A stretch of 39,848 nucleotides of DNA from Candidatus Thorarchaeota archaeon (lineage in GTDB: Archaea; Asgardarchaeota; Thorarchaeia; Thorarchaeales; Thorarchaeaceae), in assembly GCA_013388835.1 (NCBI GenBank), contig JACAEL010000053.1, positions 1-39,848 of the forward strand, written 5' to 3'. The position numbers and the translations under genes are program-made. The first letter of the stretch is position 1, and every line of letters starts with the position of its first letter. Positions 1 to 39,848 of the stretch are shown piece by piece. The notes under the pieces are model-generated. The model was given only the letters and a program-made list of their open reading frames with translations. It was not told the DNA's origin and did not search any database.

Positions 1-1045
1 ACTCGGTCCAGTGTGGACCCGAAACCCTCTCGTAGCACTTGACCTCTCCGATGAGTCGGTGTATCTCCGCCATCACCACGTCAAAGTCCTGGCTTGTCGT
101 CAGATTCTGGTGATGTGTACAAGTCCCATGCATCACGAACGCCGGGACACCGAACGTGTTCTGGATGTCCCTGATGACTGCAGATGGGAGCGCGCTACTG
201 CCGAGGTCTCTGAATGGACCGGGGTGAACGTACAGAACAACCCCCACCGCCGCCAGAGTGGGCCCTCTCTTGATGACGACCACCTCTATGGGGACGTCTT
301 GGACTGTGGCTATCTTGGACATCAGCTGCTCGAAGGGACAGGGGTCTCCCACAAGGTAGTCGTATCCGAAGGACCGAAGCAGTTCCGGACCGCTTATGCC
401 AAGGTCCCTTTCAAATGGTCTACTGACCGCGCGAAAGATGTGGTTCACTCCGATAGAACAGAGAGCAAAGGAGAGAACTGCAGACACCCACCAGAAGGGC
501 GAGAGCGACAAGAATGAGGGCACTGAATGGACCAGAGTCAGGACTGTGACATACCAGAGCAGGGGCGGCATGAGCGTTGCAGCGGTGTTGCGTAACGGAT
601 GATGGTCGCTGAGACCAGTTGCTAGGAATGTGAAGAGGAGGAACGCGGCCACCATGCCTGCGCTCCAGAGGCGTACTTCGGTATAGGGGTTCACTGTGAT
701 AGCGGCGATGACTGTGCCGACGAGACCGATGAGTATCCATATGTAGACCCCCATCTGCACTATCCCGGTCGTCCTTCTGGCATCAAGCGGTGATCCTGGC
801 TTCCGCACCAGTGCGTACATCAGTGCGTAGCCTACGAACACGGGCACGACGAGGAGCATGAGATAGTAGCACAAGTACGCAGGGGGGTTCAAGACCGGAC
901 CGGACAGAAGTCTCACAGCTGTCGACAACAAGGCGCCCAACGCAACTGCAAGGACAATCCTGATGACTATCCCTCTGAAGGTCGGCAGCTGCCACAGCTT
1001 CGAGTAGAGCCCAATAGTCTCCTTTACCTTCGCTTTCTCTCCCAA
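1..1045 (-). CDS. DUF2070 family membrane protein (partial, C-terminus off left edge)
   Basis: This frame is open without a stop from the left edge up to 1072, so only the N-terminal ~348 residues are present. About six hydrophobic helices occupy the first half. A soluble domain follows, with motifs such as YVHPGPFRDLGSSALPSAV and FVMHGTCTHHQN. These fit the archaeal DUF2070 family: a membrane anchor plus a phosphatase-like domain of unknown role. An in-frame stop at 1073-1075 limits the start. I chose TTG at 1043-1045 because GAGG lies 9 nt upstream; no ATG or GTG lies earlier in the frame. The gene is divergent from the PadR regulator across a 127-nt gap. The family call rests on recalled motifs and the start is the least certain part. 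Confidence 0.8.
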   Translation of the reverse strand, partial: MGEKAKVKETIGLYSKLWQLPTFRGIVIRIVLAVALGALLSTAVRLLSGPVLNPPAYLCYYLMLLVVPVFVGYALMYALVRKPGSPLDARRTTGIVQMGVYIWILIGLVGTVIAAITVNPYTEVRLWSAGMVAAFLLFTFLATGLSDHHPLRNTAATLMPPLLWYVTVLTLVHSVPSFLSLSPFWWVSAVLSFALCSIGVNHIFRAVSRPFERDLGISGPELLRSFGYDYLVGDPCPFEQLMSKIATVQDVPIEVVVIKRGPTLAAVGVVLYVHPGPFRDLGSSALPSAVIRDIQNTFGVPAFVMHGTCTHHQNLTTSQDFDVVMAEIHRLIGEVKCYERVSGPHWTE

Positions 1046-1134
1046 GGTGAGGCGCCTCTTTGAGTCTGCCTCTCACTGAAGGTCGGTCTTATCAACATAT
1101 TCTTGCGTTCGGCGCGCTGTCTTCACCACCACAC

Positions 1135-1167
1135 TTATATCGTGTTCGATATTTATCGCATTCGATA
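1135..1167 (+). promoter_or_regulatory. padR promoter with two tandem palindromic operator-like sites
   Basis: A TATA-like TTATAT (1135-1140) lies 33 nt before the PadR ATG, so the leader is very short or absent. Two inverted repeats overlap it: ATATCG-TGTT-CGATAT at 1137-1152 and TATCG-CATT-CGATA at 1154-1167. They share the pattern TATCG-N4-CGATA and are spaced about 16 nt centre to centre, so two dimers could bind side by side over the TATA box and the likely transcription start. Autoregulation by PadR is inferred from position and symmetry. Confidence 0.7.
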
Positions 1168-1172
1168 TTCAA

Positions 1173-1703
1173 ATGAGCGCTCTCAGGGTCAAGAACCCAC
1201 CTGAACCGAGTATGCCGCAGCACGTTCCGCGGGGGCTGCTTCGGCTGATTGTGCTGAAGCTCCTTGAGAAGCAGGAGTTGTCCGGCACACAGATTATGGC
1301 CGCACTAGATGCGAGAAGTGGGGGGATTTGGAAGCCGAGTCCCGGTTCTGTCTATCCAGTGCTTGAGGAACTCCGCAGATGCGCCATGATTGAGAGCGCA
1401 AGCATAGATGGCCGCACAAAGACCTATCGCATCACAAAGGAAGGTCGTCTTCACCTGGAGACAATCACTGGCAAGAGAAGAGACCGACTTGCAGATGGAG
1501 CCAAGATGGGACCTGAGTTCTGGTTCTTCCTTCTGGAGCCACAAGACCGGGTGAGTCTGAGAGTGTTCCACATGCGGAACGGTGTGAGATCAATGAAAGA
1601 GGACATCCGATATCTTGGCACGACAGAGAAAGAGGTACTCCTCGGGGACCTCCGGGAGATTCGGGCGGACCTGGACTCTGTCATCGAGCTTGTGCGAAGG
1701 TGA
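1173..1703 (+). CDS. PadR family transcriptional regulator
   Basis: This 176-residue protein has the PadR winged-helix signature: PRGLLRLIVLKLLEKQELSG at residues ~19-38, the wing-region stretch PSPGSVYPVLEEL, then the RTKTYRITKEGRLHLE motif. The C-terminal ~80 residues are helical, as in the dimerisation arm of the family. PadR proteins are usually ligand-responsive repressors of drug or phenolic-acid exporters. The gene sits directly upstream of two ABC half-exporters: its stop TGA (1701-1703) lies inside the AGGTGAGG ribosome binding site of the next gene, which suggests translational coupling. The twin palindromes upstream are probably its own operator. The inducer cannot be read from the sequence. 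Confidence 0.92.
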   Translation: MSALRVKNPPEPSMPQHVPRGLLRLIVLKLLEKQELSGTQIMAALDARSGGIWKPSPGSVYPVLEELRRCAMIESASIDGRTKTYRITKEGRLHLETITGKRRDRLADGAKMGPEFWFFLLEPQDRVSLRVFHMRNGVRSMKEDIRYLGTTEKEVLLGDLREIRADLDSVIELVRR

Positions 1704-1713
1704 GGCTGGCAAG

Positions 1714-3591
1714 TTGGGAGAAGGTAACAGTTCAGCGTCACGCTACATGTTGAGTGGCCTCATTCGGCACAAGGCGGCAATCACACTTGCCACTGTGATC
1801 ACTGTAGTATCAGCGTTTCTGACCACATACCCCAGTGTGCTCTTGGGGGATGCAGTTGACGAACTCACCACGGGTAGCATTACCCCACGATTCACATTTC
1901 TTGTGTGGGTAATTGTACTTCTCGGGATAGCATACTTAGCACTGTACTTCATTGTCGGGTATGTCTGGGCCACGGTCACCCTTGGGTGGGAGAGAGATGC
2001 GCGTCAGGAGTTCTTCGAAGCGCTTCAGGACTACAGCATGACGTTTCACGACCAGGTTGACAGCAAGCGTCTGCTGTCTGTTGCCATGCAAGACATCAAC
2101 TGGGTGCGGATGTCACTCAACCCTGCTCTCAGAAACCTAATGTTCAGTATGGCCTCCTTCGGTCTGACAGGGGTCCTGCTGGCAGGGGTGGACCTGACAC
2201 CGGGTCTGATGGGCACACTCTCCATCCCTGCATTCATCCTTCCTTCACCATTCGGGTGGTTGTCACTCGGACCCATTCCTATACCTGTCTTCACGCTCCT
2301 GATTGTAATCGGCACTCCACTCTATCTGATACTCGCCTACAGATATGCTGACGCGGTCGAGTCTGTCAGAAGAGAGCGGTCTGAGGACATGGAGCAATTG
2401 ACATCTATCTCGCAGAGCGTCTTCAGAGGCATCGAGGTGGTGCGCGCATTTGGTGCTGAGGCTCGCGAGAAAGAGAAATTCAGCACAGCAAGCAAGGAGT
2501 ACCAACACAAGGCCACGAAGGAGGGAAGGCTTGCTGCCTTCTACTTGCCCTCGCTGGTCCTGACAGGAGTGACTGCTCTCGCCTTCACCTACGGCGGCTA
2601 TGCGGTCATGCAGGGGACACTGACCGTAGGCACGCTGACACAGGTGTTGACACTACTTGTGGGACTGCAGGGATTCAACTTCATGCTTCCGAGAATGCTC
2701 CTGATGATTCGAGGAGGATATGTCAATGCAAAGAGGATAGTGGACCTGCTGAGTTGGCGGGACCCGATGACAGAGCCAGAAGATGAGGAGGTGGCGGTCA
2801 ACTGGTCTGGCGACATTGTCTTCGACAACGTGTCATTCACCTATGAGAACGGCGGCGGCGACAAGAGCCACTACGCACTGAGGGACTTCAGTCTGAGGAT
2901 TCCCGGCGGGTCACGTGTTGCATTGATAGGTGGCCCCGGTGGCGGCAAGAGCACCATTCTCAAGTTACTCATGCGTCTCTATGACCCGACGGCGGGCTCG
3001 ATCACGATAGACGGGGTCGACCTGAGGCGATTCAGGACCAAGACTGTTCGAAGTAATGTTGGACTTGTGGAGCAGGACATCTTCTTGTTCAGGGACAGTG
3101 TCAAGAACAACATCGCCTTTGGTCGATCAGATGCTTCAATGGATGAGATTGTCACTGCTGCGAAGAGGGCGCAGGCACACGAGTTTATCGTAGAGCTTCC
3201 AAACCAGTATGACTCGGTGATAGGCGAGAGAGGCATGACTCTGAGTGGCGGCCAGAAACAGAGGATTGCCATAGCCCGCGCCATAGTCCAAGACCCGCGC
3301 ATACTGCTTCTTGATGACTCGGTGAGTGCAGTCGATGCAAACACGGAGTATCTTCTCAGAAAGGCCCTCGATGAAGTGATGGTCAATCGAACGAGCATCA
3401 CTGTCACTCAGAGACTCCGAACACTCATTGAATCGGATCTGATTGTGATTGTTGACAAGGGTCGTCTTGTTGCATCAGGCACGCACGAGGAACTCATTGG
3501 ATCTTCTGAACACTACTGCAGGATATTCCAGAGACTGCCCGGAGCACAGGACATGCTGAAGCGCTCCGTTTCGCATGGAGGTGTGTGCTGA
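1714..3591 (+). CDS. ABC exporter half-transporter, degenerate ATP-site subunit
   Basis: An N-terminal six-helix exporter domain is followed by a nucleotide-binding domain. Walker A is GGPGGGKST (2929-2955) and the signature is a perfect LSGGQ (3241-3255). After Walker B the catalytic Glu is Asp (3316-3318, LLLDDSVSAVD), and the switch-loop His is Gln (3409-3411, TVTQRLRTL). This pattern is known from the non-hydrolysing half of heterodimeric exporters such as TM287/288. The partner is the next gene, overlapping by one base. Start: TTG 1714 has AGGTGA 10 nt upstream; ATG 1747 is the main alternative but lacks a ribosome binding site. Likely a multidrug or lipid exporter under PadR control; the substrate is unknown. 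Confidence 0.9.
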   Translation: MGEGNSSASRYMLSGLIRHKAAITLATVITVVSAFLTTYPSVLLGDAVDELTTGSITPRFTFLVWVIVLLGIAYLALYFIVGYVWATVTLGWERDARQEFFEALQDYSMTFHDQVDSKRLLSVAMQDINWVRMSLNPALRNLMFSMASFGLTGVLLAGVDLTPGLMGTLSIPAFILPSPFGWLSLGPIPIPVFTLLIVIGTPLYLILAYRYADAVESVRRERSEDMEQLTSISQSVFRGIEVVRAFGAEAREKEKFSTASKEYQHKATKEGRLAAFYLPSLVLTGVTALAFTYGGYAVMQGTLTVGTLTQVLTLLVGLQGFNFMLPRMLLMIRGGYVNAKRIVDLLSWRDPMTEPEDEEVAVNWSGDIVFDNVSFTYENGGGDKSHYALRDFSLRIPGGSRVALIGGPGGGKSTILKLLMRLYDPTAGSITIDGVDLRRFRTKTVRSNVGLVEQDIFLFRDSVKNNIAFGRSDASMDEIVTAAKRAQAHEFIVELPNQYDSVIGERGMTLSGGQKQRIAIARAIVQDPRILLLDDSVSAVDANTEYLLRKALDEVMVNRTSITVTQRLRTLIESDLIVIVDKGRLVASGTHEELIGSSEHYCRIFQRLPGAQDMLKRSVSHGGVC

Positions 3592-5666
3592 TGGGATTTC
3601 GTGGACCCGGCGGTCCTCATGCACTGGCTGCCAAGAGGGAGAAGCCCAGTCGGCCTGTCAGACTCCTCTTGAGAAGGATGGTATTCTACCTCGGCCGCTT
3701 CAGGCGGATTGTTGCCATAGGCGCAACCCTGTCACTATTGTCTGCGGTCATATCAATCTTCGACCCACTCCTCCTGACATGGGGACTGACGGCAGTCTTT
3801 CCAGCGGAGGGGCAGGTGTCAAGTATGCACATGTTCGTGTTCCTCATCCTGCTGTACGTGGTCCTGAGGATCCTCACATGGCTGATGGACAGTGTCAACG
3901 TGTGGGTCTTGGCGGGCGCCCAGGCAGGATTTGTACAGGAGATACAGATGGACGTCTACAACCATCTGGTTGACGCGGACCTGTCCTATCACAAGTCCCA
4001 GCAGAGTGGCAATGTGACTTCTCGTGTTACCTCTGACACCGTGTCTCTGGGAATCGGTATTGAAGTGCTCATTGACTTCTCCAGCCAGATCCTCACGCTT
4101 GTGTCGACTGTTGCACTGCTCATAATCACATCTCCCTTCGTAACCCTCGCCACACTTGTGGTGGTCCCCGGGGTACTATTAGTGACGGTGCTCTTCGGCA
4201 CAGTGGGGCAGAGGATCATGCTGGCATCGCAGAGGGCTTACGGTGAGGTGTCAGGTCAGATCGCCGAGAATCTGAGTGGAGTTCATATCGCAAAGGCGTT
4301 CAACCGCGAGTCAGAGTTGGCTTCCAGACTCTCGGAACTGAACAACAAGGCCTATCGATTTGGTTTCAAGTTCATGATGCTGATGAGCGCCATGCAGCCC
4401 ATGCTGCGAGCAATCGGTCAGTTCGGTGTTGCAGCAATCCTGTTTGTGGGTGCATATCTTGTCGTTCAACCCGTGCCGGCACTGACCATACCCCAGCTGT
4501 TTCTCGGTGTGGTGCTGCTGAACCGCTTCATGTGGCCTCTCCTATCTCTATCGATGGCTGGCTCTCAGGTTCAGGCCTCACTTGCAGCCATGGACCGGGT
4601 ACTGGACGTTATAGAGTCTAAGCAAGCCATACAAGACAGTCCGGATTCAGTCGAGCTCCGTGAGGACAGTGATGGGATATCCTTCGAGAACGTAACGTTC
4701 TCATACACAAAGGGGACTGAAGTGCTGAAGGACATCACTCTACATATCCGTCCCGGAGAGACCGTCGCAGTGGTCGGTGCCACCGGTGCTGGCAAGACGA
4801 CATTGGCCGCCCTGATAAACAGGTTCTACGACCCCGACTCGGGTCGGATTCTCATAGGCGACCAAGACCTGCGCACAATCAGCCTTCATTCTCTCCACAG
4901 TAATGTGGCACTGATTGCTCAGGAGCCCTACCTGTTCGATGGCACGATTCTGGAGAACATCCGTTACGGGCGACCATCTGCAACTGATCAGGAGATTGTG
5001 GATCTGTGCAGGGCTATAGGAGCGCACCAGTTCATCGAAGTGCTCGCTGATGGCTACAGTTCTCGGGTCATGGAGAATGGAAAGAACCTGAGTGCTGGCC
5101 AACGACAGATGATAACCATCGCAAGGACGATGCTCGCTGACCCACGCATCCTTGTGCTTGATGAGGCGACAAGCCGGCTGGATGCGTACAGCGAAGCGTT
5201 GGTCCAAGAGGCTCAGGCCCGGTTGTTCGCTAATCGGACCACTGTTGTCATTGCTCACCGCCTTACGACCATCGCTGGCGCATCAAGAGTGTTTGTGCTT
5301 GACCATGGCCGACTAGTCGAACAGGGCACGCACGAGGAGCTGCTCGCTCTGGGTGGACTGTTCAAGACCCTCTACGATACATATTACGCGCATCAGGGAA
5401 TCGAGGAGATTGACGAAGCGATGCTCAGGAGGGCTTCAGAAGAGCTGATGAAGATGGAGCCCAGTCAACTTGCCTCGGCTCCCGGGGGGCAGGCCATGAC
5501 TGGTCCCGCCGAAGGTCAGAGTGGCGCTCCATGGACAGACCCGGAAGTGCTGAAGAGACTGCCACCTGCAGTAAGGGAGAGGATTCTCAGAGACCCTGAA
5601 GCAGCTCGCAAGGAGTTCGCGCAGATGATGAGAATGGGAAAGCGGCAAGGCAGAGGCACCGACTAG
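3591..5666 (+). CDS. ABC exporter half-transporter, catalytic subunit
   Basis: The protein has 691 residues: a six-helix exporter domain, then an ATPase domain with Walker A GATGAGKTT (4776-4802), Walker B plus catalytic Glu (VLDEATSRLD, Glu at 5163-5165) and switch His (VIAHRLTTI). Its signature is LSAGQ (5088-5102) rather than LSGGQ. That weakened signature would face the degenerate Walker site of the upstream partner, giving one consensus and one degenerate ATP site. The ATG at 3591 shares a base with the upstream TGA, and GGAGGTG lies 7 nt before it. After the ATPase domain there is an unusual ~90-residue hydrophilic, Gly/Ala/Pro-rich, then charged tail of unknown function. Confidence 0.92.
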   Translation: MGFRGPGGPHALAAKREKPSRPVRLLLRRMVFYLGRFRRIVAIGATLSLLSAVISIFDPLLLTWGLTAVFPAEGQVSSMHMFVFLILLYVVLRILTWLMDSVNVWVLAGAQAGFVQEIQMDVYNHLVDADLSYHKSQQSGNVTSRVTSDTVSLGIGIEVLIDFSSQILTLVSTVALLIITSPFVTLATLVVVPGVLLVTVLFGTVGQRIMLASQRAYGEVSGQIAENLSGVHIAKAFNRESELASRLSELNNKAYRFGFKFMMLMSAMQPMLRAIGQFGVAAILFVGAYLVVQPVPALTIPQLFLGVVLLNRFMWPLLSLSMAGSQVQASLAAMDRVLDVIESKQAIQDSPDSVELREDSDGISFENVTFSYTKGTEVLKDITLHIRPGETVAVVGATGAGKTTLAALINRFYDPDSGRILIGDQDLRTISLHSLHSNVALIAQEPYLFDGTILENIRYGRPSATDQEIVDLCRAIGAHQFIEVLADGYSSRVMENGKNLSAGQRQMITIARTMLADPRILVLDEATSRLDAYSEALVQEAQARLFANRTTVVIAHRLTTIAGASRVFVLDHGRLVEQGTHEELLALGGLFKTLYDTYYAHQGIEEIDEAMLRRASEELMKMEPSQLASAPGGQAMTGPAEGQSGAPWTDPEVLKRLPPAVRERILRDPEAARKEFAQMMRMGKRQGRGTD

Positions 5667-5675
5667 AAGAGCACT

Positions 5676-6446
5676 CTATGCTTCATCAATTCGGCTGAGG
5701 ATGGTGAGCGAGAGTCCGAGAGCAAGATAGGCCTCGGCGGTCAGGCCTCTGATCATCGGATGCAGAGGGCTCACAAGCGACGAGCACCACCCGATGTTCA
5801 GTGACAGAAGTATGATCATCGCGAAGAGCATGAGTATCAGCGGGATTCGCATCTTTCCTGTTCGGAAATGCCATAGAAGTGCCGTCACAGAGCCAACGAT
5901 TACTGCGAGGCACAGAGCTAGGAAGCCGCAGATGGTGGCTAGCACCGCGTCTGGCGGGGGAATGAAGAGGCTTACGAGTGTCTTGATGGTGAAGATGATC
6001 AGGCCCAGGATAGTCGCGAGGACTGCGGCAGTCGTCTTAGGCCTGCTGGCCGGCACGACTCTGTTGAAGATGAACACGTAACCAACGACCCCGATTGCCC
6101 ACAGCAGCATCACTGGAACCTGAAGAAGTGCAACTGCGAACTGGAACTGCGCAGTGTCAGGCAGAGGGTACACGATGGATATGGCAGTCTCAGGGAGAGC
6201 TGCGACAGTAAGGCCGAGTGACATGACCAACCCCATGGTGTGCAGCATGTCCTCCCTTATCACGCCCTCGCGCATATAGCCGACGAGACCGGTCAACCCG
6301 ACAGCAAGAGGCACAGTGGGTCCGATTGGGACCATCATGAGCGCGAATAATCCAAGGTCGACCATAGTCGAAGACAACACTGCTGCCACGAGAATGACTA
6401 ACCCCATCATGACCAGTGATAGCGCGTGAAGCCACAGCCGCTTCAA
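5676..6446 (-). CDS. Polytopic membrane protein, unknown function
   Basis: This 256-residue, very hydrophobic protein has about eight predicted membrane helices separated by short loops, with few charged residues. I recognise no family signature. The best start is a TTG at 6444-6446 with GGAGG about 11 nt upstream. It is transcribed towards the ABC operon and its TAG (5676-5678) lies 9 nt from the exporter stop, with no obvious hairpin between the two ends. It could be an accessory membrane protein or an Asgard lineage-specific gene; no function is proposed. Confidence 0.75.
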   Translation of the reverse strand: MKRLWLHALSLVMMGLVILVAAVLSSTMVDLGLFALMMVPIGPTVPLAVGLTGLVGYMREGVIREDMLHTMGLVMSLGLTVAALPETAISIVYPLPDTAQFQFAVALLQVPVMLLWAIGVVGYVFIFNRVVPASRPKTTAAVLATILGLIIFTIKTLVSLFIPPPDAVLATICGFLALCLAVIVGSVTALLWHFRTGKMRIPLILMLFAMIILLSLNIGWCSSLVSPLHPMIRGLTAEAYLALGLSLTILSRIDEA

Positions 6447-6527
6447 TGAATAGGGGGCCTCCAGTGATTCATCTCTGATAGGTCGGCGGTATTTGAGGTT
6501 TCTCGTTCTGTGTAATGTGGGTACCGC

Positions 6528-7721
6528 TCAAGTCCTAATCTGTTCCCACTCGACGTCATATGCGAGGTTCGGGAACTGAGTCTGGAGTTCCTCACGTGTG
6601 CCAGATATCAACGAGTTTGCCACCTTGGAGCCGACATAGGCAGAGAAACGCTTCGAGATGAACTGGAGCAGGGCCCTGAAGCCATCACTCAGTATATCTG
6701 GACTGAGTCTGCCCTTCACGCATGCCGCCGTCAGAGAGCTTCGGACCTCCACGTCGACTCGCTCCTCAAGGTCCACGAACAAGAGCCAGGGGTGTGGACC
6801 TGACAGTGCTTCCCTGGAATCGAAGAATATCCTCCGCGTGGCCTTGTAACCAATCAGGTTGGCAATCCTGTTGAGTAGACTCTGAATCACTGCACCGTAG
6901 AGTACAAGCTTGGTCTGCGACGGAGACACCCGTTCAACCGCTCGGCGTTCAGCAAGTTTGGCTATCTCTTCGAGAAACCTCTTGAGATCCGTCGTATTCA
7001 CTCTCTCTGCCGCGATTGAGAGCGGGGTCTCTCCGTCCAGTTCCGGTAGGGCTCGCCTTGCTTCCTCTGGGAGCTCCTGCGCCAGACCCGGACTCACCAT
7101 TAGCGATGTGGCCTGATAGATGTCATCCGGTTTGACCTGCTGGACAAGAGTGACGGCCTTCTCCCAAAGCGCCTCAGCCACAATGTTCATCGCCACTTCA
7201 AGTGGCATCTCCAGGTACTCGGCGGCTTCCGCGACAGTGCAGTTCTGAGGAATCAGCTTCAGGAATGTGCTCACCTCTTGATTTCTCACGAAGAGGTCCC
7301 AGTTCAGACAGGGCCGGATAATCGCGTCGGGGTCCACCTGATAGCGCACAAACTCCTCTATGACGTTCCGTTCGAAGCGCGTGTATACCGCAAGGTCAAG
7401 GTCCACGTACCTGAGCAGACTGAATTGCTCTTCGAATCTCTGGATGAGTCGCCTCAGCTTCTCTCGGAGATGTTCCTTCTCACTGTCGACACTAATCGCC
7501 CCCATTGTCCAGGTACCGAACTCGACCATGATGCGATAGTCACTGCCTTCGAAGGCTCTTGCAGTCGAAGGTGCCGAGTGCGCGCTCTCATCAAAGAAGG
7601 ACGTCATGGCCACCAAGAATGACGAGATCAGATGCGGGTCGAACGTAGAGCCCTCGAAGTCCCGGTGGTATAGACAGACGCCAGACTCTCTCTTGATGAT
7701 ATACAGACTCTTGACGTCCAC
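6528..7721 (-). CDS. Longin-like domain protein with unknown C-terminal domain
   Basis: The first ~130 residues have the alternating strand/helix pattern of Asgard longin-like proteins: SLYIIKRESGVCLYHRDF, a helix, then DYRIMVEFGTWTMGAISVDS and a charged helix (HLREKLRRLIQRFEEQF). The layout resembles the two tandem paralogues at 19.3-21.0 kb. A helical middle part follows, then a ~140-residue alpha/beta C-terminal domain (residues ~255-397) that I do not recognise. Longin domains in eukaryotes act in membrane traffic and as GTPase regulators; that role here is inference. The start is GTG at 7719-7721, with GGAGG upstream lying inside a GGAGG/CCTCC palindrome. Confidence 0.75.
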   Translation of the reverse strand: MDVKSLYIIKRESGVCLYHRDFEGSTFDPHLISSFLVAMTSFFDESAHSAPSTARAFEGSDYRIMVEFGTWTMGAISVDSEKEHLREKLRRLIQRFEEQFSLLRYVDLDLAVYTRFERNVIEEFVRYQVDPDAIIRPCLNWDLFVRNQEVSTFLKLIPQNCTVAEAAEYLEMPLEVAMNIVAEALWEKAVTLVQQVKPDDIYQATSLMVSPGLAQELPEEARRALPELDGETPLSIAAERVNTTDLKRFLEEIAKLAERRAVERVSPSQTKLVLYGAVIQSLLNRIANLIGYKATRRIFFDSREALSGPHPWLLFVDLEERVDVEVRSSLTAACVKGRLSPDILSDGFRALLQFISKRFSAYVGSKVANSLISGTREELQTQFPNLAYDVEWEQIRT

Positions 7722-7722
7722 A

Positions 7723-7734
7723 GGAGGCTCCTCC
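7723..7734 (-). promoter_or_regulatory. Ribosome binding site inside a GGAGG/CCTCC palindrome
   Basis: On the minus strand GGAGG-AG-CCTCC lies immediately before the GTG start of the longin-like gene. The Shine-Dalgarno GGAGG can pair with the CCTCC next to it, so it could be partly masked. AT-rich TATA-like elements lie upstream at 7753-7770. Regulation is speculative because the loop is very short. Confidence 0.35.
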
Positions 7735-7809
7735 GTTGAGCATGGCTGATATGTTATAATACCATATAGGCGGGACTCGTTGCCGCTTTTTTAGCTTTTC
7801 ATGTGGGTA

Positions 7810-8430
7810 CTATTCCTCATGTAGACCATTAATGTCAATCTTGTACGTCGTTCGTACAGCGTCAAGCCAGACGGGAGCTCCTCGAAGTCTTGAGGCCTCT
7901 TCCCTACTGAGTTCCTCGTGTCTCACTAGTGTCATGTCCTCAGGGAGGATTCCGCTCACTCCCATGGGGTCCTCAATGACTACAGTGAACGACAGTCTGC
8001 CGTCTATGGCTGCGTCTATCAGTGTCAGCAGCTCTCGTGCTCGCGCCTGTTGGTCTTCGGTCTCAGCAAACTGCAATGCACTCTCAACAACAGGCCTCGT
8101 CCGATACAGCAGCCCCTCAACGTTGGATATGAACGACTCCGCCCCCGGTCCGGGTTCAATGTCAATCCCGAAGTCAGGGAATCTGATGGTCCCGGAACTT
8201 GAACGCACAACTCGTATGTTCAGCATCTCCGGGCTTGTGACTCTGAGAGTCCACCGAGATGGGGGACGCTCCTCTGTGGAGAAGATGTCGTCGTGTGAGA
8301 AGCCGCACTTCGAGCAGCGGATTGTGAACATGGCCAGTTCGTTGAAGTAGGGCACGCTATAGAGCATCGACCGGACAGTCAGACCTGGTGCGTTGCAGAC
8401 TGGACAGATGACATCGCCATCCCCTGACAT
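7810..8430 (-). CDS. ZPR1 zinc-finger domain protein
   Basis: This 206-residue single-module protein begins with a C4 zinc finger, CPVCNAPGL...IRCSKCGF, with the CxxC pairs about 28 residues apart. A beta-rich domain follows with motifs typical of ZPR1, such as TEERPPSRWTLRV, DLNIRVVRSSSGTI-like strands and FPDFGIDIEPGPG. Eukaryotic ZPR1 has two such modules and binds translation factor eEF1A; archaeal members are single-module, and their partner is presumed by analogy. The ATG at 8428-8430 lies just downstream of an AT-rich promoter stretch. The gene is divergent from the tRNA gene. Confidence 0.88.
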   Translation of the reverse strand: MSGDGDVICPVCNAPGLTVRSMLYSVPYFNELAMFTIRCSKCGFSHDDIFSTEERPPSRWTLRVTSPEMLNIRVVRSSSGTIRFPDFGIDIEPGPGAESFISNVEGLLYRTRPVVESALQFAETEDQQARARELLTLIDAAIDGRLSFTVVIEDPMGVSGILPEDMTLVRHEELSREEASRLRGAPVWLDAVRTTYKIDINGLHEE

Positions 8431-8539
8431 ATGATCTCATTGAGTTCAGTCCTTATAGTGCTAATCATATGATTGTGTCTTCCGATAGGTCCAGCAGTCG
8501 TTGTGACCTGTGAGTCACTCTTGCTCTTCAGCGTAAGGG

Positions 8540-8546
8540 TTAAAAC
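8540..8546 (+). promoter_or_regulatory. TATA box of the tRNA-Ala gene
   Basis: TTAAAAC preceded by AGGG lies 29-35 nt before the mature 5' end of the tRNA, at the normal archaeal TATA distance if the 5' leader is only a few bases. Confidence 0.5.
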
Positions 8547-8574
8547 ATCAAGGACGACACGACACGGCAATAGT

Positions 8575-8648
8575 GGGCCGGTAGATTAGCCCGGCAGATC
8601 GCATGGCTTGCATCCATGAGGCCGCGCGTTCAAATCGCGCCCGGTCCA
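8575..8648 (+). tRNA. tRNA-Ala (anticodon TGC)
   Basis: The cloverleaf folds completely. The acceptor GGGCCGG pairs with CCGGTCC and includes the G3:U70 wobble that identifies tRNA-Ala (8577 with 8645). The D arm closes with GAT/ATC. The anticodon stem is CATGG/CCATG around loop CTTGCAT, giving anticodon TGC at 8609-8611. The T arm is GCGCG-TTCAAAT-CGCGC. The discriminator is A8648, and CCA is encoded at 8649-8651. There is no intron. Confidence 0.97.
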
Positions 8649-8651
8649 CCA

Positions 8652-8976
8652 CCATTCTCTTCTGCTTCTCTGAACTTGACCATGTGGGAAGCCTCACTCG
8701 ATTGACAGTCCTTGCACTTCCCGCGGACACTGGATGAGCGTTCTCGTAGACCATCTGACTCGCGATGAATGGTTGGTGGAGAGGGGACACCGTCATGCTG
8801 TGCCACACTGGTATACATGACGATGAGTGCGGCTTCAAGTCTTGGGCTGAATCCCGTGACACGCGCACATGGAGTTGAGAAAGCGCGGTGATAAGATGAG
8901 GGGGAAGTTGGGGCACAGTGATTGCCCATCTTCCCCGGATACTGCTGTTCAGAAAAGGAAAACTAGGAATGTACGT
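8652..8976. other. Gene-free interval between tRNA-Ala and a small membrane protein gene
   Basis: I see no convincing coding frame on either strand. A pyrimidine-rich stretch directly after the tRNA (8652-8671) may end its transcript. The only clear structure is the hairpin at 8901-8936. Confidence 0.5.
8901..8936 (-). terminator. Hairpin downstream of the 8977-9249 gene
   Basis: GGGGAAG (8901-8907) pairs with CTTCCCC (8930-8936), and after one T/T mismatch TGGG pairs with CCCA, closing a 12-nt loop. It lies 41 nt after the stop of the minus-strand membrane protein gene. A role in termination or 3'-end stability is inferred from position. Confidence 0.45.
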
Positions 8977-9249
8977 CTAGCGCGGAGGCGGTGGGGGAGG
9001 GACGTCATCTTGACGGGTGTCCACTTTGGTCAACACAGAGTCCCGCTTCTTCTTCGTGAACACGAATCCAAGTATTACGAAGACCAGCCCGACTACTGCC
9101 ACAACTGCTCCTACCAGAAGAGTGTTCCCACCAAAAGGTGTGTAGCCCACATTTGGCATGAGGGCTATGACAGCGCCCGCAATGACCAAGAGTGCGCCAA
9201 GGCAGACAGGACCGGACCTGACATACTCGCGCCATGTGAGGTAACTCAT
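8977..9249 (-). CDS. Small two-helix membrane protein with polyproline tail
   Basis: The protein has 90 residues with two hydrophobic helices (about 17-34 and 44-65), a positive cluster TKKKRD after the second, and a cytosolic tail ending in six prolines before Arg. The positive-inside rule puts both ends in the cytosol. The ATG at 9247-9249 has AAGGAG about 10 nt upstream, and a TTAAAT-type TATA element lies further upstream near 9315. No family is recognised. The polyproline end could be a docking site, but that is speculation. Confidence 0.65.
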   Translation of the reverse strand: MSYLTWREYVRSGPVCLGALLVIAGAVIALMPNVGYTPFGGNTLLVGAVVAVVGLVFVILGFVFTKKKRDSVLTKVDTRQDDVPPPPPPR

Positions 9250-9451
9250 TTCGTTTTCTCCTTCTCGAGACTAGTCCACGCGGTCTCGTTCTAACACATC
9301 AGGTTGAAAGCTTGATTTAAGATTGTCGCCGATGACTGACCGGTGGCTTGCCCAGCGTTTCGTGCTGCAGCTCACTGTTGAGTCTATCAACTGAAAGCAT
9401 GGTGGGACCGCGTGTAGACGGTGACTGTGGCTCGTGTACCGACCTGATGCT

Positions 9452-10330
9452 CTAGAGCGATACTGTGACTATGCACCCAGTCGACGACGTGTTGATTGAC
9501 ACCTTCAGACCGATCATACTGCTCAGCTTTGCTGCAAGCATCTCGTGGAAGGCACAAGGGTATCCCTTCGGAGTCTTGGAACCCGCCGGGTCAAGTCTCC
9601 TCGAACTTGCGAGCAGCTCACACGCACCAGTCTCGATAGTGAGTCTTTCACTCCCTGTCTTCAAGACCTGACTGTCCTTCGAGCAACTCTGTATGTGGGC
9701 TCCGAACCGATAGAGTACTTCCTCAGAGCTGGCGTTCTGCGCCCACATCGATATGAGATCGTCTGCAAGTCTGTCAAACATGAGTTGTAGGTGTCCCTCT
9801 GGCAAGGTCGCTCCATAGCATGCCATCTGATGGCTGAGTGCTCCCCTCGCCTCTGCAGAGCTCAGCCATAGGTCTTTCAGGGACAGCTGAGGCATCTGGG
9901 GGACTGCACCCAATCGAGCTAGGGCTGGAATCGCCCCATGGTCCTCTGTTTGTGCAGACAATGGAGCCGTGCTTGTGTGTGCGCGGTCGGCCGAGGAGGT
10001 GGGCGCAGTCTGTTGCTCCTCTCCCTCACGCAGGAGGTCCGGAATCTCGTAGTTCGGACAGAGACCGGACTGCTGATACTGTCTGGCGAACTGCATGAGC
10101 CTGCCAGCACACATTGCAACTGCATGACGGCTCAGTCCCTCAATCCTTGCATGTCCGAATATGACTCCGACCATGTTGTCGAGATCCAAGTCGTTGATTG
10201 TCTTCTCCGCAAGTATCTTCTTTCCCCTTACGACTCGCACGGCCCACTTGTTATCCATTACTCCTGCTTGAGCTCCATAGCTGGTGTTGGTAATGCCGAC
10301 AAGGGGGGATATGGGATAGAATCCACTCAT
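9452..10330 (-). CDS. Unknown two-domain protein
   Basis: I do not recognise a family in this 292-residue protein. The N-terminal ~90 residues look folded (WAVRVVRGKKILAEKTINDL, then a helix). A low-complexity Ser/Thr/Ala/Gln linker covers ~105-140. The C-terminal ~140 residues start with a long helix and end with YPCAFHEMLAAKLSSMIGLK and a strand-rich CIVTVSL tail, reminiscent of small ligand-binding regulatory domains with a conserved Cys-x-x-His. ATG 10330 has GAGG upstream; ATG 10258 with GGAGTA is a possible alternative start. It follows cdc48 on the same strand but is separated from it by two hairpins, so it is probably a separate unit. Confidence 0.7.
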   Translation of the reverse strand: MSGFYPISPLVGITNTSYGAQAGVMDNKWAVRVVRGKKILAEKTINDLDLDNMVGVIFGHARIEGLSRHAVAMCAGRLMQFARQYQQSGLCPNYEIPDLLREGEEQQTAPTSSADRAHTSTAPLSAQTEDHGAIPALARLGAVPQMPQLSLKDLWLSSAEARGALSHQMACYGATLPEGHLQLMFDRLADDLISMWAQNASSEEVLYRFGAHIQSCSKDSQVLKTGSERLTIETGACELLASSRRLDPAGSKTPKGYPCAFHEMLAAKLSSMIGLKVSINTSSTGCIVTVSL

Positions 10331-10435
10331 CGCGTTCGGCCTCTGGGAACTTGGTCATACCCATTGGCCCTCAAAAGACTATCTCTTTCGGATTCGGTGA
10401 GTCCCCACAGAGCCGCTGCCTGTTACAGGGCCATG

Positions 10436-10470
10436 GAGTCACATATGGCGGAGAGAAGGTGATGTGACTC
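10436..10470. repeat. Perfect 9-bp inverted repeat between cdc48 and the next gene
   Basis: GAGTCACAT (10436-10444) and ATGTGACTC (10462-10470) form a 9-bp stem with a 17-nt loop. It lies about 105 nt before the ATG of the 9452-10330 gene and after the cdc48 terminator-like hairpin. It could be an operator or a leader hairpin for the downstream gene. Confidence 0.5.
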
Positions 10471-10499
10471 TACTACGGCAAGAGAACAGGAAAACAGGA

Positions 10500-10536
10500 T
10501 GGAAGCGGAGGGGCTGGTCATGCACCTCCGTTTCCA
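10500..10536 (-). terminator. Terminator-like hairpin after cdc48
   Basis: The arms 10501-10511 (GGAAGCGGAGG) and 10525-10535 (CCTCCGTTTCC) pair over 11 bp with one G-T wobble, plus T10500-A10536, around a 13-nt loop. It starts 8 nt after the cdc48 stop on the minus strand and is followed there by a U-rich stretch (about 10480-10498). The layout resembles an intrinsic terminator, although archaea rely mainly on the U-tract. Confidence 0.65.
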
Positions 10537-10544
10537 GTCGATTG

Positions 10545-12752
10545 TCAGACGTAGCCCGGAAGCACAGTCTGCTCCTTCGGAGTGCGCCTGTAGACGCGCT
10601 CGGCCTGCTCTTCGAACGCCTTGAGGGACTCGGGAGTCATTGTGGGTCGTGTCTCTTTCATGGCTGCTTCAAAGTCCTTCATCTCAACAGGTCGAGACTT
10701 CCACTCCCCTCGGACTGCTGTCATGGCTGCCTCTCGACATAGCCCCTCGATGTCCGCACCCGAGTAACCCTCCGTCATCTTTGCAAGGGTCTCCAAGTCG
10801 ACGCTCTTCCCGAGCGGCATCCTCCGAGTGTGAACCTTGAGTATCTCGAGGCGAGCTGCAGCATCCGGTGGTGGTACGAACAGGACTGAGTCGAATCGAC
10901 CTGGACGCAGAGCTGCGGGGTCGATGATGTCTGCCCGGTTCGTGGCACCAATCACCAAGACATTGTTGAGTGACTGCATTCCGTCAAGCTCTGCGAGGAA
11001 CTGATTCACAATCCTCTTGGTGACCCCTGTATCGTCCTGCACACTGCGTGAGCTCAGAATCGCGTCTATCTCATCGAAGAAGATGATGCATGGTGCTGTC
11101 TGTCGGGCCTTCTTGAATATCTCTCGGACCGCCTTCTCTGACTCCCCGACGTACTTGTTGAATATCTCCGGCCCACGTATAGAGATGAAGTTCGCTTCGC
11201 TCTCTGTAGCGACCGCCTTGGCTAGTAGTGTCTTGCCTGTGCCGGGAGGTCCAAACAACAGAATCCCTCGCGGAGTCCGTATGCCCATCTCTTCGAAGAC
11301 CTCGGGGTGCTTCAGTGGTGCTTCCACAGCCTCTCGTATCTGACGCTTGACCTTATCGAGACCACCAACATCATCCCAGTGGACATTGGGCTTCTCGACC
11401 AAGACCTCTCGAAGAGCTGACGGGCTGATTTCAGAGAGTGCGTTCTCAAAGTCCGCTTGCGTCACATATAGGTTCTGAAGTACCTCGGTTGGAATGTCCC
11501 CGGTCTTCGGGTCCACATGAGGTAGCGCCCGTCGAAGTGCATGCATGGCTGCCTCTCGTGCCAGGGCAGCGAGGTCCGCTCCGACAAAGCCATGGGTCGT
11601 CGCTGCGAGTTTCTCAAGGTCCAACCCCTCTTCCAGTGGCATGGCACGAGTGTGGATCTGCAGTATCTCAAGTCGTCCCTTCTTGTCCGGGACACCTATC
11701 TCTATCTCACGATCGAAGCGTCCGGGTCTCCTGAGCGCCTCGTCGATGTCGTCAACACGGTTCGTGGCACCAATCACTATGACCTGCCCTCTGGCACTCA
11801 AGCCGTCCATGAGGGACAGGAGCTGTGCCACGACTCGGCGCTCAACCTCACCTGTCACTTCAGCTCTCTTCGGAGCTATGCTGTCAATCTCGTCGATGAA
11901 TATGATGCTCGGTGCGTTCTTCTCCGCCTCTACGAACAGCTCCCTGAGCTTCTGCTCTGACTCGCCGTAGAACTTGGACATTATCTCCGGTCCGTTTATC
12001 GACCTGAAGCTCGCACCGGACTCGTTGGCCACCGCTTTGGCTATGAGAGTCTTGCCAGTGCCGGGCGGTCCGTGTAGCAACACTCCCTTGGGAGGCGTGA
12101 TGCCCAGCCGCTTGAATAGCTCTGGTGACTTCATGGGCAGCTCTACCATCTCGCGTATCTTCTGCAGCTCCTTTCCGAGGCCGCCAATGTCCTCGTATGT
12201 GACATCAGGAATCGCAGTCTCCTCCGGCGCTGCGGGCTTGGTAAGGACTTCCACGACTGTCCCGGGTCCGACCCTCACGTGCTTGCCGGGAGCGACCTGA
12301 TTTGCTGTGAGCTGCAGTCCCTGTCCGATAGAGGCAATCAGTATTATGTCGCCTCTCGTAATTGGCTTGTTGATCAGCTGTTGCTTGATGTACTCGCCAA
12401 ACCCCTCTTGGAACCGTATGGGCTGGTTCGGCGCAAGGACGACACGAGTGGCCTCCGGTACCGTGACAGGACTTATCTCTACCATCTCGCCCAGCTTTAC
12501 GCCTGCGTTGGTTCTTATCAGCCCGTCCATCCTTATCATGTCGATGACCTCGTCCTCCTTCAGGCTTGGCCAGCAGACAGCAACCGTTTCCTTCGTGCCT
12601 CGAAGCAGGACGTAGTCACCTGACCTGACTCCCAGAACATTCCTTGACTCGGTGTTCAGTCTCACAATGCCCCTTCCCTGGTCCTTGGGCATCGCAGCCG
12701 CGACCTGTAGTTTCAGTGTCTTCTCTGTCAAAGCTGATCTGTCCTCCTCCAC
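10545..12752 (-). CDS. cdc48: Cdc48/VCP (VAT)-type AAA+ ATPase
   Basis: At 735 residues it has the normal length for archaeal VAT. An N-terminal substrate/adaptor domain covers residues 1 to ~185 (double-psi barrel then four-stranded part). D1 has Walker A GPPGTGKT at 228-235 and Walker B IIFIDE at 284-289. D2 has Walker A at 501-508 and Walker B IIFFDE at 556-561, with arginine-finger regions ([13 protein letters not shown]) in both. The C-terminus ends in a hydrophobic LPGYV, comparable to the HbYX-like proteasome-docking tail of some family members. It unfolds proteins for degradation or disassembly in the cytosol. It follows hsp20 by 4 nt and so belongs to a protein-quality-control operon ending at the hairpin at 10500-10536. 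Confidence 0.97.
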
Positions 12753-12756
12753 TGTC

Positions 12757-13170
12757 TTACTTCAGTTGTATCTCGACTTCGTCATCGGTGTCGTTGTCAC
12801 CCCTCACCAGGATGACCTCGAACACCCCGTTCCTCAGTGATGCACTTGACTTCTCTCTGTCGACTGCGAACGGGAGGTCGATCCATGCGCTGTCCAGTCC
12901 CTTTGCTTCCAATCGCGCTCGTTTCTTCCGGACGACTACCCTTGGCTTCGCGTCCGCCGCCAGACCGCCCACTATCAGTATGACACGGTCCTCCAAATCA
13001 ATCCTCTCGACTGCAGTCGGGTCACGACTTGTCTCCATTGTCGTGTCCTCATACCCAGTATCGGGTGTCGTCAAGAGGTATCTGTCAAATGCCTCTATGT
13101 CGTTCCTCATGAGTCCGAGGATCTTCTCGAACGTGCTACGGAAGAAACTGTCAAAGTCGTCGTCTATCAC
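12757..13170 (-). CDS. Hsp20/alpha-crystallin family small heat-shock protein
   Basis: This 137-residue protein has a helical N-terminal segment, then an alpha-crystallin-like beta domain. The diagnostic [10 protein letters not shown], equivalent to the NGVLEVxLPK strand of Hsp20 proteins, lies near the end. Conservation elsewhere is weak, so it is a divergent member. The GTG start (13168-13170) is set by GGGAGGT about 7 nt upstream; the next gene, cdc48, begins 4 nt after the TAA. As a holdase coupled to an unfoldase, its product would plausibly hand damaged proteins to Cdc48; that link is inferred from the operon. The leader is unusually long (about 105 nt) and carries a stem-loop. Confidence 0.82.
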
Positions 13171-13189
13171 TGTTGAAACCTCCCGTGGT

Positions 13190-13235
13190 GAAGCCCCGGG
13201 CGACTGATGCCGCCGTGAGAGTCATGCGGGGCTTC
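13190..13235 (-). promoter_or_regulatory. Stem-loop in hsp20 5' leader next to the ribosome binding site
   Basis: GAAGCCCCG (13190-13198) and CGGGGCTTC (13227-13235) form a perfect 9-bp stem. Inside it GACT (13202-13205) pairs with AGTC (13220-13223) after a small internal loop. In the hsp20 mRNA the stem ends about 6 nt before the GGGAGGT ribosome binding site. Bacterial small heat-shock genes often use leader thermosensors; here that function is only a hypothesis, since the binding site itself is outside the stem. Confidence 0.55.
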
Positions 13236-13300
13236 TGTACGTGCATTTCACATGGGTCCACTAGGGACCATTTGTTGCATTAGTGCTTACAGCTCATCAC

Positions 13301-13307
13301 TATATAA
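13301..13307 (-). promoter_or_regulatory. TATA box of the hsp20-cdc48 operon
   Basis: Read on the minus strand, AAAGGTTATATAGTG contains a strong TATA element with a purine-rich BRE-like flank. A start ~25 nt downstream (about 13275) gives a leader of about 105 nt, long for an archaeal mRNA. Confidence 0.65.
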
Positions 13308-13560
13308 CCTTTACGAAGAGTGCGACTCTGTTGCACGTGTGGCTTCGGCCCGTCGCTTCGGGACTGATTCTGGCACATGTGGTAGGTGTGGCATACCTGT
13401 CTGAATCAGGCACCGTGATGCTCCTCTTCATGGTCCTAGCTCCTTCTCCTACACCAAGAGCGGCAAAGACTTCTCCTACGAGCCATTCTCTGTTGCAGGG
13501 TGGCAATCACTTACTGGTGCCCCACAACTTCACAATGAGTGTTGTGGCGAAAACAAGCCG

Positions 13561-14952
13561 TCACTCTGCGTCGGGGTTCTCTCTCTTGAGGATGTCACGT
13601 GCGACAATGACTCCGGAGACCGAGGCCTGCATCAGGCCGCGAGTTATGCCAGCTCCGTCGCCGGCTGCGTAGAGGTTGTGGATTTCGGTCTCAAGGTTCT
13701 TGTTCAGTTTGAGTCTTGAGGAGTAGAACTTGACCTCTATGCCGTACAGGAGAGTTCCGACATCAGCCACACCCGGCATGAGTCGGTCGAGGGCATCAAG
13801 CATCTCGAGGATTGAGCTGAGATGTCTGTGCGGGAGGGCAAAGCTAAGGTCTCCGGGACTGGCACTTGGAAGTGTGGGTCTGATTGGGCAGCGACTGATC
13901 CTATCTGCGGTGCTCCGTTTCCCTCTCTTCAAGTCCACGAGTCTCTGCACAATCACGCCCTCGCCGAGCATGTTCGCAAGGCGGGCGACATGCTGACCGT
14001 AGAAGATGGGGTGTTGGAATGGAGCAGTGAATCGGGATGAGACGAGCAGAGCAAAGTTCGAGTTGGGTGTCTTCATGTGAGCGAATGACTGTCCATTGAC
14101 CGTGAGTATCTCGTCATAGTACTCGGTTGTGACCACTCCTCCGGGGTTGAAGCAGAAGAGTCGCACCTTGTCGTCGAACTGCTTGGAGTAGTACACGAGC
14201 TTCGGTTCGTACAGGTCCTCTGCTATCTCCTCCATGACTGCGGCAGGGACCTCGACTCGAACACCGATGTCAACGTAGTTGTTTTCCCTGTTGAGCGAGA
14301 GCCGTTCTCCCTGTACAGCGAGCCATTCATTGCCGACCCTGCCTGGTGCAGCGACAACATACTTGGCCTTCAGGAACTCGCCATCGCTGGTCTCAACTCC
14401 TTGGACTGCGTGTCCGTTGACACGGATGTCCCTCGCCTCAGTCTCGAAGAGGACCGTTCCGTGTGCTGCGACCTCCTCATACATTCGACCCATGACCTCA
14501 ATGCACCCCTCGCGACCCATGTGGCGTACACGTTGTGGGATGAGTTCCATTCCCACCCGGGCCGCACGTCGTGACCAGAGGTCTATCTTGTCGCCATCAG
14601 CTCCATACAGCTTCTCAGGAGCTCCGTAGGACCTGTATATCCCGTCGACATACTCGATCATGTTCATGAGCTCTTGGTCGCCAAGTAACTCATCGAGCCA
14701 TCCACCCACTCTCGTTGCTATGGTGAGCTTCCCGTCTGAGAACGCTCCTGCACCGCCCCAGCCGGCGAGTATGCGACACGGGCTGCATTTGCTACACCCC
14801 CTCGATGCGATGGAGTTGGGGCATTGGCGCTTGTCAATGGGCCTTCCCTTCTCAATGAGTACGAAACGCAGGTCCGGCCTGTTCTTCAGCAGTTCAAGAG
14901 CACAGAAGATACCAGCCGGGCCACTGCCAACGATTGCAACGTCGTACTCCAA
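13561..14952 (-). CDS. FAD-dependent oxidoreductase (COG2509-type)
   Basis: The 463 residues begin with the FAD Rossmann motif DVAIVGSGPAGIFCALEL and the acidic strand end VLIEKG. A Cys-rich insert CPNSIASRGCSKCSPC follows, then the conserved GGAGAFSDGKL, typical of this uncharacterised FAD dehydrogenase family. The C-terminal FAD contact is LYAAGDGAGITRGLMQAS. The four cysteines near residues 44-59 could bind an Fe-S cluster or zinc. The start is TTG at 14950-14952 with GGATGTG upstream. It stands alone between the hsp20 operon and the divergent M50 protease, so its substrate cannot be inferred. Confidence 0.88.
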   Translation of the reverse strand: MEYDVAIVGSGPAGIFCALELLKNRPDLRFVLIEKGRPIDKRQCPNSIASRGCSKCSPCRILAGWGGAGAFSDGKLTIATRVGGWLDELLGDQELMNMIEYVDGIYRSYGAPEKLYGADGDKIDLWSRRAARVGMELIPQRVRHMGREGCIEVMGRMYEEVAAHGTVLFETEARDIRVNGHAVQGVETSDGEFLKAKYVVAAPGRVGNEWLAVQGERLSLNRENNYVDIGVRVEVPAAVMEEIAEDLYEPKLVYYSKQFDDKVRLFCFNPGGVVTTEYYDEILTVNGQSFAHMKTPNSNFALLVSSRFTAPFQHPIFYGQHVARLANMLGEGVIVQRLVDLKRGKRSTADRISRCPIRPTLPSASPGDLSFALPHRHLSSILEMLDALDRLMPGVADVGTLLYGIEVKFYSSRLKLNKNLETEIHNLYAAGDGAGITRGLMQASVSGVIVARDILKRENPDAE

Positions 14953-15312
14953 CTGTTACACATCCTGGCCTCGCAGAACAATGGCGGCTTCTTGAGGTGT
15001 TCTCTTAAGGCTTTGCCCTCCAGTTCTGTTGTGTGTCGTGTGGTCAGTCAACCATCAGGACGCCAGCGCTGGCAACAGGCGCGCCCGAATTCTCGAGTCC
15101 GAACAGTATTGTCTGACAGTCCTGTCTGATGTGCCGCTGGGTTTCAGACCGGGTGCAATGGCCTTCTAGAGTGACTAGTGATTCTGCCTTACCTGTCTCC
15201 GTCCTGCTGGATTGCTGACCGTGCTTCAGCGTGATGCCCTGTGTCCCCTACAGATAGGGATATCTACATATGGCTGTCCAATCGTGGTAATACGTGATTC
15301 TGAGGAGTTGCA
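14953..15312. other. Divergent intergenic region, no gene seen
   Basis: The region separates the FAD oxidoreductase and the AN1-M50 gene. A TTAAG-type element near 15004-15010 could serve the minus-strand gene, and an AT-rich stretch at 15255-15272 the plus-strand gene. A perfect 12-bp palindrome GCCAGCGCTGGC lies at 15062-15073. I see no credible coding frame. Confidence 0.5.
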
Positions 15313-16194
15313 ATGACAGTCTGCTCTCTGTGTGGAAAGGATGACTTGGGTTTCAACTGCCCGTACTGCAACAATGTCTACTGCTCAGAACACAGACTAC
15401 CCGAGTCGCACGGATGCGCAGGGCTGCACCTAGTCCGAGAAGAGGCACGAAAGAAGACTGCGAGCTCCCTCTACAGTGACGCGGATGCCGCCTCCGACAT
15501 TGTACCCACCCGAGTAAGGAAACCCATTCGTGCACCGAGGACCCGACCGAGACGATTCTCACAGACCGAGGTGCGTGACCTCTCTATCTCCTTGGTGCTT
15601 GTGGCTCTGGTCGCCATCTCGGTGATGGGACAGGTCCCAATCGGTGTGATCAACGGCTTCATCCTTCTCGCTTACTTCGCCTCTGTTGGCCTGCTCTGGA
15701 TCCCGCTGGCGATAGTGGCAGTCTTCCTGCTCTCATTCATTGCTCATGAGCTCGCTCATAAGTTTGCAGCGCAACACTACGGGATGTGGAGCGAGTTCAG
15801 GATGACCCCTCAGGGATACTACCTCTCGCTCTTGGCGATACTGACTGCTTTCCCCATCTTTGGAACCGGGGCGGTCATGACCGGAGGTGCCGGAGACCGT
15901 GACCAGTACGCGAAGTCCACGCTAGCAGGACCACTGACGAACCTGTTGATTGCCGTAGCGATGATATCACTCGGGTTGGTTCTGGGACTCGCATCAGGCG
16001 TGCCATTCGGTGTGCTGCTGATTCTTCGTTACGCTGCTCAGCTGAACAGTTTCATTGGACTGTTCAACATGATTCCATTCCCTCCATTTGATGGCGGGAC
16101 CGTGCTGAGGTGGAACAAGAGCACATGGATTGTCTTGGTTGTTTCGCTTCTCATCGCCATCGTGTTGTCCTATATGCTTCTTCCTCTGTCCTGA
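15313..16194 (+). CDS. AN1-type zinc finger / M50 site-2 protease fusion
   Basis: In this 293-residue protein the N-terminus has a complete AN1 finger: Cys 4, 7, 16, 19 and 24, His 27 and 33, Cys 35 (NVYCSEHRLPESHGC). A basic, disordered linker (about 40-85) leads to a membrane domain with the metalloprotease motif HELAHKF at 145-151 and the third metal ligand in NMIPFPPFDGG at 252-262. AN1 fingers bind ubiquitin-like or partner proteins; M50 enzymes cut inside the membrane. The fusion suggests a protease whose cytosolic finger recruits substrates, which is inference. GAGGAG precedes the ATG by 6 nt. Confidence 0.93.
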   Translation: MTVCSLCGKDDLGFNCPYCNNVYCSEHRLPESHGCAGLHLVREEARKKTASSLYSDADAASDIVPTRVRKPIRAPRTRPRRFSQTEVRDLSISLVLVALVAISVMGQVPIGVINGFILLAYFASVGLLWIPLAIVAVFLLSFIAHELAHKFAAQHYGMWSEFRMTPQGYYLSLLAILTAFPIFGTGAVMTGGAGDRDQYAKSTLAGPLTNLLIAVAMISLGLVLGLASGVPFGVLLILRYAAQLNSFIGLFNMIPFPPFDGGTVLRWNKSTWIVLVVSLLIAIVLSYMLLPLS

Positions 16195-16223
16195 GCCTCT
16201 CTTGGCGGCGTGAGATGAAAGGG

Positions 16224-16230
16224 ATATAAA
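16224..16230 (+). promoter_or_regulatory. TATA box for the 16267 gene
   Basis: ATATAAA preceded by GAAAGGG lies 37-43 nt before the ATG at 16267, and a GAGGAGA ribosome binding site lies between them. This gives a short leader of about 10-15 nt. Confidence 0.6.
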
Positions 16231-16266
16231 GCAGAGTCTACGCTAGACGAGTAGAGGAGAGATTCA

Positions 16267-16938
16267 ATGTCGGACACGAGACACTCGTACCTCAATTCCA
16301 TTGACGGTCTGAAGACAGAGATGATGCGGCTCTACGACAAGGTGGAACAGCTGGAGCTGGAGTCGGAGGATCTTAGAGCCTCAAGGAGACAGGCCGAGGA
16401 GAAAGCATGGGCGGCCGAAGAGGCGGTCAAGAAACTGAACCTTGAGATTGAAAGAAAGAAGCAGGAGCTGCAAGACGCACTGACAGAGCTGAAGTCGACC
16501 CAGGCGAAGTTGACAGAGGCACAGAAACGAGCAGCGGACATCGAGGCCAGTCGCGACGGAGCACTGGCAGAGCTAAGACGAGAACGGGACGAGCTCAAGA
16601 AAGAGATGGATGAGATAACGTCCAAGTTGGACCGAGTGTCCGAGCTGTATCGGGAGGCGTCCGCTGAAAAGGCCAAGCTACAGGAGAAAGTGGACGTGAG
16701 CGACCTCCTTGGAATCTACATCATACTAATCGAGAAGATCTTTGGAGGAAAGCCGCACGCACGTGTGCTCTACACACTTCATAACACCAAGACAGCCATC
16801 ACAAGGAAGAACCTGGAAGCGAGTACAGGAATAATCCCCACAGCAATCCTGAAGGCAATCCATGACCTCAGAAATGCGGACCTCATATCTTTCGATGAGG
16901 AGACCCAAGAGGTCAAGCTGATAAAGGACATACTGTAG
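16267..16938 (+). CDS. Coiled-coil protein with C-terminal winged-helix-like domain
   Basis: Residues ~10-145 of this 223-residue protein are a nearly unbroken heptad coiled coil rich in Glu, Lys, Ala and Leu. The last ~75 residues are globular: VLYTLHNTKTAITRKNLE, TGIIPTAILKAIHDLRNADL and a closing beta wing, a layout like a winged helix that senses or binds DNA. It has its own TATA box and is followed after ~40 nt by the PD-(D/E)XK protein gene, so the two are probably co-transcribed. It shares its architecture, but not obvious sequence, with the 479-residue protein at 23570-25009. No family name is recognised. Confidence 0.8.
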   Translation: MSDTRHSYLNSIDGLKTEMMRLYDKVEQLELESEDLRASRRQAEEKAWAAEEAVKKLNLEIERKKQELQDALTELKSTQAKLTEAQKRAADIEASRDGALAELRRERDELKKEMDEITSKLDRVSELYREASAEKAKLQEKVDVSDLLGIYIILIEKIFGGKPHARVLYTLHNTKTAITRKNLEASTGIIPTAILKAIHDLRNADLISFDEETQEVKLIKDIL

Positions 16939-16975
16939 AGGCTGAGCAACCACCCTGCATGAGAAGAGGAAGACC

Positions 16976-17989
16976 GTGTCCAAGAAGATGAGGTATGACC
17001 CTGAGCTAGCGAAGTTCGTCAGCAGACATAATCTGTCTGAGAAGATGCGCAACATCATTGCGACACTGGGGAATGATGCTCAGGCCGTGCTGGACTGGGC
17101 GGCCGGAGAGGCGAGGTCGCTCAGTGGAGTGGGTCCTGGAGAAAAGGGTGGCAGCCTTGGAAAGGTCATGTTCGAGCTCGTGGCCCGCGAGGCCTCCATT
17201 CGTCTTGTGATTGCGAACGACGCAAAGGGAAGAATCACCACAAGGGATGAAGTGAAGCGTAAGATGGGCTACCGTGTGGAGATGCCAGTCCTCTATCATG
17301 AGGCAGGCATCAGACATCCCCAGGAGGCGAGGAACCTCCGGCACAATATCTTCCACGAGTCATTCATGGCGCTCGTGAATAAGCTGTTTCCGGACGTCTC
17401 CACCTCAATTCCGACCACCGGGAAAGGTCTGACTCCCGACCTGATCATGACTCACAAGTCGCCGGACTGGCAGATGGCGGTGGAGTACAAGGCCTACAGG
17501 TCTCTTACGCTTCTCTCCGAGTCTGAAATACTGAAGGGAATGCGCTATCAGACCGAGTGGGGAACGGCATGGCTCATTACGACCTCCACAAAGAGCGTCA
17601 GGGATGTCTACGGAAACACTCTGAGGTCTGAAGAGCTTGTGGACAAGGGTGTGGAGCGTCTGCGAAGAATTGCCAAGCGACGGACCTACACGAACGAACA
17701 ACGTGAGAACAGAGGGATAGCAAAGAAGGGCATCGCACATCTGGAGAAGCATGGTGGTGAGTCGCTGTCATGCCGACTCACACAGACCCCGGCACTGGTT
17801 CAGTCGTGCGTGGCTGGAAAGCCCCTTAGAGGACTGGCCATCAGCACAGGATTCGAGATAGTGGGACTGCTTCGAGAAAACGGACTCGAAGACGCTGCAG
17901 AGGACATGCTCAAGGTAATGAAACTGCCTACTGAAACACTGTCGGGTGGCAAGGTCACATCCGTCAGACTCATAGGCTCTGACCAATGA
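16976..17989 (+). CDS. PD-(D/E)XK nuclease-like protein, unknown role
   Basis: This 337-residue protein has a helical N-terminal ~110 residues with a basic, DNA-binding-like look. A core then matches the restriction-endonuclease fold: helix Glu128 in FHESFMALVNKLFP, Pro154-Asp155 in GLTPDLIMTH, and Glu170-Tyr-Lys172 in WQMAVEYKAY, followed by Gln192 and a strand AWLITTS. This E-PD-ExK-Q order is typical of active DNA endonucleases. The GTG start has AGAGGA 5 nt upstream. The neighbours are a coiled-coil/winged-helix protein and a roadblock protein; no methylase or helicase is nearby. It could act in repair, defence or DNA organisation; I do not recognise the family. Confidence 0.75.
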   Translation: MSKKMRYDPELAKFVSRHNLSEKMRNIIATLGNDAQAVLDWAAGEARSLSGVGPGEKGGSLGKVMFELVAREASIRLVIANDAKGRITTRDEVKRKMGYRVEMPVLYHEAGIRHPQEARNLRHNIFHESFMALVNKLFPDVSTSIPTTGKGLTPDLIMTHKSPDWQMAVEYKAYRSLTLLSESEILKGMRYQTEWGTAWLITTSTKSVRDVYGNTLRSEELVDKGVERLRRIAKRRTYTNEQRENRGIAKKGIAHLEKHGGESLSCRLTQTPALVQSCVAGKPLRGLAISTGFEIVGLLRENGLEDAAEDMLKVMKLPTETLSGGKVTSVRLIGSDQ

Positions 17990-18075
17990 GTCCGCGATTT
18001 GCCAAGATTTATCTGTGCAGAAGGGCCCCTTGGTACTGTTATCAAGCAAGAAAGCATACTGACAGGGTGATTTCA

Positions 18076-18477
18076 TTGGAAGAGCTGCGGGCCGTTGACG
18101 ATGTGCCCTACATGATGAGGGAGCTCCTACGTGACCTTGCCAAGAGGTCGCCGATACTGGGGGCAACCATTGTCAGCATGGAGGGACTGCCACTCTTCAG
18201 TTACCTGAATACCGGCTCTGATGAGGCGGCCATTGCTGTGTTGGTTTCAAGTGCATACTCTGCGGGCCTTCAGACAGTCAAGGAACTCAAGCAGGGTCAC
18301 CTGAAGTCTGTGATAATCGAAGGCGATGCCGGTACCACACTCATCCTCGCGATAAGCGAGAGTCATCTTCTGACTGTGATTGCCCCGGAGAATGCAAAGC
18401 TCGGTCTCGTATTCAATGATGCTAAGCAGGTTGGACGAAGAGCCGCCAGACTGCTTCAGGACATGGAGCCCATATGA
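18076..18477 (+). CDS. Roadblock/LC7 domain protein
   Basis: The single roadblock domain runs from the start to the end: MMRELLRDLAKRSPILGATIV, the turn SMEGLPLF, AAIAVLVSSAYSAGLQTVKEL, LKSVIIEGDAGTTLILAISE, then a final helix. This is the expected ~130-residue length. Roadblock proteins form scaffolds for small GTPases in eukaryotes and are abundant in Asgard archaea. I chose TTG 18076 because GGTGA lies 5 nt upstream; the longer open frame to 17986 adds a region that does not look like protein. A TATA-like TTTATC lies near 18009. Its last 4 nt overlap the NifB-like gene, so the two are likely made together. Confidence 0.85.
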   Translation: MEELRAVDDVPYMMRELLRDLAKRSPILGATIVSMEGLPLFSYLNTGSDEAAIAVLVSSAYSAGLQTVKELKQGHLKSVIIEGDAGTTLILAISESHLLTVIAPENAKLGLVFNDAKQVGRRAARLLQDMEPI

Positions 18478-19295
18478 AAGACCCCTTCTCTCAACACCCA
18501 TGCTGGCGAGGTCCAAGCCCAGAGACCGTGGAGAGAATTCATCTCCCTGTTGCACGGTCATGCAACGTGAAGTGCTCCTACTGCAATGGGCTCGGCACAC
18601 GCGCTTCTCACTCGAGAATGCCCGGCTATTCCGCAGGCACGATGAGTGTGGACGAGGCTGTCCGTGTGTTCCGCGATGTGAGAGCAGCCCGTCCCAAGTT
18701 GCGGATCGCCGCGGTCTCCGGCCCGGGCGACCCCCTTGCAAGCATGGACTCCCTGGCTCTCTTTCAGCAGATTCGCATGCTCGACCCCGAAATTGACCTG
18801 TGCCTGTGCACCAATGGACTGGGTCTCGGAGACTCAGCTGCAGCTCTGTATCGACTCGGGGTTTCAACACTTTCCGTGTCAATGAGCGCATTGAGCGAGG
18901 AGACCGCTGCTAGAGTCTATGAGTGGGCAGTGCTTGGCGGCCTGTGCATGTCCGGACCAGAGATGGGTCGCAGAGTCATCCAGATGCAGTTGCAAGGGAT
19001 TGAGGAGGCCGTAAGGCGGGGTATTCATGTCAAGGTCAACAGCATTGTCTTGCCAGGAGTGAACGAACACGAGCTCCCGGATTTGGCATCGGTTCTCAAA
19101 GATCATGGTGTCGAACTCCACAATATAGTCCCACTGGTACCTGGTGGGACCATGAGCCACTGCAGGCCTCCGACGAGTGAGCAGGTTGAGTCGGTTCGTA
19201 GGATGGCCTCTCGATATATCCGACAGTTCAGACAATGTGCACAGTGCAGAAGCGACGTTGTGGGAGTCCCCGGCTGTGATACCTCACTTCTCTGA
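18474..19295 (+). CDS. nifB: NifB-family radical SAM protein
   Basis: The 273 residues match the NifB core: His8-Pro-Cys10 near the N-terminus, RIHLPVARSC, the SAM-cluster motif Cys30-x3-Cys34-x2-Cys37, VSGPGDPLAS (NifB GPGDPLAN), LCLCTNGLGL, VKVNSIVLPGVNEHELP, and a C-terminal Cys255-x2-Cys258 in CAQCRSDVVGVPG (NifB CRQCRADAVG). NifB fuses two [4Fe-4S] clusters and inserts a carbide to make the nitrogenase cofactor precursor. The auxiliary cluster motifs appear kept, but there is no NifX domain and no nifHDK here. It overlaps a roadblock gene by 4 nt, an odd partner. It may be true NifB or a paralogue making another Fe-S product. Confidence 0.82.
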   Translation: MKDPFSQHPCWRGPSPETVERIHLPVARSCNVKCSYCNGLGTRASHSRMPGYSAGTMSVDEAVRVFRDVRAARPKLRIAAVSGPGDPLASMDSLALFQQIRMLDPEIDLCLCTNGLGLGDSAAALYRLGVSTLSVSMSALSEETAARVYEWAVLGGLCMSGPEMGRRVIQMQLQGIEEAVRRGIHVKVNSIVLPGVNEHELPDLASVLKDHGVELHNIVPLVPGGTMSHCRPPTSEQVESVRRMASRYIRQFRQCAQCRSDVVGVPGCDTSLL

Positions 19296-19296
19296 T

Positions 19297-20115
19297 TCAA
19301 AAGACCACTCTCAGGCCGCCGCACTCCACCAGCTTGTTGATGAGAAACAGCAGTGCATCGTGGTCGTAGGGCAGACTGTGAACGACCTCCTTGACATTCC
19401 TACTGCCGTCAAAGAACTTGATCAGGTCGTCCACTGGTCGACCGTACTGATCCCTGAGCCTTGCCACACTAGATGACGATGTGTCATCGGTGACAAGCAC
19501 GTCCTTCTCGTCAAGTCGTTTTCTGAAATCGACAGCACCGTAGTGCTTCATCAACGACAGGAGTGCCTTGACCTCTTCGTCACGCAGCTCAATCAGGTCA
19601 AGAATCTCGGCCACGCTTCTCTTCCCGTTGATGAATGCCTCGAGCTTCTCAAGTTTCCTGTCAATCTCTCCCACTCTAAATGGGATGGGCTTTCCAGCCT
19701 TTCGCACAGGGATCAGATTCGGCTGGATATTGCCATAAGGAAACTCGACTATCACGTTCAGTGCGAACTCGCGGAATCTTCGGATGTCGCCTTCGAAGTT
19801 CTTGAGTTTCTCTCCGTGCTCGGTCTCTACCTGGCTGAGTATTCTCTTCAGCTTCTCTCTATACGGTGTCTCGTCCGGGACCGGGTCCACAACCAGAAGC
19901 ACCAAGACGGTCTCGCCCACCTCAATCAAGATGTCATATGCCGCCTTGCTGATCGTCCGGATCGGAGCCTTAGCGAAGATTATCACTGCTGTGACGAACC
20001 CAGCGATGAGGTCGGGGTCGACTGACATCTCTGCGTAGGGAATGCTCAGTATTGACTCCCCTCCCTCGAGGCGGATGAGGGAAACATATCGCACCTTGGA
20101 GACGTCGTACATCAT
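19297..20115 (-). CDS. Longin-like/winged-helix protein (paralogue 2)
   Basis: The first ~115 residues are longin-like: KVRYVSLIRLEGGESILSIP, a helical FVTAVIIFA segment, YDILIEVGETVLVLLVVDP, then a long charged helix. Two small helical-wing modules follow (EIDRKLEKLEAFINGKRSVA and a second around DDLIKFFDGSRNVKEVVHSL). It is a tandem duplicate of the preceding gene: both begin VRYVSL, share SIPYxEMSVDPDL, and carry the FINGKR motif. The ATG overlaps the upstream TGA (ATGATG), with a GGTGGG ribosome binding site. A role in membrane traffic or GTPase regulation is inferred only from the longin fold. Confidence 0.78.
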   Translation of the reverse strand: MMYDVSKVRYVSLIRLEGGESILSIPYAEMSVDPDLIAGFVTAVIIFAKAPIRTISKAAYDILIEVGETVLVLLVVDPVPDETPYREKLKRILSQVETEHGEKLKNFEGDIRRFREFALNVIVEFPYGNIQPNLIPVRKAGKPIPFRVGEIDRKLEKLEAFINGKRSVAEILDLIELRDEEVKALLSLMKHYGAVDFRKRLDEKDVLVTDDTSSSSVARLRDQYGRPVDDLIKFFDGSRNVKEVVHSLPYDHDALLFLINKLVECGGLRVVF

Positions 20116-20975
20116 TTGCCCACCGCCTCCGAGTTGTCCTTGAATCCCAAGATGCGTGCATCGAGGAGCCTCTGGGCCACAGTCCTCACGGCCTCAGGGG
20201 AGAGGTGGACTGCCTCGCAGACCTCCTTGAAAGTGCGCACACCGTCAATTGCATCCATTAGAGTCAATAGCTGGTCACCGTACGTCGCCTTTAGTATCTC
20301 GGGGGGGTCGTTCAGTCTAGTAAGCACTGAGTCGTCAGATATCCGTCGTGTGAGCTGAATCCATCCAAAGCGATCAAGCATTGAGAATACTGCCATTGTC
20401 TCAGCCATTGGAAGCCCTGATGCTGTTGCTATCTCGGCAAGAGTCCGTTTGCCATTGATGAAGCTTACGATTGTATGCAATTTGCGGTCCGTCTCACCAA
20501 CGCTCCATGGGATGACGGTCCGTTCGTTGCTTCCTGTTGCATTGCCTGCGGTGAGTCTTGGCACAAGGCTGGGCTCCAGTATCCGGTATGGAAAGACCGA
20601 CAGCACTTGAAGGGCGAACTGGCGAAATGGCCTGATATCGCCTCTCCAGTTCTGAAGGCTGGCAATGTGCATCCTCTCGAACTCGTTGACAATCTCCCTC
20701 AGTGAGTTGCGATAGAGGTCCTCGTCATCCACTCGGTCCACAATGAGAAAGCCAACGACGTGCTCTCCCTCCTCTATCATCACAACATAGCCCTCTTTGA
20801 CAAAGGTCTTGATGTGTTTCCCCTCATATACCACGATTGCCAGTGCGAAGCTGGCAAGAAGGTCCGGGTCGACACTCATCTCATGGTACGGGATGCTCAG
20901 GATTGGCTCGCCTCCTTCAATCCTGACCAGCGATACGTATCGGACCTTTGTCGGGTCCAAGCGTGAACTTGCCAC
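20112..20975 (-). CDS. Longin-like/winged-helix protein (paralogue 1)
   Basis: This 287-residue protein has the same architecture as the following gene: a longin-like N-terminal domain (KVRYVSLVRIEGGEPILSIP, then YVVMIEEGEHVVGFLIVD), a helix, then two winged-helix-like modules around SFINGKRTLAEIATASGLP and AIDGVRTFKEVCEAVHLSP. The repeated INGKR/IDGVR turns suggest an internal duplication of the C-terminal module. The GTG start has GGAGGGG upstream. It is the third gene of a minus-strand run (AmmeMemoRadiSam, DUF2797, this, paralogue 2) and is separated from DUF2797 by about 40 nt. Confidence 0.78.
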   Translation of the reverse strand: MASSRLDPTKVRYVSLVRIEGGEPILSIPYHEMSVDPDLLASFALAIVVYEGKHIKTFVKEGYVVMIEEGEHVVGFLIVDRVDDEDLYRNSLREIVNEFERMHIASLQNWRGDIRPFRQFALQVLSVFPYRILEPSLVPRLTAGNATGSNERTVIPWSVGETDRKLHTIVSFINGKRTLAEIATASGLPMAETMAVFSMLDRFGWIQLTRRISDDSVLTRLNDPPEILKATYGDQLLTLMDAIDGVRTFKEVCEAVHLSPEAVRTVAQRLLDARILGFKDNSEAVGK

Positions 20976-21016
20976 TATTTCTACCCCTCCTCAGACAGAC
21001 TCTTGGCCGCGACAAG

Positions 21017-21937
21017 TCACAGATACTCGCTTAGTGCAGCTTGGTCATTCATCTCTATGTTGTACCTCTCCTCAAGCGTGTAGCCGACGAAGCTCTTGAG
21101 GTTTGCAACTCTGAAAGTTGTCTGTTGCCTCACTACAAGGAGTGGGCCTTTTAGCCCCACCACCTCGCCTAGGAGCACGAGTCCTTCAGGGGGAATCTTG
21201 CTCTTTAAGAGTTGTGCTGGTGAGTCCAGACTCTGCAGACGATAGAACGATGATAGTTCCGTGACGGGCGGGGGCCATTCCTCAACTGTCACTCCGTCGG
21301 CGGTCAGGTACGTCTCAACGAACCCAGGTTTCAAGACGCGTGAGACGTTCTGTTGCGCTCTGGTGTAGTCGATGGTCCTGTCCAAGACTCCGGTCTTCCT
21401 CTCTGCTCTCACTGCCTTTGCGAAGTCTCTTGACCTGCTAATCCTGTCCTCGATGCGTCGTGCCAGTCTTCCACCTTGAATCTTGGCAAGTTTCACGCCG
21501 AAGTCAGCTCCCTGCTCCAACCACCTGACCATCATCCTTCCGTAGGTTGACACCCCGACCTTGATGAGGTCTTCTCCAAACACGGTCAGATAGAGCACAT
21601 AAGCAGCCTTTGAGCAGTCCAATGCTCTCTCTTCACTGGCTTGGCACACACTCCCCGTGCATCGGATACAGGCGTTCATCTCGTCCAGCGCCTTGCACGG
21701 TCCGCACTGAGTGAACGACGGGCGCACCATGCTTCTCTCTGGGCATCGTGTCATTGTGCCCTTGAGTCCCCGCGTCCCGATGCACTTTCGTGGCCCTCTG
21801 ATGAGCCACGATATCTGCCTTCCCGTGTCCAGCGGTACGAACAGCTCTGTGTCGCTCCCGTCAGGCCAGACGGTGAGACCCGACTCATAGTTGTGAGGCT
21901 GAGAGGTCTCACGCCACTTGACGTCGATTATCTGCGT
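21017..21937 (-). CDS. DUF2797 family protein with unresolved start codon
   Basis: The core is the DUF2797 pattern: YVLYLTVFGEDLIKVGVST, RWLEQGADFGVKLAKIQGGR, LARRIEDRIS, preceded by cysteines at CPERSMVRPSFTQCGPC, probably for zinc. Function is unknown. An ATG occurs only at 21754, but the frame stays open upstream to the TAG at 21950 and encodes family-like sequence (IIDVKW, ISWLIRGPRKCIG), so the true start is near 21930-21940. No ATG, GTG or TTG lies there in frame. GAGGTG sits at 21945-21950. Candidates are ACG 21935-21937 (chosen arbitrarily), ATA 21929-21931, or GTG 21945-21947 if one base is in error. Confidence 0.8.
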   Translation of the reverse strand, partial: TQIIDVKWRETSQPHNYESGLTVWPDGSDTELFVPLDTGRQISWLIRGPRKCIGTRGLKGTMTRCPERSMVRPSFTQCGPCKALDEMNACIRCTGSVCQASEERALDCSKAAYVLYLTVFGEDLIKVGVSTYGRMMVRWLEQGADFGVKLAKIQGGRLARRIEDRISRSRDFAKAVRAERKTGVLDRTIDYTRAQQNVSRVLKPGFVETYLTADGVTVEEWPPPVTELSSFYRLQSLDSPAQLLKSKIPPEGLVLLGEVVGLKGPLLVVRQQTTFRVANLKSFVGYTLEERYNIEMNDQAALSEYL

Positions 21938-21949
21938 GGTGATACACCT

Positions 21950-22990
21950 CTAGAAGATCAGATGCCGTCCCTGTCCCATCCACTTGACGCCGCGGATGTT
22001 CAGGTCAGAGTCACACCGGGGACAACGCCCCTGTGGATTCAGATTATTCCTCTTCAGATAGACCGAGAATCGCTCGACGGCCTTGTATCCACACTCTGGA
22101 CAGTATGTGTTCTCGGTGTCCATGCCGGGGATGTTCCCCGAGTAGACATAGGTAAGTCCCGCGCCCTTCGCCTCCATGATATGCCGTTCGAGAGTAGATG
22201 TGGGAGTTCGTGGCAGGTCCGTCATTTTGTACATGGGTGAGAACGCGGTGAGATGAAGTGGGGTTTCCGGACCAAGGTGTTCGACAATCCATGTGGCAAG
22301 CGCCCTTGTGTCTTCCGTCCTGTCTCCCACCTCTGGTATTATTAGATTCGTCAGCTCAATGAACACCCCGTGGTCTCTGTATTCTTCCAGTGCTCTGTAG
22401 ATTGGCTCCACCTTTGGGACGCCCATGTATCTCTTGTAGAACTCCTTGTTGCCTGAACCCTTGAAGTCCACAGTCACTGCATCGAGGTGGGGCGATATGT
22501 ATTCCACGCCCTCTGGTGTGATGTATCCATTGGTGACGAACGTATTGTACAGCCCATCTCTGTGTGCAATCACTGCGGTGTCGTGTGCCAGTTCCATGAA
22601 GATTGTGGGCTCTGTGTACGTATAGCTTATGCCTTGGCAGTCGTAACGTTGTGCCAGATGCACTATCTCTTCCGGGGAGATTCTCTGACCGACTGGTGAT
22701 TCTCGCTGCGAGGAGTGGTAGTTGAGACAGAACTGACAACGGAAGTTGCATGAGGATGTGCTGATGGAGAACGCAGAGGAACCGGGAGCAAAGTGAAACA
22801 GCGGTTTCTTCTCTATGGGGTCTGCTGCCATTCCATCCACCAGTCCATAGACAGTAGTGTAGAGGGCTCCATTCTCAACCACTCTGACTCGGCAGAGACC
22901 CTATTCGCCTTCTCTCACGACGCACCTTCTTGCACACAGGTCACACCGGACCCCGCCTCTGATGCTCTTCCACAAGACTGCCTCTTTCAT
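21950..22990 (-). CDS. AmmeMemoRadiSam radical SAM enzyme, interrupted by in-frame TAG
   Basis: The PflA-type radical SAM core has CNFRCQFCLNY, YTYTEPTIF, TFVTNGYI and VDFKGSGNKEFY, then a C-terminal zinc ribbon (CPECG...CPRCD). ATG 22988-22990 has GGTGA 6 nt upstream and opens the expected N-terminus, MKEAVLWKSIRGGVRCDLC then ARRCVVREGE. Codon 30 (22901-22903) is TAG, and the frame resumes at once with GLCRVRVVENGALY, which belongs to the same conserved region. Options are a nonsense mutation, a sequencing error (C or A to T) or a recoded amber codon. Translation from GTG 22880-22882 would lose the N-terminal cysteines. The family is often linked to AMMECR1 and Memo; neither is seen here. 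Confidence 0.8.
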
Positions 22991-23068
22991 TGTTTCACCC
23001 ATCGCATCGCTTTCTTATGCGGTTTCTGCTTTGGACTCTATACTGTCATACCCATCAGACAGTGTTAA

Positions 23069-23548
23069 ATGCACTTGCGACTCCAAGACCTTGGGTCTAG
23101 TCGATTGACTGGTTCGAAAGAGCTAGAGAAGCTAGGTGTTCTGTTCGGTATGGTCACAGACCGAAGCAGGTCGTTCCTTGAACGATGCTCAGAGACTAGG
23201 GTCTGTGCTGCTTTCGACCCGATTCGTGCCACGAACGAGTATCGCGACATCGCTCTCAGCACCATAGACTCTGACCTTGAGGCCCTCCGGGAAGTCCAGT
23301 CACTGTCGGGTCCCCTTGGCGAGGTACGAGCTGCACTTGGATCCGGTCCTAACGATGAGCGGTACATACTCGCCCTCAGCTCTCTGAGAGAGACATTCCT
23401 GAAGGATGTGCTCAGACCTGCTGTCAGGGACTTCCTGAAGGGTGCAGCTGGTCCAGACGATCGGCTGGAGTCACTCTACCTGAGTCAGCTCAAGATTGAC
23501 TCACTGCTAGAGACTGCCCGTTTTCTGAGACGTATTCAGAAGAAGTGA
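23069..23548 (+). CDS. Helical protein of unknown function
   Basis: This 159-residue protein is predicted to be almost all helical and charged, with no cysteine clusters or membrane segment. No family is recognised. A TCTATACT TATA-like element lies ~30 nt before the ATG and there is no ribosome binding site, which fits a leaderless transcript; an internal start at the Met of MVTDRSRSFLERC is possible. It is divergent from the AmmeMemoRadiSam gene across ~80 nt and convergent with the coiled-coil gene. Codon use matches its neighbours, which supports coding. Confidence 0.65.
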   Translation: MHLRLQDLGSSRLTGSKELEKLGVLFGMVTDRSRSFLERCSETRVCAAFDPIRATNEYRDIALSTIDSDLEALREVQSLSGPLGEVRAALGSGPNDERYILALSSLRETFLKDVLRPAVRDFLKGAAGPDDRLESLYLSQLKIDSLLETARFLRRIQKK

Positions 23549-23569
23549 CGGGACCGCCCTGAATGTATA

Positions 23570-25009
23570 CTACTCGACCGGTTTCTGTCTGGTGAGGACT
23601 AGCGTCTCGCCGTCCACCACTCTGGCAATCCCCAGCCGTTCAAAGTCTTCTGCCCACTTGAGTATCTGGCCCGGCGAGATTCCAAGCGACCGTCCTATCT
23701 CTCGGACTGACAGCTGTCCTGCCTCTTCAACCATCAGAAATGCCTTGGTCTTCTCCGTGCTCTCCATCAGGGCCATGTAGTCCTCGACGGTCTTCTCGGC
23801 ATATGCCAAGCGAGCCTTGAGTGACTCGAAGTCACGGGTCATTCTCTCAAGGACCGCAGTTGCTCTTTCAAGCTCTACACGAGTCCGTTCATGCTCCCGA
23901 GCCATGTCGCCCGACTCGTATGAGCGTATTCGGGCCTTGAGCTCGTCTATCTCTCCAAGTCGTCTTGAGCTCTCCTCTCTCTCCTGCTCTAGGCGAGATG
24001 CCCTTGTCCGTAGCTCGTCAATCTCCAAGTCCTTCCTGGCGATCGTAGAGAGTGCCTCGTGTGTCTTCTTGTCTGCCTCTTCAATACGCTTGGTGGCATC
24101 TTCAAGCCTACTGTTGAGCAGGTCTCGTGTTGTCTCAAGGGCCTTGACCTGCTGACGCAGTTCTGTAAGCACGCTGGGGTCTGTACTGGGTGCCGCCCTC
24201 AAAGCCGTGACAGTATCCTCAAGTGACTGCGTCCTGGCTTTCTCAGTCTCCAGTGCAATCCTGAGCATCTCAATCTCCTTCTCACGGTTGGCGAGTCTGT
24301 CCGCAGAGAGGACAAGATCTCTTCTGAGTTCCTCAACAGTCCTCTCCAAGACACGTATCTTCTCTTCGACTTCCTTGGGGACCTGCACCTTGGGCTTCAT
24401 ACTGACCTCTTTGGTGAGGAACTCAACTTCGGTGGCAGCTCGTTGCACCAAGTCGTCGACACTTGCCTTCAGTGTGGCGAGCTCTGTGAACGTCTGTTTC
24501 AAAGAGGTTCGAAGTCCGTCCGTCACATCGCGAGTCTTCTCCATGATGGGAGATGACATCTGCGTCGTGAGGCTATTCTCGATTCGGGCGAACTCAGCGT
24601 CGACAATCGCTCGCATCTCATTGTCGACATATGTGGCCTGCAGATTGGTCTTGGCTCGTCGTTTCCCCTCTGAGATGACTGTGGTCCGCAGGTTCACCAA
24701 GCTTCCCTTGAGGCTGACGAGAAACGAGAGCACGACTGGTATCAGGTCTCGTTCGATGCGGTCTATCGCAGTATCTACGGTGGTTAGATCGCGCTCGACA
24801 AGGTTCAGGCTGTCTCTCAGACGGTCGATGCTCTTCTCAATCTCGGTCCTTCGTCTGACATCTTCAGCAGACTCGACCTTGAATACGTCCCCAGTGATTC
24901 GCCCTGACTCCAAGAGCTGCTTCCTCATGTCATCGTCGACACCCATCTCTGTGAGCAGGCCGTCGACCACGTCCCTCTCATCGCTCTTTGGAACCCTGTC
25001 GTCCTTCAT
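23570..25009 (-). CDS. Long coiled-coil protein with C-terminal winged-helix domain
   Basis: The 479 residues start with a short acidic helical region, then a helical stretch (about 60-220), then an almost continuous SMC-like heptad coiled coil from ~220 to ~420. The last ~65 residues form a probable winged helix (LSVREIGRSLGISPGQILKW, then ARVVDGETLVLTR). The ATG has GGTGAGG 8 nt upstream. There are no Walker motifs, so it is not an SMC ATPase. The coil-plus-winged-helix layout repeats that of the 16267-16938 protein. It may bridge DNA or act as a scaffold, which is inference. The gene is divergent from the transglutaminase-like gene. Confidence 0.8.
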   Translation of the reverse strand: MKDDRVPKSDERDVVDGLLTEMGVDDDMRKQLLESGRITGDVFKVESAEDVRRRTEIEKSIDRLRDSLNLVERDLTTVDTAIDRIERDLIPVVLSFLVSLKGSLVNLRTTVISEGKRRAKTNLQATYVDNEMRAIVDAEFARIENSLTTQMSSPIMEKTRDVTDGLRTSLKQTFTELATLKASVDDLVQRAATEVEFLTKEVSMKPKVQVPKEVEEKIRVLERTVEELRRDLVLSADRLANREKEIEMLRIALETEKARTQSLEDTVTALRAAPSTDPSVLTELRQQVKALETTRDLLNSRLEDATKRIEEADKKTHEALSTIARKDLEIDELRTRASRLEQEREESSRRLGEIDELKARIRSYESGDMAREHERTRVELERATAVLERMTRDFESLKARLAYAEKTVEDYMALMESTEKTKAFLMVEEAGQLSVREIGRSLGISPGQILKWAEDFERLGIARVVDGETLVLTRQKPVE

Positions 25010-25065
25010 ACTCTAACCTCACCGGCTTGAGAGATTCAACGCAGTTGAGATGGTTGCGTCCGAAC

Positions 25066-25073
25066 ACATAAAT
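25066..25073 (+). promoter_or_regulatory. TATA box for a leaderless transglutaminase-like gene
   Basis: ACATAAAT lies 19-26 nt before the ATG at 25092, so transcription should start at or beside the start codon. This suggests a leaderless mRNA. Confidence 0.5.
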
Positions 25074-25091
25074 GTATTCTGAGGCGCCGAA

Positions 25092-25949
25092 ATGCCAAGA
25101 CGCGAGGTGCCTTACGTCATGAGACTACGGATTGAGATGCAGGCCAACGTACACAACCTCGGTTCAGCCAAGATACGTGATGGTAGACTCACATGGCATC
25201 TCTACACTGACATGGACAACCAGTACGTCGATGCCATCGATGTGTTCCCTCCGGCCAGAGTGTTCGAGAAGGCAGAGCGAAACATGGTGGCAGTGATCAA
25301 GGTCCCCGAACTGAGTCCCGGTGAGAGTTTCTCGCCCACTGTGATACTGAGGATGGACACAACAACCCGCGACTGGATGATTGAGCCACGCAGGGTGCCT
25401 GACCAGGTCAAGAAGAGGATTCGTGGCACCTTCAGTTCGATGCAGAAGTACTGGGAGATTGACAATCCGGCTGTTCAGGAGCTCTCACAGCGAATAGCCG
25501 AGAGCAGCAAGAGTGACGACCTGTACGCACGAATCGCTGCCAAGGCAGTCAGAGAACGAGTGAAGCTGAAGACACACTTGGAGGAACGACGCGGAGCTGC
25601 GCGAGCCGCCATTGAGAAAGAGGGTGACTGTGACGAACACGCAGACCTCTTCATCGCACTAACCCGAGCTGTTGGCATACCCTCAAGACGTGTGACCGGT
25701 CACATCTACAGAGGCGGGCCTGAGCCGGAACCTCATGCGTGGTGCGAGGTGTTTCTGGACTCGGTCGGCTGGGTCCCCGTTGACCCTGCCCTCGACCGGT
25801 TCGGCATGCTCACGGAACAGTATTTCTCCAGGATACGTGAGGGGCTCGTGTCTGAACGGCCGTCAATACAGCTGAAGTACACGCGCGTTCACAGCGAGTC
25901 AGTAGCCATCGAGGAGCATGTCCGAATGTCCGTCTTTTCGAACGGCTAG
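25092..25949 (+). CDS. Transglutaminase-like cysteine protease family protein
   Basis: This 285-residue protein has a beta-rich N-terminal domain (1 to ~110) without a signal peptide or membrane helix. A transglutaminase-like core follows with the full triad: Cys180 in GDCDEHADLF, His215 in PHAWCEVFL, Asp231 in WVPVDPALD. Archaeal members are presumed proteases or peptide-modifying enzymes; the substrate is unknown. It acts in the cytosol as far as the sequence shows. The gene stands alone, apparently leaderless, and ends before a convergent nuclease-like gene. Confidence 0.88.
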   Translation: MPRREVPYVMRLRIEMQANVHNLGSAKIRDGRLTWHLYTDMDNQYVDAIDVFPPARVFEKAERNMVAVIKVPELSPGESFSPTVILRMDTTTRDWMIEPRRVPDQVKKRIRGTFSSMQKYWEIDNPAVQELSQRIAESSKSDDLYARIAAKAVRERVKLKTHLEERRGAARAAIEKEGDCDEHADLFIALTRAVGIPSRRVTGHIYRGGPEPEPHAWCEVFLDSVGWVPVDPALDRFGMLTEQYFSRIREGLVSERPSIQLKYTRVHSESVAIEEHVRMSVFSNG

Positions 25950-26033
25950 GTCTCCACATGGAGCCAGTTGTTCTCACTTCAACGTACGTTCATCAGTCGT
26001 GTGGGAAGAACAGAGTGGCGGCAACTTCAACGG

Positions 26034-26762
26034 TCAGATGCCCTCTATCTTCCCCATAGCCTCGAGCTTTACAAAGAGGTCTGAATTGAAGTGCCAGCTG
26101 GAATGGGTGTCGAACACACAACAGCGCACACTTGGCAGCAAAGGAGCATCCAGTGCGCTTCTGAGCGTTGACGCAAGATGATGAGTCATCATCTCACCAT
26201 AGGCCGAGGCCTGAGGAAGTGCTCCAAGAAACCGCTCTTTCAGAGTTGTCATCGGACCGGGTTTGTACTCACACACCTGCACCTGACCATCCACCAGTCG
26301 CAGGAGATCAATGTGACCAGATATGTGGTATCGCTCCGACCACACAGGCACCTCAATCGCAATCGTGTTGGGGTCACGATACAGAAACTCCCTGAGGATT
26401 GAGTGGTCAGCCGAGTAGTTCAGTTCATTGCGCACACGATGGTACTCCCGCAAGTGCTGCACCAAGTCGCTCTCGACATCGGCAAGAACCGCATGCGCTT
26501 TCATCAGTCTATTGCGAAGTGCGGTCTTTGCAGCGGGCTTCATCTCGCACAGTCTTAGACCTGATGCTCGTGAGTACAGGGGGCTGGAAAAGACCTGTTC
26601 CGGCAGCTCTCCCCGGAGTACCTGTGTCAGGTGCGCCCACAACGAAGCGGAGTCCCCGGACTTGTTGCCAATCCTCTCATGGTTCTCACGATTCCACTGG
26701 AAAGCATACGCCGTCTTTCCGTGCGTGAAGTCTCTCTTCACAATGCCTGTCGACTCGGCCAT
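26034..26762 (-). CDS. PD-(D/E)XK nuclease superfamily protein (RecB/Cas4-like core)
   Basis: The 242 residues have a helical N-terminal half, then the nuclease core: Glu137 in IAIEVPVWSERY, Gly149-His-Ile-Asp152 in SGHIDLLRLV, Glu165-Tyr-Lys167 in VQVCEYKPG, and the helix motif Gln184-x3-Tyr188 in LPQASAYGEMM. This order (E, GxxD, ExK, QxxxY) is that of RecB/Cas4-type nucleases. The four-cysteine cluster of Cas4 is absent, and there is no CRISPR array or cas gene here, so Cas4 is rejected. ATG 26760-26762 follows a TTAAAAAG TATA element (about 26795-26802) at leaderless or near-leaderless distance. Likely a DNA repair or processing enzyme. Confidence 0.78.
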   Translation of the reverse strand: MAESTGIVKRDFTHGKTAYAFQWNRENHERIGNKSGDSASLWAHLTQVLRGELPEQVFSSPLYSRASGLRLCEMKPAAKTALRNRLMKAHAVLADVESDLVQHLREYHRVRNELNYSADHSILREFLYRDPNTIAIEVPVWSERYHISGHIDLLRLVDGQVQVCEYKPGPMTTLKERFLGALPQASAYGEMMTHHLASTLRSALDAPLLPSVRCCVFDTHSSWHFNSDLFVKLEAMGKIEGI

Positions 26763-26831
26763 GCCCGGTCACAACACATGGGTCTCCTGACCTTTTTAAT
26801 TCAGCGTCGGGAGTATTGCTGAGGCCTCACC

Positions 26832-27115
26832 ATGACATATGGATTCATGGTCTTCTGCCGCCTCAGGCCCATGACAGTGGAGGAAGTTGCCGCCCTGCGC
26901 GAAGTCTGAAGTTCGATACTCTCTCAGTCCTGCCCGACAAAGCGACCCTGGTGGGAGGATGATTGCATGCTTGGGGGACCAATGGAATGGTCTCATTCTG
27001 ATTGAGACGGACAGTCCGCAGACCTTCTTCGAGTGGGGCCCGTCCTGAGGGACAAGACAAGGAAGCATGTTGAGAACACGAGGACTGTGATTGGCGTCAA
27101 AACACAATCGAAGTA
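26832..27115 (+). pseudogene. Possible frameshifted small gene
   Basis: Three protein-like stretches follow one another in different frames. ATG 26832 (GAGG 7 nt upstream) gives MTYGFMVFCRLRPMTVEEV and stops at TGA 26907-26909. A second frame from 26908 gives RYSLSPARQ, then ACLGDQWNGLILIETDSPQ and FFEWGPS, and stops at about 27046. A third frame resumes with VLRDKTRKHVENTRTVIGVK and ends at TAG near 27115. Two single-base changes, one in the GGGGCCC run near 27034-27041, would restore about 95 codons. This may be a decaying gene or sequencing indels; no family is recognised, and chance open frames are not excluded. Confidence 0.4.
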
Positions 27116-27144
27116 GTGACTTGTCCAGAAGGGAGTCCGGAAGT

Positions 27145-27173
27145 CCCCCGGCGCTCATCTAAGTGCTCGGGGG
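27145..27173. terminator. GC-rich hairpin between convergent units
   Basis: CCCCCG (27145-27150) pairs with CGGGGG (27168-27173). The stem continues with a G-T pair and a bulge around a short AT-containing loop. It lies 12 nt after the stop of the minus-strand 27185 gene, and after the disrupted plus-strand frame. Confidence 0.45.
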
Positions 27174-27184
27174 AATGGACTCGT

Positions 27185-28060
27185 CTAGCTTCCCAGGGCA
27201 GCCTCTTCGAGCAGTGACACAATATAGTTGATGTCCTTCTCGATTATGCGGTCTGACTCTCCACGGTATATCAGGGCAGTCCCGGAGTCAGTATTGACGC
27301 TGGTTGTGAATGTTGCACCACTCGGGTATGGAAACTTCCCTCGGAATCTGGCGATGTGTCCTCCGAACTTGCGTTCGTAGAGGCCGACCTCTCCCTCTGC
27401 CTGGATAGCCTGACCCTTGAACTCTATCTGACTCAGGTTACCCTTGCTTAGCCCACTGACCAGTACCGAAGATATCTCCGTGGCCTGCGTGTAGATCTTC
27501 CTTGAGCCACCATTGAGGTTGAGTGGGGGAAGACGTACACGGTACTCTTGCAGAGGAATCGCCTGCCTCAGTGCTCTTCTGAACTCGCGTCCGAATCTTC
27601 TTGCGGTCCTTTCTGAACCCCGAACTTCGATTATCCCACGGTCTGTCTTGATCTTGACCTTGGCTGTGTCGACCACAATGTAGGTCTTCTTCACTAGCTC
27701 TCCTTCCGGACTGTAGGTCAGCAGGGAGACCGGGTACCTTGCCGCAAACTCGGCGTTGACCACACCATCGTTGGCCTTCCCCGGCGTCACTGATGTGAAG
27801 CCAGCCGTAATCTCAGTCTCGCTCTTGGGTGCATAGGGTATTGCCTTCAACATCGCCAGGATGTCCTTGGGGGGTGGAATCACTGAGGGGTCTTCTTCCC
27901 ACCTCACCTCTGGTTTCATGGCGACCGTTGTGCTCTTGACCCTCGGTTCCATCACCTTCCTTCTCTCTACAATCAGCGTATAGAGCTTGATTGAGAGACT
28001 GGGTGAGGCGAGCTTGGGGTCCTTCGGTTTTGTCTTTGCATCAGTCTTGCTCTTGCTCAC
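27185..28060 (-). CDS. Unknown conserved-looking protein behind a palindromic promoter
   Basis: I do not recognise a family in this 291-residue protein. It starts with a Lys/Pro-rich disordered ~25 residues, then a region rich in Pro and charged residues. A beta-rich domain follows (TYIVVDTAKVKIKTDRGIIE), a basic helix (ERTARRFGREFRRALRQ), and a strand-rich C-terminal part ending in a helix (YIVSLLEEAAL). There is no membrane segment, and the basic helix could bind nucleic acid or a membrane. The GTG start is set by GAGGT 4 nt upstream. The promoter carries two different palindromes, so the gene is probably tightly regulated. Confidence 0.7.
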   Translation of the reverse strand: MSKSKTDAKTKPKDPKLASPSLSIKLYTLIVERRKVMEPRVKSTTVAMKPEVRWEEDPSVIPPPKDILAMLKAIPYAPKSETEITAGFTSVTPGKANDGVVNAEFAARYPVSLLTYSPEGELVKKTYIVVDTAKVKIKTDRGIIEVRGSERTARRFGREFRRALRQAIPLQEYRVRLPPLNLNGGSRKIYTQATEISSVLVSGLSKGNLSQIEFKGQAIQAEGEVGLYERKFGGHIARFRGKFPYPSGATFTTSVNTDSGTALIYRGESDRIIEKDINYIVSLLEEAALGS

Positions 28061-28098
28061 ATTACCTCATCTCACTGGGTTGAGTCGGCGACGAGTCA

Positions 28099-28164
28099 TT
28101 ACCTCTGAGAGGTAACTGACCTTCGCTTCCTATGGAATGGAAGCGACAAAGTATAATATAAAGC
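28099..28164 (-). promoter_or_regulatory. Promoter with two operator-like palindromes
   Basis: On the minus strand a strong TATA region (TTTATATTATAC, 28151-28162) is followed by an 8-bp inverted repeat TCGCTTCC/GGAAGCGA (28123-28130 and 28139-28146) across the expected transcription start. Next comes a 7-bp repeat TTACCTC-TGA-GAGGTAA (28099-28115) in the leader. The two repeats differ in sequence, so two regulators, or one operator plus one RNA element, are possible. Confidence 0.6.
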
Positions 28165-28275
28165 AAACATAAAACGGAGAGAATACCGTCGTGATATGTG
28201 GGCATGTATCCCTGTGTGAATCAGTGTATCAAAGTGTGTCAGACTCGGTCGTAAGACCCAAGAACCGCGTCCGGA

Positions 28276-28287
28276 ATTGGCGCCAAT
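28276..28287. repeat. 12-bp perfect palindrome
   Basis: ATTGGCGCCAAT lies 23 nt past the alg13-like stop, between it and the promoter of the 27185 gene. It could be a regulatory site or chance. Confidence 0.35.
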
Positions 28288-28309
28288 CTGATACAGATAG
28301 AGCGGTACC

Positions 28310-28759
28310 TCATTTTAGAAGCTGAAGGATCAGCTTGTGGATACGACACTCATCGCCTACGAACTTGGTGAACTTCCTTTTTCTTGCTTCACTGATGCAC
28401 TCGGGGAGTTCAGCCAGTGACTTGCACGCGATGAGGTGTCCTCTCCTGGACATCTCTCCGATGAGTTGCGCCTGATGCCCCTCCATGAGCGTCTTGTTCT
28501 CAATCACGATCAGGGGGCGACCCTGTCTGACGCATTCCATCGTTGTGCCAGCGCCGCCGGTGCTGATAATGAGGTCTGCGTGCTGGTATGCCTTGTTCAG
28601 AGATGAGATGAACCGAAAGAACCGCATATTCCTTGGTTGATAGTGTCCACGTCCTATCTGAGCAACCACGGTATCAGAGACAATCCCTTCTCCGACAAGC
28701 CGGTCCATCTCCTCAATCAGAGGGTCGTAGTGCGATGTTCCAACGGTCACTAGTATCAT
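28310..28759 (-). CDS. alg13: Alg13-like GlcNAc transferase catalytic subunit
   Basis: This ~149-residue protein is the C-terminal half of a GT28/GT-B enzyme. It starts with MILVTVGTSHYDPL, has a VVAQIGRGHY strand-turn, and the UDP-sugar binding motif ADLIISTGGAGTTMECVRQG followed by PLIVIENKTLMEGHQ, as in Alg13. In eukaryotes Alg13 joins Alg14 on the ER face to add the second GlcNAc to dolichol-PP-GlcNAc. The ATG at 28757-28759 overlaps the TGA of the alg14-like gene, so both are made together. Bacterial relatives (PssE/CpsG type) add other sugars, so the acceptor is not certain. An upstream in-frame start (28813) would add non-conserved residues. Confidence 0.88.
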   Translation of the reverse strand: MILVTVGTSHYDPLIEEMDRLVGEGIVSDTVVAQIGRGHYQPRNMRFFRFISSLNKAYQHADLIISTGGAGTTMECVRQGRPLIVIENKTLMEGHQAQLIGEMSRRGHLIACKSLAELPECISEARKRKFTKFVGDECRIHKLILQLLK

Positions 28760-29253
28760 AGGAGCTGCCCTCCATAGACTGCACCAGGAGTCCTCTTGGC
28801 CAGTTCCGGCCACTGGACAACAAACAGGGACACCTTGTTCAGCAGAAGTCGTCCGGTTATCGACAGAGACTCCACTCGAGACATACTCTCAATGAATACC
28901 GTCTTTGTCCCCAGTAGTCTTGCTGCATAGAAGACAGGCACTGTAAGCCCGGTCCCACAGCTCACAACAGCAATCGGTCTGAACACGACGAAGTAGGCAA
29001 CTGACAGTAGAAATGTGACGAGGGTGCGAATCACAGCCATGGGCCTTGAGTCGGTAGGCAGTAGTCGAGGCGGCAAGACCGGCAGGACTCGTCCCGGCAC
29101 CGTGATCTTCTTCGGAGTCAGTCGATCCAGAAGGCCAATCAGGTAGAGATACCGAAAACGAGCACCGAGGAGGGTGACGAGCGCGAACGTCTGGGCCGTG
29201 TGACCTCCCTGACCGAGGACGACTGCAATACGGTCTGACTGACTCATGGGCAT
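28756..29253 (-). CDS. alg14: Alg14-like membrane-anchored glycosyltransferase subunit
   Basis: The chain of ~165 residues begins near VVLGQGGHTAQTFAL, equivalent to the GSGGHT motif of Alg14. A central membrane-anchor helix (about VTFLLSVAYFVVF) follows. Then come VVSCGTGLTVPVFYAARLLG, VFIESMSRVESLSITGRLLL and VVQWPELAKRTPGAVYGG, close to Alg14 signatures such as ESFARVKSLSLTGKLL and QWPELKKKYP. Alg14 recruits Alg13 to the membrane. I place the start at ATG 29251-29253 (GAGGG just upstream); longer frames to 29379 would begin upstream of the TATA element. The gene is divergent from the FAD dehydrogenase gene. Confidence 0.88.
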   Translation of the reverse strand: MPMSQSDRIAVVLGQGGHTAQTFALVTLLGARFRYLYLIGLLDRLTPKKITVPGRVLPVLPPRLLPTDSRPMAVIRTLVTFLLSVAYFVVFRPIAVVSCGTGLTVPVFYAARLLGTKTVFIESMSRVESLSITGRLLLNKVSLFVVQWPELAKRTPGAVYGGQLL

Positions 29254-29317
29254 GTCTGCCCTCAAGTGCCATATAGAGCTGTTCCTTGTGGGCGATACGG
29301 TCTTGTCCAATCGGCGA

Positions 29318-29327
29318 TTACTTATAC
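29318..29327. promoter_or_regulatory. Shared divergent TATA region
   Basis: The stretch ATTACTTATA reads as a TATA-like element on both strands (GTATAAGTAAT on minus). It is placed to serve alg14 leftward and the FAD dehydrogenase rightward, each with a short leader. Confidence 0.45.
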
Positions 29328-29359
29328 TCGGCATGGCACCCTCAGTGTGAGGTCTGCGT

Positions 29360-30784
29360 GTGACTTCTGTGGCAACCAACTCGGTTCACCCTCTGCATGC
29401 TGACATCGCTTCGATTGTCGGCGAGCCCAATGTGAGTGACAATCCCGTCATCATCTCTGCGTACAGCAGGGACGCGTGCCATTTGACAGCAGAACGACCA
29501 GCTATCGTCGTCATGCCACGGTCGGTGGAGGAAGTACAGGCAATAGTGAAGCTCTGTGCAGAGCGCGGCACGCCCATTGTGCCAGCGGGAGGACGGAATG
29601 GCATATGCGGCGCCTGCCTTCCGAGGACTGACAATGCGGTAATGCTAGATCTTGTCAAGATGGACCGGATTGTGAAGCTGGACGAGGATGTCATGACGGT
29701 CACTGTCGAGGCAGGTCTCCGATGGGCTGAGCTGATTCACAGACTTGACGAAAGGGGCTACAAGCTGGGCTTCAGGGGTCCCTACGGAGGGAATGTCGGC
29801 ACAGTGGGAGGTTCGGTGAGCATAAACAGCATAGGCTATGCCGCATCCAAGTACGGACCGTCTCCGGAGAATTTCGTATCTCTTGAGGTTGTGCTTGCAG
29901 ATGGACGAGTCCTTCGTACTGGAACGGGATGGAACCCTGACGCGCAGCTGTTCGGCAGGTATTCCACGTACAACGACCTCACAGGACTATTCCTCGGTGA
30001 CCATGGAACGCTTGGAGTGAAGACAAAGGTCACGCTGAAGGTATATCCAAAGGCAACGCACATCACCTACGGGGACTTTGGTTTCAAGACATTGGAGAAC
30101 GCAGTGGCCGCCTTCCATGAAGTGCAGAAGAGAGGTCTCACGGAGGAGTTGAACCTCCTCGCGGACCGACAGTCGACGGACACGTTCTTCCCGGGCTTCC
30201 TAGACAGCCACCCGGAGATACACTCGATGTTCGCCTCGATTGTGCAAGAGACCGATGAAGTGTTGGCCAAGAGGAAGATGGAGATCATACGAGAGATAGC
30301 GTTCGCGCATGGAGGCAAGGACCTGGGCAACTTCGCTTCACAGATGCACTGGCGCGAGCTGTTCAATCTCGTGCAGCCACTGTATAACAATGGCTTCTGG
30401 TTGAACACATGTCATCTCCGACCAATCCCCACAATTCCCAAGCTGATGAAGGGTGTCTGGGCCATCTTCGAGAGACACAAGCTCCTCAAGAATGGCATCA
30501 AGTGGATTGCCAGCTGCTTGGGCTCAGAGAGGACATATGCCACAGGATGGGTCACCATATTCGTGCCCACGAAAGACAAGATGGACCTGGGACTCAGGGC
30601 ATGGAATGAGATGCTTGACACTGTGATTGCAACCGGCGGTTGTCCCTACTGGAATGGGCTCCTGTGGGAGAAACGCGCACTGGCCAAGACCCGGTCTGAG
30701 TTCATGGATACCTACTGGGCGGTCAAGAAGGCGCTGGACCCCAGGGGTGTGTTCAGTCCTATGGTCTTCACCGGAGGTGACTGA
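29360..30784 (+). CDS. FAD-linked oxidase/dehydrogenase (GlcD/lactate-dehydrogenase type)
   Basis: The 474 residues have the PCMH-type FAD domain: RPAIVVMPRSVEEVQAIVKL, GTPIVPAGGRNGICGACLP, the glycine-rich GPYGGNVGTVGGSVSINS and the EVVLADGRVLRTG strand. A C-terminal FAD-oxidase domain ends with ALDPRGVFSPMVF. These enzymes oxidise 2-hydroxy acids. The start is GTG 29360, with GAGGT 7 nt upstream. The gene overlaps the downstream Fe-S reductase region (GGAGGTGA before its GTG), and such pairs act as a dehydrogenase passing electrons to a CCG-domain partner, as in glycolate or D-lactate oxidation. The substrate is inferred only from the family. Confidence 0.9.
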   Translation: MTSVATNSVHPLHADIASIVGEPNVSDNPVIISAYSRDACHLTAERPAIVVMPRSVEEVQAIVKLCAERGTPIVPAGGRNGICGACLPRTDNAVMLDLVKMDRIVKLDEDVMTVTVEAGLRWAELIHRLDERGYKLGFRGPYGGNVGTVGGSVSINSIGYAASKYGPSPENFVSLEVVLADGRVLRTGTGWNPDAQLFGRYSTYNDLTGLFLGDHGTLGVKTKVTLKVYPKATHITYGDFGFKTLENAVAAFHEVQKRGLTEELNLLADRQSTDTFFPGFLDSHPEIHSMFASIVQETDEVLAKRKMEIIREIAFAHGGKDLGNFASQMHWRELFNLVQPLYNNGFWLNTCHLRPIPTIPKLMKGVWAIFERHKLLKNGIKWIASCLGSERTYATGWVTIFVPTKDKMDLGLRAWNEMLDTVIATGGCPYWNGLLWEKRALAKTRSEFMDTYWAVKKALDPRGVFSPMVFTGGD

Positions 30785-30785
30785 T

Positions 30786-32357
30786 GTGGAACTCAAGAAC
30801 CTTGCCAAGTATCAGGAGGAGCTGTTTCTCTGCGGCAGGTGCGGTGACTGCTCTCTGGCAGACAAGACAGTCGCATCGGACCGCGATGTCTTCCATCCGT
30901 GTGCGGTCAAGAATGTCCTGGGATTCGAGGCCTATGCCTCCCGCGGAAGAATCATGGTCATGAACGACCTGCTCAGCGGAGACCTTGAGATCAACCAAGA
31001 CGTGGTCGATTGGGCATACACATGTACCACATGCAAGAACTGCCAGGAGACATGTACAGCCACTGCTGAAGGCATCCATCTTCCTGACATGATTGAAGCG
31101 CTCAGAAAGGACCTTGTTCTCAATGGATTCGAAATGCCGAAGCACGTCGAGGTCGAGCAGTCGGTCATCAACTATGCGAATCCGTACAAGGAGCCAGCAG
31201 AGTCTCGCCTCAGTCTGTTTGGCGACCGGGTGTGGCCAGAGACCGCTGAGGTAGTCTACTTCGTCGGGTGCACGAGCGCATATCGAGAACAGGAGATCGC
31301 CCGGACCACCGTGGACCTTCTCACCAAGATAGGGGTTGACTTCACAGTACTGCCCGATGAGAGGTGCTGCGGTTCGGTTCTTCTCCGGCTGGGTCGTACC
31401 AAGTCATTCGCAGCGCTCACGGAACACAACATAGCAGCGGTGAAACGGGCCGGGGCCAAGAAGCTTGTCACGGCATGTGCAGGCTGCTTCAGGACCTGGA
31501 AGGTCGATGTGAAGAAGCAGGGCTATGACTATCCCTTTGAAGTGTTGCACATTACCGAGTACCTCGACCAGCTCATCCAGGAAGGTAGGGCCTCATTTGC
31601 GTCAGATGTTCCTCTGAGAGTCACCTATCATGACCCATGCCACTTGGGTCGTCATGCTGAAGTCTACGAGGCTCCTAGGAGGGTCATTCAGTCCGTCGGC
31701 AACGTGCAGCTCGTCGAGATGGAGACGAACAAGAGATACGCTCACTGCTGTGGGGCTGGAGGCGGGGTGAAGAACAGTCATGGCCGCCTGTCCGAACAGA
31801 TTGCATCGGACAGAATCGCAGAGGCGGAAGCGACAGGTGCTACGGTCCTTGTCACCGCATGTCCCTTCTGTCATCGCGGCTTGACCGACGGTGCAAAGCT
31901 GAAGAAGAGTTCGCTTACCATCCTGGACCTGCCCACCTTTCTGCTGCCATCCTACAAGGGGGCTGGGACACGACACTCTGCCACGGCGAGCACACTCAAG
32001 AGCACTTTCATGGAGTACTTGAGACAACATCCGAGGATCTTTGAAGGTCTGAAGAAGGAAGCGGTCATCGACTATGAAGTCGAGGGAGAGAGGTTCCATG
32101 TGCTTGTGACTGGAAAGAACACCATAGAGGTCGTCCCAGTCAGAGCAGAGAATCCCGATGTTGAGCTCACCTTCTCACCGGGGGCAGTGCGTAAGCTCGT
32201 GGCCTTCGAAAGAGAGGACGACTATGCTCACCAGTTCGGTCTGTTCTTCAAGGAGCCAACCCATGACGAATGGATTCGGTTCGTCCTCCGCCTCAACATA
32301 GTCAAACTACTGATGAAGGGCTACAGGAGGTTCGCACAGAAGGCTGGGCTCATCTAG
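30786..32357 (+). CDS. Fe-S (CCG-domain) oxidoreductase with SCP2-like C-terminal domain
   Basis: This 523-residue protein has a 4Fe-4S ferredoxin-like region (CGRCGDC and CTTCKNCQETC), then two HdrD/GlpC-type CCG domains (DERCCGSVLLRLG with CAGCFRTW; HCCGAGGG with CPFCHRG). It would take electrons from the FAD dehydrogenase upstream and pass them to quinone- or heterodisulfide-like acceptors. The last ~100 residues (EVEGERFHVLVTGKNTIEVV, ENPDVELTFSPGAVRKLV) resemble an SCP2 sterol-carrier domain, which I do not know in this family. The start is GTG 30786, with GGAGGTGA 5 nt upstream. The longer frame from 30627 lies inside the previous gene. Confidence 0.88.
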   Translation: MELKNLAKYQEELFLCGRCGDCSLADKTVASDRDVFHPCAVKNVLGFEAYASRGRIMVMNDLLSGDLEINQDVVDWAYTCTTCKNCQETCTATAEGIHLPDMIEALRKDLVLNGFEMPKHVEVEQSVINYANPYKEPAESRLSLFGDRVWPETAEVVYFVGCTSAYREQEIARTTVDLLTKIGVDFTVLPDERCCGSVLLRLGRTKSFAALTEHNIAAVKRAGAKKLVTACAGCFRTWKVDVKKQGYDYPFEVLHITEYLDQLIQEGRASFASDVPLRVTYHDPCHLGRHAEVYEAPRRVIQSVGNVQLVEMETNKRYAHCCGAGGGVKNSHGRLSEQIASDRIAEAEATGATVLVTACPFCHRGLTDGAKLKKSSLTILDLPTFLLPSYKGAGTRHSATASTLKSTFMEYLRQHPRIFEGLKKEAVIDYEVEGERFHVLVTGKNTIEVVPVRAENPDVELTFSPGAVRKLVAFEREDDYAHQFGLFFKEPTHDEWIRFVLRLNIVKLLMKGYRRFAQKAGLI

Positions 32358-32906
32358 TGCTCTCGCATGGGACACGGCAGTCTCCTGTCCAGATGCACGG
32401 GAACACCATGTTGTCTGTGCAGACTGCGACTCCAACTGCCGATTCCTACGGAGGCCGGATATGCCTAGGTGTGCAGGGTTGGCAGCTGCTGCCGCGAGTT
32501 TGGACAGTCTTGTACATACGCAGTGTGATGCATGTGTGTGTCTGCGCGGTCACACTACTCCCGGGGTCTGCTCGACAGTTGACGAGTCGTCAAGGTGTGC
32601 TCCTTCACAGTGCCGCCCCTTGACGGACCACGTTGGCATCGCGTGCATGTCCAACCTTGTCCAACCAAGAGTGAACGGTGTTGGGCTTATATGTCCGAAT
32701 GTAGACGTCCTGAGCCGAGGTCGTCTTGGTAGCACTCGACAGCCCTCAGGAAGTGAGCCTGGTGTCGCCCCACGAGATTGACCCCGAGTCCCGTGCTTCA
32801 CTTGTGGAGCTGGTGACAATCGGAACATCAGGGTAGGGATCTTGGCAGGGCTCACTACTGCTGGCGCTGCCATCAGTGTGTGTTGCGACTCATGGAGAAT
32901 GATCCT
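32358..32906. other. Long intergenic region with palindrome and promoter, no clear gene
   Basis: I see no convincing protein frame; a 24-codon GTG frame near 32762 is too short to call. A perfect 7-bp-arm palindrome TTGACGA-G-TCGTCAA lies at 32579-32593, with an extra TTGACG at about 32620. TCCAACC is repeated in tandem near 32650-32666. A TATA-like CTTATATG at 32686-32693 would give a leader of ~190 nt for the deacetylase gene, or could drive an unseen small RNA. Confidence 0.5.
32686..32693 (+). promoter_or_regulatory. TATA-like element upstream of first PIG-L gene
   Basis: CTTATATG follows GTTGGG. It lies about 215 nt before the PIG-L start, so either the leader is long or a short transcript starts here. 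Confidence 0.4.
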
Positions 32907-33578
32907 ATGATATGGGATGTTGACAATGTGTTGGTGCTGTCGGCGCACACCGATGACATGGAGGTTGGCGCGGGTGCGACAGTGAGGCGTCTTGTGGAGA
33001 GCGGAGCCAAAGTGAAGTCACTGGTCTTCAGCGACTGCAAGAAGAGCGTTGATATCAGCAAGTACCCTTTGGATGTGCTGAGGACAGAGTGCCGGGCCGC
33101 CGCAGACCATATTGGAATCAAGGACCTGACTATCCTGGAGTTGCCTGTCCGTGATTTTCCCAACCACAGGCAGGAGATACTAGAAACCATCTATGCACTG
33201 CGTAAGAAAGACGATTTCGACCTTGTCCTGACTTTGTGGACCGGGGACCTGCATCAAGACCATAAGGTCGTGGCCGAAGAGACGTTCCGGGCCTTCATGA
33301 GAACCGACGTCTCTGTGCTGTCTTACGAAGTGGCTGGCAGCAGCCCCGGATTTGTTCCACAGGTCTTCTTTCCTCTCGCTGAGGATGATGTGGAGAGGAA
33401 GATGGAGATGCTCAGCCTCTATCGATCGCAGGTCGAACGAAGAGGGTACTTCACAATCAACGCTGTGAGGTCCGTGATGGGATACCATGGGCATCACTGC
33501 GGCGCGCCATATGCAGAAGCATTCTCACTACACCGAGGGGTTGTCTGTGGCTTTGGGCGGAAGGCGCATCACAGTTAG
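32907..33578 (+). CDS. PIG-L/LmbE family N-deacetylase (copy 1)
   Basis: The ~223 residues carry the family metal and catalytic motifs: SAHTDDMEVGAGA (A-H-x-D-D) near the start, then FPNHRQEI, and TGDLHQDHKVV (H-x-D-H) in the middle. PIG-L/LmbE enzymes remove acetyl groups from GlcNAc-containing lipids or small molecules using zinc. The start ATG 32907 has GGAG about 10 nt upstream; ATG 32892 is an alternative. It has a diverged relative 300 nt downstream; both precede a glycosyltransferase, so they probably act on lipid-linked or surface sugars. It is soluble, with no membrane segment. Confidence 0.88.
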   Translation: MIWDVDNVLVLSAHTDDMEVGAGATVRRLVESGAKVKSLVFSDCKKSVDISKYPLDVLRTECRAAADHIGIKDLTILELPVRDFPNHRQEILETIYALRKKDDFDLVLTLWTGDLHQDHKVVAEETFRAFMRTDVSVLSYEVAGSSPGFVPQVFFPLAEDDVERKMEMLSLYRSQVERRGYFTINAVRSVMGYHGHHCGAPYAEAFSLHRGVVCGFGRKAHHS

Positions 33579-33895
33579 ACTTGTGGGTCGAACGCTCTTG
33601 TCGTCCTCTTGCGGTCTGTTCGGTGCGCCTGACTGTCTGTGACGGGCTACAGGAGTAATCGCATTCTGAGAACCCGTCGTCAGTTCCACTTCGTCAGACA
33701 TCTACGATGCTAGTGCGGGGCGAGACCTCTTCAGTGGAGTACCCAGCAGTTCGGATAGTTGGGTCGTATACACAGACGTACACATGAATCCGCCACGCCA
33801 TGTCTCTCGTGAGGCGGGCGCGCATCAGTTGGAGTCGTGCTCTCCCGCACAAGGTTATTATCTTGCAGAAGCCCGAACGACCACGTGGAAAAACC
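33579..33895. other. Intergenic region between the two PIG-L genes
   Basis: No gene is seen. The right end holds a TATA element TTATTATC (33855-33862) about 35 nt before the second PIG-L start. The rest is featureless apart from short GT-rich stretches. Confidence 0.45.
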
Positions 33896-34549
33896 ATGAG
33901 AGTCCGGTCAAAGAGAGCCTTGGTGCTCTCACCACATACCGATGATGCTGTCCTCGGAGCAGGCATTCTGTTGCACAGACTGAGTGCACAGGGTTGCAGG
34001 GTCACCTATCTCGCCTTCACAAGCTGCAATGACACTCTGGTAGGCACTGAGTTTCCCGAGGGTGAGATCGAACGGGAAGACAGGAACGCATTGAAGCTGC
34101 TTGGCATAGATGATGTACACTACCTTGAGTACAAGAACAAACATCTGGAGGCTCACAGGCAGGAGATTCTTGATAAGATGTACACCTTTCGTGCGGACAA
34201 CGACATGGACCTAGTGATTGCGCCGCATGCGGGCGACTTCCATCAGGACCATCAGACCATTGGAAGAGAGGCACTCAGGATGTCGACTCGGCATGGAGTG
34301 ACTGTATTGCAGTACCCGGTCATAGGCACCTCAAAGGACTTCAACCCGAATCTCTTTGTCCCCGTGTCTGAAGAGGAGGCACGTCTGAAGATGCGTGCCA
34401 TCTCATGCTACAAGACTCAGTTCAGGCTGAGGAAGAACTGGTTTGACCTCGACCTCTTCTGGTCGGAGCTGAAGACGAATGGAGTGTACATCGACACCAA
34501 GTATGCAGAGGCCTTTGTACAGGTCAAGGGCACATGGATCCTGGAATAG
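33896..34549 (+). CDS. PIG-L/LmbE family N-deacetylase (copy 2)
   Basis: This 217-residue protein has SPHTDDAVLGAG (P-H-x-D-D) at residues ~12-23 and HAGDFHQDHQTIG (H-x-D-H) in the middle, so it appears catalytically intact. It aligns along its length with the copy at 32907 (HRQEILxxxY, then VLxYEV/VLQYPV and MxxLSxY/MRAISCYKTQ) but is clearly diverged, suggesting different substrates. ATG 33896 lies just downstream of a TATA element; longer frames add unrelated residues. The glycosyltransferase gene begins 26 nt after its stop, so the two are likely one unit. Confidence 0.88.
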   Translation: MRVRSKRALVLSPHTDDAVLGAGILLHRLSAQGCRVTYLAFTSCNDTLVGTEFPEGEIEREDRNALKLLGIDDVHYLEYKNKHLEAHRQEILDKMYTFRADNDMDLVIAPHAGDFHQDHQTIGREALRMSTRHGVTVLQYPVIGTSKDFNPNLFVPVSEEEARLKMRAISCYKTQFRLRKNWFDLDLFWSELKTNGVYIDTKYAEAFVQVKGTWILE

Positions 34550-34575
34550 AATGCAGTGTGCTAAGAGGACTGACT

Positions 34576-35535
34576 ATGAAGATGACCTGGACCGAAGAAA
34601 TGCGCATTGACTTCCACCGGTACTGCGCCTTCTGCACCGGGTCGTGTAGCTCGCCGGGCCCGGTGTCTGCAGAGTATGTCCTTGTTACCAATGTGTGGAA
34701 CGAGTCTGGCAGAGTGTCCAAGGCATTTCAGAGCGTTCTTGGTCAGACGAAGCGGCCCAGGGTCTGGTTATGGATGGAAGATGGGTCAACAGACGACACC
34801 TTCCAACAGATAGAGCGTGAAGCGAGAGCGCACCCTGAGCTGGAGGTGTGGATTGAACGGATGCCCAAGAAGAAGAAGGGCAACTTCTACAAACTCGGCA
34901 AGACTCACGAAGCAATCATGGGCCGAGTACGCGATCGGATAGACCGTCTGGGAGTACAGTACTTCGCCATCTTGGATGTTGATACCACACCGTGTCCAAA
35001 TTACTTTGCAAGGATGTGTCACATCTTGGAGTCCAGACCACAACTCGGCGCAGTGTCTGGCTATCCGATTGGAGAGTGGGCTCTTAGAGTTGCGGCCCAG
35101 CCGATGAACACGGGCAAGGTGGTGAGGTGGAGCGTGGTCCGGCAGACACACGAGTACTGGGACTTCTGTCCCGACACCTTCTACAACATCAAGGCATTAG
35201 CCATGGGCTTTGACGTGGACGTGCTTTGCGTGCCTGTCCTTCAAGACCGCCCAAGCACCAACACGACTCCTGAAGGTGTGTTGCGACTCGGTCGCGTTTC
35301 CTACTATGGTGGCAGGACCTTCTGGGGTATAGTCACTAGGGCGCTTCGGCGAGTGGTCACGCGACAACACGGGACGCAGCTCCTGCGTGGCTACTTCATG
35401 GAGTGGAAACGGGGGACCTGGAAATGTTACGACCCGGACGTCAGGAGGTTCTTCAGAGAAGGTGGCAATCCGATATCGACTGTACTCGGTCTCATCCGAA
35501 CTCGCATGAGGGGGAAAGGCTCCACACTGCGCTGA
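34576..35535 (+). CDS. Family 2 glycosyltransferase
   Basis: The 319 residues show a GT-A fold: a nucleotide-binding start (VLVTNVWNESGRVSKAFQSV), LWMEDGSTDDTFQQIE, and the metal-binding DxD in YFAILDVDTTPCPNYF. Acceptor-side motifs follow. No transmembrane helix is evident, so it probably works on the membrane surface. The first ~30 residues hold three cysteines (YCAFCTGSC) of unknown role. ATG 34576 has AGAGGA 6-7 nt upstream. Placed after two deacetylases and before a convergent LpxD-like acyltransferase, it probably builds a modified glycolipid or surface glycan. The sugar donor is unknown. Confidence 0.85.
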   Translation: MKMTWTEEMRIDFHRYCAFCTGSCSSPGPVSAEYVLVTNVWNESGRVSKAFQSVLGQTKRPRVWLWMEDGSTDDTFQQIEREARAHPELEVWIERMPKKKKGNFYKLGKTHEAIMGRVRDRIDRLGVQYFAILDVDTTPCPNYFARMCHILESRPQLGAVSGYPIGEWALRVAAQPMNTGKVVRWSVVRQTHEYWDFCPDTFYNIKALAMGFDVDVLCVPVLQDRPSTNTTPEGVLRLGRVSYYGGRTFWGIVTRALRRVVTRQHGTQLLRGYFMEWKRGTWKCYDPDVRRFFREGGNPISTVLGLIRTRMRGKGSTLR

Positions 35536-35857
35536 TGTTGCGTCTGTGAGAATACAATCTGGTTGCGACATGTACATTGTTCAGCTCCAACGCCCGACAA
35601 CTCTGCTAGATGGGCTTGGTCTGACTCCCAACGGAGCCAATCAATGCCTTCTTGTATATGTCCCACCGAGTCCGGCACAGGTATCCTCTCCACAGGGGCA
35701 ACGAAGTCCTAGTGACTTCGTGACGTGATTCCTATGCATATTCGGACTCGGATGTCCATTCGGCAGCATGAGATTGTCTTGGTCGATGTCTTTGGCTGCC
35801 CGGTAGCGCAACATGTTCTGTCGCCTTTGTCCCATTGCTCATGTGAAGAGCGATGTA
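35536..35857. other. Intergenic region between convergent GT2 and LpxD-like genes
   Basis: I see no gene. The clear structure is the hairpin at 35701-35721. Confidence 0.5.
35701..35721. terminator. Hairpin between convergent genes
   Basis: ACGAAGTC (35701-35708) and GACTTCGT (35714-35721) form a perfect 8-bp stem with loop CTAGT. It lies between the ends of two convergent genes, so it may terminate or shield transcripts from both sides. Confidence 0.5.
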
Positions 35858-36892
35858 TCACTGGGTATCTGACATGAACCTCTTCACGCGGTCTTTCATG
35901 ACCAGCCGCCATACATCGTTGGGCATTGCATACACCCCTGCAACAGTCGTACCCTCCGGCACATCTCGAGTGACTACAGCGTTTATCAGGACACTCGCCC
36001 TGTCTCCGATTCTCAGACCATTTGACACAGTGGCCCCTATTCCGACCCAGCAGTTCTTGCCTATCACAGTGCTCCCACCTATGCAGCTGGACGCTGCTAT
36101 CTGTGTGTCCTCTCCAATCTGTGCGTTGTGTCCGATGTGGACTAAGTTGTCAATCTTGACCCTGTCCCCAAGAACTGTGTTACCAAAACTGCCCCTGTCC
36201 ACGCATGAACAGTTGCCGAACTCGACGTCGTCACCAAAGACCACACCGCCAAGATGTACCAGTCTGTGATTCCTGCCATCTTCGTCCCTGACTATCCTGA
36301 AGCCATCGCCTCCGATGCAGGCATTCGACTCTACTATGCACCTTCGACCCAATGTCGTTCGGTCTTGGATTGTTGCTGACGGCAGCACTTCCGTGTCATC
36401 GCCAATCCTCACGTCGCTGCCAATCACCACGTTGGGATGAATCACGACTCTGTCCCCCAAGACCACATTCTTTCCGAATCTTGCTGTTGAGCTGATGACG
36501 CACCCCTTCCCAGTAGCAGGCTTGTATTCTCCATCTGTGCACGAACGCAGGTCTCTATGAAACGAGTTGTGTATCTGAACGAATGCGGCTGTTGGGTCCT
36601 TTGTCTCCACATACACGTTACCCGGGATCCGTTGAGCCTGCGGCAGAATCTCATGGTACACCAGCACGTATGCAGATTCATTGGACACCAACTTGGCAAG
36701 GTATTTGTCCGACGCAAGATAGGCCACATGTCTTGCCTTCAGACTCTCGATAGCGCAAGTCCCTGCTGAATCGAGAGGCACTCCGTACTTCGCGAGCAGT
36801 TCTCTGGTAGACATATCAACCACAATGGTCTTGGTGTCCTCCCCTTTTGAAGCATCCGAGGCGTTGTTCGCACCCCTTGACTGCACATCCAT
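35858..36892 (-). CDS. LpxD-like left-handed beta-helix N-acyltransferase
   Basis: The N-terminal ~120 residues resemble the uridine-binding domain of LpxD. Hexapeptide repeats of a left-handed beta helix follow (VVIHPNVVIGSDVRIGDD and so on). Diagnostic LpxD stretches are present: GGDGFRIVRDEDG, HLGGVVFGDDVEFG, SCVDRGSFGNTVLGDRVKID, and the catalytic-type His in NLVHIGHNAQIG. LpxD N-acylates UDP-GlcN derivatives in bacterial lipid A synthesis; in an archaeon it more likely acylates an amino sugar freed by the PIG-L deacetylases. ATG 36890-36892 is used; TTG 36913 or ATG 36814 are alternatives. It is divergent from tatD. Confidence 0.85.
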   Translation of the reverse strand: MDVQSRGANNASDASKGEDTKTIVVDMSTRELLAKYGVPLDSAGTCAIESLKARHVAYLASDKYLAKLVSNESAYVLVYHEILPQAQRIPGNVYVETKDPTAAFVQIHNSFHRDLRSCTDGEYKPATGKGCVISSTARFGKNVVLGDRVVIHPNVVIGSDVRIGDDTEVLPSATIQDRTTLGRRCIVESNACIGGDGFRIVRDEDGRNHRLVHLGGVVFGDDVEFGNCSCVDRGSFGNTVLGDRVKIDNLVHIGHNAQIGEDTQIAASSCIGGSTVIGKNCWVGIGATVSNGLRIGDRASVLINAVVTRDVPEGTTVAGVYAMPNDVWRLVMKDRVKRFMSDTQ

Positions 36893-36945
36893 TCTTCGCA
36901 CCGCCACATTCAAAGCAGGCCGAGTCTTGATGCATATCGGTCCCC

Positions 36946-37716
36946 ATGCGTGCTGTCGATGTGCACTGCCATTTGGAGTCCTCTGATTTCGATGGCGACA
37001 GAGCCATGGTCATTCGGAGAGCCGAAGAGTCAGGGATTCATGTCATTACCTCCGCAATAGACCCAAGAGACTATGACAAGGCTCTCGACATTGCTTCCGC
37101 CTACAATACGGTGTCGCTTGCAGTAGGTCTCGATCCTGAGTTGGTTGGACAGGGTGCTGACGCCCTTGAGTGGATTCGCCGCAACCGCAAGAGTCTGATT
37201 GCCATTGGAGAAACGGGTCTTGATCACTACCGCACAAGAGACCACTCTGTCAGAGCACTCCAAGAGGACCTGTTCAAGCAGTTCATCGCTGAGGCTACAG
37301 ATGCTGGTCTCCCCATTCAGGTACATTCCAGGTCTGCAGGGGCCAAGGCTTTGGATGTGCTCTATCGGGCCGGTGCTGAAGCTGTACATATGCATGCCTT
37401 CGATGGACGGGCCGGTCTGGCCAGAACAGCCTCCTGCGAGCATGGCTACTACTTCTCAGTTCCCACATCTGTTGTGAGGTCGCCCCAGAAGAGGAAGCTG
37501 GTCGAGGCAGTGGACATTGAACACCTCCTTGTGGAAACAGACAGTCCGGTCTTGGGTGCCGACCCGACACGCAGGAACGAACCGTCTGATATTGACATCG
37601 CCATAGACGAGTGCGCGCGTATTCTGGGGCGACACAGAGATGAGATGCAGGACATCCTGCTTGAAAACACCCTGAGACTGTATCGAAGTCTAGTGTCGAA
37701 GAAGTCCACTTCTTAA
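36946..37716 (+). CDS. tatD: TatD family metal-dependent hydrolase/DNase
   Basis: This 256-residue TIM-barrel hydrolase has the metal ligands in DVHCHLESSDFD, AIGETGLDHY, PIQVHSRSAG, MHAFDG and LLVETDSPVLG, as in TatD. TatD proteins act as 3'-5' DNases in bacteria and eukaryotes; archaeal members are less studied. It is soluble. An HD-domain gene follows after ~30 nt and then a CinA-like gene, suggesting a three-gene unit with possible nucleotide or nucleic-acid housekeeping. Confidence 0.92.
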   Translation: MRAVDVHCHLESSDFDGDRAMVIRRAEESGIHVITSAIDPRDYDKALDIASAYNTVSLAVGLDPELVGQGADALEWIRRNRKSLIAIGETGLDHYRTRDHSVRALQEDLFKQFIAEATDAGLPIQVHSRSAGAKALDVLYRAGAEAVHMHAFDGRAGLARTASCEHGYYFSVPTSVVRSPQKRKLVEAVDIEHLLVETDSPVLGADPTRRNEPSDIDIAIDECARILGRHRDEMQDILLENTLRLYRSLVSKKSTS

Positions 37717-37746
37717 GCATCCAGAGTCAGAGGCAGAGCGATACTG

Positions 37747-38391
37747 ATGAACACGAATACCGAGGATGAGCTAAGAGCGATGGTGCAGCGGTCGACTGCT
37801 CAGGCGGCAAGAGCAGAGTGGCTAACCTCGCAGGAGTCTTCTGAAGCCCCCCTCTTTGACTACCGCTATGACCATGTCGCGCAGGTTGTTTCTGTTGCAA
37901 AGTACATCTCGGAGCGCGAAGGTGCGGACATCGACCTTGTCGTCCCTGCTGCATGGTTACATGACATATCCAAGCCAGCTATGGGAGGTGTGAAGGAACA
38001 TGCAAAGGCCAGTGCAGAGATGTCCCGAGACATACTGACTAGGCTCGGATACAAGCAGGATACCACAGCTGCAATCTGCGACATCATCCAGAAGCATGAG
38101 GGTCTCACCCTCGGTGAGCCACTTGCCCCCCTCGAGGCGCAGATCCTTTGGGAGGCGGACAAGATAGTCAAGCTCGGCGTGACGGGGTTGTTCCACTATG
38201 TCTTGGCGGGGATCAAGCTGAGACCGGGCAGGTCGATATCCGACTGGTATCACGACCTTGTTGGCTTTCTGGGTCTTGCGGATCGAATTGCTGCTAGTAT
38301 GCACACTACCACGGGACGAGAGCTTGCATACGAACGCCTCTCAGTCATCAGAGCGACTGTGGAAGCACTTGGGAAGGAGGTCTCACCCTGA
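37747..38391 (+). CDS. HD-domain phosphohydrolase
   Basis: The 214 residues carry the HD metal site: YDHVAQVVSVAKYI, AAWLHDISKP (His-Asp), KEHAKASAEMSRDIL, IIQKHEG and a later WEADKIVKLG Asp. This matches HDIG-type metal-dependent phosphohydrolases that act on nucleotides or related phosphates. The substrate cannot be told. Its TGA (38389-38391) is directly followed by the CinA-like ATG, with GGAGGT inside its 3' end. Confidence 0.88.
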   Translation: MNTNTEDELRAMVQRSTAQAARAEWLTSQESSEAPLFDYRYDHVAQVVSVAKYISEREGADIDLVVPAAWLHDISKPAMGGVKEHAKASAEMSRDILTRLGYKQDTTAAICDIIQKHEGLTLGEPLAPLEAQILWEADKIVKLGVTGLFHYVLAGIKLRPGRSISDWYHDLVGFLGLADRIAASMHTTTGRELAYERLSVIRATVEALGKEVSP

Positions 38392-38392
38392 A

Positions 38393-39220
38393 ATGACTGA
38401 GCGACCGCAGCTCGATTCGCTACGCGTGGGCATATTGGCCATTGGCAACGAACTGCTCGACGGGCTGATACTTGACACCAACTCGAACTGGATGGAGAAG
38501 CAGCTCGCATCAGTGGGTGCTGAAACACTCCGAGTGGTGTCGGTACGAGATGATGTGAGTGAGATTGGCGAGGGGCTTCGCTTCCTGTTGAGCCGTTGCG
38601 ACATTGTGATCACGACGGGCGGAATGGGTCCCACCCATGACGACAAGACGCTGCTTGCAGTGGCGACTGCCACAGACCGTGCCCTAGTCGAGGACCCGGC
38701 AGCTGTGGCAATTGTGAAGCGCCAGTACGCACAGCTGTTCAAACGAGGCATCGTGGACACTCCAGACTACACTGCAGCGCGGCGAAAGATGGCGTGCATT
38801 CCGGAGGGATCGAAGGCTCTGGACAATCAGGTGGGCGGGGCACCCGGAGTACAACTGTCAGTTGGCGATGCTACCGTGTTCTGTCTCCCCGGTGTGCCCC
38901 CTGAGCTGAAGTCCATATTCGAACACTCCGTGCTGCCATGGATTCGGGAGCGGGTTCGAGGAGTCTTCTTCGAGACCGTTGTCCAGTTCGCAACGAACGA
39001 TGAGAGCCTGTTTGCGCCTCTGATTGATGTGGTCATGCGTGAGTGCCCCGGAGTATACATCAAGTCCATGCCTAGGCGGTATGAGCGGGGGAATGTCCTC
39101 AGGGTCTGGATGTCTGCCCGTGGCGCGTCTGCACAGGATGCTGAGCGGAAGGTGAATGAGGCAATCGGAAGACTGTCCGAGGTGTCAGGTCTGCCTGCCA
39201 TGCCTGCGGGCGAGACATGA
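38393..39220 (+). CDS. CinA/MoaB-type (MoCF) domain protein
   Basis: This 275-residue protein has the CinA N-terminal MoCF fold: VGILAIGNELLDGLILDTNS, VSVRDDVSEIGEGL, CDIVITTGGMGPTHDD, GSKALDNQVGGAPGVQL and FCLPGVPPELKSIFE. A KH-like second part ends the protein, and the deamidase domain of bacterial CinA is absent, as usual in archaea. Members hydrolyse ADP-ribose or bind pterin-like ligands. The ATG 38393 has GGAGGT 11 nt upstream; the longer frame to 38258 lies inside the HD gene. It is the last gene of the tatD-HD-cinA run. Confidence 0.88.
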   Translation: MTERPQLDSLRVGILAIGNELLDGLILDTNSNWMEKQLASVGAETLRVVSVRDDVSEIGEGLRFLLSRCDIVITTGGMGPTHDDKTLLAVATATDRALVEDPAAVAIVKRQYAQLFKRGIVDTPDYTAARRKMACIPEGSKALDNQVGGAPGVQLSVGDATVFCLPGVPPELKSIFEHSVLPWIRERVRGVFFETVVQFATNDESLFAPLIDVVMRECPGVYIKSMPRRYERGNVLRVWMSARGASAQDAERKVNEAIGRLSEVSGLPAMPAGET

Positions 39221-39223
39221 TAC

Positions 39224-39293
39224 GTATGCATCAATTGTGAGCTTCATTATCGTCTGCTTGTATGCATCTTGGATGGATGCCGATAAGTATATG
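39224..39293 (+). promoter_or_regulatory. Direct repeats and TATA element before the kinase-family gene
   Basis: GTATGCATC occurs twice, at 39224-39232 and 39260-39268, each holding the palindrome ATGCAT, 36 bp apart. A TATA-like ATAAGTATATG follows at 39283-39293, about 65 nt before the ATG at 39358. The repeats lie where an activator would bind. Confidence 0.45.
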
Positions 39294-39357
39294 CAGGGGG
39301 TGCACGTCGCCGCCCCATCGGAGAGTCTGCCGTGTGCAATTCCAATTCGCCATTGAA

Positions 39358-39848
39358 ATGAATGACATAATCGTGTACTTCATAGCGCTTCTGTATGCCC
39401 TGCTCGTGCTCACTGTGGGTGATGTGGCACGGCGGAAGTTGCAGCTTGGTCCGAACTTCACGCGGAAGATAATACACCTCTTTGCGGGATTCGCCATCTG
39501 GAGTGTGCCATATTACCCGCACCCGTGGGTCGCGGTCTTTGTGGCACTCACGTTTGTCATCATGCTGGTCTTGGCCAACAGCGAGCGATTCGGCAGGTTC
39601 TTTGCCGCAATGGCAAGACCTGAAGATCTCGAGAGTGGTAGTGTACGTGGCCCGCTCTGGTATGCTGTTTCAATCACGACATTGACAGCACTCTTCACCT
39701 TCACTGGATATGAACGGCTGTACTTCCTGCCTGCAGCGGCAATACACATGATGATGCTTGGCGACGGAATGTCTGCACCGATTGGAATGAGGTACGGCAG
39801 GAACCACACCAAAGTGATCTTCGGTTCCACCAGGTCCCTGCATGGGTG
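39358..39848 (+). CDS. Dolichol/phytol kinase (SEC59-type) family membrane protein, partial
   Basis: The visible ~163 residues run off the right edge. They hold about four membrane helices, RKIIHLFAGFAIWSVPYYP near residue 36, and the family's cytidine-nucleotide region GDGMSAPIGMRYGRN followed by GSTRSLHG. These fit CTP-dependent polyprenol/phytol/diacylglycerol kinases (COG0170). In archaea such enzymes feed polyprenyl phosphate or membrane lipid pools. Placed near alg13/14 and sugar-modifying genes, dolichol kinase is attractive, but the exact lipid cannot be told. Confidence 0.82.
   Translation, partial: MNDIIVYFIALLYALLVLTVGDVARRKLQLGPNFTRKIIHLFAGFAIWSVPYYPHPWVAVFVALTFVIMLVLANSERFGRFFAAMARPEDLESGSVRGPLWYAVSITTLTALFTFTGYERLYFLPAAAIHMMMLGDGMSAPIGMRYGRNHTKVIFGSTRSLHG

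Follow-up and report, generated by a model that had tools for sequence, protein, structure and literature searches.

An in-frame amber codon in an AmmeMemoRadiSam radical-SAM gene of a Thorarchaeota MAG, probably an ordinary nonsense substitution in the assembled sequence

The AmmeMemoRadiSam system radical-SAM gene carried by the window (the whole stretch of 39,848 nucleotides analysed here, which is the entire contig C53 of the studied MAG, G000) is interrupted at codon 30 by an in-frame TAG, and this codon is probably a one-base nonsense substitution, present in the assembly within an otherwise normal gene and read as a stop by the standard code. Two forms of this explanation can be distinguished, and a wrong or minor-allele base in the MAG consensus, which we place at roughly even chances, is ranked above a fixed and very recent inactivation, which is possible but distinctly less likely. 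Such an isolated amber codon is ordinary, and it serves as an example of a MAG stop that is open to being mistaken for recoding.

The gene lies on the minus strand at 21950..22990 and encodes 346 residues when the TAG is read. Its assignment to the reading frame from ATG 22990 (codon 1), with the TAG at codon 30 (22901..22903, minus strand), was made by the first-pass annotation and is confirmed here; the codon reads 22903..22901, and the frame runs on to codon 347, where a second TAG (21952..21950, minus strand) forms the gene's own terminator and where relatives end too. The GGTGA upstream of the start had been placed 6 nt away by the same annotation, which is incorrect, as the motif stops 4 nt short of ATG 22990. 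The read-through protein scored 308.5 bits against TIGR04337 over residues 12-330, the cut-off being 220, and is 63-75% identical to Thorarchaeota orthologues. It shares with AmmeMemoRadiSam enzymes of that family the full-length match, the radical SAM CxxxCxxC, the N-terminal four-cysteine block and the single-copy state (the other match in the genome being a remote radical-SAM protein), and differs from them in the in-frame TAG at codon 30. The host MAG comprises 3,013,036 bases in 125 contigs, the longest of which reach 235 kb, and is 97.6% complete; the relatives used for comparison are Thorarchaeota MAGs.

Alignment of homologues at the TAG column, a check proposed in the first-pass annotation, was run, and each of the 109 other loci in the comparison proved to have a sense codon there and none a stop. 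Within Thorarchaeota the column holds Ser (TCA/TCG) in the closest genus, Thr in most others and Ala, Asn or Phe in some, while in Bathyarchaeota the residues vary widely; a single base separates the Ser codons of the nearest relatives from TAG. The column stands at the 80th percentile of variability among Thorarchaeota kin and at the 94th among Thorarchaeota plus Bathyarchaeota. It is flanked by four cysteines, C16, C19, C23 and C33 (22892..22945, minus strand), all at or before codon 33 and invariant in 27 aligned sequences ranging from Thorarchaeota to Bathyarchaeota. Private changes in the G000 gene number two, at columns invariant in 29 other sequences, among which the corresponding figure ranges from 0 to 7; since the gene thus stays within the range of its kin, long pseudogene decay is not indicated.

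Should the base be genuine and UAG act as a terminator, a 29-residue peptide would result. As codon 30 sits among the invariant cysteines, such a peptide would be useless, and initiation at GTG 22882 would drop the motif. Translation from that GTG, with the upstream block no longer coding, is a very unlikely alternative. The longest ORF after the TAG (21950..22882, minus strand) does reach 268.7 bits against TIGR04337 on its own, but it lacks all four N-terminal cysteines, the upstream block retains its sequence, start and Shine-Dalgarno, and GTG 22882 is without a convincing Shine-Dalgarno. A restart at this position is therefore not expected, and were it to occur, the loss of the four-cysteine motif would cost the enzyme.

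TAG serves as a normal stop in this genome, as the first-pass annotation had held. In the window it ends 12 of the 34 main ORFs, ZPR1 and the second ABC gene included, and among 738 coding-like ORFs in 0.94 Mb of G000 it ends 321 (~43%), with TGA ending 357 and TAA 60. Back-up stops within 5 codons past the TAG ends of this sample occur in 13.7% of cases vs 19.5% in the +1-frame control, and avoidance of TAGGG at gene ends was looked for in the G000 sample and not found. The notion of leaky TAG terminators was accordingly rejected, back-up stops being not in excess and contexts not avoided. Moreover, the AmmeMemoRadiSam terminator is itself TAG and shares its frame with the downstream DUF2797 gene (21017..21754, minus strand), so that the two would become one protein if every TAG were translated. 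The 60 genes ending in TAA, as a separate observation, have a back-up stop within 5 codons in 33% of cases, vs 14-18% for TAG and TGA.

Recoding of the TAG as pyrrolysine by a tRNA-Pyl, which was among the options of the first-pass annotation, is extremely improbable. Within the phylum, Sifarchaeia are known to decode pyrrolysine, and for Lokiarchaeia and Thorarchaeia the Pyl cluster has been reported missing with tRNA-Pyl "remnants" present (PMC9723677). The search for pylS and pylT, also proposed at first pass, was carried out. PylS (TIGR02367) was found neither in G000 nor in 36 same-family relatives, Methanosarcina acetivorans, among the positive controls, being matched, and the only genome over the cut-off among 58 relatives (G057) belongs to another family. 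The Ser and Thr of the kin at codon 30, together with the Ala, Asn and Phe of some, further argue against pyrrolysine at this column. The G000 case resembles the Sifarchaeia recoding (PMC9723677) in being Asgard and in having in-frame UAG alongside frequent UAG terminators, but differs from it in that PylS and a tRNA(CUA) were not found and the residue is not conserved.

Owing to the reported Thorarchaeia remnants (PMC9723677), a CUA tRNA was searched for by several routes. None was present among the 33 isotypes recovered with RF00005, ARAGORN run with introns and a covariance model tuned to CUA, which missed ~13 expected tRNAs too, and a whole-genome pattern search gave 19 matches vs 21 in the reversed control. 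A CUA tRNA is thus likely absent from G000, short of proof, given the ~13 tRNAs missed and the unusual intron positions of many tRNAs in this genome. The sole "tRNA-Pyl(CUA)" call, made by ARAGORN on C55 (11334-11730), is an intron artefact, as it involves a 304-base intron and overlaps a real tRNA-Gly(UCC); artefacts of this type might lie behind some of the reported Thorarchaeia tRNA-Pyl remnants. Many tRNA genes of G000 apparently possess D-arm or T-arm introns in addition to the anticodon intron, and are hidden from standard finders.

The first-pass annotation had also stated that nothing else is disrupted, which stands for the AmmeMemoRadiSam gene itself but not genome-wide. A scan for in-frame stops covering 0.94 Mb of G000 (about a third of the genome), based on coding potential followed by Pfam and NCBIfam, retrieved besides the window gene seven conserved genes with an in-frame stop, of which six have TAG, one has TAA and none has TGA. 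The TAG codons lie in RNAP A' (C22:16385, supported also by comparison with the relative G015), IDI-2 (C13:16828), a glycogen debranching enzyme (C40:18011), a DsrE-family gene (C5:4418) and two paralogues of aldehyde ferredoxin oxidoreductase, AOR (C60:1345 and C33:5538), and the TAA lies in PurD (C13:1369), by reason of which the initial impression of TAG only was rejected. In most of them the stop is bridged by one domain match, and in IDI-2 and RNAP A' by NCBIfam and solved-structure alignments. The TGA candidates of G000 that were checked turned out to be two adjacent genes or to have no domain bridging the stop, and foreign contigs as the source of the stops were rejected, the stop-bearing contigs as a group not being compositional outliers.

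Every relative found has RNAP A' and IDI-2 open, and as G000 possesses just one copy of each, a terminating stop in either would be lethal. As RNAP A', IDI-2 and PurD cannot be dead, either the consensus bases are wrong or of a minor allele, or the stops are read through. Comparison of 230 genes of G000 with G015 gave three clean in-frame stops, all TAG and with RNAP A' among them (88.5% identity over 646 aligned residues), none as clean in G015, and one frameshift per 230 genes, which is not raised. In comparison with nonsense variants and consensus errors of MAGs at large, the window gene is alike in having a lone one-base stop in a gene intact in relatives, a pattern to be compared with the in-frame TGA at residue 326 in the orthologous AmmeMemoRadiSam gene of another Thorarchaeota MAG of the same family (G035). 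G000 departs from that picture in that 0.94 Mb contain eight such stops, every one UAR and some in indispensable single-copy genes.

This set of stops brings in a further option beyond the three of the first-pass annotation, to which we accord a small chance, namely that UAG, and perhaps UAA, is sporadically decoded as sense in the G000 lineage. A weakened release factor would allow a near-cognate or undetected suppressor tRNA to read some in-frame UAR codons, so that nonsense would build up at tolerant sites, essential genes included, with UAR nevertheless kept as the terminator of most genes. Provided that the consensus bases are right, G000 does have in-frame UAR codons, seven TAG and one TAA, where homologues carry sense codons, within functional genes. 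The composition of these eight is consistent with the proposal, TAG accounting for 7/8 (P ~0.04) and TGA for 0/8 (P ~0.07) against a mutational opportunity for TAG/TGA/TAA of 0.51/0.28/0.21 derived from codon usage. The two AOR paralogues, which are 27% identical and both in the sample, bear the TAG at a homologous codon just before a conserved G-x-G; GG follows directly in 4 of the 7 in-frame TAGs, for which chance is ~5e-4, a post hoc figure. The two stop columns that are sufficiently sampled are both variable among homologues. The opposite explanation implies a substitution error rate of ~3e-4 per base, a value drawn from a nonsense fraction of 0.0325; this is high for contigs of up to 235 kb, and almost no frameshifts accompany it.

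The release factor of G000 also points in this direction. Its aRF1 (C16:15432-16490) carries NIKD as the stop-codon motif; in the 21 further Thorarchaeota sequences from the same family that cover this motif it is NIKS, or QIKS in one case, and since the codon is GAC, the Asp is at least two base changes away from Ser. In ciliates with reassigned UAR the motif reads KATNIKD (Tetrahymena) or EAASIKD (Paramecium), and human eRF1 given the Tetrahymena motifs shows strongly increased read-through of UAG (PMC4695839). G000 resembles these ciliates (PMC4695839) in the IKD of its release factor and in its in-frame UAR codons, but differs in that UAR still ends about half of its genes, back-up stops are not enriched behind TAG and the search for a suppressor tRNA was negative. 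NIKD or NIQD is present as well in two other Asgard genomes of other families (NIKD in f12, NIQD in f6) without known recoding, which counts against the motif as a sign of altered decoding.

Several of the results already described oppose sporadic decoding, including the share of gene ends held by TAG with neither back-up excess nor context avoidance, the failure to recover a CUA tRNA among the isotypes found, and the presence of a TAA among the stops. UAR terminators that are rare or backed up would be expected of a reassigned code, and the TAG terminators of G000 are neither. The sense residues at the stop columns differ by site, being Ser/Thr, Glu/Lys/Arg, mixed polar or Trp/Phe, and the RNAP A' column is aromatic, with Trp in G015 and Phe in solved archaeal structures. 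Taken singly, the points in favour of read-through are weak, and in part they are post hoc; a new code also starts from a low prior. Slightly smaller still is the chance we give to the full proposal, in which the lineage would read UAR, mainly UAG, ambiguously, the change from NIKS to NIKD in aRF1 weakening UAG termination and nonsense being tolerated in essential genes with UAG kept as one of the major terminators, which would make it an intermediate of reassignment without pyrrolysine. Were it to hold genome-wide, across RNAP A', IDI-2, PurD, the two AORs and the others, this MAG would represent a living intermediate of archaeal stop-codon reassignment.

Ordinary nonsense under the standard code remains the favoured explanation on account of the tRNA and pyrrolysine results, the normal TAG terminators, the mixed residues at the sites and the TAA among the stops, and is weakened by the high implied error rate, the few frameshifts, the TAG bias, the shared AOR column and the clean G015. 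Both the nonsense mutation and the base-call error suggested in the first-pass annotation therefore still stand, with the evidence leaning towards a wrong or minor-allele base, since the gene bears no signs of pseudogene ageing and the same kind of stop is found in indispensable genes of the assembly. We infer that the TAG base is unrepresentative of the living population.

The same scan applied to 1.05 Mb of G015 yielded no such stop but a likely selenocysteine TGA. It is situated in frame in a SelD-like gene of that relative, in the context THG*SCK, and looks like a selenocysteine codon.
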